Under the pieces are notes generated by a model. That model was not told the DNA's origin. It was given only the letters and a program-made list of their open reading frames with translations, and did not search any database. From an uncultured Winogradskyella sp. (GTDB lineage: Bacteria > Bacteroidota > Bacteroidia > Flavobacteriales > Flavobacteriaceae), in assembly GCA_913055905.1 (NCBI GenBank), contig CAJXLB010000005.1, positions 1-64,000 of the forward strand: a DNA stretch of 64,000 nucleotides. The letters run 5' to 3'. Every line of letters starts with the position of its first letter. Within the stretch, counting starts at the first letter, position 1. Below are positions 1 through 64,000 of this stretch, one piece after another. Position numbers and translations under genes: made by a program.

Positions 1-60
1 AAGTTAAGCCCGTTAGCGCCGATGGTACTGCACTTCAGTGGGAGAGTAGGTCGCCGCCTT
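1..60 (+). rRNA. rrf: 5S ribosomal RNA, 3' end (partial)
   Basis: The first ~60 bases match the 3' half of a Bacteroidota 5S rRNA, including the late stretch reading GGGAGAGTAGGTCGCCGCC. The 5' half lies outside the window. A strong terminator follows at once, so this is the end of an rRNA operon. The exact 3' base is uncertain by a few nucleotides. Confidence 0.9.
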
Positions 61-65
61 TTTCG

Positions 66-99
66 AGGGCCCGTACACAGCGTACGGGCCCTTTTTTTT
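66..99 (+). terminator. rRNA operon terminator
   Basis: A perfect 10-bp stem (GGGCCCGTAC at 67-76 with GTACGGGCCC at 82-91) encloses a 5-base loop and is followed by eight T. It closes the rRNA operon that ends with the 5S gene. Confidence 0.95.
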
Positions 100-190
100 A
101 TTCCTATTTCTATAAAAACCTGCCGTAATACCTTATAAAGATTCATAGTTTACTGTTATTTTAGCATTTTATTAAAACACTAGAAACGAT

Positions 191-216
191 ACTGAATCAT
201 TATTTCAGTATATTTC
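191..216 (+). promoter_or_regulatory. possible pta promoter/operator region
   Basis: An inverted repeat, ACTGAA (191-196) and TTCAGT (204-209), overlaps a near-consensus -10 box TATATTTC (209-216). No TTG sits at the usual distance upstream. A second copy of the left half, ACTGAAATCATTA, lies at 277-289 just before the pta start. The overlap of repeat and -10 suggests regulation; the regulator is unknown. Confidence 0.35.
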
Positions 217-291
217 TTTTATTACTTAAGATAACTTGGATAGTGTAAGGAGAAAAAAATTACCCTTATACAATAAACTGAAATCATTACC

Positions 292-2385
292 ATGAATAAA
301 GGTGTATATATCGCTTCAAATGATGCGGAAAGTGGAAAATCAATTTTAGCCATAGGCCTGACCAATGCACTATTGCGGCATAAGCCTAAGGTAGGCTATT
401 TTAGACCTGTAATTGATGATACTCTGGGTGATAAAACAGACAACCATATCAATACTATTTTGTCTTATTTTTCTTTAGATATGGAGTACGATGATGCCTA
501 TGGTTGTTCAATGACCCAACTCATCAAACAATGGAATAACAATAAGAAGGAAGATATCTTAGAAACAATTATCACTAAATATAAAAACCTTGAGGAAAGA
601 TTTGACTTTGTCGTGGTAGAGGGCAGTGATTTTTCTCATTTTAGTTCAATCATTGAGTTAGATTTAAATATACTAATTGCGAAAAATCTTAGTATTCCGG
701 TAATAATAATCTCCGGGGCTTTAAACAAAGCGATGCATAGTTTTTTAGATAGCTTACATTTAACTTATGATTCTTTTGTGCAACGAGATGTCAATGTTAT
801 CTCTGTTATTGCCAACAAAGTTGCAAAAGAGAATCTCGAGATTATTCAAGAGAAACTTGAAAAGGCTTTACCAAATTCTGTTCATGTAAATTCCATTCCA
901 GTGCATGAAAAGTTAAAGAACCCTACAATGAAGGAACTTTCAGATTACATGGATGCTAAGATTCTTTTCGGGTCAGAATTATTAGATAGACCAACTGGAG
1001 AGGTGGAGATTGGCGCCATGCAACTTCAACATTTTTTGGAGCATTTAAAAGAAGATACAGTGGTTGTTACGCCTGCAGATCGAGAGGATATAGTCATGGG
1101 AAGCCTTCAAGCAAATATTTCTTCAAATTACCCAAGTCTGGCCGGAATTATTCTCAGTGGAAATATGCAATTGTCAAGTTCGGTAGTAAGACTAATAGAT
1201 GGACTGGAAAAAATAGTTCCTATTATATCGGTTAAGGAACCGACCTTTAATATCGCTTCTCAATTGGCAAATGTGCGCTCTCATATTTATGCGACGAATA
1301 CTAAGAAAATTAGAATGTCCATAGATATGTTTGAATCTTATGTTGATGTAGAAAGGCTAATGGAACACCTCGATTCTTACCAAGTTAATAAGGCCATGAC
1401 CCCAAGGATGTTTCAGTACTATTTAGTAAAACGTGCAATGCAACAGCGAAAGCATATTGTACTTCCCGAGGGAAATGACGATCGTATTTTAAGGGCAGCC
1501 TCTAAGCTCCAAGAATTAGATATTTTAGATTTGACCATTCTTGGAGAGCCTGAAAAGGTGAAAGCATCAATTGAGCGCCTTAATATCCCGTTTGATTTTG
1601 ATAAAACCTCTATTATTAATCCCGAAAAATCTGAGTATCTCAAGGACTTTACCAATACGCTTTATGAACTGAGAAAACACAAAGGCCTCAGTCCCGCCAC
1701 TGCAGAAGATCTAATGCGTGATGTCTCTTATTTCGGAACTATGATGGTGTACAAAGGAATGGCAGATGGTATGGTTTCTGGTGCAGCCCATACAACACAG
1801 CATACGATTAGACCTGCCCTTCAATTTATTAAAACCAAGCCAGGATTTTCTGTGGTCTCTTCGATATTTTTTATGTGTTTAGAAGATAGGGTTAGCATTT
1901 TTGGAGATTGTGCTATTAATCCTAATCCCACGGCAGAGGAACTTTCTGAAATTGCCATTTCTTCAGCAGATTCCAGCACAGCTTTTGGTATAGAGCCTAA
2001 AATAGCCATGTTGTCTTATTCCTCTGGCGTGTCGGGTAAAGGAGAAGATGTGGATACCGTAAAAAAGGCAACGGCTATTGTTAAGGAAAAGCGTCCAGAT
2101 TTAAAAATAGAAGGACCCATTCAGTACGATGCTGCAGTAGACCGCGTCATAGGACAAAAGAAATTACCAAATTCTGAAGTGGCAGGGCAAGCAAGTGTCT
2201 TAATTTTTCCTGATTTAAATACAGGTAACAATACCTATAAAGCAGTACAACGCGAAACAGGAGCATTGGCCATAGGCCCAATGCTACAGGGACTTAATAA
2301 GCCCATAAACGATTTAAGTCGTGGCTGTACCGTAGATGATATTTTTAATACCGTAATTATTACGGCAATCCAGGCACAAGAATAA
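292..2385 (+). CDS. pta: phosphate acetyltransferase
   Basis: Interconverts acetyl-CoA and acetyl phosphate in the cytoplasm; with the next gene it forms the Pta-AckA acetate pathway. The 697-residue protein has the long three-part architecture of E. coli-type Pta. The N-terminal BioD-like P-loop domain contains GVYIASNDAESGKS at about residues 4-17. A DRTGG-type middle domain follows, then a C-terminal PTA_PTB catalytic domain from about residue 370, including GDCAINPNPTAEELSEIA and SYSSGVSGKGEDVDTV. Length is close to the usual ~700. ackA starts 12 bases after its stop, so the two are almost certainly one operon. The start is the only sensible ATG at the head of the P-loop domain. Confidence 0.97.
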   Translation: MNKGVYIASNDAESGKSILAIGLTNALLRHKPKVGYFRPVIDDTLGDKTDNHINTILSYFSLDMEYDDAYGCSMTQLIKQWNNNKKEDILETIITKYKNLEERFDFVVVEGSDFSHFSSIIELDLNILIAKNLSIPVIIISGALNKAMHSFLDSLHLTYDSFVQRDVNVISVIANKVAKENLEIIQEKLEKALPNSVHVNSIPVHEKLKNPTMKELSDYMDAKILFGSELLDRPTGEVEIGAMQLQHFLEHLKEDTVVVTPADREDIVMGSLQANISSNYPSLAGIILSGNMQLSSSVVRLIDGLEKIVPIISVKEPTFNIASQLANVRSHIYATNTKKIRMSIDMFESYVDVERLMEHLDSYQVNKAMTPRMFQYYLVKRAMQQRKHIVLPEGNDDRILRAASKLQELDILDLTILGEPEKVKASIERLNIPFDFDKTSIINPEKSEYLKDFTNTLYELRKHKGLSPATAEDLMRDVSYFGTMMVYKGMADGMVSGAAHTTQHTIRPALQFIKTKPGFSVVSSIFFMCLEDRVSIFGDCAINPNPTAEELSEIAISSADSSTAFGIEPKIAMLSYSSGVSGKGEDVDTVKKATAIVKEKRPDLKIEGPIQYDAAVDRVIGQKKLPNSEVAGQASVLIFPDLNTGNNTYKAVQRETGALAIGPMLQGLNKPINDLSRGCTVDDIFNTVIITAIQAQE

Positions 2386-2397
2386 AAAATTATAACT

Positions 2398-3585
2398 ATG
2401 AAAGTCCTTGTATTGAATACAGGTAGTTCTTCGGTTAAATATCAATTGTTCAACATGCCAGAAGAACGAGTGCTATGTTCTGGAATGGTTGAGCGTATTG
2501 GTAGCGATGAGGCAAGAATAAAACACCATTCTTCCAAGAATAATATAGACGAAAAAATTACCATTACCTCTCACAAAGATGCGCTTGAGTTGATAGTTAA
2601 AATCTTAATTGACAAAGATAAAGGCGAAGTTGAGTCTGTTGAAAATATTAAAGCTATAGGACATCGTGTTGTTCATGGAGGACATACGTATAGTTCTACC
2701 GTAGAAATGGATTCTAAGGTTAAATCGAAAATTAAAGAATTATATAATTTGGCTCCGCTTCACAATCCATCTAATTTGCAGGGTATCGAAGTGGCAGAAG
2801 CTATTTTCACACAGGCAAAACAAGCGGCAGTTTTTGATACGGCTTTTCATCAGACGATACCTGCTCGTGCTCATAAGTATGCAATTCCTAATTCATTATA
2901 TGAGGAGAATTATATGAGGCTTTATGGTTTTCATGGCACTAGCCATAAGTACGTTTCACAAGAGGCTTCTAGGTATCTACATAATAACAAGGCAAGAATT
3001 ATTAGTATTCACCTTGGTAATGGATGTAGTATTACCGCTGTTAAAGATGGTAAAAGCATTGACCATAGTTTAGGTTTTTCGCCCTTTAACGGTTTGATTA
3101 TGGGTACAAGATCTGGCGATATTGATCATTCGCTTATTTTTTATATGGTGCATACTTTAAATTATAAGCTTGAGGATGTTCAACATGTATTGCAATCAGA
3201 AAGTGGTTTACTGGGACTTACGGGATACAGCGATTTACGTGATATTGAAGCGGAAGCTGCAAAAGGTGATCCTAACTGTAAACTGGCTTTAGACATGAAA
3301 GCTTACCGCATTAAGAAATATATAGGGTCTTATATTGCTGCTATGAACGGTCTTGATTGCATTGTTTTTACGGCGGGAATAGGTGAAAATTCAGAATTAA
3401 TCCGCAAGATGGTCTGCACTGATTTGGATACGTTTGGTATAGACCTTGACCAATCTAAGAACGCTGCTTTGACCCAAGGAATTTCAGAGATTAATACAAC
3501 CAATTCTAAAGTTAAGATTTTAGTAATACCTACTAATGAGGAATTGGAAATTGCCAGACAGACCTATGAATTGTTTTCAAATTAA
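2398..3585 (+). CDS. ackA: acetate kinase
   Basis: Converts acetyl phosphate and ADP to acetate and ATP (reversible). It is 395 residues, the normal size. It opens with the ASKHA-fold phosphate loop VLNTGSSSVKYQLF (about residues 4-17). It carries GHRVVHGG, the acetate-kinase signature around residue 180 (YGFHGTSHKYVS), and the adenosine-site stretch VFTAGIGENSELIR near residue 325. It lies 12 bases downstream of pta and is followed by a strong hairpin terminator, so pta-ackA forms a two-gene unit. Confidence 0.97.
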   Translation: MKVLVLNTGSSSVKYQLFNMPEERVLCSGMVERIGSDEARIKHHSSKNNIDEKITITSHKDALELIVKILIDKDKGEVESVENIKAIGHRVVHGGHTYSSTVEMDSKVKSKIKELYNLAPLHNPSNLQGIEVAEAIFTQAKQAAVFDTAFHQTIPARAHKYAIPNSLYEENYMRLYGFHGTSHKYVSQEASRYLHNNKARIISIHLGNGCSITAVKDGKSIDHSLGFSPFNGLIMGTRSGDIDHSLIFYMVHTLNYKLEDVQHVLQSESGLLGLTGYSDLRDIEAEAAKGDPNCKLALDMKAYRIKKYIGSYIAAMNGLDCIVFTAGIGENSELIRKMVCTDLDTFGIDLDQSKNAALTQGISEINTTNSKVKILVIPTNEELEIARQTYELFSN

Positions 3586-3596
3586 AGCATAAAAAA

Positions 3597-3622
3597 ACCG
3601 AGTTGCTAACTCGGTCTTTTTT
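3597..3622. terminator. bidirectional terminator between ackA and acyl-CoA dehydrogenase
   Basis: An 8-bp stem ACCGAGTT (3597-3604) and AACTCGGT (3608-3615) has a 3-base loop. Seven A precede it and six T follow, so it can stop transcription from both the ackA side and the convergent dehydrogenase gene. Confidence 0.9.
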
Positions 3623-3639
3623 AACAGTTTCATTATAAT

Positions 3640-4782
3640 CTATCCTTTGATAACGCCTCTGGAGATTACTATTTTTTGAATCTCAGAAGTACCTTCATAA
3701 ATTTGGGTAATCTTTGCATCTCTCATTAAGCGTTCTACGTGATATTCCTTAACATAACCATTACCACCGTGAATTTGAACGGCCTCCACAGTTTGTTCCA
3801 TGGCTACTTTAGAAGCATATAATTTTGCCATGGCACTGGACATATCATGATTTAATCCTTGGTCTTTTTCCCAAGCTGCTTTCATAACAAGATGTCTTGC
3901 TGCTTCAATTTCGGTATACATATCGGCTAACTTAAAGGCAATGGCTTGGTGATTACATATTTCGGTGCCGAAAGCTTTCCTTACTTTAGAATAGTCCAAA
4001 GCCAATTCGTAAGCGCCTGAGGCAATACCCAACGCTTGAGACGCAATACCTATACGTCCACCAGACAGGGTTTTCATGGCAAACTTAAAACCAAACCCGT
4101 CTTCACCTATTCTATTTTCCTTAGGAACTTTAACGTCGTTAAATTGTAAGGTGTGGGTATCACTCCCTCTAATACCAAGTTTATCTTCCTTTGGGCCAAT
4201 ATCAAAACCAGGTGTACCTTTCTCCACGATAAAGCAATTTATACCTCTGTGGCCTTTTTCCCTATCGGTCTGCGCAATGACGAGATACACATCTGCCCTT
4301 CCACCATTGGTTATCCAGTTTTTAGTACCATTGATTACATAATGGTCTCCTTTATCAATAGCAGTAGTGCGTTGAGATGTGGCATCACTACCAGCTTCAG
4401 GTTCACTTAAACAAAAAGCACCAACATACTCACCTGTGGCTAACTTGGTTAAATATTTTTCCTTTTGTTCTTCCGTACCATATTTTTCTATACCATAACA
4501 AACCAATGAATTATTCACCGACACTATTACAGAGGCAGAAGCATCGATTTTAGATAATTCTTCCATTATAAGCACGTAGGAAATAGTATCCATTCCACTT
4601 CCGCCATATTTTGGGTCAACCATTATTCCCATAAAACCAAGATCTCCCATTTTCTTAACAAGCTCATCTGGAAAGACTTGTTTTTCATCGCGTTCAATCA
4701 CTCCTGGTAGTAATTCGGTTTTGGCGAAATCCCGCGCCGCATCACGAATCATCAAATGCTCTTCTGTTAGGCTAAAGTCCAT
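3640..4782 (-). CDS. acyl-CoA dehydrogenase
   Basis: FAD-dependent enzyme that introduces the alpha-beta double bond into acyl-CoA, probably a short-chain or branched-chain substrate. The 380-residue protein has the standard N-terminal helical, middle beta and C-terminal helical domains. The catalytic Glu is in IYEGTSEIQ close to the C terminus, and the FAD/substrate motif reads CLSEPEAGSD. I chose the ATG at 4782 (MDFSLTEEHLMIRDA). An in-frame TTG at 4821 would lie inside the -10 box of a near-perfect promoter at 4819-4849 and would add 13 residues the family lacks. Electron acceptor (ETF) genes are not nearby. The exact chain-length specificity cannot be read from sequence. Confidence 0.95.
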   Translation of the reverse strand: MDFSLTEEHLMIRDAARDFAKTELLPGVIERDEKQVFPDELVKKMGDLGFMGIMVDPKYGGSGMDTISYVLIMEELSKIDASASVIVSVNNSLVCYGIEKYGTEEQKEKYLTKLATGEYVGAFCLSEPEAGSDATSQRTTAIDKGDHYVINGTKNWITNGGRADVYLVIAQTDREKGHRGINCFIVEKGTPGFDIGPKEDKLGIRGSDTHTLQFNDVKVPKENRIGEDGFGFKFAMKTLSGGRIGIASQALGIASGAYELALDYSKVRKAFGTEICNHQAIAFKLADMYTEIEAARHLVMKAAWEKDQGLNHDMSSAMAKLYASKVAMEQTVEAVQIHGGNGYVKEYHVERLMRDAKITQIYEGTSEIQKIVISRGVIKG

Positions 4783-4818
4783 AAAATCTTCGATTATTGA
4801 TTCAATAAATTTTTCGTG

Positions 4819-4849
4819 CAAAGATAACTGTTTATTGTCGTATTTTCAA
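4819..4849 (-). promoter_or_regulatory. promoter of acyl-CoA dehydrogenase gene
   Basis: On the minus strand, TTG (4847-4849), a 20-base spacer and TATCTTTG (4819-4826) match the Flavobacterium/Bacteroides consensus TTG-N17-23-TAnnTTTG exactly. The expected transcript start near 4812 gives a ~30-base leader and fixes the start codon at 4782. Confidence 0.85.
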
Positions 4850-4867
4850 TATGTAATAGTATTTTTA
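4835..4867 (+). promoter_or_regulatory. possible anmK promoter giving a leaderless transcript
   Basis: TTG (4835-4837), a 22-base spacer and TATTTTTA (4860-4867) form a near-consensus promoter whose -10 ends 5 bases before the anmK ATG at 4873. Transcription would begin at or within the start codon. The last base of the -10 is A, not the consensus G. Confidence 0.45.
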
Positions 4868-4872
4868 CTAAT

Positions 4873-5940
4873 ATGACAAAGAATGCCTATAAAGTTGTTG
4901 GAGTTATGTCTGGAACATCCTTGGATGGAATAGATTTAGCATGCTGTACCTTTAAAAAAAATTCCAAGTGGGAATTTGAAATTAATTGTGCAGAGACTTA
5001 TCCTTATTCTTCGACATGGCGCGACGATTTGCGCGACGCTATTAATCTAGATAAAGATTCACTGCAAGTATTAGATGCTGAATATTCTAATTATTTGGGT
5101 GATGTAGTCAAGTCATTTATGGCTAAACACCACATTACAGATTTAGATTTTGTAGCCTCCCATGGTCATACGGTATGGCATAGACCAGACTTGGGCTACA
5201 CGTTTCAAATAGGAAATAGGCAAGAACTTGCGGATACTTGTGGTCTTAAGGTAATTTGTGATTTTAGAACGCAAGATGTAAACCTTGGAGGACAAGGAGC
5301 GCCTTTAGTACCAATAGGCGATAAATTATTATTTCAGGATTATGAGTTTTGCCTCAACCTAGGTGGGTTTGCAAATGTTTCTTTTGAGAAAAATGGTGAA
5401 CGACTCGCTTTTGATATCTGTCCTGCGAATTTGGTTTTGAATTATTTTGTTTCTGAACGTCATTTAGATTTCGATGACAGAGGTAAGCTTGCGGCTTCAG
5501 GTCAACTGCACGGGCCTTTGTTAGATCAATTGAATGCCATTCCTTTTTACAATATGGCACCACCAAAATCACTAGGATTGGAATGGGTAAAAGAGCATTT
5601 TTTTCCTGTTGTGGAGTCATACAACCTGGCGATGGAAGATGTACTTAGAACTTTGGTAGAGCATATAGCTATTCAAATTTCACGGGTTATCAAAAAAGAA
5701 AAGACTAAAACTCTGATAACTGGAGGAGGAGCCTTTAACACTTTTCTAATTTCTAGAATAAAGCATTTTTCATCAACAGAAATAGTGTTACCCAATCCTA
5801 AGGTCATTAACTTTAAAGAAGCCCTCATTTTTGGGTTTTTAGGGGTCCTTAGAGAACGTAACGAGACCAATTGCTTGAAGAGCGTAACTGGTGCAAGGCA
5901 AGATCACTGTTCTGGGATGGTTTTGAAGCCTAAACACTAA
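4873..5940 (+). CDS. anmK: anhydro-N-acetylmuramic acid kinase
   Basis: Phosphorylates and opens 1,6-anhydro-MurNAc to MurNAc-6-phosphate, a cytoplasmic step of peptidoglycan recycling. The 355-residue protein has the ASKHA-type phosphate loop GVMSGTSLDGIDLA (about residues 10-23), the ASHGHTVWHRP motif, NLGGFANVSF and the adenosine-binding ITGGGAFN. Length is in the family range (~360-390). The start at 4873 is forced because no other Met precedes the conserved loop. It is divergent from the acyl-CoA dehydrogenase gene. The etherase MurQ that normally acts next is not in this window. mpl, another recycling enzyme, is at 59143. Confidence 0.95.
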   Translation: MTKNAYKVVGVMSGTSLDGIDLACCTFKKNSKWEFEINCAETYPYSSTWRDDLRDAINLDKDSLQVLDAEYSNYLGDVVKSFMAKHHITDLDFVASHGHTVWHRPDLGYTFQIGNRQELADTCGLKVICDFRTQDVNLGGQGAPLVPIGDKLLFQDYEFCLNLGGFANVSFEKNGERLAFDICPANLVLNYFVSERHLDFDDRGKLAASGQLHGPLLDQLNAIPFYNMAPPKSLGLEWVKEHFFPVVESYNLAMEDVLRTLVEHIAIQISRVIKKEKTKTLITGGGAFNTFLISRIKHFSSTEIVLPNPKVINFKEALIFGFLGVLRERNETNCLKSVTGARQDHCSGMVLKPKH

Positions 5941-6191
5941 AATTAATAATTAATTCACTTATTAGGAATTAGAGTTTTTTATATTTGTTTGACTAATTTT
6001 AATCCAAACTTGATAATTAAGTTGTACAAAGCGCAAGACTCAACTTCAGAGTTGTTTTCCAATTTTTCTTTTGGACAAACACATCCTCAAGGCACCTAGC
6101 AGTTTTTGAATTCCTTAGGGAAATATGAATTAGAGTAATTGATAATCTGAAGAGTAATGTTCAACTTAAACTAACTAATGTATAACAGCAT
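5941..6191. other. intergenic region upstream of nhaD
   Basis: About 250 bases without a gene. A consensus-like -10 box TATATTTG (5980-5987), lacking a clear TTG partner, would give nhaD a leader of about 200 bases. A weak hairpin CAACT/AGTTG (6041-6054) followed by TTTT could end the anmK transcript. I recognise no known riboswitch or RNA gene. Confidence 0.4.
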
Positions 6192-7583
6192 ATGGAAACC
6201 GTTATAATTCTGGTGTTTGTCTTTGGCTATCTTGCCATTACCTTAGAGCACAACATAAAAATCGATAAATTAATTCCAGCATTAGTGATGATGGCAGTTT
6301 GTTGGGCCCTCATTGCCTTGGGTATCGATAATTTCTCCCAGTGGTTTGATACGGCACAGCATAATTTAATGGAGAATTTTGGATTGTTGGGTCATGAAGA
6401 AAAAATGCACATGATGGAAGAGACCCTCTTGCATCATTTGGGTAAAACTGCTGAAATCCTTGTCTTCTTGTTAGGCGCCATGACCATTGTAGAGATTATA
6501 GATTATTTTGATGGTTTTTCTACAATAAAATCAGCGGTTAATTTCAATAGTAGGAAGAAACTACTTTGGATGTTTGCGATTTTGGCATTTGTTCTATCCG
6601 CAATAATCGACAACCTTACCGCAACTATCGTTTTAATTTCCATTCTTCAAAAAATAGTGAAGGAAAGGGACGTTAGAATATGGTATGCTGGTCTTATAAT
6701 CATAGCTGCTAATGCAGGAGGGGCTTGGTCACCCATAGGAGATGTTACTACAACGATGTTATGGATAGGCGATAAAGTATCCACAGGTAAGTTGTTCGTG
6801 TATTTATTTATTCCGTCGTTGCTTTGTATGGTAGTTCCAACATTTGTAGCGTCTTTAATGCCGCCTTTTAAGGGTACTTTGGAGCTTCAAGGCGATGACG
6901 AGAAACCTAAAAATAGATTTAGCTCAACCATGTTGTTTTTGGGCTTGGGCGCCATTGTTTTTGTTCCAATATTCAAAGTAATAACCCACCTACCACCTTA
7001 TGTAGGAATGATGTTGTCACTTGGTGTGGTAGCTATTTTTGCTGAAATCTATACCAATTCAAAATTTACGATGTCCCAGGTAGATACTGGAGAGGCTTTT
7101 TCCCACGACCATCACAGTCCTGTACATCGTTCGCTCTCGCGCATTGAAATGCCTAGTATTTTATTCTTCCTAGGTATTTTAATGGCTGTGGCTGCATTGG
7201 AATCCTTGGGAATCTTGTTTGGTTTTGCCAATTCTTTACAAGAAACTATGCCCATGATGGGAACCGAACTTCATGGCGAAGGCGTTTCTGATTTAGTGGT
7301 ACTTCTCCTTGGAGTAGGATCAGCCGTCATAGACAATGTACCGCTTGTAGCAGCAAGTTTGGGTATGTTCTCCGAACCTATGGATAACGAGCTTTGGCAT
7401 TTTATAGCCTATTCTGCTGGAACAGGAGGTAGTATGCTCATTATTGGTTCTGCCGCAGGAGTTGTGGCTATGGGAATGGAGAAAATAGATTTTTTCTGGT
7501 ATCTTAAAAAAATCTCTTGGCTGGCGCTTCTCGGCTTTATCGTAGGTGCTTTGAGCTTTATGGTAACACGTTCTCTATTCTAA
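6192..7583 (+). CDS. nhaD: NhaD-type sodium:proton antiporter
   Basis: Inner-membrane Na+/H+ antiporter of the ion-transporter (IT) superfamily, expected to export Na+ in exchange for protons, which suits a marine bacterium. The 463-residue protein is hydrophobic with about 11-12 predicted membrane segments. It contains the conserved family stretches IIDNLTATIVLISIL (about residues 137-151), NAGGAWSPIGDVTTTMLW and, in the second half, SAVIDNVPLVAASLGM and GTGGSMLIIGSAAGV, with paired Asp-Asn residues in each half. A soluble His-rich insert (SHDHHSPVHRS) lies around residue 305. It is monocistronic or leads into the ExbB gene 63 bases on. The long 5' gap may contain its control region. Confidence 0.92.
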   Translation: METVIILVFVFGYLAITLEHNIKIDKLIPALVMMAVCWALIALGIDNFSQWFDTAQHNLMENFGLLGHEEKMHMMEETLLHHLGKTAEILVFLLGAMTIVEIIDYFDGFSTIKSAVNFNSRKKLLWMFAILAFVLSAIIDNLTATIVLISILQKIVKERDVRIWYAGLIIIAANAGGAWSPIGDVTTTMLWIGDKVSTGKLFVYLFIPSLLCMVVPTFVASLMPPFKGTLELQGDDEKPKNRFSSTMLFLGLGAIVFVPIFKVITHLPPYVGMMLSLGVVAIFAEIYTNSKFTMSQVDTGEAFSHDHHSPVHRSLSRIEMPSILFFLGILMAVAALESLGILFGFANSLQETMPMMGTELHGEGVSDLVVLLLGVGSAVIDNVPLVAASLGMFSEPMDNELWHFIAYSAGTGGSMLIIGSAAGVVAMGMEKIDFFWYLKKISWLALLGFIVGALSFMVTRSLF

Positions 7584-7646
7584 TATACTTTAGCGGGAAT
7601 CTTAACGTTATTACATACAATAAACTTTAATTCTAAACTTATCATA

Positions 7647-8342
7647 ATGATATTACAGGGTAATATTCAAGATAATGTTGATACGATAACCGATGGAGAA
7701 TCGGTTGAAAAAACATTGTCAATCATTGAACTTATTGCAAGTGGCGGAACTTCAGGAATGGTTATTATACTCATTCTGTTTATCCTATTAATTGTGGCCA
7801 CTTACATTTATTTTGAACGGATTTTTGCCATAAAGGCTGCTTCTAAGGTCGATGCAAATTTCATGAACCAAATCAAAGACCACGTTAGTAACGGAAAAGT
7901 AGAATCCGCTCAAATGCTCTGTGCGCAAGTAAATTCGCCAGTCTCAAGACTTATTGCCAAAGGTATAACTAGAATTGGAAAACCATTGGAAGATATAAAT
8001 ACAGCTATCGAAAATGCAGGCCGACTGGAAATTTACAACTTAGAAAAAAACGTTAGTGTTTTGGCCACCATCTCTGGCGTTGCGCCTATGATAGGATTCT
8101 TGGGTACGGTTGTTGGCATGATACTTTCCATTTTTGAATTGGCCAATGCTGGTGGAACCATACAAATGGATGTGTTGGCAAGTGGATTATATACAGCTAT
8201 GACAACGACAGTTGGAGGACTTATAGTTGGTATTATCGCCTACGTAGCCTATAACCATATTGTTGTAAGAACCAATAAAGTGGTTTACCAAATGGAGGCA
8301 AATTCCGTTGAGTTCTTAGATCACTTACACGAACCAATATAA
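7647..8342 (+). CDS. exbB: MotA/TolQ/ExbB proton channel family protein
   Basis: Inner-membrane proton-channel subunit that powers TonB. The 231-residue protein has one N-terminal membrane helix (about residues 36-56). A cytoplasmic segment follows, then two conserved C-terminal helices containing TISGVAPMIGFLGTVVGMI and MTTTVGGLIVGIIAYVAYN, the MotA/TolQ/ExbB signature. exbD-like and tonB-like genes follow in order with gaps of 4 and 32 bases, so the three form one energy-transducing complex. TolQ is an alternative name, but no TolA/TolB/Pal genes are nearby. Confidence 0.93.
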   Translation: MILQGNIQDNVDTITDGESVEKTLSIIELIASGGTSGMVIILILFILLIVATYIYFERIFAIKAASKVDANFMNQIKDHVSNGKVESAQMLCAQVNSPVSRLIAKGITRIGKPLEDINTAIENAGRLEIYNLEKNVSVLATISGVAPMIGFLGTVVGMILSIFELANAGGTIQMDVLASGLYTAMTTTVGGLIVGIIAYVAYNHIVVRTNKVVYQMEANSVEFLDHLHEPI

Positions 8343-8346
8343 GACC

Positions 8347-8739
8347 ATGAATATTAGAGGCAGAAATAAGGTTACTCCAGAATTCAATATGGCTTCCATG
8401 ACCGATATTGTTTTTCTTCTGTTAATCTTCTTTATGATAGCATCTACTTTAGTAACAACAAATGCTATTGATATAATTTTACCAAAAGCAAGTGGAAAAA
8501 CAGAGAATAAAAAGTCCGTTGCCGTAAGTATTAAAAAAGATCTAACCTATTACATTGATCAAAAACGTGTTGGTGAAAGTGTACTGGAAAATGAATTAAT
8601 TACATTGCTGGCTTCAAAAGAAAAACCAACTATTGTTTTACGTGCTGAAAAATCTGTACCCGTGGAAAATGTGGTAAAGGTTATGGACATAGCCAATAGG
8701 AACAAATTTAAGGTTATCCTCGCAGTACAGCCCAAATAG
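8347..8739 (+). CDS. exbD: ExbD/TolR family biopolymer transporter
   Basis: Partner of ExbB in the proton-driven complex. It is 130 residues with one N-terminal membrane helix (about residues 17-37). That helix carries the essential Asp in the family motif MASMTDIVFLLLIFFMIAS, which lies in the proton path. A small periplasmic domain follows. It starts 4 bases after exbB, indicating translational coupling. The stop is 32 bases before the TonB-like gene. Confidence 0.93.
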   Translation: MNIRGRNKVTPEFNMASMTDIVFLLLIFFMIASTLVTTNAIDIILPKASGKTENKKSVAVSIKKDLTYYIDQKRVGESVLENELITLLASKEKPTIVLRAEKSVPVENVVKVMDIANRNKFKVILAVQPK

Positions 8740-8771
8740 GCACAATTCTCCTGAAGGATTAAGAAATTTAA

Positions 8772-9614
8772 ATGAAGTACTTAGAAACAAAACACGAACG
8801 TAATTCAGCAAGGATCACTTTTCTCATTTCAGTGATTGTTATTTTACTGTTGTTTGTGGTGGGGCCTCAGTACTTAGATCCACCGGAAGAATACGGTGTA
8901 GCCATAAATTTTGGGACTTCAGATTTTGGTAGTGGAACCTCTCCATTAAGTGAACCGAAAAAAGCAGTTGAAAATCGCGAAATAGAGAAGACCGAGCCGT
9001 CAGAAAGCATACCCCAGACGTCTCAACCACAAACAGAAGAGATTTTAACTGAAGATAATGCAGAGGAAATAGCCATCAAAAGACAAAAGGAAGCCGAAGC
9101 AAAAGCCAAGGCCGAAATGGAGCGTTTAGAACGTGAACGCAAAGAGGCAGAAGAAAAAAAGCGTCAGGAAGAAGAAGCGAAGCGAAGAAATCTCGATAAT
9201 TTAATAGGAGGCGTAAAGAATGCCAAAGGTGAAACAAAGGATGGTGAAGGTCCTGATTCTTCTGGCGGAAATAAAGGGCAATTAGATGGTAATCCATATG
9301 CACCAAGCTATTTTGGAGGCTCTGGCCCAGGAAAGGGTGGTGTAGGCTACGGGCTCGGTGGTCGTGGACGGCCAACACGACAAATTTTCAAGCAAGATTG
9401 CAATGAATACGGTTTGGTAGTTGTTCAAATCAAGGTCAATAGGCAGGGTAACGTAATATCTGCTGAACCTGGTATTAAGGGTTCTACCAATACGCATCCA
9501 TGTCTCTTAGAACCTGCTAAGAAAATTGCACTTTCACATAAATGGCCTCCAGACCCTAATGCTCCAGCTACACAGATAGGTTTTGTAAGTATTAATTTTG
9601 AGGTTTCACAATAG
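8772..9614 (+). CDS. tonB: TonB-like energy transducer
   Basis: Probably spans the periplasm and passes energy from ExbB/ExbD to outer-membrane transporters. The 280-residue protein has an N-terminal membrane anchor (about residues 16-35). A charged Glu/Lys/Arg-rich coiled-coil linker (about residues 95-140) and a Gly-rich stretch (about 150-200) follow. The C-terminal TonB-type domain contains GLVVVQIKVNRQGNV and ends SINFEVSQ. Two Cys in the C-terminal domain (in KQDCNEYG and HPCLLEP) could form a disulfide. The linker is Glu/Lys-rich rather than the classic Pro-Lys spacer, so TolA-like function is an alternative. Operon position after ExbB-ExbD supports TonB. Confidence 0.85.
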   Translation: MKYLETKHERNSARITFLISVIVILLLFVVGPQYLDPPEEYGVAINFGTSDFGSGTSPLSEPKKAVENREIEKTEPSESIPQTSQPQTEEILTEDNAEEIAIKRQKEAEAKAKAEMERLERERKEAEEKKRQEEEAKRRNLDNLIGGVKNAKGETKDGEGPDSSGGNKGQLDGNPYAPSYFGGSGPGKGGVGYGLGGRGRPTRQIFKQDCNEYGLVVVQIKVNRQGNVISAEPGIKGSTNTHPCLLEPAKKIALSHKWPPDPNAPATQIGFVSINFEVSQ

Positions 9615-9616
9615 CG

Positions 9617-10834
9617 ATGACGTATCAGGATACTTTGAACTGGATGTTTCAGCAGTTGCCAATGTATCAAAACAAAGGTCGCTTAGCTTATAAAAAAGAT
9701 CTTACCAATGCACTTCAGTTAGATGAACATTTAGGACATCCGCATCGGAAGTTTAATACAATTCATGTTGCCGGCACAAATGGCAAAGGGTCAACAAGTC
9801 ATATGTTGGCTTCTATACTTCAACAAGCAGGCTACAAGGTAGGACTTTATACCTCTCCCCATCTTAAGGATTTTAGGGAACGCATACGCGTTAATGGCGC
9901 GCCCATTGAGAAAAGGGCTGTTGTAGGTTTTATAGACAAAAACAAAGCCTTCTTGCGAGAACGGGAATTATCTTTTTTTGAAATGACCGTTGGAATGGCT
10001 TTCGATTATTTTACAAAGAAGGCTGTTGATATTGCGGTAATTGAAGTTGGTTTGGGAGGACGACTCGACTCAACAAATATAATTACACCCATTTTATCCG
10101 TGATTACCAACATTGGTTATGACCATGTAGCTATTCTTGGAGATACGCTGGAAAAAATCGCATTTGAAAAGGCAGGTATAATAAAACCTAACGTTCCGGT
10201 AATTATAGGCGAGATACGAAAAGAGACAAAAGCGGTATTTCTAGAAAAGGCGATGGATACAAAGGCTCCAATAAGCTTCGCGGAAGATTATACCTTCAGT
10301 GATTATAAGAGTGATTTAAAAGGCTCCTACCAAAAGAAAAATATCATTACCGTACTAACGGCAACAAAAACACTCATAGACCTTGGCTTAAAGATTTCTG
10401 ATGATCAAATAAAAAAAGGACTGTTAAATGTGGTTGTGAATACTGGTCTTTTGGGTCGCTGGCAAGTTTTAGGTCATAATCCTAAAATTATTTGCGATAC
10501 AGCTCACAATAGGGAAGGTCTAGAATATATAGTGTCTCAACTTATGGATGAGAAGTACGATCATTTACATATAGTCTATGGTAGTGTCAATGATAAAAAT
10601 TTGGATACGGTATTAGATATCCTTCCAAAATCTGCGACGTATTATTTTTGTAAGCCCAATGTGCAGAGAGGTATGGATGAAGTTGAGTTAGCCTCGAAAT
10701 TTTTAGAAAAAGGTTTTTCCGGAAACTTTTATAGTAGTGTTGAACAAGCCTACAATGAAGCAAAGTCAAGAGCTAAAGAAACCGATTTAATTTTTATTGG
10801 AGGCAGTACTTTTGTAGTGGCAGAGGTGCTGTAA
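9617..10834 (+). CDS. folC: bifunctional folylpolyglutamate synthase/dihydrofolate synthase
   Basis: Adds L-glutamate to dihydropteroate and polyglutamylates folates, a cytoplasmic Mur-ligase-family enzyme. The 405-residue protein carries the ATP loop HVAGTNGKGSTSHML (about residues 50-64), the folate signature SPHLKDFRERIRVNG, the central EVGLGGRLDSTN and the C-terminal-domain DTAHNREGL. Length is normal (~400-430). It begins 2 bases after the tonB-like stop, so it is the last gene of the exbB-exbD-tonB-folC unit, an unrelated function probably co-transcribed. Confidence 0.95.
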   Translation: MTYQDTLNWMFQQLPMYQNKGRLAYKKDLTNALQLDEHLGHPHRKFNTIHVAGTNGKGSTSHMLASILQQAGYKVGLYTSPHLKDFRERIRVNGAPIEKRAVVGFIDKNKAFLRERELSFFEMTVGMAFDYFTKKAVDIAVIEVGLGGRLDSTNIITPILSVITNIGYDHVAILGDTLEKIAFEKAGIIKPNVPVIIGEIRKETKAVFLEKAMDTKAPISFAEDYTFSDYKSDLKGSYQKKNIITVLTATKTLIDLGLKISDDQIKKGLLNVVVNTGLLGRWQVLGHNPKIICDTAHNREGLEYIVSQLMDEKYDHLHIVYGSVNDKNLDTVLDILPKSATYYFCKPNVQRGMDEVELASKFLEKGFSGNFYSSVEQAYNEAKSRAKETDLIFIGGSTFVVAEVL

Positions 10835-10852
10835 ATTTTTAATAATTTCCTT

Positions 10853-10881
10853 TTGAGATAATAAAAACTAATCTATATTTG
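10853..10881 (+). promoter_or_regulatory. promoter of tRNA-Val(TAC)
   Basis: TTG (10853-10855), an 18-base spacer and TATATTTG (10874-10881) make a textbook flavobacterial promoter. It ends 13 bases before the mature tRNA 5' end. Confidence 0.88.
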
Positions 10882-10894
10882 CAATCCAATTATC

Positions 10895-10969
10895 GGGCGC
10901 GTAGCTCAGTTGGTTCAGAGCACTTGGTTTACACCCAAGGGGTCAGGGGTTCGAATCCCTTCGCGCCCA
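10895..10969 (+). tRNA. tRNA-Val (anticodon TAC)
   Basis: A full cloverleaf is visible. The acceptor stem is GGGCGCG (10895-10901) with CGCGCCC (10962-10968). The anticodon stem CTTGG/CCAAG surrounds loop TTTACAC with TAC at 10930-10932. The T-arm contains GGTTCGAATCC. The discriminator is A10969. The template continues CCG, so the full CCA tail is not encoded and would be added after transcription. Confidence 0.97.
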
Positions 10970-10972
10970 CCG

Positions 10973-11000
10973 AAAGTCCGCAATAATGTGGACTTTTTTT
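10973..11000 (+). terminator. terminator between the two tRNA genes
   Basis: A 9-bp stem, AAAGTCC (10973-10979) with GGACTTT (10990-10996) plus two inner pairs, has loop AATAAT and runs into a T tract to 11000. The downstream tRNA begins only 2 bases later, so it would need read-through or a promoter hidden in this hairpin. Confidence 0.8.
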
Positions 11001-11002
11001 AT

Positions 11003-11077
11003 GGGTCATTAACTCAGTTGGTTTAGAGTGTTACCTTGACAGGGTAGAAGTCACTGGTTCGAATCCAGTATGACCCA
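11003..11077 (+). tRNA. tRNA-Val (anticodon GAC)
   Basis: The cloverleaf shows acceptor GGGTCAT (11003-11009) with ATGACCC (11070-11076). The anticodon stem TTACC/GGTAG (one T-G pair) surrounds loop TTGACAG with anticodon GAC at 11038-11040. The T-arm is GGTTCGAATCC and the discriminator is A11077. CCA is not encoded. It is 33 bases downstream of tRNA-Val(TAC), giving the cell both Val anticodons in tandem. Confidence 0.95.
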
Positions 11078-11080
11078 CAT

Positions 11081-11117
11081 AAAAAAATCCAATATCTATA
11101 GATGTTGGATTTTTTGT
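11081..11117. terminator. terminator downstream of tRNA-Val(GAC)
   Basis: A long inverted repeat, TCCAATATCTA and TAGATGTTGGA (one G-U pair), is flanked by seven A on the left and six T on the right. It can also stop the convergent murF transcript. Confidence 0.85.
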
Positions 11118-11190
11118 TTATAAATACTTTCATGCCATTTTAAACGAGTTCCTGCTTAACCGATATAGAGCTTAGTTTTGATTAAAACGT

Positions 11191-12471
11191 TTAAAGAACG
11201 TCAAGAATACGCTCTAAAGCCATGCCACGAGACCCTTTTATTAAAATGGTTGCATCCTTAAAATTTTGAGTTGTAATAAACCTTTCAAAATCTTGATACG
11301 TTTTAAATTTTCTTGTTCCTTGTGATGTCTCAGTGTTAAAGAAATTACTTCCGATGAGGTATATCTGCTCATTAAAATGTTGTGCTGCCTTATTAGCTAT
11401 GGATTGATGCTCCTTGGGAGCATCTGTACCTAACTCAAACATATCACCTAAGAATAGCACCTTATTTGTTCCTTCAATTTGAGCAAAGTTTTCAATTGCT
11501 GCGGTCATGCTTGTTGGGTTGGCATTATATGCATCTAAGATTATCTTATTAGAGTCCTTAATAAGAATTTGAGAACGGTTATTGTTAGGCACATAATTTT
11601 CAATGGCTTCCTTTATTGATTCTTGAGATACCTTAGAATGCAGACCAATTGCCACAGCAATGGCAATATTATTAAAGTTGTAAGCGCCTATAAGTTGGGA
11701 TTGGCATTTTTGTTCTGAAAATGTCAAGGATACAAAAGGCGATGCGCTATTAAACTTAATCTGAAAGTCATTTTCTGGAGCCTGGCCGAAGGTTATGACA
11801 TTTGGATAATTTTTTGCTTGTGCAACTTGTATGTTATCATCAGCATGAACAAAAATGGTTTTGTTATGGGTTTTGGCATAATCATACAATTCAGATTTGC
11901 CCTTTATGACACCCTGAACACCTCCAAACCCTTCTAAATGGGCTTTACCAAAATTTGTAATAACAACATAATCAGGTTGGGCTATCTGGCTTAAGAATTC
12001 AATTTCTTTTTGATGATTGGCACCCATCTCCACAATACCAAAGTCTAGATCTTTAGAAAATCCTAATAGGGTCAGAGGCACTCCAATATGGTTGTTCAGG
12101 TTGCCCATTGTCGCCTTTACGTTGTAGGATTTGGACAATACAGCACAAATGAGCTCTTTTGTCGTTGTTTTTCCGTTACTTCCTGTAAGTCCGATTATTG
12201 ATATTCCTATGGAGTTTCTATGGAATTTTGCCAATTCCTGAAGCGTTTCTAAGGCATTTTCTACCAGAATACAATTTGAATTTATTACTGCGCTTTCCTC
12301 ATCCACGATACAATATTTAGCACCATTGGAAAAAGCAGTTTCAACAAATTTATTGCCATTGAAATTGTCTCCTTTCAATGCCACGAACAATGAATTTTCA
12401 TCAAGTGTCCTTGTATCTGTAGATATACCATTACAGGTTTTAAAAATGTTGTAAATCTTATCGATTGCCAT
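11191..12471 (-). CDS. murF: UDP-N-acetylmuramoyl-tripeptide--D-alanyl-D-alanine ligase
   Basis: Adds D-Ala-D-Ala to the UDP-MurNAc-tripeptide in the cytoplasm, the last Mur-ligase step of peptidoglycan precursor synthesis. The 426-residue protein has an N-terminal UDP-binding domain, the ATP loop GLTGSNGKTTTKELI (about residues 95-109), and the central GIVEMGANHQKEIEFLS and LLGFSKDLDFG stretches. The C-terminal domain contains ILDAYNANPTSM and LFLGDMFELG. Length is slightly below the ~450 usual but all domains are present. It lies downstream of gldJ in the same direction but is separated by a hairpin at 12485-12513. Confidence 0.96.
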   Translation of the reverse strand: MAIDKIYNIFKTCNGISTDTRTLDENSLFVALKGDNFNGNKFVETAFSNGAKYCIVDEESAVINSNCILVENALETLQELAKFHRNSIGISIIGLTGSNGKTTTKELICAVLSKSYNVKATMGNLNNHIGVPLTLLGFSKDLDFGIVEMGANHQKEIEFLSQIAQPDYVVITNFGKAHLEGFGGVQGVIKGKSELYDYAKTHNKTIFVHADDNIQVAQAKNYPNVITFGQAPENDFQIKFNSASPFVSLTFSEQKCQSQLIGAYNFNNIAIAVAIGLHSKVSQESIKEAIENYVPNNNRSQILIKDSNKIILDAYNANPTSMTAAIENFAQIEGTNKVLFLGDMFELGTDAPKEHQSIANKAAQHFNEQIYLIGSNFFNTETSQGTRKFKTYQDFERFITTQNFKDATILIKGSRGMALERILDVL

Positions 12472-12482
12472 AATCTAAAAAT

Positions 12483-12513
12483 AAAAAAGTCCTGACTATA
12501 AATCAGGACTTTT
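12483..12513 (-). terminator. gldJ terminator
   Basis: An 11-bp stem, AAAAGTCCTGA-type (12485-12495) with its complement (12503-12513), has loop CTATAAA. On the minus strand it ends in TTTTTTAT, directly after gldJ and 12 bases before the murF start. Confidence 0.85.
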
Positions 12514-12533
12514 ATTATAAAGAATGAAAAATT

Positions 12534-14210
12534 TTAATTTCGTCTTTTTCCGCCTTTTTGAGACTTAGATCCAACTCTAGAAACGGCACATCTAAATCCT
12601 ATATAATCTGTTGCCATGTCTTGTGGGAAATAGCGTCTTTGGGCTGGATCTATCCAATACGCTCTGTCTCTCCAAGAGCCGCCTTTGTAAACGCGAACTT
12701 CATCGTTAATTAAAGACGTTCTGTTGTTAGACTTATCATATCGTCTAACTAACTTTCCGTCCACTGTGTCCACCTCAACCACATGGTTAGGGGAATTGTA
12801 CATTTTTTGCGTTTCGTTTTCTTTTCCAGAGGAGCCTTCATCAAAACTTTCTCTGTAGTATCTTGAAGAGCGTTTGTCACCATCCCTGAAGTTTCTGTTG
12901 TCACTCTTGTCAAAATTGGTTCTCAAATACGTCTCTTCTACATCAACAGGTACTTTGGCAATTTCTCCTGGAAGATTTCTGGCAATGATTTTACCGTTAC
13001 TCAAGGTGTCGTAAACAATTTCATCAACCGTTACGACTTTAACGGTACCATCTTCATTTAAGGCATTTTTTGTGTAGACATTACCACGATAGTAGTTAAA
13101 GTCATTAAATTCGTCATCTACAATCGGTCTGTAAACGTCTGCTACCCATTCAGCTACATTTCCAGCCATATCGTAGAGTCCGTAATCATTAGGCTCATAA
13201 GATTTAACTTCGGCTGTAATATCGGCACCATCGTCAGACCAACCAGCGATTCCACCATAATCACCTTTACCTTGTTTAAAGTTAGCTAATTGATCACCAC
13301 GATTAACTCGTTTCCCAGAGCGTGTGTATTGTCCGTCCCAAGGATATTTTTTACGTCCTCTGTAGACGTTATATTCTCTAAGTTCACTTAAACCAAGGGC
13401 AGCGTATTCCCACTCAGCTTCGGTGGGCAGCCTGTATTTTACAGGAATAAGTCCTGTTTCTCTGTTAGCATAGATATTAATAGGATTGCCATCTGCATCG
13501 GTTTGCTGTCTACGTCTTCCGCCTTCTAAAACATCTTGATTTCCACCGTAGGTTTGAGATGGTGCATTGATGTAAGTATCTGTACTGAATGTACTTTCAG
13601 CACTTACATCTGTATACTGAGCGTCACGCTTTATATAACCAGCTTCTTGCAATGCCATTTCAGCAACACGATCTGTTCTCCAATTAGCATATTCAACAGC
13701 TTGAATCCAACTTACACCAACAACTGGGTAATTGGCATATCCTGGATGACGTAAATAGTTTTCGGTCATCATCTCGTTGTAACCCAATCTATTTCTCCAG
13801 ACCAAAGTATCAGGTAGAGCTCCTTTGTAAATTAGGGCATAATTTGGGTCGTCTGGTGGATAAACACGCTTTAAATAATCAAGGTAGAAGAGGTAGTTGA
13901 GGTTAGTCACTTCCGTTTCATCCATGTAAAATGATTGAACGTGCTGCTGGGTTGGAGTGTTGTTCCAATCGTGCATAGGGTCATCCTGCACCTTACCCAT
14001 AGTAAACGTACCACCCTCAATGAACGCCGTCCCAGGAGGTGTTTCTTGTTCCTTAAAATTGGTGTTGTATTGAAACCCGCCTTGGTTGTCGTTTATTCTC
14101 CAGCCAGTGGCGCTATCTACGTTACCAGAACCTGACGATCGTTTGCACCCAACTAAAGCGGTGCTAAGCGCCAAGATCAATAACAGTTTTAGGTTTGAGA
14201 CATTTTTCAT
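12534..14210 (-). CDS. gldJ: gliding motility lipoprotein GldJ
   Basis: Lipoprotein essential for gliding and for type IX secretion in Flavobacterium. It is related to formylglycine-generating (SUMF1/FGE-type) enzymes. From the chosen ATG at 14210 the protein has 558 residues. It has a lipoprotein signal ending LSTALVGC at about residue 20. FGE-type stretches include FIEGGTFTMG, YMDETEVTNLNYLFYLDYL, YPVVGVSWIQAVEYANWRT, YRLPTEAEWEYAA, PNDYGLYDMAGNVAEWV and, at the end, KGGSWRDRAYWIDPAQRRYF and IGFRCAVSRVG. The frame stays open to 14312. However, a promoter at 14248-14277 predicts a transcript starting near 14242, so those extra codons are not translated. ATG 14216 is an alternative start. It is divergent from porU, as in Flavobacterium johnsoniae. 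Confidence 0.95.
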   Translation of the reverse strand: MKNVSNLKLLLILALSTALVGCKRSSGSGNVDSATGWRINDNQGGFQYNTNFKEQETPPGTAFIEGGTFTMGKVQDDPMHDWNNTPTQQHVQSFYMDETEVTNLNYLFYLDYLKRVYPPDDPNYALIYKGALPDTLVWRNRLGYNEMMTENYLRHPGYANYPVVGVSWIQAVEYANWRTDRVAEMALQEAGYIKRDAQYTDVSAESTFSTDTYINAPSQTYGGNQDVLEGGRRRQQTDADGNPINIYANRETGLIPVKYRLPTEAEWEYAALGLSELREYNVYRGRKKYPWDGQYTRSGKRVNRGDQLANFKQGKGDYGGIAGWSDDGADITAEVKSYEPNDYGLYDMAGNVAEWVADVYRPIVDDEFNDFNYYRGNVYTKNALNEDGTVKVVTVDEIVYDTLSNGKIIARNLPGEIAKVPVDVEETYLRTNFDKSDNRNFRDGDKRSSRYYRESFDEGSSGKENETQKMYNSPNHVVEVDTVDGKLVRRYDKSNNRTSLINDEVRVYKGGSWRDRAYWIDPAQRRYFPQDMATDYIGFRCAVSRVGSKSQKGGKRRN

Positions 14211-14247
14211 ATCCATAAGTTTAAGTAAGCTCATTAAATTTAGACTC

Positions 14248-14277
14248 GCAATATAGTAATTAAAGGTAAATTCACAA
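14248..14277 (-). promoter_or_regulatory. gldJ promoter
   Basis: On the minus strand, TTG (14275-14277), a 19-base spacer and TATATTGC (14248-14255) match the flavobacterial promoter closely. The leader to ATG 14210 would be about 32 bases. This decides the start in favour of 14210/14216 over the open frame upstream. Confidence 0.7.
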
Positions 14278-14406
14278 CTTTTTTTAGCATCAAAATGCAA
14301 AAAATTGTGCATTTCATCCCTTTTTTTTAACAGAATATCGGATTTTTAACCCTTTTTTGGGTTCAAATTGCTCTTCTATAACGACATCGAAAATAAATTA
14401 TTGTTG

Positions 14407-14414
14407 TACCTTTG
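14407..14414 (+). promoter_or_regulatory. porU -10 box
   Basis: TACCTTTG matches TAnnTTTG perfectly and would give porU a leader of about 104 bases. No TTG occurs 17-23 bases upstream, so the promoter may need an activator, or the nearer TATTTTTG at 14469-14476 may be used. Confidence 0.45.
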
Positions 14415-14524
14415 AAAGAAAAATTAAGCGGTCATAATAACACGGTATTATCTGCGTTATTGTTATGATATTTTTGTTGCTATATTCAGTCCTTTAGCAA
14501 AACATTTCAAAATTAAATTGCTGA

Positions 14525-17500
14525 ATGAAAAAGTGTTTTACTGTATTTTTTATTGCCTTCTTTATACTAGGCTTTGCCCAGCGCAAAAACTTCGTTCTTA
14601 ATTGGGAAGGGACAATAGTTTTAGAAAATGAGTTCGGTAAGACTGAAATACCAAAGTTCGACAGCCAACACTTTAATTATAATTCGGAGCGAGGACTGTA
14701 TTATTTTGCGCAATGGGATGCCACAGAAGGTTTTATAAATGAGGCGTCCGTCAATTTGGTTGACGTGGTTTATGAGACGATGACCAAAGAGCAACTAAAG
14801 GACTTAAGCCCACAATTAATTCCGCAGCAACCAGAGTTAAAGCTTTATAATGTTAGTGCCCGAGATAAGCGGTCTTATTATTTGGAGATTACACCAATTA
14901 TTAGGGATAATTCAAACAACTACAGGCGCATAACATCTTTTACAGTTACCTATACCTATAGCACTTTGGCGAGTAGATCTGCGTCTTCCTCCATGTCCAA
15001 TCAAGCTGCCATAACCAATTCAGTTTTAAATTCTGGTGAATGGTATCGGTTTTACATTGAGAAATCTGGTATTTACCGATTAAGCCGAAGCTTTTTAAGT
15101 AATTTAGGAATAAACGTAAATGCTGTTGATCCGCGAACCATAAAGCTTTATGGAAATGGTGGCAGAATGATACCTTTATTGAATGCTGAAAACTATCCCT
15201 TTGATCCTGTTGAAAATGCGATTAAGGTCGTGGGAGAGGAAGATGGGAGTTTTGATAATTCTGATTTCATTTTATTCTATGGTGAAGGTCCTGATAGGTT
15301 TAGTGAAGAGAGCAATACCAATTTAAATCTTTATACGGATAAAACCTACTACTACATTAATTTAAGTCCAGGAGAGGGTAAGCGCGTGCAGGGAATTACG
15401 ACTGTTCAAGGGCCTACTGATATTACGGTTAACACGTTTCAAGATTATCAATTTTATGAGGTTGATGAGCATAACCTTGCTAAATTAGGACGTCGTTGGT
15501 TTGGCGATAAGTTTGATATTGAAAATGAAAGATCCTATGAGTTTCAGTTTCCAAATTTAGTTCAGGGTGCGCCTGTTGAATTAAGGGTTGCAGTTGGAGC
15601 AGTGGCAGAGCTAGCAACAAATATGGAAGTATCTGTCAATGGAAACCTAATAGGAACACTAAATCTTAATCCCATAACAGCTGGGTCCGTACTCGGTAGT
15701 TCGGCCTTACTCGACCAGGCTGTAACTACGGCCTCTGAGGATATAACAGTTAATTTGGAATATAATAATAATGGAAACCCTTCTGCCGTTGGTTATTTGG
15801 ATTACATAATATTAGAAGCACAAAGGGGCTTAAGATACGAAGGCGAACAATTGACATTTAAAAATGATATTGTTAATTCAAATTCTGGTATTGCCGAATA
15901 CGTCGTTTCCAACACAGCTAATGTTGATGAAATTTGGGATATCACAGATAGATTTAATGTCAGGTCTTTAGAAAATTCAGATAACAGTGCGGATTTGGCC
16001 TTTAAAGTTCCTGCTGGTGAAGCGCGTACATATATTGCATTTTCTACTTCAGATGCTCTTCAACCTTTGGTTGATTCAAGAACAACGGTAGCTAATCAAA
16101 ATCTCAAAGGGACAATTTTCAATAATGCGCAAGGTGTATTTCAGGATATAGATTATATCATATTAACACCATCTCAATTGCGCAGCCAGGCAGAGCGCCT
16201 AGCTCAAATCAACAGAGTACAATATAATTTAAATGTAAAGGTAGTAGAACTCCAAACCATATATAACGAGTTTAGTATGGGGAGTCAAGACATTGCCGGA
16301 ATAAGAAACTTTATTAAGTACGTTTACGATAATGCGAGTTCTCCAGCTAATCGGCTAAAATATCTTTGTTTATTTGGCGATGGTTCTTACGATTATAAGA
16401 ATAGAATACCTAATAATACTAACCTTGTACCATCGTGGTACTCTAACAATAGCTTCAATCTTACGAGCTCCTTTGTGTCTGATGATTTTTACGGCATGAT
16501 GGATGCCAACGAAGGTACTATGAATGCTGCCGATAGGCTTGATATAGCGGTTGGCCGTATTTTGGCGGAGAACCCACAACGAGCGAAGGAAATGGTAGAT
16601 AAAATTCAAGAATACTATGGCGCAGAAGCTTATGGGAGTTGGAGAAATAATGTTTTGCTCGTTTCAGATGACGTAGATATTCAGTGGGAACGCATTTTAC
16701 AGGAAACAACCGATGGTATTGGTACAACGGTTGAAAGCGATAAGGCTTTTATTAATGTGGTTAAGATCCATTCAGATGCTTTTGAACAAGAATCTTCTGC
16801 CGCAGGGGACAGGTACCCAAAGGTTAATAAAGCCATAAGAGATGCCATAGAAGTTGGAGCTTTGGTCGTGAATTATTTTGGACATGGCGGAGAAGATGGT
16901 TTGGCTAAGGAACGTATCTTCGATAAATTCGATGCGCAGGAAGTCAATAATATCTGTAAATTCAATTTGTTTGTTACGGTAACTTGTGAGTACACCAAAT
17001 TTGATGATCCCAATAGACCTACAGCTGGTGAGTTTACCTTTTGGAATACCAATGGAGGAGCCGTAGCTCTAATAACAACCACTAGACAAATTTTTGTTAC
17101 CGTTGGCGTTAACTATAATGAAACGCTAGACGACTATCTTTTTGCCTTAGGAAGTAACGATTACCCATCTATTGGAGAAGCATTGCGATTAACAAAAATA
17201 GACCCAGTAGTTGCAGGTTCGTCACAGAAGCGTTTGGTGTTTTTGATTGGAGACCCAGCTATGAAACTGGCTTTCCCAAAACCCAATATTAGGCTTACAA
17301 AAATCAATGATGTTGATATTTCCCAGCCCGTTGATACTCTAAAAGCGCTTAGCTATACCAAATTATCTGGTGATGTTACTGACGAAAGCGGAAATTTACT
17401 TTCCAATTATAATGGTGTATTAACGGCCACGGTTTTTGATAAGCAAATAGAGCGTCAAACCCTTGCTAACGATGGTATTAACGATAATAACGGACCAATA

Positions 17501-18391
17501 ATCCTTGATTTTACAACCTTAGGTGAAATTTTATTTAAAGGTCAAGCTACGGTAGAAAATGGTCAGTTTGAGTTTGATTTTATTGTTCCGAGGGACATAG
17601 GAATTCCTGTAGGAAATGGCAAGGTGAGTTTTTATGCCCAAACGACTAGTCCTTTATCTGATCAAGCCGGTGCTAGTTTTGACATCAAGGTGGGTGGCAT
17701 CAATGAAAACGCACCTGAGGACAACATCGGTCCTGTTATCAATCTCTTTATGAATGACGAAAATTTCGTTTCTGGTGGTATTACTAATGAATCGCCTACG
17801 TTTTTGGCTAAGCTTCAAGACGAAAATGGGATTAATACGGCAAGTGGAATAGGCCATGATATTACAGCAATTCTAGATGGGGATGAGACCAATCCTGTGG
17901 TTCTTAATGATTACTATCAAGCCAATGTAGACGATTATACTAACGGAACGGTAACATACCCATTTCGAGATTTGGAGCCTGGTCCGCATACTTTAACCCT
18001 TAAAGCTTGGGATGTGTACAATAATTCGTCTACCGCAGAAATTCAGTTTACAGTATTTGATAAGGATGAAGAATTGGTCATAGACAATGTGCTAAATTAT
18101 CCTAATCCATTTGTCAATTACACAGAGTTTTGGTTTAACCACAATAGTGTGGAGCCTTTAGATATTTCGGTACAGATCTTTACGGTTTCAGGAAAACTGG
18201 TCCGAACCTTAAACGGCCAAACCTCAGGTGGAAGTAAGTCTGCAAGTTCCTTATCTAAGGACATTATCTGGGATGGCAGGGACGATTTTGGAGAAAAAAT
18301 CGGAAAAGGTGTATACATCTATAAACTAAAAGTGAGATCTCAACGTTTAAATAAGCAAGTTGAAAAAATTGAAAAACTTGTAATACTATAA
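14525..18391 (+). CDS. porU: type IX secretion system sortase PorU
   Basis: Gingipain-like (C25 family) surface protease that removes the C-terminal sorting signal of T9SS cargo and attaches cargo at the cell surface. The 1288-residue protein has a signal peptide (residues 1-18, ending GFAQ) and a long N-terminal beta region. The caspase-like catalytic domain has His787 in YFGHGGEDG and Cys821 in VTVTCEYTKFD. Ig-like domains follow. The C-terminal segment contains NYPNPFVNYTEFWF and GKGVYIYKLKV, resembling a T9SS type A/FlgD-like tail. PorV, its anchoring partner, is encoded 63 bases downstream and GldJ divergently upstream. Length fits the ~1150-1300 of flavobacterial PorU. Confidence 0.96.
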   Translation: MKKCFTVFFIAFFILGFAQRKNFVLNWEGTIVLENEFGKTEIPKFDSQHFNYNSERGLYYFAQWDATEGFINEASVNLVDVVYETMTKEQLKDLSPQLIPQQPELKLYNVSARDKRSYYLEITPIIRDNSNNYRRITSFTVTYTYSTLASRSASSSMSNQAAITNSVLNSGEWYRFYIEKSGIYRLSRSFLSNLGINVNAVDPRTIKLYGNGGRMIPLLNAENYPFDPVENAIKVVGEEDGSFDNSDFILFYGEGPDRFSEESNTNLNLYTDKTYYYINLSPGEGKRVQGITTVQGPTDITVNTFQDYQFYEVDEHNLAKLGRRWFGDKFDIENERSYEFQFPNLVQGAPVELRVAVGAVAELATNMEVSVNGNLIGTLNLNPITAGSVLGSSALLDQAVTTASEDITVNLEYNNNGNPSAVGYLDYIILEAQRGLRYEGEQLTFKNDIVNSNSGIAEYVVSNTANVDEIWDITDRFNVRSLENSDNSADLAFKVPAGEARTYIAFSTSDALQPLVDSRTTVANQNLKGTIFNNAQGVFQDIDYIILTPSQLRSQAERLAQINRVQYNLNVKVVELQTIYNEFSMGSQDIAGIRNFIKYVYDNASSPANRLKYLCLFGDGSYDYKNRIPNNTNLVPSWYSNNSFNLTSSFVSDDFYGMMDANEGTMNAADRLDIAVGRILAENPQRAKEMVDKIQEYYGAEAYGSWRNNVLLVSDDVDIQWERILQETTDGIGTTVESDKAFINVVKIHSDAFEQESSAAGDRYPKVNKAIRDAIEVGALVVNYFGHGGEDGLAKERIFDKFDAQEVNNICKFNLFVTVTCEYTKFDDPNRPTAGEFTFWNTNGGAVALITTTRQIFVTVGVNYNETLDDYLFALGSNDYPSIGEALRLTKIDPVVAGSSQKRLVFLIGDPAMKLAFPKPNIRLTKINDVDISQPVDTLKALSYTKLSGDVTDESGNLLSNYNGVLTATVFDKQIERQTLANDGINDNNGPIILDFTTLGEILFKGQATVENGQFEFDFIVPRDIGIPVGNGKVSFYAQTTSPLSDQAGASFDIKVGGINENAPEDNIGPVINLFMNDENFVSGGITNESPTFLAKLQDENGINTASGIGHDITAILDGDETNPVVLNDYYQANVDDYTNGTVTYPFRDLEPGPHTLTLKAWDVYNNSSTAEIQFTVFDKDEELVIDNVLNYPNPFVNYTEFWFNHNSVEPLDISVQIFTVSGKLVRTLNGQTSGGSKSASSLSKDIIWDGRDDFGEKIGKGVYIYKLKVRSQRLNKQVEKIEKLVIL

Positions 18392-18407
18392 TAATCAATT
18401 ATATTTG
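18378..18407 (+). promoter_or_regulatory. porV promoter
   Basis: TTG (18378-18380, inside the last porU codons), a 19-base spacer and TATATTTG (18400-18407) match the flavobacterial consensus exactly. Transcription would start near 18413, about 42 bases before the porV ATG, so porV can be expressed apart from porU. Confidence 0.82.
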
Positions 18408-18454
18408 CTAACCATTATATGCCCTAACCTAGGCATTGATATCAATAGACAAAC

Positions 18455-19654
18455 ATGAAGAAATATTTAGTTACCCTAATCGCTTTTGCAACACTTAACC
18501 TATTTTATGCGCAAGATATACTACCAAATCCTAACGATAGTCGAGTCATAACTACAGGTATGCCTTTTATGCTAGTGGCACCAGATGCAAGATCAGCAGG
18601 GATGGGTGATGTTGGTGTAGCCACTTCCGTAGATGGCTTTTCGCAACACTGGAATCCGGCAAAATATGCCTTTTCAGAAGCAAAGTCGGGCTTAGGTGTA
18701 AGTTATACACCGTATTTAACGCGTTTGGTTAATGACATTTCCTTAAGTTACGCGACCTACTTTAATAGAATAAATGAATTTAGCGCGTTTTCAGCAAGTG
18801 TGAAGTTTTTCTCCCTTGGAGAAATTGTTTTAACACAAGATGCCAATGACCCTGGTATCGCTGTAAAACCAAACGAATATGCTATTGATTTGGCTTATTC
18901 CCTTCGTTTAGGCGATCAGTTTGCAATGGCTGTTGGGTTGCGTTATTTAAGATCTGCACTTCGAATAGATACGGTAGATCCTAATGCCAATCCTGGTAGT
19001 ACGTTTGGCGCAGATATTACAGGATATTATCAAAGTGAGGAACAGGCTTATAACGACTTTAATGGACGTTGGCGTGCTGGTTTTGCCATTCAAAATTTAG
19101 GACCAAGGTTTAGTTATGACGAAGGAGCTCGAGAAGTTTTTCAGCCTACAACTTTGCGACTTGGTGGTGGTTTTGATTTTATCTTCGATCAGTACAATAA
19201 ATTGGCGGTAACGGCAGAAGTCGCTAAATATTTAGTGCCGACTCCACCACTTTTAGGTTTTGAAGATACAGATGGTGATGGTCAAAAAGATAGTGACGAG
19301 CCTTTTTTCATCCTAGACGGACAAGATAATGATGTTGGGTTTCTATCGGGAGTTTTTCAGTCCTTTGGTGATGCTCCAGGAGGTTTCAGTGAAGAACTCA
19401 GGGAGTTTACTTGGGCCTTAGGTGCAGAATATATGTATAACGATTCTTTTGCCTTTAGGGCTGGTTATTTCAATGAGGCAGAAGAAAAGGGTGCCAGAAA
19501 ATTCTTTACTTTAGGAGCTGGATTTAAATATTCTACAATCAATATAGATTTGTCTTACCTGTTTTCAGCTTCGCAAGTGCAGAGTCCTTTAGAAAATACA
19601 CTTCGTTTCTCATTGACCTTTAACTTTGGAGCCAATGAGTATGACGAATTCTAG
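18455..19654 (+). CDS. porV: type IX secretion system outer membrane channel protein PorV
   Basis: Outer-membrane beta-barrel of the FadL-like family. It shuttles T9SS cargo from the translocon to the PorU attachment complex (also called LptO). The 399-residue protein has a signal peptide ending FYAQD at about residue 20. The PorV stretch MPFMLVAPDARSAGMGDVGV follows, then alternating beta strands, closing with the aromatic strand LRFSLTFNFG near the C terminus. It sits directly after porU but has its own consensus promoter at 18378-18407 and a strong terminator after it. Confidence 0.96.
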   Translation: MKKYLVTLIAFATLNLFYAQDILPNPNDSRVITTGMPFMLVAPDARSAGMGDVGVATSVDGFSQHWNPAKYAFSEAKSGLGVSYTPYLTRLVNDISLSYATYFNRINEFSAFSASVKFFSLGEIVLTQDANDPGIAVKPNEYAIDLAYSLRLGDQFAMAVGLRYLRSALRIDTVDPNANPGSTFGADITGYYQSEEQAYNDFNGRWRAGFAIQNLGPRFSYDEGAREVFQPTTLRLGGGFDFIFDQYNKLAVTAEVAKYLVPTPPLLGFEDTDGDGQKDSDEPFFILDGQDNDVGFLSGVFQSFGDAPGGFSEELREFTWALGAEYMYNDSFAFRAGYFNEAEEKGARKFFTLGAGFKYSTINIDLSYLFSASQVQSPLENTLRFSLTFNFGANEYDEF

Positions 19655-19671
19655 AATAATAAGTGATTAAT

Positions 19672-19702
19672 AAAAAACTATTGTGAAAGCAATAGTTTTT
19701 TT
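19672..19702. terminator. porV terminator
   Basis: A 12-bp stem, AAAAAACTATTG (19672-19683) with CAATAGTTTTTT (19690-19701), has loop TGAAAG and seven T. It ends the porU-porV unit 18 bases before cdd. Confidence 0.9.
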
Positions 19703-19720
19703 GTCTAAACCAATATTGAT

Positions 19721-20203
19721 ATGAAGGAAGTTAGATTAGAAACCGTTTTGGAGGTTTACAATGATATTTCAGAACTTCCGGAGTCAATTCAAGCTCTTAT
19801 GGCTAAAGCTGCCGAAGCTAGAGACAAAGCCTATGCACCATATTCTAAATTTAATGTAGGAGCTGCGATTCGTTTAGATAACAATGAGATCGTTACTGGC
19901 AGCAATCAGGAAAATGCGTCCTATCCATCAGGGCTTTGTGCAGAAAGGACAGCTGTGTACTATGCCAATGCAAAGTTTCCAAAAGCTAAAATGATTGAAA
20001 TGGCGTTAACCGCCTCATCACAAAAAAAGCTCACAGCAGAACCTATACCGCCCTGTGGTGCCTGTAGGCAGGCTATTGCAGAGTATGAAAACAAACAAAA
20101 TCACCCAATTGAAATTTATTTCATGGGAGCAGAAGGCAAGGTTGTAAAATCACCTTCCTTGGCCAACCTTCTACCTTTACTTTTTGAGAGCTCCGTGCTA
20201 TAA
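19721..20203 (+). CDS. cdd: cytidine deaminase
   Basis: Deaminates cytidine and deoxycytidine to uridine forms in pyrimidine salvage. The 160-residue protein is the usual small tetrameric type. The zinc-binding/catalytic motifs are NASYPSGLCAERTAV (Cys and catalytic Glu, about residues 65-79) and PPCGACRQ (two Cys ligands, about residues 107-114). The start at 19721 is the first ATG after the porV terminator. An alternative in-frame Met near residue 27 would leave the catalytic core but shorten the N terminus. Confidence 0.95.
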   Translation: MKEVRLETVLEVYNDISELPESIQALMAKAAEARDKAYAPYSKFNVGAAIRLDNNEIVTGSNQENASYPSGLCAERTAVYYANAKFPKAKMIEMALTASSQKKLTAEPIPPCGACRQAIAEYENKQNHPIEIYFMGAEGKVVKSPSLANLLPLLFESSVL

Positions 20204-20279
20204 CGATTGCGTTAGCCTTTATCTCGTTTTTGTATCATTTTTTTAATAAGTACAGTTTCAACATTAGTATTGAAAGTGT

Positions 20280-20287
20280 TATTTTTG
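20280..20287 (+). promoter_or_regulatory. pdhA -10 box
   Basis: TATTTTTG matches TAnnTTTG and lies 30 bases before the pdhA ATG, giving a leader of about 24 bases. No TTG is present at the usual -33 distance. Confidence 0.4.
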
Positions 20288-20317
20288 TTATTCGTTTTTT
20301 AAAGATAAAACAGACAC

Positions 20318-21316
20318 ATGCAAAAAATAACAAAAGAAGTTTACCTGAAGTGGTACGAAGACATGTTGTTTTGGCGCAAGTTTGAAGATAAGCTTGCCGC
20401 AGTATACATACAGCAAAAGGTAAGAGGGTTTCTACACTTGTACAATGGTCAAGAAGCCGTTTTGGCAGGAGCACTCCATGCCATGGATCTAAATAAAGAC
20501 CGAATGATTACGGCCTATCGTAATCATGTTCAGCCAATAGGTATGGGTGTTGATCCCAAGCGTGTGATGGCAGAGTTATTTGGTAAGGCTACTGGGACAT
20601 CTCAAGGACTAGGCGGATCTATGCATATTTTCTCAAAGGAACACCGGTTTTACGGAGGCCATGGTATCGTAGGAGGACAAATTCCCCTAGGTGCAGGTAT
20701 TGCTTTTGGTGATAAATACCACGAAAGAGATTCTGTAACACTTTGTTTCTTTGGTGATGGTGCTGCTAGGCAAGGCTCGCTACATGAGACTTTTAATATG
20801 GCCATGTTATGGAACTTACCAGTTGTATTTGTTTGTGAAAATAATGGCTACGCGATGGGTACATCTGTAGAGCGCACGGCAAACCATCCTGATATTTGGA
20901 AATTAGGTTTAGGTTATGACATGCCTTCAGGGCCAGTAGACGGCATGAGCCCTATCAAAGTGGCTGAGGCTTTTGATGAAGCTATCCAAAGGGCTAGAAC
21001 TGGTGGTGGCCCAACGTTTTTAGAAGTAAAAACGTATCGATACAGAGGTCACTCAATGTCTGATGCGCAGCACTATAGAACCAAGGAGGAGGTAGAAGAA
21101 TATAAGAAAATAGACCCTATCACTCAGGTAAAGGATATTTTGTTAGAGAAAAAATATGCTACCGAAGATGAAATTAAGGAAATTGATAAGCGCGTGAAAA
21201 AACGTGTTTCTGAGTGCGAGAAGTTTGCTGAAGAATCGCCATTCCCAGAGAAAAACGTCATGTACGACGCAGTTTATGAACAAGAGGATTATCCATTTAT
21301 ACCACATAAATTATAA
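20318..21316 (+). CDS. pdhA: pyruvate dehydrogenase E1 component, alpha subunit
   Basis: Thiamine-diphosphate subunit that decarboxylates pyruvate in the pyruvate dehydrogenase complex. The 332-residue protein has the E1-alpha features HLYNGQEAV, GGSMHIFSKEHRFYGGHGIV, and the ThDP motif FFGDGAARQGSLHETFNMA with ENNGYAMGTS after it. It ends with the phosphorylation-loop-like region YRYRGHSMSDAQHYRTKEEV. The E2 gene starts 3 bases after its stop. The E1-beta gene, which must exist for activity, is not in this window. Related branched-chain E1 enzymes are an alternative, but pairing with E2 and family resemblance favour pyruvate. Confidence 0.94.
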   Translation: MQKITKEVYLKWYEDMLFWRKFEDKLAAVYIQQKVRGFLHLYNGQEAVLAGALHAMDLNKDRMITAYRNHVQPIGMGVDPKRVMAELFGKATGTSQGLGGSMHIFSKEHRFYGGHGIVGGQIPLGAGIAFGDKYHERDSVTLCFFGDGAARQGSLHETFNMAMLWNLPVVFVCENNGYAMGTSVERTANHPDIWKLGLGYDMPSGPVDGMSPIKVAEAFDEAIQRARTGGGPTFLEVKTYRYRGHSMSDAQHYRTKEEVEEYKKIDPITQVKDILLEKKYATEDEIKEIDKRVKKRVSECEKFAEESPFPEKNVMYDAVYEQEDYPFIPHKL

Positions 21317-21319
21317 CCT

Positions 21320-22942
21320 ATGGCAGAAGTAATTAATATGCCAAGACTAAGCGATACCATGGAAGAAGGTACCGTGGCTACTTGGTTAAAAAAAGTTGGA
21401 GATAAAGTAGAGGAAGGCGATATTCTGGCCGAGATAGAAACGGATAAGGCGACGATGGAATTTGAGTCTTTCTATGAAGGTACGTTGCTGCATATAGGTG
21501 TTAAGGAAGGGGAAACAACAAAAGTAGATCAATTGCTTGCCATTATAGGTGAGGAAGGAGAAGATATCAGCGCCCTTCTTAATGGAGAAAATAAAACCTC
21601 AGAAGAAAAGACTGAAGATGTTGAGAAAACAGCTTCGGAAGATTCAGAAGACACCCATACTGACGAACCAGCCGATATACCTGATGATGTTACCGTGGTC
21701 ACCATGCCGAGATTAAGTGATACTATGGAGGAAGGAACGGTTGCGACCTGGCTAAAAAAGGTTGGAGACCAAGTTGAAGAGGGCGATATTCTAGCCGAAA
21801 TAGAAACCGATAAGGCAACTATGGAGTTTGAATCCTTTGATTCTGGAACGCTCTTACACATTGGTTTAAATGAAGGGGAATCTGCAAAAGTTGATGCCTT
21901 ATTGGCAATTTTAGGCCCAGAAGGCACTGATGTTTCTGCTATTGTTAAGAATTTTAAAGCTGGAGGGTCAGATAAGGCTACAGAAACAAAAGAAACGCCT
22001 AAACCACAAAAGGAAGCGGCACTAGAGAAGAAAGAAGAGCCAAAGGTTGAAGCTCAGCAGACCGCAACATCAACCTCTAATGATGGCCGAATCTTTGCAT
22101 CGCCACTCGCTAAGAAGATGGCTGAGGAAAAAGGTATTAATTTAAACCAAGTTAAGGGTACAGGAGAAAACGGAAGAATTGTAAAGCGCGATATCGAGAA
22201 TTTTACACCGCAAGCGGCTACCTCTTCTGCGCCAGTAGCCAAATTTGTACCAACAGGTCAAGAGGATTACGATGAGGTTCCGAATTCAAGTATGCGTAAG
22301 GCAATTGCCAAAAATTTAGCTAAGTCTAAGTTTACCGCGCCTCATTACTATTTAAATGTGGAATTCGATATGGCCAATGCCATAGCCTTCAGGGAGCAGT
22401 ATAACTCTATGCCAGATACCAAGATATCATTCAATGATATGATAGTCAAAGCCTGCGCATTGGCCTTACGTCAGCACCCTCAAGTTAATTCCCAATGGTT
22501 TGATGATAAAATGAGGCTAAATAACCACGTGCATATTGGTGTAGCTGTTGCGGTGCCAGACGGTTTAGTTGTGCCAGTAGTTAAGTTTGCCAATGAGCAA
22601 TCATTGACGCAAATAGGCGCTGCTGTGAAGGATTACGCAAGAAGGGCACGTGATAAAAAGTTGAGCTTGGAAGAGATGGAAGGAAGTACATTTACGGTCT
22701 CTAACCTCGGTATGTTTGGTATTGAAAGTTTTACCTCAATAATAAATCAGCCGAATTCTGCAATCTTGTCCGTTGGAGCAATCGTGGAAAAACCTGTTGT
22801 AAAGGACGGAAAGATAGTTGTTGGGCATACGATGAAATTATCTATGGCTTGCGACCACAGAACGGTAGATGGTGCTACAGGTGCACTCTTCTTACAGACC
22901 TTAAAAGGTTACATAGAGAATCCAGTGACAATGCTCATCTAG
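21320..22942 (+). CDS. pdhC: dihydrolipoamide acetyltransferase, pyruvate dehydrogenase E2
   Basis: Core acyltransferase of the pyruvate dehydrogenase complex: carries acetyl groups on lipoyl-lysine and passes them to CoA. The 540-residue protein has two lipoyl domains whose central stretches are almost identical, with lipoyl lysines K43 and K165 in ETDKATMEFES. An acidic linker (about residues 90-120) precedes the second. An E3/E1-binding domain (about 253-290, FASPLAKKMAEEKG) and the catalytic domain with H513 in DHRTVDG follow. It is coupled to pdhA by a 3-base gap and ends before a hairpin at 22968-23001. Confidence 0.96.
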   Translation: MAEVINMPRLSDTMEEGTVATWLKKVGDKVEEGDILAEIETDKATMEFESFYEGTLLHIGVKEGETTKVDQLLAIIGEEGEDISALLNGENKTSEEKTEDVEKTASEDSEDTHTDEPADIPDDVTVVTMPRLSDTMEEGTVATWLKKVGDQVEEGDILAEIETDKATMEFESFDSGTLLHIGLNEGESAKVDALLAILGPEGTDVSAIVKNFKAGGSDKATETKETPKPQKEAALEKKEEPKVEAQQTATSTSNDGRIFASPLAKKMAEEKGINLNQVKGTGENGRIVKRDIENFTPQAATSSAPVAKFVPTGQEDYDEVPNSSMRKAIAKNLAKSKFTAPHYYLNVEFDMANAIAFREQYNSMPDTKISFNDMIVKACALALRQHPQVNSQWFDDKMRLNNHVHIGVAVAVPDGLVVPVVKFANEQSLTQIGAAVKDYARRARDKKLSLEEMEGSTFTVSNLGMFGIESFTSIINQPNSAILSVGAIVEKPVVKDGKIVVGHTMKLSMACDHRTVDGATGALFLQTLKGYIENPVTMLI

Positions 22943-22967
22943 AGCCTTGTTTTATTCGTAATAAATG

Positions 22968-23001
22968 AAACCTATTTTCTTAATTGGGAATAGGTTTTTT
23001 T
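22968..23001 (+). terminator. pdhA-pdhC terminator
   Basis: AAACCTATT (22968-22976) pairs with AATAGGTTT (22989-22997), extended inward by G-U pairs, followed by a T run. It ends the pdhA-pdhC operon. The same T-rich tail leads into TATCTTTA (23001-23008), a possible -10 for the next gene. Confidence 0.85.
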
Positions 23002-23024
23002 ATCTTTAAACCTAAATTTAAGAA

Positions 23025-23987
23025 ATGAAACCGCTTTTACACATACTTATAGTTTGTTTACTCTTCTTCTCTTGTTCGTCTACTAAAGAAAACACGAAGG
23101 CAGAAGAATCAAATAAGCCCATCACTGCAGCATCCATCAAGGAAAGTATGGAGTATTTAGCTTCCGATGAATTGGAAGGACGACAAACAGGTACAGAAGG
23201 AATTGAACTTGCAGCTCAATACATAGAGAAGTATTTTAAACAGCATAAAATCAAGCCTTTTTTTGAAACGTATAGAGATTCCTTCAGTTTTAATTCAATT
23301 ACTGGCTACAACGTAGTTGGGTTTATTGAAGGAAATGATCCTAAACTTAAAAATGAATATATCATTCTCGGTGGACATTATGATCATATTGGGCAAGGGA
23401 CAGAGGTCAATGGCGATACCATAGCCAACGGTGCTAATGATGATGCTTCCGGAACGGTGGCTGCCATGGAAATGGGTCGATACTTTGCCCAGACCAAATC
23501 GAACAAACGCAGTATTTTAATAACTTTATATGCTGCTGAAGAGATGGGTCTTAAGGGTTCGGGCCATTTAGCTGAGCGTCTTAAATCCCAAGGTACGGAT
23601 ATTTACACCATGGTAAACTTTGAAATGGTTGGCGTTCCTCGTGCAGCGGACCAACCTATGGCTTACATGTCTGGTTATAACAGGTCTAATTTGGCTTCAA
23701 CCCTTAATACCTATGCAGGCGAGGAGGTCGTGGGCTTTTTTCCTAAGGCCAAAGAGTTTCAGTTATTTTTTAGGTCTGATAATTATCCTTTTTTTAAGGC
23801 TTTAAACATACCAGCTCATGCTATTTCAACTTTCGACTTCACTAATTATGCTTATTACCACCATGTAGATGACGAAATCGATAAAATGGACTTTAATCAC
23901 ATGGCTACTTTTGTCAATAAGATAATTCCAGCCTTTGAGGGTATGATGAATGCGGCAACTAAAGAAGTAACACTTACCGATGAGTAA
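23025..23987 (+). CDS. M28 family metallopeptidase, lipoprotein
   Basis: Predicted zinc aminopeptidase exposed on a membrane. The 320-residue protein has a lipoprotein signal with LLFFSC (Cys17). The M28 metal-binding residues are visible in order: His and Asp in GGHYDHIGQG (about residues 112-121), Asp in ANGANDDASGT, the catalytic Glu pair in YAAEEMGLKGSGH, Glu in VNFEMVG, and a late His in YYHHVDDE. No PDZ or PA domain is evident, so it is the short form. It overlaps the following SDR gene by 8 bases, suggesting translational coupling. The substrate cannot be read from the sequence. Confidence 0.9.
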   Translation: MKPLLHILIVCLLFFSCSSTKENTKAEESNKPITAASIKESMEYLASDELEGRQTGTEGIELAAQYIEKYFKQHKIKPFFETYRDSFSFNSITGYNVVGFIEGNDPKLKNEYIILGGHYDHIGQGTEVNGDTIANGANDDASGTVAAMEMGRYFAQTKSNKRSILITLYAAEEMGLKGSGHLAERLKSQGTDIYTMVNFEMVGVPRAADQPMAYMSGYNRSNLASTLNTYAGEEVVGFFPKAKEFQLFFRSDNYPFFKALNIPAHAISTFDFTNYAYYHHVDDEIDKMDFNHMATFVNKIIPAFEGMMNAATKEVTLTDE

Positions 23988-24666
23988 AAAAAATATCATA
24001 ATCACAGGAACAAGTCGTGGTATTGGCTTTGAGCTTGTAAAACTATTTCAGAAGGAAGGCCATACTATTTTAGCACTTTCGCGTAATTATAAAGCCATAG
24101 CAGATTTAAAGCTGCAAAATGTAACTAGTCTTGGTTGCGATTTATGCATTTCAAATGATTACGAGAAAGTAAAGGATTTTATAACAGAACATTGGACGCA
24201 TGTTGATATATTGATAAACAATGCTGGTCAGGTTTTAAATAAGCCTTTTAAAGACACTACAATAGATGATTTTAAAAAGGTCTATGATACCAATGTTTTT
24301 GGTGTTTCAGAAATGACACGAACCGTACTCCCTTTTATGAAGAAGAATAGCCATGTTGTCACCATAAGTTCCATGGGAGGTATTCAAGGCAGTATGAAGT
24401 TCCCAGGGCTTTCAGCTTACAGTTCTAGTAAAGGAGCTGTAATTACTTTATCTGAATTATTGGCCGAAGAATATAAAGAAACTGGCCCTCAATTTAATGT
24501 GCTGGCTCTAGGAGCGGTACAAACAGAAATGCTTGAAGAAGCTTTTCCAGGCTACAAGGCACCACTTTCGGCCTTGGAAATGGCAGAATATATTTTTGAT
24601 TTTGCGCTAACCGGAAACAAATTCTATAACGGTAAGGTGTTACAGGTGTCAAATTCCACACCGTAA
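23980..24666 (+). CDS. short-chain dehydrogenase/reductase
   Basis: NAD(P)-dependent oxidoreductase of the classical SDR family; substrate unknown. The 228-residue protein shows the dinucleotide loop TGTSRGIGFE (about residues 8-17), the structural NNAGQ motif, and the catalytic Ser/Tyr/Lys set (ITISSMGG with Ser, YSSSKGA with Tyr and Lys). It starts within the last codons of the M28 gene. Its stop codon directly abuts the stop of the convergent cbpM-like gene with no intervening base and no terminator. Confidence 0.92.
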   Translation: MSKKNIIITGTSRGIGFELVKLFQKEGHTILALSRNYKAIADLKLQNVTSLGCDLCISNDYEKVKDFITEHWTHVDILINNAGQVLNKPFKDTTIDDFKKVYDTNVFGVSEMTRTVLPFMKKNSHVVTISSMGGIQGSMKFPGLSAYSSSKGAVITLSELLAEEYKETGPQFNVLALGAVQTEMLEEAFPGYKAPLSALEMAEYIFDFALTGNKFYNGKVLQVSNSTP

Positions 24667-24966
24667 TCAGTCCTCGGATTCAAACCTTTGGAGCTTATTT
24701 TTCAAGCTATTAACCTTAATTGTTAAGGCTTCAATTCGGTTTAAGAGGTTAAACACCGTGTCAATACCTTCTAGATTAAGATTGAGTTCGCGTTGCAGTC
24801 TAATTATTTTCTCAATATCTACAATCCTGTCTTTATGAATGTAATAGGTCTCTTCTATGGTATGCAGCTCTATTAGACCATATTCGTCAAGATCACTGAA
24901 AAATGACATTTCAATTTTGTATTGATTGCACAGTTGAGGTAGCGGTATAAAATTTTCATTTTCCAT
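24667..24966 (-). CDS. cbpM: chaperone modulator CbpM-like protein
   Basis: Small cytoplasmic protein of 99 residues, expected to bind the J-domain of the CbpA-type co-chaperone encoded just upstream and modulate it. It has a MerR-like N-terminal fold (FIPLPQLCNQYKIEMSFFSDLDEYGLIEL, split here as FIPLPQLCNQYK then IEMSFFSDLDEYGLIEL). A C-terminal coiled coil rich in Leu, Lys and Glu runs from about residue 50. Its ATG is 1 base from the cbpA-like stop, so the two are co-transcribed, as in E. coli cbpA-cbpM. Assignment rests on size, fold pattern and pairing rather than on strong motifs. Confidence 0.82.
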   Translation of the reverse strand: MENENFIPLPQLCNQYKIEMSFFSDLDEYGLIELHTIEETYYIHKDRIVDIEKIIRLQRELNLNLEGIDTVFNLLNRIEALTIKVNSLKNKLQRFESED

Positions 24967-24967
24967 G

Positions 24968-25861
24968 TCACTTCAAATTAGATAATTTTTCAAATAATTC
25001 TTTTTCTTCAGGGCTCAATTTATTTGGTAACTTAACATTGAAAGTTACGTAAAGATCGCCGTAGACATTGTCTTTTTTGTATTTAGGAAATCCTTTGCCT
25101 TTCAATTTTACCTTAGTCCCATTTTGGGTTAAAGGCTTAACCTTTAGTTTTACTTTACCATCAAATGTATCGATGGTCACCTCACCTCCTAAGATAGCCT
25201 TATATAGATCTAAGTTTACCGTGGTGTGTAGGTTGTCACCATCGCGTTTAAAGGGTGTGTTGTTCTCTATGATAAACTCGATATATAAATCACCATTGGG
25301 ACCGCCATTAATGCCCTTACCACCTTTACCTTTGATTTTAATGATTTGCCCATTGGAAACACCAGCGGGAATAGTGAGACGAATATTGTTTCCATTGACG
25401 GTTAAAACTTGCTTTTGCGATTTGTAAACGTCACGTAAATTCAATTTAAGCTGGGCATTGTAATCTTGTCCGCGATATTTTACGTGAGACCTACGCCTTC
25501 CACCAGAAAAGGCATCACCAAACATAGATTCAAAAAAATCTGAATAATCTCCGGATTCAAAGCCTGAATATTGCTGATAACCGCCTTGTTGTTGCTGTTG
25601 CTGCTGTCTGCGTTGCGCTTCTTCGTAGGCTTCACCTTCTTTCCAATGTTCACCGTATTTATCGTACTTTTTGCGAAACTCTGGGTTGCTTAGCACCTCA
25701 TTGGCTTCGTTTAGCTGTTTAAACTTTAGTTCGGCTTCCTTGTCATTGGGATTTAGGTCTGGGTGGTATTTTCGTGCTAATTTTCTATAGGCTTTTTTTA
25801 TTTCAGCCTCAGAGGCATTTTTATCAACACCCAAAATTTTATAATAATCAATAAAGGCCAT
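24968..25861 (-). CDS. cbpA: DnaJ/CbpA-type co-chaperone
   Basis: Hsp40 co-chaperone of DnaK. The 297-residue protein begins with a J-domain ([23 protein letters not shown] motif at about residues 33-35). A Gln-rich then Gly/Phe-rich linker follows (about residues 83-125). The two-part DnaJ C-terminal substrate domain includes [19 protein letters not shown] and [19 protein letters not shown]. The zinc-finger domain of full DnaJ is absent, so it is the CbpA type. It is followed 1 base later by its probable modulator cbpM. Confidence 0.94.
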
Positions 25862-25994
25862 ATTAAATACCTGAATTTATATTTTTACATCAATCAAGCT
25901 CAATTTAGTTCTTTTTGGAAACACTAAAAATGACATTGTTCAGCTTTGGTAAAATTCTCTTATAAGATAAAACAAAAGTTAGGATTCAAAAATT

Positions 25995-26648
25995 ATGAGT
26001 GACAGAACAAGTAAGTATCAATGCGTCATTTTTGATTGTGATGGTGTTTTGGTGGATAGTGAACCTATTGGCAATAAGGTAATGGTTGAGATGGCAAATT
26101 CCTTAGGTGCTGATATAGATTTAGACTATGCCTACCAACATTTTAAGGGAAATTCCTTGTATAAATGCATGCAGCACATTAGAGATCTAATTGAAAAAGA
26201 GTTGCCGGCTGATTTTGAATCAGAATATAGAAGAATATCCTTCCAACGGTTTAAAAATGAAATCCAACCAGTTGAAGGGATTATAGACCTTGTCCGAAGT
26301 CTTGAAGTTCCGTTCTGCGTGGCATCTAGTGGGCCAGAAAATAAGATTCGGTTAAATCTAAAATTAACAGGGCTACTGCCTTATTTTGAAAACAAAATTT
26401 TTAGTTGTTACGCTATTGAAAAATGGAAACCAGATCCAGAGATTTTTATCTGGGCATCAAAAACGATGGGCTTTCATAGCTCAGAGTGCGTGGTTATCGA
26501 AGATAGTATTCATGGTGTAGAAGCCGCCATAAACGGCGGTTTTGATGTATTTGCATTTACAGCCAATGGTTTAAACGATGAACTGCAAGAAAAAGCGACT
26601 AAAACCTTTGATACTATGTTAAACCTAAAAGAAATGTTAAAGGTTTAA
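25995..26648 (+). CDS. HAD-superfamily phosphatase/phosphomutase (subfamily IA)
   Basis: Cytoplasmic hydrolase of 217 residues related to beta-phosphoglucomutases and sugar-phosphate phosphatases. HAD motif I is VIFDCDGVLVDSEP (nucleophile Asp at about residue 14). Motif II is FCVASSGPENK, motif III is the Lys in EKWKPDPEIF, and motif IV is VIEDSIHGVEAA. An alpha-helical cap lies between motifs I and II. The substrate is not determined by sequence. It is 32 bases upstream of the giant secreted protein gene; a shared transcript is possible but unproven. Confidence 0.88.
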   Translation: MSDRTSKYQCVIFDCDGVLVDSEPIGNKVMVEMANSLGADIDLDYAYQHFKGNSLYKCMQHIRDLIEKELPADFESEYRRISFQRFKNEIQPVEGIIDLVRSLEVPFCVASSGPENKIRLNLKLTGLLPYFENKIFSCYAIEKWKPDPEIFIWASKTMGFHSSECVVIEDSIHGVEAAINGGFDVFAFTANGLNDELQEKATKTFDTMLNLKEMLKV

Positions 26649-26680
26649 ATCAAATTTTTATTTTAGTAAAAAATTGAAAT

Positions 26681-29600
26681 ATGATGAAGAAAGTACTCAT
26701 ATTTAAACATTCAATTTTAATTACTTGTCTTTTAGTTAGCTCATTAATTAGTGCGCAAATCTTTGAGCGTGTAGAAAATACAGTAGGCCTTGGTGTATTG
26801 CAAAATAATAATGGAGTCGCCGTAGCCGATTATGACGGTGATAACGATTTAGATGTTTTTGTCGTAGCAAAAGCCAAGGACAACTCAAATGAGCCAGGTA
26901 GCCTAAGTCGACTCTTTAGAAACAACAATGATGGTTCATTCACCGATGTCACTGAAGCTGCAGGCTTAACAGGATTGTTAAATTCAGATGAAGGAGGCGA
27001 TCCTCATTCTGCTTTTAATGGTTTTAAAAGTGGCGCTTCATGGGCAGATTACAATAACGATGGTTTCCCTGACCTTCTTCTTACCTATGCTTTGAAAGTG
27101 CAATTATGGCGTAATTTGGGTAATGGAACCTTTGTTAATATATCCCAAGTGACAGGATTGACAAGTGCCAATAGTTGTGTCAATACAGGTTCTACATGGT
27201 TTGACTATAACAATGATGGCCTATTGGATATTTATATTACGCAGTCTGAAAGCTGTGGCTCTAACCAATTATTTAGAAATAACGGTAACAGTACATTTAC
27301 AGATGTTACTGCTTCAACAAATATTTTAGAAATTTCAGCATCCTTAAGTACAAATGCTATGCCCTTAGATGTGAATTCAGATGGCTTTATGGATTTGTAT
27401 GTCACTAATCGCTCCGGCGAAGCCAACTATTTATTCATAAACAATTCAGGGGCATCGTTTAGCGAGTCTGCTGTATCTTACGGTCTTGACGGAATCATGA
27501 GTAATGCTATACAAGTAGGCGATTTTAATAATGATGAAACTATTGATATCTGGGTAACTGGCATCGATAACAATTATGCTTTTACAAATAATGGGAATAA
27601 TACCTATACCGATAATGCCGATGCTTTTGGCCTTGGTAATGCTTTGTGGGCAAGTGGGTCCTCATCTGCTGATTTTGACTTGGATGGCGATATTGACATT
27701 TTTACAGCAAACGGTTTTGCCGACCAGAATATCAACGCACAGCCAAACCTATATTACAGAAATTCCCATGCCCAAGCACAAGGTAACTTTGAGGAAATAT
27801 CATCTCAATTAGGGCTTAATACGTCCTCGGTTGGTGTAAGCAGTGTGTCTTGGGATTACGATAACGATGGTGATGAAGATTTAATTACCACAAATAGTGA
27901 GGGAACTATTTTCTTCTATGAAAATAAACTTTTGAATTTTGACGATACTACAACAGCATCCAACTGGTTTAAGATTCAGCTCCAGGGCACGACATCAAAT
28001 AGAGATGCTATTGGCACCCAGATTTCCGTGACTACCGCAAATGGAACTCAAAAACTACTTTACACAGGAGTTGGTTATATGAGTCAAAGTTTAAAGCCTG
28101 CACTTTTTGGTTTAGGAACGGCAGAAAATATTTTATCTCTGGAAATAGTTTGGTCTTCAGGACTAATCGAAACCTACAGTAATCTGCCTCCAAACACAAC
28201 AATTAGGGCTGTAGAAGGAGGAGGCTATGAGATTTTAGATATTCTGCCAAGCCAAAAGATCTATGGATGTACCGATCCCATATCTTGTAACTATAACCCA
28301 AATGCCAACTTAGATGATGGCTCTTGTAGTTATATTGAATCACAGTCTATTGTTGGTAATGTAAATAGTTCTTTTTTAAGTACTGAAACGTACACCTATA
28401 ATATTGGTCCAAGTTCTACTGCTCAATGGCAAGTACAAGGTGGAGAGATTATTAGTGGTCAGGGTACTGGTACTATTGTGGTGCGCTGGCACATTGAGGC
28501 TTCAGGTACGGTATCTGTTGTAGAATCCAATTCCCAGTGCTCAAGCTTACAAACCTCTATTACGGTAGATTTAGGTGTCGATTCATTGTCTCCAGATATT
28601 TCTGTGGCAAGATTATGGAACGAAGCACTGCTTACTGCGATTAGGGGAGATTTTGCTCGGCCCACGGTTCATGCAAGAAATTTGTTTCACACAAGTGTTG
28701 CCATGTACGATATTTGGGCGCTTTATGACGAGGTTGCTCAACCGTATCTCATAGGGAACTCTTTAAATGGGTTTGAAAGCACACTTGAAAATTTCAATCC
28801 TAATGAACCCATTGATGTATCGGTGCATAAGGCCATAAGTTATGCCATGTATAGGCTTTTAACACATCGCTTCCAAAATTCGCCTACTGTAGACGCTACC
28901 CAAGAGATTTTTGATCTTATCATGCAGCGCTTTGGTTATGATACGGCTATGACTTCATTGTTTTATCAAGATGGTGATGCAGCGGCTTTGGGGAACTTTG
29001 TTGCACAGACAATTATTGATTATGGTTTACAGGACGGTTCGCGGGAAGCCACGGGTTATGACAATGCTTACTATGAGTCGGTCAATGCACCTTACGCTTT
29101 AGACTCCAATGAAAACCCTCCCATAAACGATCCAAATCGTTGGCAGCCATTGGGCTTGGACACGTTTATTGATCAAGGCGGAAATTTAATAGATGGCAAT
29201 GTGCCGCCATTTTTAAGTCCAGAATGGGGTAATGTATTCTCTTTTGCGCTTAAGGAAGAAGATAAAGTCACTTATGAAAGAGATGGTCATCAATATCATG
29301 TGTTTCACGATCCGTCAGACCCACCGTATATTAGTCTAACGGAGTCCAACCCTTCAAGTGATCAATATAAATGGGGCTTTACCATGGTATCTGTTTGGCA
29401 GGCTCATTTAGATCCTTTTGATGGTGTAATGTGGGATATTTCGCCTAACTCTATTGGTAACGTTGATATTAGTACTTTTCCAACGGATTTTGCAGATTAT
29501 CCGAACTTTTACGATTATTTTGAAGGTGGAAGCATTAGCGCAGGTCATACGATAAACCCTGTAACAGGGAATCCCTATGAAGTTAATATGGTGCCACGAG

Positions 29601-30712
29601 GCGATTATGCTCGGGTTCTGGCAGAATTTTGGGCAGATGGGCCAGATTCTGAAACACCACCTGGACATTGGTTTACCATTTTAAATTACGTTAACGACCA
29701 TCCACAATTTGAAAAGCGTTTTCAAGGACAGGGACCTATCTTAGAGCCATTGGAGTGGGATGTTAAAGCCTATTTCATCTTAGGTGGTGGGATGCATGAT
29801 GCTGCAATCGCAGCTTGGAGTGTAAAAGGCTGGTACGACTATATTAGACCGATATCTGCCATTAGGTCTATGGCAGAGCGTGGGCAGAGCACAGACCCAA
29901 ATCTGGAAAATTATGATGTCTCAGGTATTCCCTTGATAGATGGTTATATAGAGGTTATACAAGAAGGCGATCCGTTAGCAGGTTTTGCTAATCAGTACGT
30001 AGGGGACATAAAGCTGTTCACATGGAAAGGCCATGATTTTATTGAAAATACTGATACAGACATGGCTGGTGTCGGTTGGATACGAGCAGACGATTGGTAT
30101 CCCTACCAACGTCCTACGTTTGTGACACCGCCTTTCGCAGGATATGTTTCTGGTCATTCTACTTACTCTAGAACGGCAGCAGAATTGTTGACTATGATGA
30201 CAGGTAGTCCATATTTCCCTGGTGGTTTGGGTGAGTTTGTGGCTAAACAAAATGAATTCTTGGTTTTTGAGGAAGGACCATCAGTTGATGTCGTCTTACA
30301 ATGGGCCACTTATCGTGATGCCTCAGACCAAACGAGCCTGAGTAGAATTTGGGGTGGGATACATCCGCCCGCAGATGATATTCCAGGACGATTTATCGGA
30401 CAAGTAGTAGCAGAAGACGCCTTTGCCTTTGCATTGCCTTATTTTGAAGGAAATCTAAGTGTAGAGGACAATGAACTTTTGAGCCAAGTTGTTTTTCCAA
30501 ACCCAATGGAAAACAATCAAATTACCATTACTAACACAAGACCTTTTGATTCTATAAAGTTTTTTGATTTAAGAGGAAGGGAAATAAATGTCACCTCACG
30601 AACATTTAATAGTGATGCTAACAGTACAACCATTAATTTTAATGATCTAACCTCTGGTCTTTATATTTTGCTTATCAATGAAAGGTCCTATAAAATAATG
30701 GTTAGAGATTAA
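26681..30712 (+). CDS. secreted FG-GAP/ASPIC - vanadium haloperoxidase fusion with T9SS tail
   Basis: A 1343-residue modular secreted protein. It has a signal peptide (residues 1-26, ending LISAQ). At least seven FG-GAP/VCBS calcium-binding repeats follow (DYDGDNDLDVF, DYNNDGFPDLL, DYNNDGLLDIY, DVNSDGFMDLY, DFNNDETIDIW, DFDLDGDIDIF, DYDNDGDEDLI) over about residues 45-410. Next is an ASPIC/UnbV segment (about 425-520) and a GCTDPISCNYNPNANLDDGS motif (about 530). From about residue 640 it is a vanadium-haloperoxidase/PAP2-type domain. Every vanadate-site residue is visible: Lys1049 and Arg1056 in KGWYDYIRP, Ser1157-Gly-His1159, Arg1222 and His1228 in SRIWGGIHPPAD. The end (VFPNPMENNQITI to YKIMVRD) is a T9SS type A sorting domain. 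Halide versus phosphatase activity is not decidable here. Confidence 0.9.
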   Translation: MMKKVLIFKHSILITCLLVSSLISAQIFERVENTVGLGVLQNNNGVAVADYDGDNDLDVFVVAKAKDNSNEPGSLSRLFRNNNDGSFTDVTEAAGLTGLLNSDEGGDPHSAFNGFKSGASWADYNNDGFPDLLLTYALKVQLWRNLGNGTFVNISQVTGLTSANSCVNTGSTWFDYNNDGLLDIYITQSESCGSNQLFRNNGNSTFTDVTASTNILEISASLSTNAMPLDVNSDGFMDLYVTNRSGEANYLFINNSGASFSESAVSYGLDGIMSNAIQVGDFNNDETIDIWVTGIDNNYAFTNNGNNTYTDNADAFGLGNALWASGSSSADFDLDGDIDIFTANGFADQNINAQPNLYYRNSHAQAQGNFEEISSQLGLNTSSVGVSSVSWDYDNDGDEDLITTNSEGTIFFYENKLLNFDDTTTASNWFKIQLQGTTSNRDAIGTQISVTTANGTQKLLYTGVGYMSQSLKPALFGLGTAENILSLEIVWSSGLIETYSNLPPNTTIRAVEGGGYEILDILPSQKIYGCTDPISCNYNPNANLDDGSCSYIESQSIVGNVNSSFLSTETYTYNIGPSSTAQWQVQGGEIISGQGTGTIVVRWHIEASGTVSVVESNSQCSSLQTSITVDLGVDSLSPDISVARLWNEALLTAIRGDFARPTVHARNLFHTSVAMYDIWALYDEVAQPYLIGNSLNGFESTLENFNPNEPIDVSVHKAISYAMYRLLTHRFQNSPTVDATQEIFDLIMQRFGYDTAMTSLFYQDGDAAALGNFVAQTIIDYGLQDGSREATGYDNAYYESVNAPYALDSNENPPINDPNRWQPLGLDTFIDQGGNLIDGNVPPFLSPEWGNVFSFALKEEDKVTYERDGHQYHVFHDPSDPPYISLTESNPSSDQYKWGFTMVSVWQAHLDPFDGVMWDISPNSIGNVDISTFPTDFADYPNFYDYFEGGSISAGHTINPVTGNPYEVNMVPRGDYARVLAEFWADGPDSETPPGHWFTILNYVNDHPQFEKRFQGQGPILEPLEWDVKAYFILGGGMHDAAIAAWSVKGWYDYIRPISAIRSMAERGQSTDPNLENYDVSGIPLIDGYIEVIQEGDPLAGFANQYVGDIKLFTWKGHDFIENTDTDMAGVGWIRADDWYPYQRPTFVTPPFAGYVSGHSTYSRTAAELLTMMTGSPYFPGGLGEFVAKQNEFLVFEEGPSVDVVLQWATYRDASDQTSLSRIWGGIHPPADDIPGRFIGQVVAEDAFAFALPYFEGNLSVEDNELLSQVVFPNPMENNQITITNTRPFDSIKFFDLRGREINVTSRTFNSDANSTTINFNDLTSGLYILLINERSYKIMVRD

Positions 30713-30723
30713 GGCTGTTCAAT

Positions 30724-31326
30724 TTGAGTAATAATCAACAAGTATTGCATTTTATACCTCGTCACGCTCGTGATAGAGTAGTAGACCTTTTAGATAAAGA
30801 CAGTTTAGTAGTAAAGGTAAAACAAGAACGTAAAACCAAACATGGCGACTATAGGAGCCTTCATAATGGAAAACATCAAATAACCATTAATGCTAACTTG
30901 AATCCATATCGCTTTTTAATTACACTCCTTCATGAAATTGCCCATTTTGAAGCCTATCAGAACTATGGGTACAGAATAAAGCCACATGGGAAGGAATGGA
31001 AACAAACGTTTCAACACATAATGCTACCCTTTATTAGTCCTGATATTTTTCCTAACGAACTTTTGCCACTACTCGCAAAACATTTTATTAATCCCAAAGC
31101 ATCCACCGACACAGATGCGCCATTGAGCCTAGCCTTAAAGCAATATAACGAGGGAGAGGCTAAAACCTATGTTTTTGAATTACCTTTAGGGCAGAAATTT
31201 AAGATTTATAACGGTCGGACATTTCAGCGTGGAAAAAAAAGAAGAAAACGTTACGAGTGTATGGAATTAAAAACAAATAAAGTGTATCTGTTCAATCCTA
31301 ATGTTGAAGTAGAAGCGCTTAATTAA
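30724..31326 (+). CDS. SprT-like domain protein
   Basis: Putative zinc metalloprotease-fold protein of 200 residues. The SprT-type zinc site HEIAH is at residues 70-74 with a third candidate ligand His88 in KPHGKEW. The C-terminal basic segment (RTFQRGKKRRKRYECMEL) resembles the zinc-ribbon region of SprT proteins but has only one Cys. The best start is TTG at 30724, 12 bases after the upstream stop; no ATG occurs near it in frame. Function is unknown; SprT homologues range from DNA-protein-crosslink proteases to uncharacterised proteins. Confidence 0.85.
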   Translation: MSNNQQVLHFIPRHARDRVVDLLDKDSLVVKVKQERKTKHGDYRSLHNGKHQITINANLNPYRFLITLLHEIAHFEAYQNYGYRIKPHGKEWKQTFQHIMLPFISPDIFPNELLPLLAKHFINPKASTDTDAPLSLALKQYNEGEAKTYVFELPLGQKFKIYNGRTFQRGKKRRKRYECMELKTNKVYLFNPNVEVEALN

Positions 31327-31353
31327 TTGAAGACCTCACCCAAATAGTGATAT

Positions 31354-32436
31354 ATGAAGAATAAAAATTATTATGCAATTTTAATGGCAGGTGGTGTAGG
31401 TTCTAGGTTTTGGCCTGTGAGTACTCAAGCTTTTCCTAAGCAATTTCACGATATGTTGGGTACGGGACAGACCTTAATTCAAAAGACGTTTAATCGTTTG
31501 GCGCAACTTATACCAGAAGAAAATATTTTCATTTTAACCAATGAGCGCTATAACGATTTGGTTTTTGAGCAGCTTCCAGGCATAACAAAACGCCAAGTGG
31601 TTTTAGAACCTGCCATGCGCAATACGGCTCCATGTATTTTATATGCAGCACTTAAAATAAAGAAGGAAAATGAAGATGCGGTCATGATAGTGGCGCCAAG
31701 TGACCACTGGATTGAGGATGAAAACGCTTTTACAGCGAATGTTAAAACAGCTTTTGAGTTTTGCCAGAACAATGCTGCTTTGATGACCTTAGGGATTACT
31801 CCCACATTTCCAAATACAGGCTATGGTTATATTGAATACGATAAATCATCAACAAGCTCAATTAAACCAGTCAAGCAATTTAGGGAGAAGCCAGATTATG
31901 CAACTGCCAAAACCTTCTTGGAGCAAGGAAATTTTCTTTGGAATGCCGGAATTTTTATGTGGAGTGCCCAAACTGTTCTTTCAGCGTTTGAAAAAAATCA
32001 ACCGAAGCTATTCGAACTTTTTGAAAAGGGCTATGACACCTTCAATACAGAGCTTGAAGAAGAGTTCATAAAGGAAAATTACCCTAAAGCCGAAAATATC
32101 TCGGTAGACTACGCTATCATGGAAAAAAGCGATAACGTTTATGTGATTCCGGCCACCTTTGATTGGAATGATTTAGGGACTTGGGGCAGTCTTTATGATA
32201 AATTGGATAAAGATGACAATAACAATGCGGTAGTTAATGCTCAGGTGCTTTTAGAGAATGCGTCTGGGAATATGATCCGAACTCAAAAGAATAAAATTGT
32301 TGTGTTAGAAGACCTTAACGACTATATAATAGTTGATAAAGAAGAAGTTTTGCTTATCTTTCCTAAACGAAAAGAACAAGACATTAAAAAAGTTCTTCAG
32401 AACGTAAAGAATAAATTTGGCAATCAATTTGGTTAA
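31354..32436 (+). CDS. manC: mannose-1-phosphate guanylyltransferase
   Basis: Makes GDP-mannose from mannose-1-phosphate and GTP for glycan synthesis. The 360-residue protein has the nucleotidyltransferase signature LMAGGVGSRFWPVST (about residues 10-24). It also has VLEPAMRNTAPCIL, the catalytic-region APSDHWI, FREKPD, GNFLWNAGIFMW and TFDWNDLGTWGSL. It is the short form without the C-terminal phosphomannose isomerase domain. The DUF389 gene begins 3 bases after its stop, so the two are probably co-translated, although no functional link is evident. Confidence 0.94.
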   Translation: MKNKNYYAILMAGGVGSRFWPVSTQAFPKQFHDMLGTGQTLIQKTFNRLAQLIPEENIFILTNERYNDLVFEQLPGITKRQVVLEPAMRNTAPCILYAALKIKKENEDAVMIVAPSDHWIEDENAFTANVKTAFEFCQNNAALMTLGITPTFPNTGYGYIEYDKSSTSSIKPVKQFREKPDYATAKTFLEQGNFLWNAGIFMWSAQTVLSAFEKNQPKLFELFEKGYDTFNTELEEEFIKENYPKAENISVDYAIMEKSDNVYVIPATFDWNDLGTWGSLYDKLDKDDNNNAVVNAQVLLENASGNMIRTQKNKIVVLEDLNDYIIVDKEEVLLIFPKRKEQDIKKVLQNVKNKFGNQFG

Positions 32437-32439
32437 ACT

Positions 32440-33912
32440 ATGAGCGAAGAAAGCAAGTTCAATTTTTCCGAAGAAGAACAGCAACAAATAGATAAAGACA
32501 AGGCTGTTGAAGAAAAGAAGGAAGCTGTAAAAAAAGATGCACAAGGTCTTTTTGCTAGCATAAGTACTTTTTTAAGTGAACTGTTAGACTTCCGTGACGA
32601 CACGGATAGAGAGGCCACGATTACGGCCATACAGGGTGATATTTCATTCAAGGGTGCCACGGCATGGATTCTTATTTGTTCTATATTCGTTGCCTCCATT
32701 GGATTAAATGCCAATAGTACTGCAGTAGTTATTGGTGCCATGTTAATTTCCCCTCTTATGGGTCCCATCTTAGGGGTGGGAATGTCCATTGCCATAAATG
32801 ACATCTTTACCTTAAGAAAATCCTTGATCAACTTAGCGACCATGATTGTCCTGAGTTTATTAACGGCATTTTTATTTTTTAAGTTTTTCCCAACGGCAGA
32901 TGTTGGAAATAGTGAAATATTTGGACGAACAAAACCAGATTTCAGGGACGTATTAATCGCCTTTTTTGGTGGCTTGGCACTCATTATAGCGCGTACAAAA
33001 AAAGGAACCATAGCTTCAGTAATTTTTGGTGTGGCTATTGCCACTGCCTTAATGCCGCCATTATGTGTGGCCGGATATGGTCTGGCCAATGATTGGTCTG
33101 CATTCTATGGAGCAATGTACCTATTTATTATAAACAGTATTTTTATTGCTCTAGCGACCTTTTTAGTCTTAAAATTGTTGCGCTTCCCAATGTTAAAATA
33201 CGCTAACTCCAAGAAACGTAAGCGAATAGCGCGCTTGGCTACTGTTATTGCCATAATTGTTATGATTCCTGCAGGAATAACATTTTGGGATGTCTATAAA
33301 GAGAGCGAGTTTAATACTGCCGCGGAGAAATTCAGGGATAAGGAGTTAAGCGGATTACCACACGCAGATTACATAAAACGAAATTTTGTGTATAAGTATG
33401 CTAGTGAAAAAGGCCCTTATCTTGAAATAAATTCATTTGGCCTTGACGAGATACCAGAGTCTACCATTGAACTGCTAAAAAACCGCATTAATGAATATCC
33501 ATCTTTAGTTAATAGTAATACCAAGCTATTCTATGACCCTATCAGTAATTCTGATGTTGATAGTTTTAAGTACATGCAAGAGCTGCGTGCCAGGGATTCC
33601 TTAGACTTACTGTCTCAGGCGCAAAAAATTAGTTACTTGGAGAGCAGACTGAAAGTACTATCTAAACTGGAGCGGTATCAGATTCCGTTTGAATCTATAG
33701 TAGAGGAGGCTAAAATTAATTACGACAATTTAGAGGCTATATCCTATGCCAATGAAATTTCATTTGACTTTTCGAATATTGATACCTTAACGGTCTTTAA
33801 ATTTAGATGGATCGATTCTTTATCGACGCCAGAAACTATAGCTAGAGATTCCAAGAAATTGGAAAAATGGCTAAAGGTGAAGTTGAAATTAGATACGTTG
33901 GTGGTACAATAG
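32440..33912 (+). CDS. DUF389 family membrane protein
   Basis: Inner-membrane protein of unknown function, 490 residues. The first ~60 residues are charged and cytoplasmic. About six membrane segments then run from roughly residue 70 to 290, with the DUF389 hallmarks NSTAVVIGAMLISPLMGPIL, IARTKKGTIASVIFGVAIAT and ATALMPPLCVAGYGL. The C-terminal ~190 residues are soluble, probably periplasmic. It starts 3 bases after manC and is convergent with the MlaF-type ABC gene. No confident role is known for the family. Confidence 0.9.
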   Translation: MSEESKFNFSEEEQQQIDKDKAVEEKKEAVKKDAQGLFASISTFLSELLDFRDDTDREATITAIQGDISFKGATAWILICSIFVASIGLNANSTAVVIGAMLISPLMGPILGVGMSIAINDIFTLRKSLINLATMIVLSLLTAFLFFKFFPTADVGNSEIFGRTKPDFRDVLIAFFGGLALIIARTKKGTIASVIFGVAIATALMPPLCVAGYGLANDWSAFYGAMYLFIINSIFIALATFLVLKLLRFPMLKYANSKKRKRIARLATVIAIIVMIPAGITFWDVYKESEFNTAAEKFRDKELSGLPHADYIKRNFVYKYASEKGPYLEINSFGLDEIPESTIELLKNRINEYPSLVNSNTKLFYDPISNSDVDSFKYMQELRARDSLDLLSQAQKISYLESRLKVLSKLERYQIPFESIVEEAKINYDNLEAISYANEISFDFSNIDTLTVFKFRWIDSLSTPETIARDSKKLEKWLKVKLKLDTLVVQ

Positions 33913-33931
33913 CAAAAAAGGAGACCAAGTG

Positions 33932-34705
33932 CTAGGGATTTGTGTCCTCATCAATGTACATTCGTCTTACCTTCTTAAACAATTCTGAAGAATAGACAAA
34001 GTTGGTCACTGCTTCATTGTCTGTCTTAAAGATAGTGTCATTGGAACCTTCCCATTCTTTATAACCATCTTTGAGAAATACAATTTTCTGTCCAATTTCC
34101 ATTACAGAATTCATATCGTGGGAATTGATAACCGTGGTTATTTGAAATTCCTCTGTAATTTCTTGAATAAGATTATCTATCACCATAGAGGTTTTAGGGT
34201 CTAAACCAGAATTTGGTTCGTCACAGAACAAGTACTTCGGATTGTTAACGATGGCCCTAGCTATGGCTACACGTTTTTGCATACCACCAGAAGCTTCACT
34301 TGGCATTTTATTGTGGGCATTATGAAGGTTCACTCTATTCAATACAATATCAACTCGATCTTCCATTTCACTTTTACTTTGTTTGGTAAACATGCGTAAT
34401 GGAAACATCACATTTTCTGCAATGGTCATAGAATCAAATAGCGCACTACCTTGAAATACCATACCAATTTCGGATCTAAGTTTACGCTTCTCGTTTACAT
34501 TCATCTTACTTATAACATTGCCGTCATAGGTAATCTCTCCCTGCTCAAAATCATAGAGACCCAACAAACACTTTAAAAACACGGTTTTACCAGACCCACT
34601 TTGGCCTATGATAAGATTTGTTTTACCTGTGTCAAAAGTAGTGCTAATCCCTTTTAGAATATGGGCATCACCAAACGATTTATGTAAATCCTTAACTTCT
34701 ATCAT
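33932..34705 (-). CDS. mlaF: MlaF-type ABC transporter ATP-binding protein
   Basis: ATPase of an MCE/Mla-type lipid transporter at the inner membrane. The 257-residue protein has Walker A GQSGSGKTVFLKCL (about residues 36-49), signature SEASGGMQKRVAIARA, Walker B YLFCDEPNSGLDP and the H-loop NSHDMNSV. I use the ATG at 34705 (MIEVKDLHKSFG); 20 more in-frame codons lie inside the permease gene. The permease stop and this start overlap as TAATG, so translation is coupled. The MCE-domain substrate-binding protein (MlaD) is not adjacent. Confidence 0.93.
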   Translation of the reverse strand: MIEVKDLHKSFGDAHILKGISTTFDTGKTNLIIGQSGSGKTVFLKCLLGLYDFEQGEITYDGNVISKMNVNEKRKLRSEIGMVFQGSALFDSMTIAENVMFPLRMFTKQSKSEMEDRVDIVLNRVNLHNAHNKMPSEASGGMQKRVAIARAIVNNPKYLFCDEPNSGLDPKTSMVIDNLIQEITEEFQITTVINSHDMNSVMEIGQKIVFLKDGYKEWEGSNDTIFKTDNEAVTNFVYSSELFKKVRRMYIDEDTNP

Positions 34706-35442
34706 TAGCCTAAAAGTAAACTTGTGATGAGGTAATTCACCAAAATTATTATTACGGAGGTCCAAACAAAAGAAGTTGTACTTGCTTTACCAACCTCAAG
34801 GGCACCACCTTTCATAAAGTAACCATAATATGAAGGTATGGTAGCCAAGATAAATGCAAAAACCATTGTTTTGATAAAGGCATAAGCCATATGAAAAGGT
34901 ATGAAATCCACCTGAACGCCTTCAATATAATCTTCGAAAGTTCCATAGCCGCCATAGACACAAGCTGCTAATCCTCCTAAAATTCCCAAAAACATGGCAA
35001 TGGAAATAATAAAGGGATAAAGCGTCAAGGCTATAAACTTTGGAAAAACTAGATAGTTAATAGCATTTATACCCATTACTTCCAAAGCATCAATCTGCTC
35101 AGTAACGCGCATGGTACCAATACTTGAGGTAATAAAGGAGCCCACCTTTCCTGCCATTATTATTGAAATGAATGTTGGCGCAAATTCCAATATAATCGAT
35201 TGTCTCGTAGCGAAGCCAACGAGATATTTTGGAATAAGCGGATTGCTAATATTCAAAGAGGTCTGTATAGCCACCACACCGCCTACAAAAAAGGAAATAA
35301 ACGCCACAATACCCAAAGAACCAATGATAAGGTCATCAATATCCTTAAGGATTAAGGATTTCATTACAGACCATTTCGTGGGTTTACGAAACATGTCCTT
35401 AATCATAATAAAATAAACACCAATATTGTGTAGGTACTTCAT
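34705..35442 (-). CDS. mlaE: MlaE-type ABC transporter permease
   Basis: Membrane subunit of the same Mla/MCE-type lipid transporter. The 245-residue protein shows the MlaE-family features VAIQTSLNISNPLIPKYLVG, ILEFAPTFISIIMAGKVGS and TEQIDALEVMGINAINYLV, with about five to six membrane segments. Its stop overlaps the start of the ATPase gene by one base. It is divergent from the PafA-like phosphatase gene. Transport direction (retrograde phospholipid transport in E. coli) is inferred only from family. Confidence 0.93.
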   Translation of the reverse strand: MKYLHNIGVYFIMIKDMFRKPTKWSVMKSLILKDIDDLIIGSLGIVAFISFFVGGVVAIQTSLNISNPLIPKYLVGFATRQSIILEFAPTFISIIMAGKVGSFITSSIGTMRVTEQIDALEVMGINAINYLVFPKFIALTLYPFIISIAMFLGILGGLAACVYGGYGTFEDYIEGVQVDFIPFHMAYAFIKTMVFAFILATIPSYYGYFMKGGALEVGKASTTSFVWTSVIIILVNYLITSLLLG

Positions 35443-35520
35443 CCGAGAATCTGTTAACGCTAAAGTACAAAAATGATTAGTTTAATAATGTTTATTTAAA
35501 ATAAGATAAGCTAAAAACTG

Positions 35521-35528
35521 TATTTTTG
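35521..35528 (+). promoter_or_regulatory. -10 box of PafA-like phosphatase gene
   Basis: TATTTTTG matches TAnnTTTG. Transcription would begin near 35534, which puts the ATG at 35540 almost at the transcript end and supports the second ATG at 35555 as the start. No clear TTG lies upstream. Confidence 0.45.
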
Positions 35529-35554
35529 ACTAGGATTAAATGCTTACACTTTTT

Positions 35555-37198
35555 ATGAAAATCAGAGTAGTACTATTCGTTATTTTTCTTGGTATTTTTT
35601 GCGGTTCAGCACAAACCGATACTAACACTGACAAAAAGGTTAAACCAAAATTGGTCGTAGGGATTGTTGTAGATCAAATGCGCTACGATTACCTAACCCG
35701 ATTTTACCATAGATATGGCGAAGGCGGATTTAAGCGTATGGTCAATGAAGGCTTCAATTGTAAGAATAACCATTTTAATTACATACCAACGTATACAGGT
35801 CCTGGACATGCTAGTGTTTATACTGGAACAACTCCAAAATATCACGGAATAATTTCCAATAATTGGTATGACAAGGAAACTAAAGAAACGGTGTATTGTG
35901 CGGAGGACAATTCTGTAGAATCTGTTGGTACAACATCTTCTTCTGGAAAGATGTCGCCTCGCAGAATGCTTACCACAACGTTCGCTGACGAAAACAGGTT
36001 GTTCACCCAACGACGTGGTAAAACAATAGGGATTGCTATAAAGGATAGAGGTGCGATATTACCAGCTGGCCATACAGCTAATGCTGCTTATTGGTTTCAG
36101 GGAAAAGATGAGGGAAAATGGATAACGAGCACTTATTACATGACTGAATTACCAGCTTGGGTTAAGGAGTTTAATGCTTCAGACAAAGCAGAATCTTATT
36201 TAAGAGTTTGGGACACCTATTATCCCATTGAGACTTATGTTGAAAGCGGTAGCGATTTAAATGATTTTGAAGGTGGTTTTAAAGGGAAAGCCCAAGCGAT
36301 TTTTCCTTACGATTTAAAACAGTTAGCTCCTGAAAACAGGAATTTTGATATACTAAAAGGTACTGCATTTGGGAATAGTCTAACCACAGATTTCGCTATG
36401 GCAGCGGTCATTGGCGAAGCATTAGGAAAGGATAATGATACAGATGTACTAGCTTTGAGTTATTCGTCAACAGATTACGTAGGCCATAACTTTGGTGTTA
36501 ATTCCAAGGAGGTTCAAGATACCTACATAAGATTAGACAAAGACTTAGAGCGTTTTTTTAAGTTTTTGGATGATGAGATTGGAGCCGATAATTACACGGT
36601 ATTCTTAACAGCAGACCATGGAGCGGTGCACGTACCGGCTTATCTTAAATCTACTGGGATTCCTGCAGGATATCTTAACTACGACAGTAGAAAAGAACAG
36701 TTTCAAAAATTTTTACTGGACAATTATGGAACTACAGATATAGTAGAAGATGTTAGTAATGATCAAGTTTTTTTGAATAGAAGTGTTGTCAAATCTCTTG
36801 GGCTTAATCTTCACGAAGTAGAACAGGCCATAGCAGATGAACAATTGAGTTATCCAAATATAGCCAAAGTCTACACGGCTACAACAATGGCTACTACAAG
36901 CTTTACTGAAGGCATAGAAGCCTTGCTCCAAAACGGGTTTAATCAAAAGCGATCTGGTAATGTCATCATTGTTAATGATGTTGCCCATATTGCCTACGGT
37001 AGAACAGGTTCTACTCATGGAAGTGGATTGAATTACGATACGCATGTGCCTTTGTTGTTTTTTGGAGCAGGAATAAAGCATGGTGAAACACTTAAAAAGA
37101 CGGTAATTCCAGATATAGCACCAACCATATCTGCATTGCTTGGCACAAGTTTTCCTAATGGCAGTACTGGGCAGCCTTTAGAGTTTGTATTGGACTAA
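35555..37198 (+). CDS. pafA: PafA-like alkaline phosphatase
   Basis: Periplasmic phosphate monoesterase of the alkaline phosphatase superfamily, releasing phosphate from organic phosphates. From the ATG at 35555 it has 547 residues. A clean signal peptide (MKIRVVLFV to GSAQ) opens the protein; ATG 35540 would add five residues before it. Metal and catalytic motifs are visible. They are the first zinc Asp in IVVDQMRYDYLTRF, the nucleophile Thr in IPTYTGPGHASVYTGT, Asp/His in YSSTDYVGHNFG, Asp/His in LTADHGAVHV and a final His in GSTHGSGLNYD. The convergent glycosyltransferase stop overlaps its stop by 4 bases. Confidence 0.92.
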   Translation: MKIRVVLFVIFLGIFCGSAQTDTNTDKKVKPKLVVGIVVDQMRYDYLTRFYHRYGEGGFKRMVNEGFNCKNNHFNYIPTYTGPGHASVYTGTTPKYHGIISNNWYDKETKETVYCAEDNSVESVGTTSSSGKMSPRRMLTTTFADENRLFTQRRGKTIGIAIKDRGAILPAGHTANAAYWFQGKDEGKWITSTYYMTELPAWVKEFNASDKAESYLRVWDTYYPIETYVESGSDLNDFEGGFKGKAQAIFPYDLKQLAPENRNFDILKGTAFGNSLTTDFAMAAVIGEALGKDNDTDVLALSYSSTDYVGHNFGVNSKEVQDTYIRLDKDLERFFKFLDDEIGADNYTVFLTADHGAVHVPAYLKSTGIPAGYLNYDSRKEQFQKFLLDNYGTTDIVEDVSNDQVFLNRSVVKSLGLNLHEVEQAIADEQLSYPNIAKVYTATTMATTSFTEGIEALLQNGFNQKRSGNVIIVNDVAHIAYGRTGSTHGSGLNYDTHVPLLFFGAGIKHGETLKKTVIPDIAPTISALLGTSFPNGSTGQPLEFVLD

Positions 37199-38043
37199 CT
37201 AAACTTTTTAAGTATACCTTTCCACCTTAGGGTTCTGATGTATCTCCCTTCGTCTTCATCTACTAAGTAATCTGCTTTTTTGGATTTTGCCTTAAAGTAG
37301 CCTTGGAGATAATGTATAAATTGGGAAAAACTGTTTTTTTTGTAGGCCAGTTTCGCGGCAGAGATAAAGGTTAACCAAAATCCGTAGCGCATTTTGTACA
37401 TGCTTTCGCCCTGAAGGTATTTAGAGGCTTTGCCATAGGAGATTCCTGTAGGTTTTAGATGTTTTACATGAAGCTTTTCATCCGTAAGGATTTGCCAGCC
37501 GTGGTATTTGGCAAGTAACTCATCTACGGTATCCCAACCCATACTAGGTTTTAGTTTGCCAATGTCTAAAAAGCATTGTTTTCTATAGGCTTTGAGGGCA
37601 CCTCGAATATGGTCTTTATTTGTAAGGTTTTCTAGAACCCATTTCCCGTCTTTTTCTATATAACAGAAGCCGGAGACCATACCCAACTTAGAATTGGATT
37701 CAAAATGATAAGCCAGATTTTCAAGATAATCTTCCGGAAATATAAGGTCCGCATCAAATTTACAGATAACATCACATTTGTCATCGAGGATGTTGTATCC
37801 GCTATAAAACGCATTAACAATTTTTGCTCCTGGCACATGGTTGTTAGAAGATGTGTTATCGACAACCGAAATCCAATCATGCTTTTCGCTATAGGCTTTG
37901 GCAATATCTGGAGTTCTGTCACTTGAATTGTCGTTGACAATAACAACACTCTTGGGCAATAAGGTTTGTTGGCACAGTGATTTTAGGGTAAGATCTAGAG
38001 TCGCTTCTTCGTTATGAGCTGGTATGATAATATAAAAGTCCAA
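37195..38043 (-). CDS. family 2 glycosyltransferase
   Basis: Transfers a sugar from a nucleotide donor to an unknown acceptor. The 282-residue protein has a GT-A fold. It starts YIIIPAHNEEATLDLTLKSL, with the first Asp of the donor site in VIVNDNSSDRTPDIA and the DxD-like ICKFDADLIFPEDYL (about residues 90-104). No membrane span is obvious, so it is cytoplasmic or peripherally bound. It lies 60 bases after the methyltransferase gene in the fabH-like/proC run and may be co-transcribed. Product likely a polysaccharide or glycolipid, by inference only. Confidence 0.88.
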   Translation of the reverse strand: MDFYIIIPAHNEEATLDLTLKSLCQQTLLPKSVVIVNDNSSDRTPDIAKAYSEKHDWISVVDNTSSNNHVPGAKIVNAFYSGYNILDDKCDVICKFDADLIFPEDYLENLAYHFESNSKLGMVSGFCYIEKDGKWVLENLTNKDHIRGALKAYRKQCFLDIGKLKPSMGWDTVDELLAKYHGWQILTDEKLHVKHLKPTGISYGKASKYLQGESMYKMRYGFWLTFISAAKLAYKKNSFSQFIHYLQGYFKAKSKKADYLVDEDEGRYIRTLRWKGILKKFS

Positions 38044-38103
38044 TAATCTTCTTTAAGACCTCAAATCTACATAATGAGAACGGAAAATAGGGAGTTGAAG
38101 AAT

Positions 38104-38625
38104 CTATTTTTTCTCGGCGTATATAATATAGTAGCGATTGGTGAATAGCCTTAAAAATGGTCTAATGCCAATTTTATTCACGGGATTTGTCCATTTTTGT
38201 CTTGCTTTTATTTCCCAGCCTGTTTTTTCCAGTAACCAATCAAACTGCCAATCTTCAAATTCGTGAAAATGTCTGTCCCACATATCGGTCTTACTGCGAT
38301 ATGCTGGGGCAAACCACAATCTTAGCGGCACACTGGCAACAATTTTATTGGCCTTTATCGCTTTTAATACTGTAAATGGCGAGAGCAAGTGTTCAAAAAT
38401 TTCAAAGGCCGTGACGACAGCTGCTTCTGAATTTGTAAGGGTTGAAACGTCGATATCCAAATCTTCGCCCTTGGTATTTTCCACGGAATACCCTTGTGCT
38501 TTCATTATTTTAGAAAAGGGGTTTTCAACACCAAGATCAAGTATGGTTTCTTCGGTGTTAATATGCGTTTTTAGGAATTCTAAAGTAAATTTGAAACGCT
38601 TGTTTGGGTAAGTGTTCTCGTACAT
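38104..38625 (-). CDS. class I SAM-dependent methyltransferase domain protein
   Basis: Small protein of 173 residues with a methyltransferase-like Rossmann fold. The SAM-binding motif I region is EETILDLGVENPFSK (about residues 22-36), the acidic motif II-like GEDLDIDVS, and the post-core EIFEHLLSPFTVLKAIK. Glycines of the classic GxGxG loop are partly missing (DLGVENPF), so activity is uncertain. I start it at the ATG at 38625, which overlaps the proC stop as TAATG; the open frame upstream lies in proC. Substrate unknown; the neighbouring glycosyltransferase hints at glycan or lipid modification. Confidence 0.8.
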   Translation of the reverse strand: MYENTYPNKRFKFTLEFLKTHINTEETILDLGVENPFSKIMKAQGYSVENTKGEDLDIDVSTLTNSEAAVVTAFEIFEHLLSPFTVLKAIKANKIVASVPLRLWFAPAYRSKTDMWDRHFHEFEDWQFDWLLEKTGWEIKARQKWTNPVNKIGIRPFLRLFTNRYYIIYAEKK

Positions 38626-39413
38626 TACTTCGAGATATTTTCGTAAGAGGTTTTTATCCCCTTGATTAAAGCCGAAGAAAACCCACCGTGTTCCATTTCG
38701 TTTAATCCTGCAATGGTACATCCTTTAGGAGTCGTTACTTTATCAATTTCGGCTTCTGGATGGTTGCCTTCTTGCAGAAGCAATTCGCTAGCACCTTTAA
38801 CGGTTTGGGTCGCTATGTCCGTGGCTGTTTTTGCGTCAAATCCAATTTCTATGCCACCTTGAATCATGCCTCTTATAAATCGAAGTACATAGGCTATGCC
38901 ACAGGCACCTAAAACAGTGGCTGCATCCATTAGGGACTCTTCAATATTAATCGTTTGACCAAGAGCATTAAATATTGACTTCACTTTTGTCTCATCTTCG
39001 GTAGTTGCATTATTAGAAGCAATGCATGTCATGGATTCATTTACGGATGATGCTGTATTTGGCATGGCCCTAAAAACCACCGGATTTGCACTTATTGAAT
39101 TGTTAATATCAGCTATACTAAAATCACTAACCACTGAAATTAATAGATGCTCGTTGGTCAGATTGGGTGCTATTTCCTTCAGTACTTCTTTAATTTTGAA
39201 GGGTTTTACAGCAACGATAACAATACTGGATTGTGCAACGGCCTCACCATTATTTGAAGTAATAGTCACGCCTTTAGCTTTAAAGCTTGCTAGTAGTGAG
39301 GTTTTGTGGCGGGTAATGGTAAGTTTTGAAGCGGGAAAACCTCGCGACAATAAACCCGAAGCAATGGCTTGTCCCAAATTACCTCCTCCTATTATCGCAA
39401 TGGTATCCGTCAT
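38625..39413 (-). CDS. proC: pyrroline-5-carboxylate reductase
   Basis: Last step of proline synthesis: reduces pyrroline-5-carboxylate with NAD(P)H. The 262-residue protein has the N-terminal dinucleotide loop AIIGGGNLGQAIASGL (about residues 5-20), IVAVKPFKIKEVL, the VVFRAMPNTASSVNES stretch and the C-terminal dimer-domain motif TTPKGCTIAGLNEME. Length is normal. It lies 3 bases after the fabH-like gene and overlaps the methyltransferase start by one base. Confidence 0.95.
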   Translation of the reverse strand: MTDTIAIIGGGNLGQAIASGLLSRGFPASKLTITRHKTSLLASFKAKGVTITSNNGEAVAQSSIVIVAVKPFKIKEVLKEIAPNLTNEHLLISVVSDFSIADINNSISANPVVFRAMPNTASSVNESMTCIASNNATTEDETKVKSIFNALGQTINIEESLMDAATVLGACGIAYVLRFIRGMIQGGIEIGFDAKTATDIATQTVKGASELLLQEGNHPEAEIDKVTTPKGCTIAGLNEMEHGGFSSALIKGIKTSYENISK

Positions 39414-39416
39414 AAT

Positions 39417-40475
39417 TTAATAGCGATATACAATGGCATTAATATGCATACCTGCACCAACTGAGGCAAAAATAATGATATCGCCTTCATTGATTTTGTG
39501 ATCATCGAGTTTATTATTCCTAATTAAATCGAATAACGTCGGGACAGTAGCCACAGAACTGTTGCCTAATTTATGAATGCTCATGGGCATTATATCCTCA
39601 GGAGCTTCTGCTTTGTACAAGCGGTAGAAACGTTTGATAATAGCTTCATCCATTTTCTCATTGGCTTGATGTATCAGGATTTTCTTTACTTCCGAAATGT
39701 CAACACGACTGTTGTCCAAGCAGTTTTTCATGGCCTGTGCTACGTTGGTTAACGCAAACTCATAGATCTTTCGACCGTGCATTTTTATGTAGCGCGTATC
39801 TGGGCACAATTCTTTATTGTTGGAGTTTCCAAAGTATAAATAATAAGCTTCATCATAGGTAAATGAGGCCGACTCATGGGCTAAAATACCACGTTCTGAA
39901 TCATCGGCTTCTACAATGCTTGCTCCAGCACCATCAGAATAAATCATGGAATCTCTATCGTGTTTGTCAACCACGCGAGATAAGGTTTCTGCACCAATTA
40001 CCAAACAACGTTTGGCCATTCCTGCTTTTATAAAAGCTTGGGCTTGGATAACACCTTCAACCCAACCAGGGCAACCAAACAAGATATCATAAGCCACGCA
40101 TCTAGGGTTTTTTATTCTAAGTCGGTGTTTAATCCGTGAGGCGAGACAGGGCAGGATATCGCTTTGAATCGTGTTGTGCCTGACATCACCAAAATTGTGG
40201 GCACAAATAATATAATCGATACTTTCTGGATCTATGTTTGCATCGTCAATTGCCTTTTGGGCAGCTAAAAACCCTAAATCTGAAGCTACTAACTGATTGT
40301 CGGCATAGCGCCTTTCAACAATTCCGGTAATTGCTTTGAATTTTTCAACGATAACCTCGTTAGGATAGTTAATCTTAGATCCATCTGCATTTAGAAACTC
40401 ATGATTATGGAAATCTTCATTTCTTTCAATTGATTTTGGAATGAAACTTCCTGTGCCTGTGATTTTAATCGCCAT
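39417..40475 (-). CDS. 3-oxoacyl-ACP synthase III (FabH-like) family protein
   Basis: Thiolase-fold condensing enzyme of 352 residues. The complete FabH triad is present: Cys135 in ILFGCPGWVEG, His269 in ILIHQANEKMD and Asn305 in HKLGNSSVAT. It opens KITGTGSFIPKS as FabH/KAS III proteins do. It is somewhat longer than housekeeping FabH (~320) because of an insert near residues 20-40. It sits with proC, a methyltransferase and a glycosyltransferase, not with other fatty-acid genes. It may therefore start a specialised acyl chain rather than be the housekeeping FabH. Specificity is not readable. Confidence 0.88.
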   Translation of the reverse strand: MAIKITGTGSFIPKSIERNEDFHNHEFLNADGSKINYPNEVIVEKFKAITGIVERRYADNQLVASDLGFLAAQKAIDDANIDPESIDYIICAHNFGDVRHNTIQSDILPCLASRIKHRLRIKNPRCVAYDILFGCPGWVEGVIQAQAFIKAGMAKRCLVIGAETLSRVVDKHDRDSMIYSDGAGASIVEADDSERGILAHESASFTYDEAYYLYFGNSNNKELCPDTRYIKMHGRKIYEFALTNVAQAMKNCLDNSRVDISEVKKILIHQANEKMDEAIIKRFYRLYKAEAPEDIMPMSIHKLGNSSVATVPTLFDLIRNNKLDDHKINEGDIIIFASVGAGMHINAIVYRY

Positions 40476-40604
40476 ACCTCTGTTTTGTATAGGTTTAATT
40501 TACTAAACTAACCAATAATCTGATTTTTGATGTATTTTACCTAAAGAAAAGGGCGATTTTTTAGGTATTCTCAAAATTTGAATGAAATACTATTAAATTT
40601 TAAT

Positions 40605-40633
40605 AAAAAAGCGTCCAATTTGGACGCTTTTTC
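40605..40633 (-). terminator. gcvP terminator
   Basis: AAGCGTCC and GGACGCTT form a stem (40609-40616 and 40622-40629) with an AATTT-type loop. On the minus strand the stem is followed by six T. It closes gcvP and separates it from the fabH-like gene. Confidence 0.88.
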
Positions 40634-40652
40634 AATTTAGTAGTTTCCATAT

Positions 40653-43502
40653 TTAGGCTTCTACATAGTCCTCAATTGGTGCACAGCTACATATCAAATT
40701 TCTGTCACCAAAAGCCTCGTCAACACGTCTAACGGTTGGCCAAAACTTATTGTCTTTGACATAATCCAATGGAAAAGCCGCTTTTTCTCTAGTATAAGGG
40801 AGTAACCATTCATCTGCTGTAAGCATATCTAAAGTGTGCGGTGCATTTTTTAGCACATTGTTGGTGTCTTCTTTAGAAATAGCCTCTATTTCCTCACGGA
40901 TTGATATCATCGCATCACAAAAACGGTCCATTTCAGCTTTATTCTCACTTTCTGTTGGTTCAATCATCATGGTTCCAGCTACTGGGAATGACACTGTAGG
41001 TGCATGGAACCCGTAGTCCATTAAGCGCTTCGCGATATCAACAACTTCAATGCCATGTGCTTTAAAGGCGCGACAGTCAATAATCATCTCATGCGCAGCG
41101 CGGCCGTGTTCGCCTGTATACAAAGTATCGTAATAGCCTTCTAGTCGCTCTTTTATATAATTGGCATTTAATATAGCTACCTCGGTAGCCTTTTTTAAGC
41201 CCTCAGAACCAAGCATCTTTATGTAGCCGTAAGAAATAATACAAGCCAATGACGATCCAAAAGGAGCTGCGGAAATTGAAGTGATAGCTTTTTCACCACC
41301 AGTTTTTATGATGGGATTGCTTGGTAAAAACGGAACTAGTTGTTCGGCCACGCAAATAGGACCAACGCCAGGACCGCCACCACCATGCGGTATGGCAAAC
41401 GTTTTGTGTAAATTGAGATGACAAACATCTGCACCAATATTTCCTGGATTGGTTAATCCTACCTGTGCATTCATATTAGCGCCATCCATATAGACTTGCC
41501 CTCCGTTGTCGTGGATAATTTTGGTAATTTCCTTTATAGCCGACTCATAAACGCCGTGCGTCGATGGATAGGTAATCATTAATGCCGCTAAATTCTCTTT
41601 GTGCATTTCGGCTTTTGCCCTTAAATCTTCAACATCGATATTGCCATCTTCAGAAGCTTTAGTCACTACAACTTTCATTCCTGCCATCACAGCACTGGCT
41701 GGGTTGGTTCCATGGGCAGATGAAGGAATTAAGCAAATATTTCTATGGTCGTCACCGCGAGAATGATGGTAAGCCCTAATAACCATTAAACCAGCAAATT
41801 CGCCTTGAGCACCAGAGTTAGGTTGTAATGAAGTTCCTGCAAAACCAGTAATTTCGGTTAAATGCTTTTCAAGAGCACTTAGAACCGTAGTGTAACCTTT
41901 GGCCTGCTCAACAGGAACAAAGGGATGCATATTGCCCCAGCTACTCCAACTTAAGGGTAACATTTCTGATGCGGCGTTGAGCTTCATGGTACAAGATCCA
42001 AGCGAAATCATAGAGTGGTTTAGAGCTAGATCTTTGCGCTCTAGACGTTTGATATAACGCATTAACTCGGTCTCGGAGTGGTATGAGTTGAAAACCTCAG
42101 CGGTTAAGAACGGTGTTTGACGCTTTAATTTTTCTGGTATCGCATTTCCCTTCTGTAATTCAGAAACTTTTTCAACTGATTGTCCCGTATAGGCTTCAAA
42201 AATTTCTAAAATCGTATTGATATCAGCAATAGACGTAGTTTCATTCAATGAAATGGTAACTGTATCTTCATCTGGATAAAAGAAATTTACTTTATGTCTT
42301 TCGGCAATAGCTCTAACATCAGCAGCTTTTGCTTTTAGTTGTATCGTATCAAAATAATTAGTGTTGATTTGGTCTAAACCTAGCGCTCTTAATTGTTTCT
42401 CTAAGGTAGATGTAGAAGCATTGACCTTGTCTGCGATAAACTCAAGACCTTTTGGGCCATGATATACAGCATACATTCCAGCCATAACCGCTAATAATAC
42501 CTGCGCTGTACAAATGTTGGAAGTTGCTTTATCCCGTTTGATGTGCTGCTCTCTAGTTTGCAAAGCCATACGCAAAGCACGGTTGCCGTTCATATCTCTT
42601 GTAACACCAATAATTCGCCCAGGAATATCTCTTTTGTAGGCTTCTTTGGTTGCGAAATAGGCCGCATGTGGTCCGCCATAACCCATAGGAATCCCGAATC
42701 TCTGGGTAGTGCCAACTACGACATCTGCACCAAATTTGCCTGGTGCTTCAAGTTTTATCAAACTTAGGATATCGGCTGCTACGGCAACTTTGATACCATT
42801 AGCATTGGCTGTTTTAATAAAGGTTTCAATATCAGTGATTTCACCATGCTTCCCTGGATATTGAAGAATCGCTCCAAAGAAATCATCAGAAAAATCAAAG
42901 TCATTTTCTTCGCCAACAACTAATTCTATACCAATAGGAATGGCTCTAGTTTGCAGTAGCGACAAAGTTTGTGGTAAGACCTGATTGGATACAAAGAATT
43001 TGTTAATACCTGCTTTTTTTTGACTGCGATCTCTCACAGCAAATAATAAGCTCATAGCCTCAGCGGCTGCGGTACTCTCATCGAGTAAGGAGGCATTAGC
43101 AATTTCCATTCCGGTGAGGTCGATCACCATGGTTTGGAAATTTAAAAGAGCCTCAAGTCTTCCCTGTGCAATTTCTGCCTGGTAAGGTGTGTAGGCAGTG
43201 TACCAACCAGGGTTTTCTAGAATGTTTCTTTGTATTACCGCAGGGAGGTTCGTAGGATGATATCCTAAACCTATATAGGACTTAAAAATCTGATTAAGTT
43301 GCGATAATTCATAAATGTGTTCCAGATACTCCTGCTCACTCATGGCTTCGTCTAAAACCAATGCTTTTTTGAGACGTATCTCCTCTGGTACTGTTTCCGA
43401 TACCAATTGTTCTATACTGGTAACACCAATGGTGTTTAGCATGGCTTTTTGTTCCTCAGGACTTGGGCCAATGTGTCGTAATGCAAAAGAGGTTGTATCC
43501 AT
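40653..43502 (-). CDS. gcvP: glycine dehydrogenase (decarboxylating), P protein
   Basis: PLP-dependent decarboxylase of the glycine cleavage system. The 949-residue protein is the fused single-chain form, with homologous N- and C-terminal halves. The PLP lysine is in HLNLHKTFAIPHGGGGPG at about residue 698. NSGAQGEFAGLMVIRAYH and SAHGTNPASAVMAGM precede it. The N-terminal FALRHIGPSPEE is the family start. gcvT and gcvH are not adjacent. A -10 box at 43531-43538 and a terminator at 40605-40633 make it monocistronic. Confidence 0.97.
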   Translation of the reverse strand: MDTTSFALRHIGPSPEEQKAMLNTIGVTSIEQLVSETVPEEIRLKKALVLDEAMSEQEYLEHIYELSQLNQIFKSYIGLGYHPTNLPAVIQRNILENPGWYTAYTPYQAEIAQGRLEALLNFQTMVIDLTGMEIANASLLDESTAAAEAMSLLFAVRDRSQKKAGINKFFVSNQVLPQTLSLLQTRAIPIGIELVVGEENDFDFSDDFFGAILQYPGKHGEITDIETFIKTANANGIKVAVAADILSLIKLEAPGKFGADVVVGTTQRFGIPMGYGGPHAAYFATKEAYKRDIPGRIIGVTRDMNGNRALRMALQTREQHIKRDKATSNICTAQVLLAVMAGMYAVYHGPKGLEFIADKVNASTSTLEKQLRALGLDQINTNYFDTIQLKAKAADVRAIAERHKVNFFYPDEDTVTISLNETTSIADINTILEIFEAYTGQSVEKVSELQKGNAIPEKLKRQTPFLTAEVFNSYHSETELMRYIKRLERKDLALNHSMISLGSCTMKLNAASEMLPLSWSSWGNMHPFVPVEQAKGYTTVLSALEKHLTEITGFAGTSLQPNSGAQGEFAGLMVIRAYHHSRGDDHRNICLIPSSAHGTNPASAVMAGMKVVVTKASEDGNIDVEDLRAKAEMHKENLAALMITYPSTHGVYESAIKEITKIIHDNGGQVYMDGANMNAQVGLTNPGNIGADVCHLNLHKTFAIPHGGGGPGVGPICVAEQLVPFLPSNPIIKTGGEKAITSISAAPFGSSLACIISYGYIKMLGSEGLKKATEVAILNANYIKERLEGYYDTLYTGEHGRAAHEMIIDCRAFKAHGIEVVDIAKRLMDYGFHAPTVSFPVAGTMMIEPTESENKAEMDRFCDAMISIREEIEAISKEDTNNVLKNAPHTLDMLTADEWLLPYTREKAAFPLDYVKDNKFWPTVRRVDEAFGDRNLICSCAPIEDYVEA

Positions 43503-43530
43503 TCCTTTTATTAGCTTGTTTTTTGAATTG

Positions 43531-43538
43531 CAAAAATA
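43531..43538 (-). promoter_or_regulatory. gcvP -10 box
   Basis: TATTTTTG on the minus strand matches TAnnTTTG and predicts a leader of about 23 bases before the gcvP ATG. No TTG at the -33 distance. No glycine riboswitch is visible in the short leader. Confidence 0.5.
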
Positions 43539-43624
43539 CGGATTTACCCTTTTTTATTAGTTAAGGAATACTAAAGTTTTTAACCGAAAACGAGCGTTAT
43601 TAACACTTTAATTACTTTTATGCC

Positions 43625-44458
43625 GTGAAGTATTTGAAACAGATTTTCAATTTCTACATTAATAGTAGTATTCATGTGGCACTAGCGGTTTATGCCTTAG
43701 CATGGGTAACTTTAATTGAGTTTGGTTTAAGCTATGACGAAGATGTGCTTTATTTTGTTTTTTACGCCACCTTGGTTGCCTACAATTTTGTAAAGTATTT
43801 TGGTTTTGTAAAATTTCACCATAGACAGTTTGCCTCCTTTCTTAAATGGATACAGGTTGTGTCCGTCATTGCGTTTGTGGCGATGTGTTATTATGCGTTG
43901 CGGCTCAATAGGGCAGCCTTGGTTGTTATAATTTTAATTGGAGTTGTGACCTTTTTTTATGCAATACCTCTTATTCCAAGGCACTTTTTACTAGACGAAC
44001 AACGCAATCTAAGACAAATCAGTGGTCTTAAAATTTATGTTATTGCTATGGTTTGGACATTAACCACGGTATTATTTCCGCTGGTAAACTATGGTGTTGA
44101 GATAAATGCTGAAGTGCTTCTTGCAGTATTGCAAAGGGCAATTTATGTTGTTGTACTGATGTTGCCGTTCGAAATTCGTGATTTAAAATACGATAGCTTG
44201 AAACTTGCTACTGTACCTCAAAAAATAGGAATTACAAACACAAAGATTTTTGGAAGTATCTTGTTGCTTGTATTTATTCTAATTGATTTGTTTAAAGCCC
44301 ACTTAGACATGGAAAACATAATCATACATGGTACTTTGGCATTGGTAACGTTCCCCTTCCTCATTTTTGCCAAAAAAAATCAATCGAAATATTATAGTGC
44401 TTTCTGGGTTGAAAGCTTACCTATTGTGTGGTTGGTTTTATTGTTGTTGTTTAGATAA
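43625..44458 (+). CDS. UbiA-like polytopic membrane protein
   Basis: An integral membrane protein of 277 residues with about eight hydrophobic helices. It resembles UbiA-type prenyltransferases in layout. FEIRDLKYDSLKLATVPQKIG (about residues 180-200, split as FEIRDLKYD and SLKLATVPQKIG) is like the second Asp-rich UbiA motif. The first motif NxxxD is represented only by YNFVKYFGF, so catalysis is doubtful. The start is GTG at 43625. A two-codon ATG-CCG-TGA frame overlaps it (43620-43628). A TACTTTTA box (43613-43620) ends 4 bases before the GTG. Function unknown. Its 3' end overlaps the convergent small zinc-site gene by 21 bases. Confidence 0.75.
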   Translation: MKYLKQIFNFYINSSIHVALAVYALAWVTLIEFGLSYDEDVLYFVFYATLVAYNFVKYFGFVKFHHRQFASFLKWIQVVSVIAFVAMCYYALRLNRAALVVIILIGVVTFFYAIPLIPRHFLLDEQRNLRQISGLKIYVIAMVWTLTTVLFPLVNYGVEINAEVLLAVLQRAIYVVVLMLPFEIRDLKYDSLKLATVPQKIGITNTKIFGSILLLVFILIDLFKAHLDMENIIIHGTLALVTFPFLIFAKKNQSKYYSAFWVESLPIVWLVLLLLFR

Positions 44459-44692
44459 TTCTGTTTGAAGTTTTTTCTCCATTTTTGCTTTGCTTGTGTC
44501 GTCCAATATATGGATGTCCGTACTTTTAAGTCGTTTGGTTAAAAGGCAATTTTTTCTGGAATGGTATCTGCACACTTTACAAAACAGAAGATGGGTTTTC
44601 AACATTAAGACATCCAAAAGGCTAGCCTCATTGTATTGGCTTTTGTCACAGATATGCGAAGCTTTATCACAGTTTATGTTAAATAATCCCAT
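44438..44692 (-). CDS. small Cys-rich probable zinc-binding anti-sigma factor
   Basis: An 84-residue soluble protein encoded 3 bases after the ECF sigma gene. It contains His34-x3-Cys38-x2-Cys41 (HLLFCKVC) plus Cys8 and Cys15, the pattern of zinc-containing anti-sigma (ZAS) proteins. It lacks a membrane helix, so it would act in the cytoplasm. The C-terminal third is charged and Gln-rich. I infer it binds or senses for the preceding sigma factor. This rests on the motif and gene pairing only. A function unrelated to sigma is possible. Its 3' 21 bases overlap the convergent UbiA-like gene. Confidence 0.7.
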   Translation of the reverse strand: MGLFNINCDKASHICDKSQYNEASLLDVLMLKTHLLFCKVCRYHSRKNCLLTKRLKSTDIHILDDTSKAKMEKKLQTELSKQQQ

Positions 44693-44695
44693 AAT

Positions 44696-45244
44696 TTATA
44701 ACCAGTTTTTCTCTAGGCATTTTGCCATAGCGTTTCTAGCTCTGTGGATAATAACCCATAGATTAGACGCTGTAATATTTAGTTCATTACAAATAACGTC
44801 GGTTTCGTAACCCAAAATGGTTTTCATTTTAAAAACCTTTGCTTGTTTTTCCGGAAGCTTTTCCAAACAGTGCATTATAGCGTCACCTAATTCTGAATTT
44901 GTGAGGCTATCTTCTGCTGTTGTGTCAAAAGGATCGGATACGCGTTCCTCTAACCAATCACCATCAGAATCGTCGTTATAGTTTATTCTAACTTCCGCCT
45001 TGCCCTTTGTTGAATTTATTTTGCGATAGTAATCTATTATTTTTCGCTTTAAAATTGAAATTAACCAGGTGCGCTCACTGGCCTCACCTTTAAAATTTGC
45101 CATGGATTTTAGTGCGGATAGAAACGTTTCGGAAACTAAATCTTTGGCCATTTCGCTATCATTTACTCTTGCAACGGTATAGTTGTAGAGATAATCAGAG
45201 TAGCGCTGTACCCAATTTTTAGGCTCGAGTTGGTGCTTAGGCAT
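44696..45244 (-). CDS. ECF-type RNA polymerase sigma factor
   Basis: Alternative sigma-70 family factor of 182 residues with the two core regions. Region 2 includes DLVSETFLSALKSMANFKG and TWLISILKRKIIDYYRK (about residues 35-72). Region 4 includes LEKLPEKQAKVFKMKTILGY, split as LEKLPEKQAK and VFKMKTILGYETDVICNEL, and ends with the HTH ITASNLWVIIHRARNAMAKC. The next gene, 3 bases on, encodes a probable zinc anti-sigma partner. Target promoters are unknown. Confidence 0.93.
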   Translation of the reverse strand: MPKHQLEPKNWVQRYSDYLYNYTVARVNDSEMAKDLVSETFLSALKSMANFKGEASERTWLISILKRKIIDYYRKINSTKGKAEVRINYNDDSDGDWLEERVSDPFDTTAEDSLTNSELGDAIMHCLEKLPEKQAKVFKMKTILGYETDVICNELNITASNLWVIIHRARNAMAKCLEKNWL

Positions 45245-45293
45245 TAGATGAGTGTTCCAGTATAAAAATAATACAAAAAACCAATATTCGGTA

Positions 45294-47324
45294 TTATTTC
45301 AACAATCCGGCCCTTCTCAATAACGCTTCAGGTTTTGGTTGGTGTCCCCTGAATTTTTCATACAGGACCATTGGGTTTTCTGTGCCGCCTTGAGACAGGA
45401 TGTAGGTTTTAAATTTGTTAGCCACGGCTTTGTTAAATATTCCTTCCTCTTTAAAATATTCAAAGGCATCTGCATCGAGAACTTCTGCCCATTTATAACT
45501 GTAATAGCCAGATGAGTAGCCACCTTGAAAGATGTGCGCAAAAGAAGTGCTCATACAGTTCTCTGCAACATCTGGATACAACTGTGTATCACCAAAAGCA
45601 TTTAGCTCATGAGCCTTTACGTTATTAATCTCTGTTGGGTCTATGCCATGCCAAGCCATATCCAATAAACCAAAGCTGAGTTGTCTTAAGGTTTGCATGC
45701 CTTCATGAAAGTTCGCCGATGCTGTGATTTTTTCAATAAGATGCATAGGAATAACTTCGCCAGTTTCATAGTGTTTAGCAAATAATTTTAAGGAATCTTG
45801 CTCATAGCACCAGTTTTCTAAAATTTGACTTGGAAGCTCAACAAAGTCCCAGTACACGTTGGTGCCAGATAAACTCGGATAGGTTGTATTAGCAAGCATG
45901 CCGTGAAGGGCATGGCCAAACTCATGAAAGAGCGTGGTGACTTCGTTAAAGGTTAAGAGCGATGGTTTGGTTGCCGTTGGTCTAGTAAAATTACAGACAA
46001 TAGAAATATGTGGACGCTCGTTAACACCATTCTTGATCATTTGAGGTTTAAACGACGTCATCCATGCTCCGTTGCGTTTGCCTGATCGTGGGAAAAAGTC
46101 GGCATAAAAAATAGCCACCAAATTGTTTTCGGCATCTACGACTTTGTAGGTTATAACTTCGTTGTGATATTTATCTATGGTATCTATTTCTATAAATTCC
46201 AGTCCGAACAGTTTGTTCGCCACTGTAAATGCGCCGTTAATGACATTCTCTAGCTTAAAATATGGCTTTAGCTGTTCATCATCAAGCTCGAAAAGTTTTT
46301 GTTTTAGCTTTTCGCTGTAATAGGCAGAATCCCATTTTTGAAGCTGTTCTATGCCGTCCAATTCCTTGGCAAAAAGACTAAGGTCTTTAAACTCTTTCTG
46401 CGCTGCAGGTTTGGCCTTTTCCAAAAGGTCATTTAAAAAGGCCGTAACTTTTTCTGGTGTCTCTGCCATGCGTTCTTCGAGGACAAAGTGTGCGTGGGTT
46501 TTATACCCCAAAAGTTGTGCTCTTTTATATCTCAGGGAAGCAATACGCTTTACAATATTTTGATTGTCTAACCCATCGTTTTTAAAACCTTTACTCCCGA
46601 ATGCTTTAGAGAGCTTTTCTCTTAAGTCGCGATTCTCAGCATAGGTCATAAAAGGGATATAGCTAGGGTAGTCCAATGTTATTAACCAACCAGACATATC
46701 CTTGCTTTCCGCCAGTTGCTTTGCTGCTTCTTTAGCTCCTTCCGGAAGTCCGGCCAAGTCTGACTCGTTTGTTAGGTGCAATTCAAATTTGTTGGTTTCT
46801 GCTAAAACGTGTTCGCCAAAAGTTAATTTTAATTGGCTTAGTTCTTTGTCTATTTGTCGCAATAACGTCTTTTTATCCTCTGGAAGATTAGCGCCATTTC
46901 TAGAAAAGTGTTTATACTTTTTATCTAGCAGCGTAGCTTGTTCCGTCGTTAAGTCTAACGATGCTTTGTTGTCATAAACCGTTTTTACACGTTTGAATAA
47001 AGCTTCGTTTAAGGTAATGTCATTGCTTAATTCAGACAGCATAGGCGAAACCTCTTGAGCGATTTTTTGAATGGTCTCATTGGTTTCGGCAGAATTTATA
47101 TTGAAAAAAATGCTGGATATTCGATCTAAAATTTCACCTGAATATTCTAGGGCTTCAATTGTATTTTCAAAACTAGGTGTTTCCTCATTCGCCGTAATTG
47201 CGTCAATTTCTAATTTTGTTTGCTCAATAGCTTGTTTAAAAGCAGGTAAATAATCTTTCGAATTAATCTTACTGAACGGAGCTGTATTGTATGGTGTTTT
47301 AAAAGGTTTATTTAGGATACTCAT
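45294..47324 (-). CDS. M3 family metallopeptidase (oligopeptidase/dipeptidyl carboxypeptidase type)
   Basis: Zinc peptidase that degrades short peptides in the cytoplasm or periplasm. The 676-residue protein carries HEFGHALHGML, the HExxH zinc motif, about two-thirds along, with the downstream Glu in YWDFVELPSQILENW. The N-terminal helical region opens FKTPYNTAPFSKI as in bacterial Dcp/OpdA proteins. The C-terminal GGYSSGYYSYKWAEVL is the M3 substrate-binding stretch. There is no signal peptide, so cytoplasmic location is more likely. Length matches the family (~680). Confidence 0.94.
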   Translation of the reverse strand: MSILNKPFKTPYNTAPFSKINSKDYLPAFKQAIEQTKLEIDAITANEETPSFENTIEALEYSGEILDRISSIFFNINSAETNETIQKIAQEVSPMLSELSNDITLNEALFKRVKTVYDNKASLDLTTEQATLLDKKYKHFSRNGANLPEDKKTLLRQIDKELSQLKLTFGEHVLAETNKFELHLTNESDLAGLPEGAKEAAKQLAESKDMSGWLITLDYPSYIPFMTYAENRDLREKLSKAFGSKGFKNDGLDNQNIVKRIASLRYKRAQLLGYKTHAHFVLEERMAETPEKVTAFLNDLLEKAKPAAQKEFKDLSLFAKELDGIEQLQKWDSAYYSEKLKQKLFELDDEQLKPYFKLENVINGAFTVANKLFGLEFIEIDTIDKYHNEVITYKVVDAENNLVAIFYADFFPRSGKRNGAWMTSFKPQMIKNGVNERPHISIVCNFTRPTATKPSLLTFNEVTTLFHEFGHALHGMLANTTYPSLSGTNVYWDFVELPSQILENWCYEQDSLKLFAKHYETGEVIPMHLIEKITASANFHEGMQTLRQLSFGLLDMAWHGIDPTEINNVKAHELNAFGDTQLYPDVAENCMSTSFAHIFQGGYSSGYYSYKWAEVLDADAFEYFKEEGIFNKAVANKFKTYILSQGGTENPMVLYEKFRGHQPKPEALLRRAGLLK

Positions 47325-47396
47325 GTTTTTTATGTCTTAAATATCTTACGTATAGAATTGATTTTCTGAATTTTAACGGATTTTTATGAGTTGGGT

Positions 47397-47430
47397 TTGC
47401 CAAGGTTAGTGATTAGATTAGCTATCTTTG
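47397..47430 (+). promoter_or_regulatory. orphan plus-strand promoter
   Basis: TTG (47397-47399), a 23-base spacer and TATCTTTG (47423-47430) match the consensus at the upper end of spacer length. Both flanking genes are on the minus strand, so this promoter drives no known protein; it faces two hairpins and the purE 3' end. Confidence 0.5.
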
Positions 47431-47435
47431 CCTAT

Positions 47436-47512
47436 CTCTTTTAAGCACAGTTCTTGTGCTTAAAGAATTGGTTAATAGCTTTAAGCCTTGGTGCATCGCG
47501 CCAAGGCTTTTA
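47436..47512 (+). ncRNA. candidate small RNA (two hairpins)
   Basis: Downstream of the orphan promoter lies a perfect 10-bp hairpin (TTTAAGCACA 47440-47449, TGTGCTTAAA 47455-47464). An 18-base AU-rich linker follows, then a second stem (AAGCCTTGG 47483-47491, CCAAGGCTT 47501-47509, extended by two pairs). A run of four T overlaps the purE stop. A transcript of about 75 nt is predicted. The second hairpin could instead only terminate purE on the minus strand, but that strand lacks a T tract. I do not recognise a known RNA family. Confidence 0.4.
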
Positions 47513-47989
47513 AAGGTCTTTAGCAGAATCGATTACTTTCGCTTTCAATCCTTCCTTATAAACCATAATTTTATCTAAAATGCATTTATCAGAGCTTCCA
47601 AGGATTTGTGCCGCTAGTATTCCTGCATTTTTCGCACCATCTAAGGCAACCGTGGCTACGGGAACGCCTCCAGGCATTTGAAGGATGGATAAGACAGAAT
47701 CCCAACCATCTATTGAATTTCTGCTTTTTACAGGAACACCAATTACAGGTAATGGTGATAAGGATGCTATCATGCCTGGCAAATGAGCGGCGCCTCCAGC
47801 ACCAGCAATGATAACTTTTATGCCTCTATTATGGGCATTTTTACCGTAGTCAAAAAGTTTGTCTGGAGTTCTATGAGCAGATACAATGTCCACATCTACT
47901 TCAATATCAAAGCCTTTTAAGATATCTATGGCTTCTTGCATGATAGGTAGGTCACTTTTACTTCCCATTATTACACCAACTTTATTCAT
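47510..47989 (-). CDS. purE: 5-(carboxyamino)imidazole ribonucleotide mutase
   Basis: Class I PurE: converts N5-CAIR to CAIR in purine synthesis. The 159-residue protein has the signature GVIMGSKSDLPIMQEAIDIL (residues 4-23), SAHRTPDKL with the catalytic His, AGAGGAAHLPGM and PVIGVPVKS. It starts 3 bases after purK, giving the usual purK-purE operon. Its TAA stop is directly followed by the hairpin discussed at 47436-47512. Confidence 0.96.
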   Translation of the reverse strand: MNKVGVIMGSKSDLPIMQEAIDILKGFDIEVDVDIVSAHRTPDKLFDYGKNAHNRGIKVIIAGAGGAAHLPGMIASLSPLPVIGVPVKSRNSIDGWDSVLSILQMPGGVPVATVALDGAKNAGILAAQILGSSDKCILDKIMVYKEGLKAKVIDSAKDL

Positions 47990-47992
47990 AAT

Positions 47993-49153
47993 CTATTCGC
48001 TTATTACTTTTATTGTTCGTTTTACATCTGCTGCTATACGCCTAGCTTCGTCAAGGTCTTTGTTTACTATGGTTACATGTCCCATTTTTCTAAAAGGCCT
48101 TGTTTGTTTTTTTCCGTAAATATGAGGCGTAACCCCTTCCATAGCTAGTATGCGTTCTATGTTTTTATAGACAACATTCCCAGTGAAACCTTCGGCACCT
48201 ACTAAGTTGACCATAACGCCAGCTACTTTGCTTTCTGTTTTGCCCAATGGCAATCCTAGAATAGCTCTGATATGTTGTTCAAACTGATCGGTATAGCTGC
48301 CTTCTATACTGTAGTGGCCAGAGTTATGTGGTCTTGGTGCAACCTCGTTGACCAAAATTTCATCCTCTTGGGTTTGAAACATTTCTACTGCAAGTAGGCC
48401 AACATGTTTAAATGCAGCTGCCGTTTTTAGCGCTACAAGTTCTGCTTTTTTGGCTACAGCATCTGGGATTCTTGCAGGGCAAATTACATACTCCACTTGG
48501 TTGGCTTCTGGATGAAACTCCATTTCAACCACAGGGTATGTTTTTAAGTCACCCTTTTCGTTTCTTGCTACAATAACAGCGAGTTCATTCTTAAACGGAA
48601 TTAAGCGTTCTGTAATGCACTCTACATTAGGCAAATCAATAAGGTCTGTATAGCGTTTCACTATTTTTACTCCTGTACCATCATAGCCAAAACGTGCACT
48701 TTTCCAAACAAAGGGGTAGCTTAGGCCGCCATTATCCACGGCTTCTTCAATTTCAGACGTATAGCCAAACCTAGAGAAATCTGCGGTAGGTATATTGTTG
48801 TCACGGTAAAATAGTTTTTGTTGCGCCTTATTCTGGATGGTACGCAAAGTTTTAGCTCTAGGATAAACTTTTACACCTTCATTTTCAAGTGTTTCAAGAG
48901 CCTCAACATTAACGTTTTCAATTTCTATGGTAAGGACGTCCATATGCTGTCCAAAATCAACGACTGTATCAAAATCCATTAAATCACCAACTCTGAATTC
49001 ATTACAAGCTAGCCTTGCAGGAGCATCTTTGCTTGGATCCATAACACAAGTGTAAATGTCGTATTTGCGTGTGTGGTAAAGCATCATTTTGCCCAGTTGG
49101 CCGCCACCAAGAATGCCAAGTTTAAAAGATGATGAAAAATAGTTTACGGACAT
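47993..49153 (-). CDS. purK: N5-carboxyaminoimidazole ribonucleotide synthase
   Basis: ATP-grasp enzyme that makes N5-CAIR from AIR, ATP and bicarbonate, the step before PurE. The 386-residue protein begins with the GILGGGQLGKMM loop (about residues 13-24). ATP-grasp stretches PFVWKSARFGYDGTGVKIV and LLAVEMFQTQEDEILVNEVAPRPHNSGHYSIE follow, the latter as two adjoining motifs (LLAVEMF and NEVAPRPHNSGHY). It is the first gene of purK-purE, with a -10 box at 49202-49209. Confidence 0.96.
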   Translation of the reverse strand: MSVNYFSSSFKLGILGGGQLGKMMLYHTRKYDIYTCVMDPSKDAPARLACNEFRVGDLMDFDTVVDFGQHMDVLTIEIENVNVEALETLENEGVKVYPRAKTLRTIQNKAQQKLFYRDNNIPTADFSRFGYTSEIEEAVDNGGLSYPFVWKSARFGYDGTGVKIVKRYTDLIDLPNVECITERLIPFKNELAVIVARNEKGDLKTYPVVEMEFHPEANQVEYVICPARIPDAVAKKAELVALKTAAAFKHVGLLAVEMFQTQEDEILVNEVAPRPHNSGHYSIEGSYTDQFEQHIRAILGLPLGKTESKVAGVMVNLVGAEGFTGNVVYKNIERILAMEGVTPHIYGKKQTRPFRKMGHVTIVNKDLDEARRIAADVKRTIKVISE

Positions 49154-49201
49154 TTTATTAAAGCATAAAAATCCAGAGGATCGTTCTACATTAATTCAAC
49201 A

Positions 49202-49209
49202 CAAAAATA
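49202..49209 (-). promoter_or_regulatory. purK -10 box
   Basis: TATTTTTG on the minus strand matches TAnnTTTG and would give a leader of about 42 bases. The -33 TTG is not evident. No purine riboswitch is recognisable in the leader. Confidence 0.45.
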
Positions 49210-49272
49210 AACTAAATAAACCAGCATCTTTAAAATCGTAGTTATAAAATCGGCTTAGATGCTTCAAATTTT

Positions 49273-49280
49273 TATCTTTG
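49273..49280 (+). promoter_or_regulatory. hpt-adk -10 box
   Basis: TATCTTTG matches TAnnTTTG exactly and ends 19 bases before the fusion gene's ATG. The -33 element is weak (only TTA triplets). Confidence 0.5.
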
Positions 49281-49299
49281 TTTTCCTATATATAAAACC

Positions 49300-50412
49300 A
49301 TGGTGCTAAAGCTTCACGATTTATATTTTAAGCCTTTTATCTCTGAGGAACGCATACAGAATGCCATTCAGAAAATGGTAGATGCCATTGTAGATGATTT
49401 AGGGGACGAAATGCCTGTATTTGTGGGTATTTTGAATGGGTCATTTATGCTGGTAAGTGATTTTGTTAAAAAGTACCCGAAACCTTGTGAAGTAACCTTT
49501 ATTAAATTGGCCTCTTATGAAGGCGTAAAATCAACCGAAGATATTCAGCGTTTAATAGGTTTAACCCAAGATTTGACAGGTAGGACGGTAGTGATTTTGG
49601 AGGACATCATTGACTCTGGTAATACGTTGGAAGAGGTGCACCGAATCTTTGAAAACGAAAATGTAAAACAGCTCCTTATTGCCACCTTGTTCTATAAGCC
49701 AGAAGCTTACGATAAAGATTTTAAACTGCACTACATCGGAATGGAGATTCCGAGTAAATTCATTGTTGGCTATGGTTTGGACTATAACGGTTTGGGTAGG
49801 GATTTACCAGAAGTATATCAATTAAAAACAACACAACATATGACAAATATTGTCTTATTTGGCCCTCCAGGAGCAGGCAAGGGTACGCAAGCAAATTTCT
49901 TAAAGGAAAAATACGATTTAGTGCATATCTCAACCGGAGATGTATTTAGATATAACATAAAAAACGAAACTGCGTTGGGCATGTTGGCCAAGTCTTACAT
50001 GGATAAAGGCGAATTGGTGCCAGATCAAGTAACCATAGACATGCTTAATAAAGAGGTTGAAAAGAATTCAGACGCCAAGGGGTTTATCTTTGATGGTTTC
50101 CCACGTACAAACGCGCAAGCAGAGGCTTTGGATAGGCTTATGGATTCAAAGGATTCTCAAATTAACGCGATGGTAGCTTTGGAGGTTGATGATGAGGTTT
50201 TGGTGCAGCGTTTGCTTGAGCGTGGCAAGACAAGCGGTCGTGCTGACGATGCCGACGAGAGCATTATTAGAAACCGAATTGAGGAATATTACAACAAAAC
50301 AGCAATATTAAAGGATTACTATTCAAATCAAGGTAAATATTTTGGTGTCGATGGTGTAGGTAGTATTGAAGATATTACCGAAAGATTAAGCAAAGTAATC
50401 GATACGCTCTAA
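49300..50412 (+). CDS. hpt-adk: hypoxanthine phosphoribosyltransferase-adenylate kinase fusion
   Basis: One 370-residue frame carries two purine enzymes. Residues 1-180 are hypoxanthine phosphoribosyltransferase, with the PRPP loop VVILEDIIDSGNTLEEV (about 97-113) and GILNGSFMLVSDF; it salvages hypoxanthine/guanine to IMP/GMP. Residues 181-370 are adenylate kinase, starting MTNIVLFGPPGAGKGTQ. STGDVFRYNI, FDGFPRTNAQAEAL and RADDADESIIRNRI follow, so it is the short-lid form. Met181 is exactly where a separate Adk would start, so internal initiation is possible. No stop or frameshift separates the halves. Purine genes purE/purK lie divergently upstream. Confidence 0.95.
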   Translation: MVLKLHDLYFKPFISEERIQNAIQKMVDAIVDDLGDEMPVFVGILNGSFMLVSDFVKKYPKPCEVTFIKLASYEGVKSTEDIQRLIGLTQDLTGRTVVILEDIIDSGNTLEEVHRIFENENVKQLLIATLFYKPEAYDKDFKLHYIGMEIPSKFIVGYGLDYNGLGRDLPEVYQLKTTQHMTNIVLFGPPGAGKGTQANFLKEKYDLVHISTGDVFRYNIKNETALGMLAKSYMDKGELVPDQVTIDMLNKEVEKNSDAKGFIFDGFPRTNAQAEALDRLMDSKDSQINAMVALEVDDEVLVQRLLERGKTSGRADDADESIIRNRIEEYYNKTAILKDYYSNQGKYFGVDGVGSIEDITERLSKVIDTL

Positions 50413-50436
50413 GCTAAGTTTAAAAAATCACCTCCA

Positions 50437-50509
50437 TTAATTACCTTAATATGATGGGGTAATTGCAATTATATAACTGGTCAAATGGCTGCTATTAGCC
50501 AATGGCCAA
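50437..50509 (+). promoter_or_regulatory. two hairpins in the obgE leader
   Basis: AATTACC/GGTAATT (50439-50445, 50458-50464) and TGGTCA/TGGCCA with inner TGGCT/AGCCA (50478-50507) form consecutive stem-loops between hpt-adk and obgE. Neither is followed by a T run, so they look like leader structure or a protein site, not terminators. Confidence 0.35.
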
Positions 50510-50545
50510 ATGAACAAACAAGATTCCAATTTTATTTAAATTACA

Positions 50546-51541
50546 ATGACTGAAGGCAACTTTGTTGATTATGTAAAAATGCATGTGGCTTCTGGAAATG
50601 GCGGGAAAGGGTCTGCACATTTACATCGCGAAAAATTTGTTGCCAAGGGTGGTCCGGATGGTGGTGATGGAGGCCGAGGTGGTCACGTTATCGTTAAGGG
50701 CAATGCCAATTTATGGACGCTTTTTCACCTAAAGTTTAAGCGTCATATCAAAGCAGGGCACGGTGAACATGGTGGTGCTGGACGCAGTACTGGTGCAGAT
50801 GGACAAGATGCTATTATTGAAGTGCCTTTGGGTACAGTTGTAAAGGATACAGATACAGGAGAAACCTTATTTGAGATTACAGAAAATGGCGAAGAGAAAA
50901 TCGTTGTTGAAGGCGGTAAAGGAGGCCGAGGAAACTGGCACTTCAAGAGCTCTACAAATCAAACACCAAGGTATGCGCAACCTGGTATTCCTTCGACCGA
51001 AAGAAATATTACTCTAGAACTAAAAGTTTTGGCCGATGTGGGCTTAGTAGGTTTTCCTAATGCTGGTAAGTCTACATTACTTTCCGTTTTAACTTCTGCA
51101 AAGCCTAAGATTGCAGATTATGAGTTTACAACCTTAAAGCCCAATTTGGGTATTGTAAAATACCGTGACTATCGGTCGTTCATTATGGCAGATATCCCTG
51201 GAATTATTGAAGGAGCTGCAGAAGGAAGAGGGTTGGGACATTATTTTTTAAGACATATCGAAAGAAACTCTGTGCTTTTGTTTTTGATTCCCGCAGATGC
51301 AGATGATATTGCAGAGCAATACCGTATCTTAGTTGATGAATTGAGACGTTATAATCCACAAATGTTGGATAAGGAAAGGTTCGTAGCAATTTCCAAAGCC
51401 GATATGTTGGATGAGGAGTTGAAATCAGAATTGTCCTCGATTTTAGATAAGGATTTAGAAACGGATTACTTGTTCATTTCATCTGTTGCCCAGCAAGGGC
51501 TCACGGAACTAAAGGATAAGCTGTGGCAGATGCTCAATTAA
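50546..51541 (+). CDS. obgE: GTPase Obg
   Basis: Essential ribosome-associated GTPase acting in 50S assembly and stress response. The 331-residue protein has the glycine-rich Obg domain (residues 1-157) with its repeated GG turns ([38 protein letters not shown]). The G domain then has G1 [13 protein letters not shown]3 [19 protein letters not shown] and G4 AISKADMLD (SKAD in place of NKxD). It lacks the extra C-terminal OCT domain, which is common outside Firmicutes and actinobacteria. Position after adk is typical of the group. Confidence 0.97.
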
Positions 51542-51553
51542 TATAGCTTAATT

Positions 51554-52267
51554 ATGAAGGAGGCAATTAAAAAAGTTGTAGAAAACCACAATACACCGAT
51601 AAGTAAAGGTTTCGATTTTTTTATTCAGTTTCTTATTGTGCTTTCTGTTATTACCTTTTCCATTGAAACCTTACCTAAACTCAATCCAAATACACGTGCC
51701 ATTCTTAATGGGATTGAGATTTTTTGTGTCATCGTGTTTACCTTGGAGTATCTCGCCAGAATTTATATTGCAGACAAAAAGCTAAAGTTTATCTTCAGTT
51801 TTTTTGGACTCATTGACTTGCTTGCCATCTTGCCTTTTTATCTCGCCTTTGGTGTTGACTTAAGGTCTTTGAGAGTACTCAGAATGTTTCGTTTATTTCG
51901 CTTGCTCAAGTTGGTGCGTTACAATAAAGCAATGCGACACTTTACAAAAGCCATGTTAATTGCGAGAGAACAAATAATTCTCTTCATGGCCGTAACTCTA
52001 GTGCTTATTTATTTTTCGGCAGTAGGCATTTATTATTTCGAGAATGAGGCCCAGCCAGACCATTTTGCCTCTGTTTTTGATAGTTTATGGTGGTCTATAG
52101 TTACCTTGACAACAGTAGGTTATGGTGATGTCTATCCCATAACTCCTGGAGGGAAAATCTTTACATTTTTCATATTGTTGATTGGTTTAGGCATTGTGGC
52201 TGTGCCTACTGGAATAATATCTTCGTCCTTAACCAAGGCCGTTGAATTGGAATCTGAAGAGAAATAG
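51554..52267 (+). CDS. voltage-gated potassium channel-like ion transporter
   Basis: Six-helix cation channel of 237 residues. It has S1-S3, then an S4 with regularly spaced arginines (LRSLRVLRMFRLFRLLKLVR, residues 103-122), S5, a pore loop with the potassium selectivity filter TVGYGD (187-192), and S6. Voltage sensing is plausible from the S4 charges. It starts 12 bases after obgE, so it may share that transcript. A small cytoplasmic C terminus follows S6; there is no RCK or cyclic-nucleotide domain. Confidence 0.92.
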   Translation: MKEAIKKVVENHNTPISKGFDFFIQFLIVLSVITFSIETLPKLNPNTRAILNGIEIFCVIVFTLEYLARIYIADKKLKFIFSFFGLIDLLAILPFYLAFGVDLRSLRVLRMFRLFRLLKLVRYNKAMRHFTKAMLIAREQIILFMAVTLVLIYFSAVGIYYFENEAQPDHFASVFDSLWWSIVTLTTVGYGDVYPITPGGKIFTFFILLIGLGIVAVPTGIISSSLTKAVELESEEK

Positions 52268-52318
52268 TTAAAGTGCTGCGCTATCCGCTGTATTTTTTAA
52301 TATCTTTAAAAGAAAAAA

Positions 52319-52840
52319 ATGAAACTACTCAGCCGAGTTTTGCTATTTGGTTTATTTGTCTCTTGTGGTCCAGTTATCAACTATGATTATGAACGGTCTG
52401 TAGATTTTGATAGCTACAAAACCTATAATTATTTTGACGATATGGTCACAGGATTTAGCGATTTGGACACAAAGCGTCTTATAAGGTCTATAGATGAGGT
52501 TTTGCAAGCTAAGGGTCTTGAGCGTAAAGATGGCGCCCAATTTTATATAGATATTCAAAGCCAGGAAATTGCAAATAACACCAACTCTAATGTTGGCGTT
52601 GGAGTAGGAGGAACTGGAGGAAATGTTGGAGGTGGCGTTACGGTAGGAATCCCATTAAATTCAAATCAGTTTTCCAAGGAAATCGTCATTGAATTTGTTG
52701 ATCTTTCTACGATTGGAACATTTTGGCAAGTGATCATTGAAACCACTTTTAACCCAGATGCCTCACCAGAAAAGCGAGAGGCGCAGTTTAAGGCCTTAAG
52801 TGAAAAAGTCTTTAGCGGTTACCCACCACAGAAAAATTAA
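52319..52840 (+). CDS. DUF4136 lipoprotein
   Basis: Lipoprotein of 173 residues with signal ending LFVSC (Cys16). A DUF4136 domain follows, starting YDYERSVDFDSYKTYNYFD. A Gly/Val/Asn-rich loop, VGVGVGGTGGNVGGGVTVGI, sits at about residues 97-116, and the end reads FSGYPPQKN. Function of the family is unknown. A TATCTTTA box (52301-52308) lies 10 bases before the ATG, giving a very short leader. It is 37 bases upstream of the TPR gene, which may be co-transcribed. Confidence 0.88.
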   Translation: MKLLSRVLLFGLFVSCGPVINYDYERSVDFDSYKTYNYFDDMVTGFSDLDTKRLIRSIDEVLQAKGLERKDGAQFYIDIQSQEIANNTNSNVGVGVGGTGGNVGGGVTVGIPLNSNQFSKEIVIEFVDLSTIGTFWQVIIETTFNPDASPEKREAQFKALSEKVFSGYPPQKN

Positions 52841-52877
52841 CTATAGCAGAACTAAATCTTAAGGTTCTTTTGCGATT

Positions 52878-53843
52878 ATGATGATGTTTAAAATTCATTT
52901 CAGTCTTATTTTTTTGGTATTTTCTGTACTTAATGCACAGACGGAAGTCGATGAAGCCGCTCAATTGATTGATCAAAAACAATATGTACAGGCTCAGCAT
53001 AAAATGACGACCTTTCTTGAGCGCCATCCTAACAATTTAGACGCTGTTGAGCTTTTGGGAGACGCATATGCTTACCAGCGTTTATGGGATAATGCCATTG
53101 AAAATTACGAATACCTTTTGGAGCAGCAATCAGAAAGTGCAACATATAATTATAAATATGGAGGAGCACTAGCCATGAAAGCGCAAAGCGTTAACAAACT
53201 AAGTGCCTTAGGCCTAATTGGAGACATAAAACGTGCTTTCTTGAAAACCATTGAGCTCGACCCTAAACACATTAATGCGCATTGGGCTCTTGTTGATTAT
53301 TATGTGACCTTGCCTGGCATTGTTGGTGGTAGCTTTTTAAAAGCACTAGACTATGCCAATAGATTGGAGGCTATTTCTACCATAGATGGGTATTTGGCCA
53401 AAGGCTATGTGTACGAATATGATGATCAGCCCGAACTTGCAGAAAAGTTCTATAAATTGGCTATAAAGGAAGGAGGCTCTTTAACGTGTTATAGCAAATT
53501 ATCTAATTTTTACAGTGCACAGAATAGGCCTGAAGAAGCTATCAATACCTTTGAGCAGGCCAAGCATAAACTAAATAGGAATGCTTTGCACTATCAGATA
53601 GGAAAGGTTTGTGCAGATTACAATATTCAATTGGATAAAGGCGAAAAGTGCTTAAATACCTATATAGAGAATTTTACCGCAAAGGATGGCGTACCAATAG
53701 AATGGGCCTATTTAAGATTGGCACAAATCTACAAACATAAAGGTTCTAAGACTGAGGCCTTAAAATATATTGATAAAGCTCTTGCCCGAAATGAAGATTT
53801 TAAGCAAGCCATCAAAGAAAAAAAGCTGATTTTAGAAATGTGA
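52878..53843 (+). CDS. secreted TPR-repeat protein
   Basis: A 321-residue protein with a signal peptide (ending VLNAQ at about residue 21). Several tetratricopeptide-type repeats follow (for example AAQLIDQKQYVQAQHKMTTF, LLGDAYAYQRLWDNAIENYE and AYLRLAQIYKHKGSKTEAL). Repeats in the family mediate protein-protein contacts, so it is probably a periplasmic scaffold. The start has three ATG codons in a row (52878-52886) and the first is used here. Specific function unknown. Confidence 0.88.
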   Translation: MMMFKIHFSLIFLVFSVLNAQTEVDEAAQLIDQKQYVQAQHKMTTFLERHPNNLDAVELLGDAYAYQRLWDNAIENYEYLLEQQSESATYNYKYGGALAMKAQSVNKLSALGLIGDIKRAFLKTIELDPKHINAHWALVDYYVTLPGIVGGSFLKALDYANRLEAISTIDGYLAKGYVYEYDDQPELAEKFYKLAIKEGGSLTCYSKLSNFYSAQNRPEEAINTFEQAKHKLNRNALHYQIGKVCADYNIQLDKGEKCLNTYIENFTAKDGVPIEWAYLRLAQIYKHKGSKTEALKYIDKALARNEDFKQAIKEKKLILEM

Positions 53844-53918
53844 CCATCCAGTTATTGGCATGCTGAATTGAACAGTCTCTACCTAGCTCCTAAATAATTG
53901 TTAATTTTTTTAAAATCG

Positions 53919-53939
53919 ATAGTAATACTATTATGTTTG
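53919..53939 (+). promoter_or_regulatory. palindromic operator and -10 box of the tetR gene
   Basis: ATAGTA-A-TACTAT (53919-53931) is a perfect 13-base palindrome touching the -10 box TATGTTTG (53932-53939). A repressor bound there would block RNA polymerase, which fits autoregulation by the TetR-like protein. The nearest TTG (53898-53900) is 31 bases away, so the -33 is non-canonical. Confidence 0.5.
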
Positions 53940-53957
53940 CAATCAAATATTTTGGAA

Positions 53958-54647
53958 ATGTTAAATTTACTATCAAATTTAAAAATTTCTGTGCCCGATA
54001 AGATTTATATCAAAGACCCTGAATCGTCAGATTTGGGTAAGCGAATTATCGAGCACAGTATATTATTGATTGATGATATTGGATTTGACAGTTTTACTTT
54101 TAAAAAATTAGGAGCAAGGATTGGTTCCAATGAAAGTTCAATTTACCGTTATTTTGAAAGTAAACATAAACTGCTTCTTTATCTAACATCTTGGTACTGG
54201 GCATGGATAGAATACCAAATGGTCTTTGCTACGTACAATATACCAGATTCAAAAGAGCAGCTTTTAAGGGCTATAGAGGTACTTACAAAAACGGTAGAAC
54301 AAGACCAAGCCTTTAGTCATATCAATGAAGTGGTTCTTAACCGCATCATCATTAATGAATATTCTAAATCCTTTTTAACCAAAGAAGTAGATACGGAGAA
54401 TAAAGAAGGTTATTTTGAGGTTTACAAACGCTTGGTTAAGAGGTTGAGTGAGATCATTGCAAAAGTCAATGACGCCTACAATTACCCTTCAAGTTTGGCG
54501 AGTACCATCGTTGAAGGGGCCTTACACCAACATTTTCTTAAGGCGCATTTCACATCAATTACAGACTGTGACAACGATGTAACGCCTACAGATTTTTTTA
54601 AGGACCTAACGCTAACACTATTAAAAACAGCAACAAATGGAAAATGA
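53958..54647 (+). CDS. TetR family transcriptional regulator
   Basis: A 229-residue DNA-binding protein. The N-terminal HTH reads FTFKKLGARIGSNESSIYRY, followed by FESKHKLLLYL. The rest is a helical ligand/dimer domain. I start at ATG 53958 (MLNLLSNLKIS) rather than an in-frame TTG at 53898, because the -10 box at 53932-53939 lies downstream of that TTG. Its 3' end overlaps the exporter ABC gene by 11 bases, so it probably controls the ABC-HlyD-TolC operon and itself. Ligand unknown. Confidence 0.9.
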   Translation: MLNLLSNLKISVPDKIYIKDPESSDLGKRIIEHSILLIDDIGFDSFTFKKLGARIGSNESSIYRYFESKHKLLLYLTSWYWAWIEYQMVFATYNIPDSKEQLLRAIEVLTKTVEQDQAFSHINEVVLNRIIINEYSKSFLTKEVDTENKEGYFEVYKRLVKRLSEIIAKVNDAYNYPSSLASTIVEGALHQHFLKAHFTSITDCDNDVTPTDFFKDLTLTLLKTATNGK

Positions 54648-56298
54648 GAAGCCGATATTAACACCTTGGCAACGTTTTATAGGTATATTAAGGTTAGAAA
54701 AGAAAGATATTTTCCAGATTTTGTACTACGCCATATTTTCTGGGTTGATCAGTCTTACTTTGCCTTTGGGGATCCAGGCCATAATTAATCTGATTCAAGG
54801 TGCCCAAGTGAGTTCATCATGGATAGTATTGGTTATTTTGGTAACCTTAGGTGTAGCATTTGTTGGTGTGTTACAACTTATGCAAATGCGGATTATAGAG
54901 ACCGTTCAGCAGCGCCTGTTTATGAGGGCGTCGTTTGAATTCACCTATAGGTTTCCTAAGATTAAAATGAAGGAGCTCTATAATTATTATCCACCAGAGT
55001 TGGCGAACAGATTTTTTGATGTGCTCACCGTTCAAAAGGGACTGGCCAAATTATTGTTGGATGTGCCAACTGCAGCGCTTCAAATTGTGTTTGCCTTAAT
55101 ATTGTTATCCTTTTACCACCCCTTTTTCATAGCTTTTGGTATCCTGTTAATAGTACTTATTTACATTGTTTTTAAGTATACCATACAACGCGGAATGAAG
55201 ACTAGTTTAATGGAGTCCAAGAAGAAATATATTGTGGCACATTGGATTCAAGAAGTGGCAAGGTCTATTCTTAGTTTCAAGCTGTCTGGTACCACCTCAT
55301 TGGCCTTAACCAAAAATGATAAGCTAACGGATGGTTATTTAGTGGCAAGAGAAAGTCACTTTAAGATTTTAGTATTGCAGTTTATCCAGATGATTGGTTT
55401 CAAAGTTATTGTTACGGCAGGACTCTTAATCATTGGTGGGCTTCTGGTACTAAGTCAGCAAATGAACATTGGACAGTTCGTAGCTGCAGAGATTATAATA
55501 TTACTGGTTATTAACTCGGTGGAAAAACTAATTTTGGGGCTCGAGTCTTTCTATGACGTACTAACGTCTTTAGAGAAAATGGGTCAGGTTGTAGATAAAG
55601 AAATCGAGGAACAAACAGGAGAAGTGATTACCATGGATAAGGATTTTGCCATTGAGTTAGAAAAGGTATCTTACGGTGTGCCTGGCAGAAGTATCCCCAT
55701 CCTTAATAATATTTCCTTTCATATAGATGCAAAGAGTCGTATCCTTATCCAAGGAGAAAGTGGTTCTGGAAAATCTAGCTTAATTAGAATTATAGCAGGT
55801 CTCATTCGCCCTACATCTGGCCGTATATTTTTGAACGAACAAGCTCTAAATAATGTGAGATTGAATAGTTACCGCTCCCAATTAGGCATGTCCTTAGCAG
55901 ATGAAACACCATTTGAAGGAACTTTAAGGGAAAATCTTACGTTTGGAGACGAGTCCATTACTACTGAAGATATTATGGAAGTGATAGAGAACGTGGGACT
56001 AACGCCCTATCTTAAAGAAACTGAACTTGGAATAGACACGGTTATCTATCCCGAAGGAAAACAGATATCATTTACTGTAGCTAAAAAGTTGATTTTAGCA
56101 AGGGCCATTCTTAAAAAACCTAAGTTGTTAATTTTAGAGGAGCCTTTGGAGCATTTTGAAACCGTGGAAGCCAAACGTATCATAAAATACCTCACCGACC
56201 CACGACATCCCTGGTCTTTAGTGGTAGTGAGTTTTAATGAGCAATGGGCTGAGAACTGTTCTCAGGTAATAACCCTCAAAAAGGGAGAAATCATTTAA
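54637..56298 (+). CDS. ABC exporter (membrane and ATPase domains fused), degenerate NBD
   Basis: HlyB-like half exporter of 553 residues, without a peptidase domain. About six membrane helices precede an ABC domain from about residue 340. Walker A is intact (GESGSGKSS, residues 373-381, Lys379), and so is a Q-loop (YRSQLGMS). However, the signature that should read LSGGQ is ISFTV (477-481). Walker B Asp is Glu501 (LLILEEP, with catalytic-type Glu502). The expected H-loop His is missing in VVVSFNEQW. It overlaps tetR by 11 bases and the HlyD gene follows 13 bases on. Export is inferred from the operon; ATP use may be unusual. Confidence 0.88.
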   Translation: MENEKPILTPWQRFIGILRLEKKDIFQILYYAIFSGLISLTLPLGIQAIINLIQGAQVSSSWIVLVILVTLGVAFVGVLQLMQMRIIETVQQRLFMRASFEFTYRFPKIKMKELYNYYPPELANRFFDVLTVQKGLAKLLLDVPTAALQIVFALILLSFYHPFFIAFGILLIVLIYIVFKYTIQRGMKTSLMESKKKYIVAHWIQEVARSILSFKLSGTTSLALTKNDKLTDGYLVARESHFKILVLQFIQMIGFKVIVTAGLLIIGGLLVLSQQMNIGQFVAAEIIILLVINSVEKLILGLESFYDVLTSLEKMGQVVDKEIEEQTGEVITMDKDFAIELEKVSYGVPGRSIPILNNISFHIDAKSRILIQGESGSGKSSLIRIIAGLIRPTSGRIFLNEQALNNVRLNSYRSQLGMSLADETPFEGTLRENLTFGDESITTEDIMEVIENVGLTPYLKETELGIDTVIYPEGKQISFTVAKKLILARAILKKPKLLILEEPLEHFETVEAKRIIKYLTDPRHPWSLVVVSFNEQWAENCSQVITLKKGEII

Positions 56299-56311
56299 AG
56301 CATAAAAAACC

Positions 56312-57661
56312 ATGTTGAATATATCTAAAAATCCTTTAAATGCTCAAGTTGATATAACGCAGTTTAAATCAGCAAAGCATGTATTTTTTAAAGATTATTA
56401 CAAGCAAGCGAAGCGCTTTCTCACAGGTTTTGCTATTGCAGGGCTAATTATTCTATTCTTGCCTTGGACTCAGAATATTTCAGGTAGAGGAATGGTAACT
56501 TCATTAACACCAGATCAAAGGCCGCAGACCATTCAGTCGCCTATCCCAGGAAGTATTCAAAAATGGTATGTTCAGGAAGGACAGTTTGTTAAAAAAGGAG
56601 ATACCATAATGCGTATTGCCGAGATAAAAAGTGAATATTTCAACCCTAATTTAGTTGAGCTCACCAAACAGCAAAGAGATGCCAAGGCTTTCTCCGTTAA
56701 ATCATACGAGGAAGAGGTTAAAGCTCAAGAAGGCCGAATAGTTGCCATGATTGGCGAACGTGGCTTAAAATTAGAACAAGCCCAGAATAAATTGCAGCAA
56801 GCTAGATTAAAGGTGAAAGCAGATAGTATTGATTTAGAGGTGGCTAAAACCAACTATAGCATTGCACAAATAAAATATAATCGGGCAGATACCCTTTTTG
56901 CAGACGGCTACACGGCTCGTAAGGATGTGGAGGATGCTAAGATAAAATTACAAGAGACACAAGGGAAATTGGTCAGTCAAGAAGCTAAATTATTGGCCAG
57001 TAAACAAGAGGTGATTAATGCTAGGATAGAATTAAATAGAATTAGAAATGAATATGCCGAAAAAATTTCGAAGGCGCAGAGTGAGAAATATAAAGCACAG
57101 TCCAGTCAATTTAGTTCAGAAGCAGAGGTGCAAAAGTTAGAGAACGATGTGTCCAATTATAGTATACGACGAAACCTTTTATATATAACTGCTCCTTACG
57201 ATGGTTACATCAATACGGCGCACCGAGGCGGTATTGGGCAGACGTTTAAGGAAGGTGAGGAGTTGGTAGGCATAATCCCTGCAGATATAGAATTAGCGGT
57301 AGAGACCTTTGTAGAACCTATTGATTTACCGCTTATCCATAAAGGTGAGAAGGTTCGTATTCAATTTGATGGTTGGCCTGCTATTATTTTTAGCGGATGG
57401 CCCAATGTATCCTATGGTACTTATGGTGGTGAAGTGGTTGCAGTGGAGCGTTTTATAAGTGATAATGGTAGGTTTAGGATATTGTTGAAGCCAGACCCTG
57501 ACGATCATCCGTGGCCAGAGGACATTAGAGCAGGTTCTGGAGCGTTCACTATGGCTCTGTTGGAAGACGTGCCAATTTGGTTCGAATTATGGCGACAGCT
57601 CAACGGATTCCCACCTAATTATTATCAGCCCGAAGGTGCTACCCAATCAAAAAAGAAGTAA
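56312..57661 (+). CDS. HlyD family membrane fusion (periplasmic adaptor) protein
   Basis: Adaptor bridging the ABC exporter and TolC. The 449-residue protein has one N-terminal membrane helix (about residues 38-55). A biotinyl-lipoyl-type region begins at GSIQKWYVQEGQFVKKGDTI (about residues 79-98). A long coiled coil (about 110-285) rich in Ala, Glu, Gln and Lys follows, then a C-terminal beta domain (IRAGSGAFTMALLEDVPIWF). TolC starts 1 base after its stop, so the pair is tightly coupled. Confidence 0.92.
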   Translation: MLNISKNPLNAQVDITQFKSAKHVFFKDYYKQAKRFLTGFAIAGLIILFLPWTQNISGRGMVTSLTPDQRPQTIQSPIPGSIQKWYVQEGQFVKKGDTIMRIAEIKSEYFNPNLVELTKQQRDAKAFSVKSYEEEVKAQEGRIVAMIGERGLKLEQAQNKLQQARLKVKADSIDLEVAKTNYSIAQIKYNRADTLFADGYTARKDVEDAKIKLQETQGKLVSQEAKLLASKQEVINARIELNRIRNEYAEKISKAQSEKYKAQSSQFSSEAEVQKLENDVSNYSIRRNLLYITAPYDGYINTAHRGGIGQTFKEGEELVGIIPADIELAVETFVEPIDLPLIHKGEKVRIQFDGWPAIIFSGWPNVSYGTYGGEVVAVERFISDNGRFRILLKPDPDDHPWPEDIRAGSGAFTMALLEDVPIWFELWRQLNGFPPNYYQPEGATQSKKK

Positions 57662-57662
57662 T

Positions 57663-59066
57663 ATGAAAGGTCTATTATCAATAGTTCTTTTATCCCTAAG
57701 TTTATCATCCTTTGCACAACTAGACAGTTTAGAAAATGTGCTTCGGTTTGATGAGTACTTGGGCTATGTAAAAAAATTCCATCCTATTGTGAAGCAGGCA
57801 GAGCTGGTCATAGACGAAAGCCAAGCTAAGCTCATGAAATCACGTGGAGCATTTGACCCCAAAATAGAGGTAGACTATAATAGAAAGAAATTCAAGGGAA
57901 CCGAATATTGGGATCAGCTTAATGGTACCTTTAAAGTGCCAACTTGGTTTGGTATTGAACTCAAAGCAGCTTTTGAGGAGAATACAGGAGATTTTCTAAA
58001 CCCTGAGGCTTTTGTACCAGACGATGGATTGTATAGTGCAGGGGTTTCCGTACCTATTGGTCGCGATTTATTAATCAATGATCGCATGGCGGCATTAAAA
58101 CAAGCTCGGTTGTTCAGGGAGCAGGCTAAGGCTGATAGAGATATTTTTGTTAACAATATTCTATTTGAAGCATCACTGGTTTATTTTGAGTGGTTAAAAG
58201 CCTTTAATGAGTTTAAGCTTTTTGAGAACTTTTTGGCCAATGCACAATTTCGATTGGAAGGAATAGAGCGTGGTGAGGAAGTAGGGCAGAATGCACGTAT
58301 TGAGGTTGTAGAAGCACGAATTGCCTTGAACAATAGACGTCTCAGTTTAGAACAGGCCAAGGTCAAGCTCACTAATGCCTCTTTAGAACTCTCTACCTTC
58401 TTATGGTTAGAGAATAATATTCCTGTAGAATTACAGCCCAACGTCATTCCAGATGTTAACTCTGAGCCCATTATAGATGCTGTTTTCGATATAAATCAAC
58501 TAAGGGAAAATGAAGTTATCATAGAGGAGCATCCTAAAATGATATCATTAGATTTTAAGCTTCAAAGTTTAGATGTAGGAAGGCGCTTAAGTGCGAATCG
58601 ATTGTTACCGCGCTTTGATGTGGAGTATAACTTTCTTACGGAGGTCCCAGAAATAGCCAGATCTTTTAACACTGCGGAATATAAGGGTGGTGTTAATATC
58701 AGTTTTCCTTTATTCTTGAGAAAGGAACGCGGTGATTTAAGGTTAGCTAAATTGAAACTTCAAGACACCGAGTTTGAAATGAATTCTACTCGGATTAACC
58801 TCATTAATAAAATAGATGCCTTAAAGCAGGAGCTTATTTCTTATGTAGACCAAAATGCTATCACTGCCGAGATTATTGAGGATTCTGCTGAGCTGCTGCG
58901 AGCAGAGGAGCAAAAGTTTAGGCTTGGCGAGAGCTCACTGTTTTTGGTAAATTCTCGGGAGGCTAAACTGATAGAAAGTCGGTTAAAAGGAATTGACATT
59001 CAAAATAAATTCTTTAAGACCAAAGCAAAACTCTTTAACAGTCTTGCCATTAATCCCGACCTTTAG
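57663..59066 (+). CDS. TolC family outer membrane efflux protein
   Basis: Outer-membrane channel of the exporter. The chosen start, ATG 57663, is 1 base after the HlyD-gene stop and gives 467 residues with a signal peptide ending LSSFAQ. Nine earlier in-frame codons overlap the HlyD gene. Two repeats of the OEP domain show the long helical stretches (for example NARIEVVEARIALNNRRLSL and EQKFRLGESSLFLVNSREAK). It is the last gene of tetR-ABC-HlyD-TolC. Confidence 0.92.
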   Translation: MKGLLSIVLLSLSLSSFAQLDSLENVLRFDEYLGYVKKFHPIVKQAELVIDESQAKLMKSRGAFDPKIEVDYNRKKFKGTEYWDQLNGTFKVPTWFGIELKAAFEENTGDFLNPEAFVPDDGLYSAGVSVPIGRDLLINDRMAALKQARLFREQAKADRDIFVNNILFEASLVYFEWLKAFNEFKLFENFLANAQFRLEGIERGEEVGQNARIEVVEARIALNNRRLSLEQAKVKLTNASLELSTFLWLENNIPVELQPNVIPDVNSEPIIDAVFDINQLRENEVIIEEHPKMISLDFKLQSLDVGRRLSANRLLPRFDVEYNFLTEVPEIARSFNTAEYKGGVNISFPLFLRKERGDLRLAKLKLQDTEFEMNSTRINLINKIDALKQELISYVDQNAITAEIIEDSAELLRAEEQKFRLGESSLFLVNSREAKLIESRLKGIDIQNKFFKTKAKLFNSLAINPDL

Positions 59067-59107
59067 TTTTATTTGAAGACCCAATTGTCAGAACTTGAGT
59101 CATTCAT

Positions 59108-59138
59108 TTGGAATTTGAGTGCACTAGGTTGATATTTG
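59108..59138 (+). promoter_or_regulatory. mpl promoter predicting a leaderless transcript
   Basis: TTG (59108-59110), a 20-base spacer and GATATTTG (59131-59138, one mismatch) end 4 bases before the mpl ATG. Transcription would start at or near the start codon. Confidence 0.5.
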
Positions 59139-59142
59139 TACT

Positions 59143-60498
59143 ATGAATGTACATTTTATTGCCATAGGAGGAGCCGCTATGCATAACTTGGCTTTAGCAC
59201 TCCATAACAAAGGCTACAAGGTTTCTGGTAGCGATGATACAATTTTTGACCCTTCAAAGTCACGCCTAGAAGCTAAAGGATTATTACCAGAAGCCATGGG
59301 TTGGTTCCCTGAGAAAATAACAGCAGATTTAGATGCGGTGGTTTTAGGAATGCATGCCAAAGCAGATAATCCAGAGTTGCTCAAGGCTCAGGAACTAGGT
59401 TTAAAAATATACAGTTATCCAGAATTCTTATTTGAGCAATCCAAAAATAAAACAAGGGTTGTTATTGGCGGCAGTCACGGTAAAACAACAATTACCTCCA
59501 TGATTTTGCATGTAATGAATTATCACAATAAGGATGTAGATTATATGGTCGGTGCCCAGCTCGATGGTTTCGATGTCATGGTAAAACTCACCGATTACAA
59601 TGATTTTATAGTTTTGGAAGGCGATGAGTATCTCAGCTCTCCAATAGACAGAAGACCAAAATTTCACCTTTACAAGCCAAATATCGCCTTGCTGAGCGGC
59701 ATAGCCTGGGACCATATCAATGTTTTTACCACTTACGAAAACTACCTGGAGCAGTTTAGCATTTTTGTAGATTCCATTGTAAGGGGAGGGAGCATTAATT
59801 ATAATGTGGAAGACCCTGAATTAAAACGAATCGTTGAAGCTTCTGAAAATCAGATTAGAAAAATCCCATATAGCACACCAGAATATACGGTAGAGGACGG
59901 CCAAACGTTATTGGAAACTCCTGAAGGCCCTATGCCAATTGAAATATTTGGGGCGCATAATCTTAATAATTTAGCTGGAGCCAAATGGATATGTCAGCAT
60001 ATGGGCGTGGATGAAGATGATTTTTATGAAGCCATTGCTACATTTAAGGGCGCGAGTAAGCGTCTGGAAAAAATTGCGGAGTCATCCCATAGCGTTGCTT
60101 ATAAGGACTTTGCCCATTCACCAAGTAAGGTTGAGGCCACTACAAAAGCAGTAAAAGCACAATATGCAGATAAAAAGCTCATCGCCTGCTTGGAATTGCA
60201 TACCTACAGTAGTTTAAATGCTGAATTTTTGAAGGAATATAAAGGTGCCTTGGATGCTGCGGACATAGCGGTCGTTTTTTACTCGCCGCACGCTGTTGAA
60301 ATTAAAAAGCTTGAAGAAGTGACCGCTGAGCAAATAGCGGATGCCTTTCAAAGGGATGATTTAATTATTTATACCAATCCCGATGAGTTTAAAGACTTCC
60401 TTTTTTCGCAAGATTTCAACAATAAAACCTTATTGCTCATGAGTTCTGGAAATTACGGTGGTTTGGATTTTGAAGACATAAAAAAACGTTTCAATTAG
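59143..60498 (+). CDS. mpl: UDP-N-acetylmuramate:L-Ala-gamma-D-Glu-meso-DAP ligase
   Basis: Mur ligase that recycles the murein tripeptide by attaching it to UDP-MurNAc in the cytoplasm. The 451-residue protein starts MNVHFIAIGGAAMHNLALAL with the UDP-binding loop. It has the ATP loop VIGGSHGKTTITSMILH (about residues 107-123), LEGDEYLSSPIDRRPKF, typical of Mpl, GAHNLNNLAGA and FAHSPSKVEAT. It is distinguished from MurC by the dipeptide-recycling motifs and by lack of MurG/FtsQ neighbours. With anmK at 4873 it gives a partial recycling route. Confidence 0.94.
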   Translation: MNVHFIAIGGAAMHNLALALHNKGYKVSGSDDTIFDPSKSRLEAKGLLPEAMGWFPEKITADLDAVVLGMHAKADNPELLKAQELGLKIYSYPEFLFEQSKNKTRVVIGGSHGKTTITSMILHVMNYHNKDVDYMVGAQLDGFDVMVKLTDYNDFIVLEGDEYLSSPIDRRPKFHLYKPNIALLSGIAWDHINVFTTYENYLEQFSIFVDSIVRGGSINYNVEDPELKRIVEASENQIRKIPYSTPEYTVEDGQTLLETPEGPMPIEIFGAHNLNNLAGAKWICQHMGVDEDDFYEAIATFKGASKRLEKIAESSHSVAYKDFAHSPSKVEATTKAVKAQYADKKLIACLELHTYSSLNAEFLKEYKGALDAADIAVVFYSPHAVEIKKLEEVTAEQIADAFQRDDLIIYTNPDEFKDFLFSQDFNNKTLLLMSSGNYGGLDFEDIKKRFN

Positions 60499-60508
60499 AA
60501 ACGTCTTT
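60486..60508. terminator. weak hairpin at the end of mpl
   Basis: ACGTTTC (60486-60492) and GAAACGT (60498-60504) form a stem around AATTA that includes the mpl stop codon. Only three T follow on the plus strand, but six A precede it, giving a better T run for the convergent DUF4476 gene. Confidence 0.5.
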
Positions 60509-60542
60509 CAATATGCTATGATGTGTTCAAAACAATTAATTA

Positions 60543-61451
60543 TTAATGGCCAAAAGATTCAATATACTCATTTAATTCATCTATACTGCTTTCAAACTCA
60601 AATACATTATTTACTTTCCAATAGTTTTCAGGATTAAAACATAAGGTGTAGGCGTACTTTGCAAATTCCAATTTGGTCTCTTCAAACGTGAAATTACTCG
60701 CGATTATCGCGATTTGGGCGGCAGTAACACAATTTCCTTTAATAACTTGCTTAGCGATGGCCAATTTCGAGTCTTCAAAGGATTTATTATTAATCGTTAC
60801 CATGGCTTGATTAAAATCGGCGTCGCTCATTACAAAACATTCACCTGTATCTTCTAAGATTACTGGTTCTACAATTGCACCGCTAACAGTTTGTGTGGTC
60901 GTTGTTGTTGTAGTGGTAGTATTTCCTGTATTCACGTTAATTCCAACACCAACATTTGTGCCACCAGAATTTATTCCAATATCAACATTTATATTTTCTC
61001 CTGGCCCAGTAGTGGTCGTGGTAGTTGTTGTTTGGGTAACCGTTTGTATGGGACCTAAAGGGTTAGGGTTGTAATGTATTAGGGTTACATTACTAGGTGG
61101 AGGAAGAATAGCTTGAAATGGTGTAAAAGAGAAAAACCGTAATTTTTTACCACGTCTTGTTTCTTTTATTTTATAGGTAAATTCTCCGCGTCTTCCATCA
61201 ACATCAACAACCATAAGGCTTCTTTTTTCTATTTGCGGAATCGACTCATCAGCAAATATAATTTTAGTATCATAATAATCGTTAATTAAATAATCTACTG
61301 CTAGATTCACAGCGGGTTCTTCATTTTGTCTAATTCCATTAAGAATGACATAAAAAGCATCTCCATTTTCAGAAAAAATTGTCAATCTCGATTCTTGTGC
61401 CGACGTAAAAATGCTTACAAGTAAAATCGCTAAAAGGGTAACTTTTCTCAT
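60543..61451 (-). CDS. DUF4476 secreted protein with Thr-rich spacers
   Basis: A 302-residue secreted protein. It has a signal peptide (ending IFTSAQ at about residue 19) and an N-terminal beta-rich domain (about 20-130). Two Thr runs (TQTTTTTTTTGPG near 140 and NTTTTTTTTTQT near 181) flank a Gly/Asn/Val segment. A C-terminal helical DUF4476 domain (about 205-300) ends LNEYIESFGH. Function unknown. A -10 box at 61491-61498 lies within a tandem repeat. Confidence 0.85.
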   Translation of the reverse strand: MRKVTLLAILLVSIFTSAQESRLTIFSENGDAFYVILNGIRQNEEPAVNLAVDYLINDYYDTKIIFADESIPQIEKRSLMVVDVDGRRGEFTYKIKETRRGKKLRFFSFTPFQAILPPPSNVTLIHYNPNPLGPIQTVTQTTTTTTTTGPGENINVDIGINSGGTNVGVGINVNTGNTTTTTTTTTQTVSGAIVEPVILEDTGECFVMSDADFNQAMVTINNKSFEDSKLAIAKQVIKGNCVTAAQIAIIASNFTFEETKLEFAKYAYTLCFNPENYWKVNNVFEFESSIDELNEYIESFGH

Positions 61452-61472
61452 GATAATTCGTATTTAAAACAA

Positions 61473-61498
61473 CAGTGCCAAAAGCTGTGCCAAAAATA
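61473..61498 (-). promoter_or_regulatory. tandem repeat overlapping the DUF4476 gene -10 box
   Basis: C[A/T]GTGCCAAAA occurs twice (61473-61483 and 61485-61495) at a 12-base period, about one helical turn. The second copy overlaps TATTTTTG (minus strand, 61491-61498), the likely -10. This arrangement is typical of a transcription-factor site; the factor is unknown. Confidence 0.45.
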
Positions 61499-61523
61499 TC
61501 GTTAATTTGAATATCTTGTATAC

Positions 61524-62114
61524 TTAAGTAAATATTTTATCCAATAGATGTTTTATGCTCTCTTTGTTGGCTCTAATCAATTCGTCTCGAGCAGCAATAG
61601 TATCCTTAGGCTTTTTGTCTTGTGATAGTTTAAATTTACCTTCCCATTGGGTTATATTAATTTCAAACATTTCTATATAATTTAAGTTCCTATTGAGCCT
61701 TGGATTATCTGGTTCTAAGACATATTTATGATGTGGAGCCTCCAAAAACTCGGTCATAATTATTAAGGATTTTTTTAAGGCGTCCTTATTTTTAATGGCT
61801 TTAACATTACCTTTTAGATGTACTTTAATGTAGTTCCATGTTGGAAGCTGAGTTGTGGTATATATACTAGGTGAAATATAGCAGTTTGGTCCAGAGAAAA
61901 TAACCGTAACAGGTCGGTTGTTTTTTAATAGTTCTGTATGCGGATTGTAAATATCTATATGACCAATGAGTTTATTATCTTCATAAATCAAAGGTAAATG
62001 GGTAATGAAGGGCACATCGTTAGATACCGAAATCAACGTTGCCAGAGGATAGTTCTTGATAACCTCGATTAGATGTTCTTTGTTATTATCTTGATGGTGT
62101 TGAGGTGGGTACAA
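61524..62114 (-). CDS. paiB: PaiB-like FMN-binding negative transcriptional regulator
   Basis: A 196-residue split-barrel flavin-binding family protein. It begins MYPPQHHQDNNKEHLIEVIK and has PLATLISVSNDVPFITHLPL and the central GHIDIYNPHTELLKN with SGPNCYISPSIY. These match the FMN_bind_2/PaiB family. In Bacillus, PaiB is linked to control of sporulation and degradative enzymes. Here the function is unknown and DNA binding is not evident from sequence. It is divergent from radC with a 60-base gap. Confidence 0.9.
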   Translation of the reverse strand: MYPPQHHQDNNKEHLIEVIKNYPLATLISVSNDVPFITHLPLIYEDNKLIGHIDIYNPHTELLKNNRPVTVIFSGPNCYISPSIYTTTQLPTWNYIKVHLKGNVKAIKNKDALKKSLIIMTEFLEAPHHKYVLEPDNPRLNRNLNYIEMFEINITQWEGKFKLSQDKKPKDTIAARDELIRANKESIKHLLDKIFT

Positions 62115-62162
62115 AATGTGCGATTTAAGTCTAATAGTTTAGTGCATTAAAATTACAATTTT

Positions 62163-62170
62163 TATATTTA
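62163..62170 (+). promoter_or_regulatory. radC -10 box, 4 bases before the ATG
   Basis: TATATTTA is one base from TAnnTTTG and ends 4 bases before the radC ATG. A TTA triplet (62139-62141) sits 21 bases upstream in place of TTG. A leaderless transcript is predicted. Confidence 0.35.
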
Positions 62171-62174
62171 GAGC

Positions 62175-62873
62175 ATGGCTAATGATAGGTCTTCATTTTC
62201 AATTAAAAATTGGTCTCAAGATGACCAGCCTCGAGAAAAACTGAGGGATAAAGGGAAATCCGTTTTAAGCGATGCTGAACTCGTTGCAATATTAATTGGT
62301 TCAGGAAACAGAGAGGAAAGTGCCGTAGACCTAAGTAAGAGAATCTTGGCCAGTGTGGACCACAATCTTAATGCTTTAGGTAAGCTATCCATTAAGCAGC
62401 TTATGGCTTTTAAGGGCATTGGTGAGGCCAAAGCCATAACCATTGCAGCGGCCCTAGAGCTTGGCCGCAGGCGCAGACTAGCAGATTCTAGGATAATTAA
62501 CAAGATACAATCGAGTCAATCTGTCTTTGAACTAATGCAACCTCTATTGGGAGAACTGCCTCACGAAGAATTTTGGATTCTCTACCTTAATAATTCCAAC
62601 AAGGTAATTGCAAAAAACCAATTAAGTAAAGGAGGTATTACAGGAACATTGGTAGATGTTCGCTTAGTTCTTAAGAAAGCTTTGGAGGTTGGTGCCACGG
62701 CCTTAATTCTTTGTCATAATCATCCATCCGGGACATTAAAACCAAGTCGTGCAGACCAGGATATAACCCAAAAATTAAAAACTGCAGCAACAAGCTTAGA
62801 CATCAAAGTGCTTGACCATCTTATTATTACTGAAAAAACGTACTTTAGTTTTGCGGATGAAGGTATACTATGA
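62175..62873 (+). CDS. radC: RadC family (JAB/MPN domain) protein
   Basis: A 232-residue protein of the RadC family. An N-terminal UPF0758 helix-hairpin-helix region contains LMAFKGIGEAKAITIAAALE (about residues 75-94). The C-terminal JAB1/MPN-type domain carries the metal-site motif LCHNHPSGTLKPSRADQDIT (His-x-His...Asp). The DNA-repair role once assigned to RadC is doubtful; the real function is unclear. It starts right after a -10-like box and is followed by a hairpin terminator. Confidence 0.94.
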   Translation: MANDRSSFSIKNWSQDDQPREKLRDKGKSVLSDAELVAILIGSGNREESAVDLSKRILASVDHNLNALGKLSIKQLMAFKGIGEAKAITIAAALELGRRRRLADSRIINKIQSSQSVFELMQPLLGELPHEEFWILYLNNSNKVIAKNQLSKGGITGTLVDVRLVLKKALEVGATALILCHNHPSGTLKPSRADQDITQKLKTAATSLDIKVLDHLIITEKTYFSFADEGIL

Positions 62874-62892
62874 TTCTGCAATACATTCTATA

Positions 62893-62937
62893 AAAATCTA
62901 TTCTTCTAAATCCCGAGTTTTGGAATAGGATTTTTTT
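62893..62937 (+). terminator. radC terminator
   Basis: AATCTATTC (62895-62903) pairs with GAATAGGATT (62923-62932), with one bulged G, around a 19-base loop. A run of seven T follows. Confidence 0.7.
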
Positions 62938-62967
62938 ATTTTTAGATTTTTGAATGCAACCCCTTTC

Positions 62968-64000
62968 ATGCTATTAGTTTATACACATAAAATCACACCT
63001 CGTCTAAGATTTACCTTTACGCATATTTGCAAGAGAATTTTAGGCGTTAAGGTAGCTTTCACATCTAAGATTGAAGATTTTATAGCTCACGATAGCCTAA
63101 AGATGTCCTACACGAAACAGCCTTTATCAAATGAACTTTTTGTTAGAAGCCATACCTTATTGTTTGAGCAAGGCCTATCGGATATAGAAATTAAGGTACA
63201 GCAATGGGACAACACAAAAGCATTTTTTTCAACAGGAGAGCGCAGCGATCTTCCCTTCGATATTTTTGCAGCATCATTTTATCTGTTAAGCCGCTATGAA
63301 GAATATCTTCCCCATGTTAAAGATGATTACGGAAGGTTCATGGCTAAGGAGAGCCTAGCTTACAAGAATAAATTCTTAAACCAACCCGTAGTAGATATTT
63401 GGGCCTATAAATTAAAGGCCTTGCTAAAAGAGAGATTTCCCGAATTTAACTTCCCAAAGCGGTTGTACAGCGTAAAACCTGTTATAGATGTCCCTATGGC
63501 CTTTTACTTTAAGCGAAAAGGGTTATTGCGGACGTTGGGAGGTACCCTAAACGATTTGCTTCGATTACGGGTAAAGCAACTGTACGAGCGCTACTTGGTA
63601 ATTCTTGGTTTTAAAAGAGACCCTTACGATACCTTTAAGTGGATAATTACAAAACAAAAACAGAATGATTTTAGATTCCTGGTGTTGTTTTTAATTGGAG
63701 ATTACTCAACCTATGACAAAAACATTAATAGCAGTAAAAAAGAGTTCGTTTCTTTAATAAAATCGGTTGCCGACTATTGCGATGTAGGACTCAAGGCTTC
63801 GTATTTTGCCTTAGAGGATATTGCAATCTTAAAAAAAGAGAAACGCAAAATGGAAGCCATAATAAACACGGAATTGAACGCTGTAAGAAATTCATTTTCA
63901 AAACTCAATTTACCAACATCCTACAGAAACCTTATAGAATTGGATATTTTCAATGATTATTCTATGGGTTATGTTGATACTTTGGGCTTTAGAGCAGGCA
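62968..64000 (+). CDS. polysaccharide deacetylase family protein (partial, runs off the window)
   Basis: An uninterrupted frame from ATG 62968 (MLLVYTHKITPRLRFTF) to the window end, 344 codons, with no stop. It resembles flavobacterial proteins of about 430 residues annotated as polysaccharide deacetylases. An N-terminal domain of unknown function has DIFAASFYLLSRYEEYLPHV (about residues 99-118) and FLNQPVVDIWAYKLKALLKE. The deacetylase-like region begins SVKPVIDVPMAF (about residue 170). Catalytic Asp/His motifs of the NodB domain are not obvious here. It may be a divergent or inactive member; the C terminus is missing. Confidence 0.8.
   Translation, partial: MLLVYTHKITPRLRFTFTHICKRILGVKVAFTSKIEDFIAHDSLKMSYTKQPLSNELFVRSHTLLFEQGLSDIEIKVQQWDNTKAFFSTGERSDLPFDIFAASFYLLSRYEEYLPHVKDDYGRFMAKESLAYKNKFLNQPVVDIWAYKLKALLKERFPEFNFPKRLYSVKPVIDVPMAFYFKRKGLLRTLGGTLNDLLRLRVKQLYERYLVILGFKRDPYDTFKWIITKQKQNDFRFLVLFLIGDYSTYDKNINSSKKEFVSLIKSVADYCDVGLKASYFALEDIAILKKEKRKMEAIINTELNAVRNSFSKLNLPTSYRNLIELDIFNDYSMGYVDTLGFRAG

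Follow-up and report, generated by a model that had tools for sequence, protein, structure and literature searches.

Proteins of the CRTAC1/ASPIC (UnbV) family consist of FG-GAP blades with calcium-type loops followed by an UnbV_ASPIC domain. To our knowledge, the role that VHPO-type enzymes like the one described here play for Flavobacteriaceae is open. In 2011 integrin-type propellers of bacteria were described as having no known function (PMC3192720). Previous work on vanadium haloperoxidases (VHPOs) gave the motifs RP, Y-SGH and R-G-H-D, and described two helical bundles for VHPOs versus one for the acid phosphatase EB-NSAP, as well as phosphatase activity of C. inaequalis VCPO (PMC4859513); the longer patterns PxYxSGHA and LxxxxAxxRxxxGxHxxxD appear in PMC10427571. 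Iodine uptake by Arenibacter is reported to require glucose, oxygen and calcium, and glucose oxidase plus a haloperoxidase were proposed (PMC5064120). For Zobellia vIPO3, upregulation was seen on the brown alga A. nodosum (PMC9296495).

The DNA studied here, a 64,000-nucleotide stretch from an uncultured Winogradskyella sp. (the window), carries a gene in which the propeller and the enzyme are joined (Table 1). The sequence-only reading had described a single secreted protein of 1343 residues with about seven calcium-binding FG-GAP repeats, an ASPIC/UnbV segment and a type IX sorting tail, and all of this was borne out. The open reading frame starts with ATG and runs in a single frame with 0 internal stops. 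Matches over the Pfam cut-off were FG-GAP_3 (E 6e-39), UnbV_ASPIC (E 1e-14), Por_Secre_tail (E 3e-10) and DUF6851 (residues 672-823, E 9e-8), the last of which we read as the first helical bundle of the VHPO region; VCPO_2nd (1038-1064) and PKD_6 (567-626) fell under it. DxDxDG-like loops were found at residues 49, 122, 174, 229, 280, 330 and 391 with a loose pattern, versus five with a strict one, and the seven loops, the Pfam hits and the match to CRTAC1 (9etn) place the protein in the CRTAC1/ASPIC family. With a sorting tail over both the Pfam and the NCBIfam (TIGR04183) cut-offs and a signal peptide seen by eye, the protein has the marks of T9SS cargo, and it is probably exported and held at the surface.

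Table 1. Positions in the window of the fusion gene and its parts
Feature	Residues	Coordinates	Strand	Remarks
Whole gene, FG-GAP/ASPIC-VHPO fusion with T9SS tail	1343 aa	26681..30712	+	
Signal peptide	about 1-26	26681..26758	+	by eye from sequence
FG-GAP propeller, seven DxDxDG-like loops	27-435	26759..27985	+	CRTAC1 9etn relative; apparently an exchanged module
UnbV_ASPIC domain	443-508	28007..28204	+	Pfam
Linker, Cys motif and PKD-like stretch	509-640	28205..28600	+	Cys motif by eye; PKD_6 under cut-off
VHPO region, DUF6851 then VCPO second bundle	641-1260	28601..30460	+	
Vanadate site part 1	K1049-x6-R1056, then P1057	29825..29848	+	
Vanadate site part 2 (YVSGH)	S1157 G1158 H1159	30149..30157	+	
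Vanadate site part 3	R1222-x5-H1228, D1232 at H+4	30344..30364	+	
T9SS type A sorting tail	1271-1338	30491..30694	+	Pfam, NCBIfam

All seven vanadate-site residues (K1049, R1056, S1157, G1158, H1159, R1222 and H1228) lie exactly where the earlier reading had put them. They are more than a chance pattern, because they are invariant in 30/30 sequences of alignment A1 (the window protein and 29 relatives of 56-90% identity) and in 17/17 of a wider alignment, A3 (6 long-type sequences and 11 of the 490-aa type, down to 30% identity). R1056-P1057, Y1155/S1157/G1158/H1159 and R1222/G1226/H1228/D1232 correspond to the published VHPO motifs, with the core residues invariant, and the departures from the longer patterns are Ala1153 for Pro, Ser1160 for Ala, Ala1214 for Leu and Ser1219 for Ala. 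The valine singled out earlier within the PSGH motif is indeed present but is no oddity, since Pro precedes SGH in 0/17 A3 rows and the Zobellia iodoperoxidase has Thr there. The proposed vanadium-haloperoxidase/PAP2 domain stood in its VHPO part. At thresholds up to E 1, profile A1 matched five PDB sequences, every one a VHPO homologue. Profile A3, at up to E 0.1, matched 21 that are each named as a haloperoxidase, chloro- or bromoperoxidase, NapH1 or NapH3; neither set contained a phosphatase. DUF6851 and VCPO_2nd each matched 30/30 A1 members at E 0.01. In the suggested Pfam check of the full protein FG-GAP and UnbV_ASPIC exceeded the cut-off, and PAP2 (PF01569) gave no match at E 0.01, a level at which it matched 3/30 A1 members (best E 0.0014). 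Of 132 VHPO-type frames (3 further frames were unparsed), 131 have Trp at K-3 and all 132 have Phe at H-7, and the Zobellia iodoperoxidase carries both. In PAP2-family proteins, for which motifs were readable at 18 of 30 loci and the K motif at 8 of those, the counts were 2/18 for Phe and 0/8 for Trp. A halide preference based on this pair was considered and dropped, because the Phe, shared by the Zobellia iodoperoxidase and C. inaequalis chloroperoxidase (F397), does not tell halides apart.

The reading we favor, at a probability of about 0.5, is that the window protein is an exported surface enzyme of VHPO type fused to a calcium-stabilized, CRTAC1-like propeller that aims the catalytic domain. 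Such a protein would be exported by Sec through its signal peptide and would cross the outer membrane by T9SS with loss of its tail. Vanadate would be held by K1049, R1056, S1157, G1158, R1222 and H1228, which we take from their family roles to be the ligands, with H1159 presumably the acid-base residue. H2O2 would then yield peroxovanadate, and halide would be oxidized to hypohalous acid near the target bound by the propeller. Haloperoxidase activity is thus a prediction from homology, which does not prove halide oxidation because the SGH His is no longer present in some VHPO homologues (9l8x, NapH1, NapH3, 9ptr); sequence alone does not tell halogen-oxidizing from phosphate-releasing activity.

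The main competing explanation is that the same pocket, without vanadate, serves a surface acid phosphatase which frees phosphate from propeller-held substrate in Sus-like uptake. The K-R-SGH-R-H pocket is common to both enzymes, and its sharing by PAP2 phosphatases counts against our best explanation, as does the phosphatase activity of C. inaequalis VCPO. In a scan of 10 chosen neighbours, SusC/SusD-like genes were found near ASPIC/VHPO units in L095, L097 and L150, SusD in L022, and GH20 (L095) and GH65 (L145) enzymes nearby; such neighbours in some relatives point to nutrient use. We nevertheless consider a phosphatase less likely than a haloperoxidase, given that the PDB matches of A1 and A3 include 0 phosphatases, that models of the second VHPO bundle and of the putative first (DUF6851) are matched versus the single bundle of EB-NSAP (PMC4859513), and that the Trp and Phe positions differ from PAP2-family proteins of the same class. 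SusC/SusD genes were also found in 0/10 window genes scanned (20318-33912). Some NapH-type VHPO homologues are known to oxidize or rearrange organic substrates, and a VHPO-fold enzyme with such other chemistry is a further alternative. Among solved chains the nearest are VHPO homologues from bacteria, NapH3 being one of them, and window-type VHPO regions have one insert of about 60 residues and one of about 40 that are lacking in the 490-aa type. SGH is intact in the window protein, whereas its His is replaced in the NapH-type homologues, and we judge this chemistry somewhat less probable than a phosphatase.

The earlier reading had called this the most novel protein of the window. The protein is not unique and belongs to a widespread Flavobacteriaceae family: relatives of the VHPO region were found in 82/199 sampled Flavobacteriaceae genomes, and 50/90 long-type rows of the VHPO tree are fused to FG-GAP/ASPIC. 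Full-length long-type places outside the genus numbered 24, of which all but G380, G518 and G442:C268 were retrieved; a 130-aa fragment was left out. The fused label needs 4 changes on the VHPO tree and 3 on that of the propeller, starred branches forcing them in each case, so that by parsimony the fusion arose at least three times. The VHPO tree covered loci up to L123, leaving out L001, L002, L098 and eight duplicates and merging identical domains; the propeller tree was built without L035-L063, 12 close fused relatives and domains <350 aa, and kept only 12 of the 1100-aa type. The linker is 128-135 aa long in 50/52 fused frames (duplicates included), and 29 aa in L097 and 26 aa in L099. A strict Cys-linker pattern occurred in only 23/52 fused frames and was not used as a family marker. 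An ASPIC gene lies <7 kb from 15/20 lipoprotein-VHPO loci versus 0.34 expected, a count made by hand (14 from the ASPIC model, with L160 added from the Pfam table) on the best-scoring 20 of 64 matches other than the own-genome one. The count excludes a third copy, in G314 (C96), which likewise has an ASPIC match, 1.8 kb beyond its end. The window's own genome also holds a lipoprotein-VHPO and FG-GAP/ASPIC gene pair (C1:516386-521092). VHPO and FG-GAP/ASPIC are recurrent partners, a result new here; in the open-access papers searched we found no published account of their fusion or pairing. An ASPIC neighbour is not a universal feature of VHPOs: an ASPIC/FG-GAP neighbour was absent at 32/34 non-fused Flavobacteriaceae long-type loci, where some stretches end at contig ends, and among the short 490-aa loci 19/20 were without an ASPIC neighbour and 18/20 without ASPIC or FG-GAP.

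The two halves of the fused proteins have conflicting histories. In topology tests under LG+F+G4, the propeller tree was rejected by flank and VHPO data by 197-596 log units, and the flank and VHPO trees were rejected by propeller data (p-AU <= 1e-6). VHPO data also rejected the flank tree in two comparisons, by 47 units in one (p-AU 3e-4) and by 16 in the other (p-AU 0.008). The VHPO half nearly follows the flanking genes and seems to descend with the chromosome among related species. Because flanks and VHPO reject its tree, the propeller seems to have been swapped between Winogradskyella lineages as one module, and these conflicting trees are new here. Its alleles group as L003/L013/L027 and L004/L006/L007/L010, with L029 less well resolved. 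The conflict could instead be an artefact, whether of a faster-evolving propeller, of hidden paralogy or of chimerism in the assemblies: propeller divergence averages 1.8-2.9 times the VHPO rate, G019 and G061 each hold three long copies, and L008 is a MAG contig with ~4x coverage per its record title. Rate alone, however, cannot make the L027 propeller 76% like L013 and 57% like L007 when L027 is nearer L007 in VHPO and flanks. The conflict is also still there in a set of nine genomes of named strains and the window, and paralogy would still require a break inside the gene because the VHPO half stays close to the flanks; an artefact is the least probable of the alternatives. L009 reads as a frame of 1098 aa whose start lies within the gene and was left out of domain comparisons. 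Silent sites were mostly saturated (omega 0.02-0.17 where dS was finite), so that pairwise dN/dS did not support diversifying selection on the propeller and the exchanges are not datable.

The apparent exchanges suggest that the enzyme is conserved while its targets differ. The propeller may be a separable targeting cassette, a neighbouring gene in other bacteria and several times fused to VHPO, and in Winogradskyella it would have been swapped with the VHPO half nearly in step with the locus. Tentatively, then, a conserved surface VHPO could be re-aimed by swapping whole seven-bladed propellers between lineages, with FG-GAP/ASPIC a standard VHPO targeting partner in Bacteroidota, fused or next door. 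The VHPO and propeller questions are linked by the recurrent fusions and gene pairs, and any hypohalite made at the cell surface would bear on algal-bacterial interaction and halogen cycling.

Among known systems, the vanadium iodoperoxidase of Zobellia galactanivorans (4cit/4usz) likewise comes from marine Flavobacteriaceae and shares KX6RP, YxSGH, SRxxGGIH, a non-Pro residue before SGH, Trp at K-3 and Phe at H-7. Unlike the window protein it is a 458-residue chain without propeller, ASPIC or linker, and its match is weaker (E 1.7e-31 to A3, 1.4e-5 to A1). The best full-length A3 profile matches are 9ptr, 9l8x, NapH1 (3w35) and NapH3 (8cxl), at E 1e-58 to 1e-73, but in these Ser or Phe replaces the SGH His and the chains lack a propeller. 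Human CRTAC1 (9etn) has an FG-GAP propeller followed by an ASPIC-like region (E 3e-12 over residues 202-498), but is an animal protein of 586 residues that leaves the enzyme half unmatched. The Bacteroidota pairs of an FG-GAP/ASPIC protein (about 1100 aa) and a lipoprotein VHPO, such as the own-genome pair (L032), have the same partners side by side; they differ in being two genes, with lipoprotein-type starts (by eye), a propeller of another clade, and a VHPO of another subfamily, 154/436 residues of which match the long-type model.

The gene at 26681-30712 (+), proposed in the sequence-only reading to be a single unbroken gene, is an intact frame of 1343 codons for amino acids, and every vanadate-site residue named there (K1049, R1056, S1157, G1158, H1159, R1222 and H1228) is present at its position. 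The further claim of about seven calcium-type FG-GAP repeats agrees with our count of seven DxDxDG-like loops in the propeller, which matches FG-GAP_3 (Pfam) and human CRTAC1, and the claimed type IX sorting tail scores above the cut-offs of both Pfam and NCBIfam. Across 13 Winogradskyella-type proteins, the C-terminal tail (window 30491-30694) is the most variable part, at 29-68% identity versus 77-89% for the vanadium-haloperoxidase (VHPO) region. The window's genome is 2.95 Mb, and the closest relatives at the gene's locus are Winogradskyella.

Parts of the window protein
Feature	Residues	Remarks
Signal peptide	N-terminal start	by eye
UnbV_ASPIC	443-508	
Linker	about 130, between ASPIC and VHPO region	Cys motif; PKD-like stretch below Pfam cut-off
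VHPO region	641-1260	DUF6851 above, VCPO_2nd just below Pfam cut-off

The FG-GAP/ASPIC half and the VHPO half each belong to a known family; we found no published account of their fusion or pairing in the open-access literature searched. In a set of 199 Flavobacteriaceae genomes that samples the family at nearly one per genus, 82 have relatives of the VHPO region (E 1e-5, short types counted in). By hand count, 34 matches in 29 of these genomes lie within open frames no shorter than 1250 aa, and ASPIC precedes VHPO in all 28 of these loci that were examined. Phylum-wide, the window's long type was found at E 1e-20 in 22 of 395 genomes. The 29 loci from named records comprise 21 long fusions, seven stand-alone genes and one fusion from an internal start (L009). 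A stand-alone 739-aa long-type VHPO, 60% identical to the window domain, lies in a record titled Marinimicrobium (Pseudomonadota; L025), where the gene was perhaps acquired. Other arrangements include a VHPO gene split between two frames (L098, genome G150) and a pair of long-type genes, separated by about 600 bases, whose products have long extensions at the C-terminus and T9SS tails (L130, G241). An 899-aa VHPO protein (L135:6965-9664) carries MopE-type Cu-binding repeats (PF11617) after its catalytic domain.

In a quick-method tree built from 111 VHPO domains, four changes of label are needed to account for the 50 fused rows, and starred branches force them. A single clade holds 48 fused rows and one unfused member, L094; the fused L097 and L099 are placed among stand-alone proteins and have linkers of 29 and 26 residues, versus 128-135 in other fused frames. 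On the propeller tree, L099 groups with the enzyme-free FG-GAP/ASPIC proteins of the window's genome, L097 groups with the propeller gene of L022, which adjoins a VHPO gene, and such neighbour-type propeller genes are sister to the main fused clade. L136 is an additional FG-GAP-VHPO fusion, without an ASPIC match.

The partnership is also observed directly between separate genes. An ASPIC gene shares the stretch with a long VHPO in five of 20 phylum loci, one of them divergent (expected 0.52, p 1e-4), and directly adjoins the long VHPO gene in L022, L026 and L095. For the lipoprotein VHPO, another subfamily, the 20 best-scoring of 64 matches (the window genome's own set apart) include 15 loci where an ASPIC gene lies no more than 7 kb away (expected in the stretch 0.34, p 5e-23, kinship of loci ignored) and 11 where it is on the same strand at a distance of at most 200 bases. 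In the window's own genome, a lipoprotein-like VHPO gene (436 aa, YTSGH) is followed after three bases by a 1130-aa FG-GAP/ASPIC gene (C1:516386-521092, L032:9387-14093), and this pair is a two-gene form of the partnership. Counting against the partnership, an ASPIC/FG-GAP neighbour was absent from 32 of the 34 Flavobacteriaceae loci with a non-fused long-type VHPO and from 18 of 20 loci of the short, 490-aa type. Tandem pairs of 1100-aa FG-GAP/ASPIC genes stand beside the lipoprotein VHPO in L144, L147, L149, L156, L157, L159 and L161. Three FG-GAP/ASPIC genes in tandem lie elsewhere in the window's genome (C2:38025-43425, L033:6026-11426); their products, 570-580 aa long, have ends that look T9SS-like by eye and do not match VHPO. 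A scan of ten chosen neighbours gave SusD and SusC-like genes in L095, L097 and L150, SusD in L022, GH20 in L095 and GH65 in L145; one neighbour matched no family.

SprT and GMP genes, as behind the window gene, recur in 16 of 22 fused loci from named records, and thus the fused gene mostly stays in place. The two halves nevertheless disagree. In W. flava (L027) the propeller is 76% identical to L013 versus 57% to L007, whereas the VHPO is closest to L004/L006/L007 (84%) and the flanks to L007. The window protein is 89-90% identical to L013 in the VHPO, and the window gene's flanks are closest to L013, but in the propeller the identity to L013 is just 55% (63% to L031). The tree conflict is seen directly: with 22 taxa, propeller and VHPO trees are mutually rejected by 519 and 379 log units. 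With 16 taxa, the rejection by flank data amounts to 596 log units for the propeller tree and 40 for the VHPO tree (p-AU 0.003); that by VHPO data amounts to 229 for the propeller tree and 47 for the flank tree (p-AU 3e-4). In a set of nine named-strain genomes and the window, the VHPO tree is not rejected by flank data (p-AU 0.074), but the propeller tree is, by 222; VHPO data reject the flank tree mildly, by 16 (p-AU 0.008), and in the same set disagree with the propeller tree by 197. The VHPO history is thus close to that of the flanks but not identical. Sliding windows place the switch at about residues 400-520, around ASPIC, in L027 and L008 (a low-coverage MAG). Saturation affects most silent sites, those of exchanged pairs included, and the exchanges are therefore old events. 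That no domain exchange took place, a question apart from the enzyme readings, seems improbable. One record titled Algicola sp. (L015) has a fused gene and neighbours that are Psychroserpens-like, and its label may mislead.

As to the enzyme, the seven site residues are invariant in 30 aligned domains (the window and 29 relatives, 56-90% identity) and in a wider set of 17 rows down to 30% identity. Searched against PDB sequences, a profile of the 30 domains had five matches at E values of up to 1, each of them a VHPO homologue. The wider profile, with the 490-aa type making up 11 of its 17 rows, had 21 at up to E 0.1, and every one bears the name haloperoxidase, vanadium chloro- or bromoperoxidase, NapH1 or NapH3. 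As a single query, the window protein gave weak matches to CRTAC1, to four VHPO homologues (reaching E 0.27) and to an unrelated lipoprotein (E 0.13). DUF6851 and VCPO_2nd match all 30 domains, and PAP2 weakly matches three of them. Trp stands three before the site Lys in 131 of 132 parsed VHPO frames and Phe seven before the site His in 132 of 132, and PAP2-family proteins of the same class have them in 0 of 8 and 2 of 18, respectively. Because of the invariant residues, the profile matches and these two positions, the window domain falls, by sequence, on the VHPO side. A phosphatase is rated unlikely, and some other chemistry somewhat more so. The favored reading, at a probability of roughly one half (0.52), is a haloperoxidase-type enzyme at the cell surface, directed to its target by the propeller. 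Export and sorting signals are directly observed, and the protein would be displayed on the cell surface; the pocket, observed to be intact, would work with vanadate, H2O2 and halide chemistry, and the calcium-type propeller, likewise observed, may bind a target.

Going by its spacing, the Phe occupies the place of F397 in C. inaequalis VCPO. F397 is the suspected halide acceptor of that enzyme (PMC10427571). The Zobellia iodoperoxidase, like the window protein, has this Phe and also the Trp ahead of the site Lys, and it carries Thr at the position of the window protein's Val.
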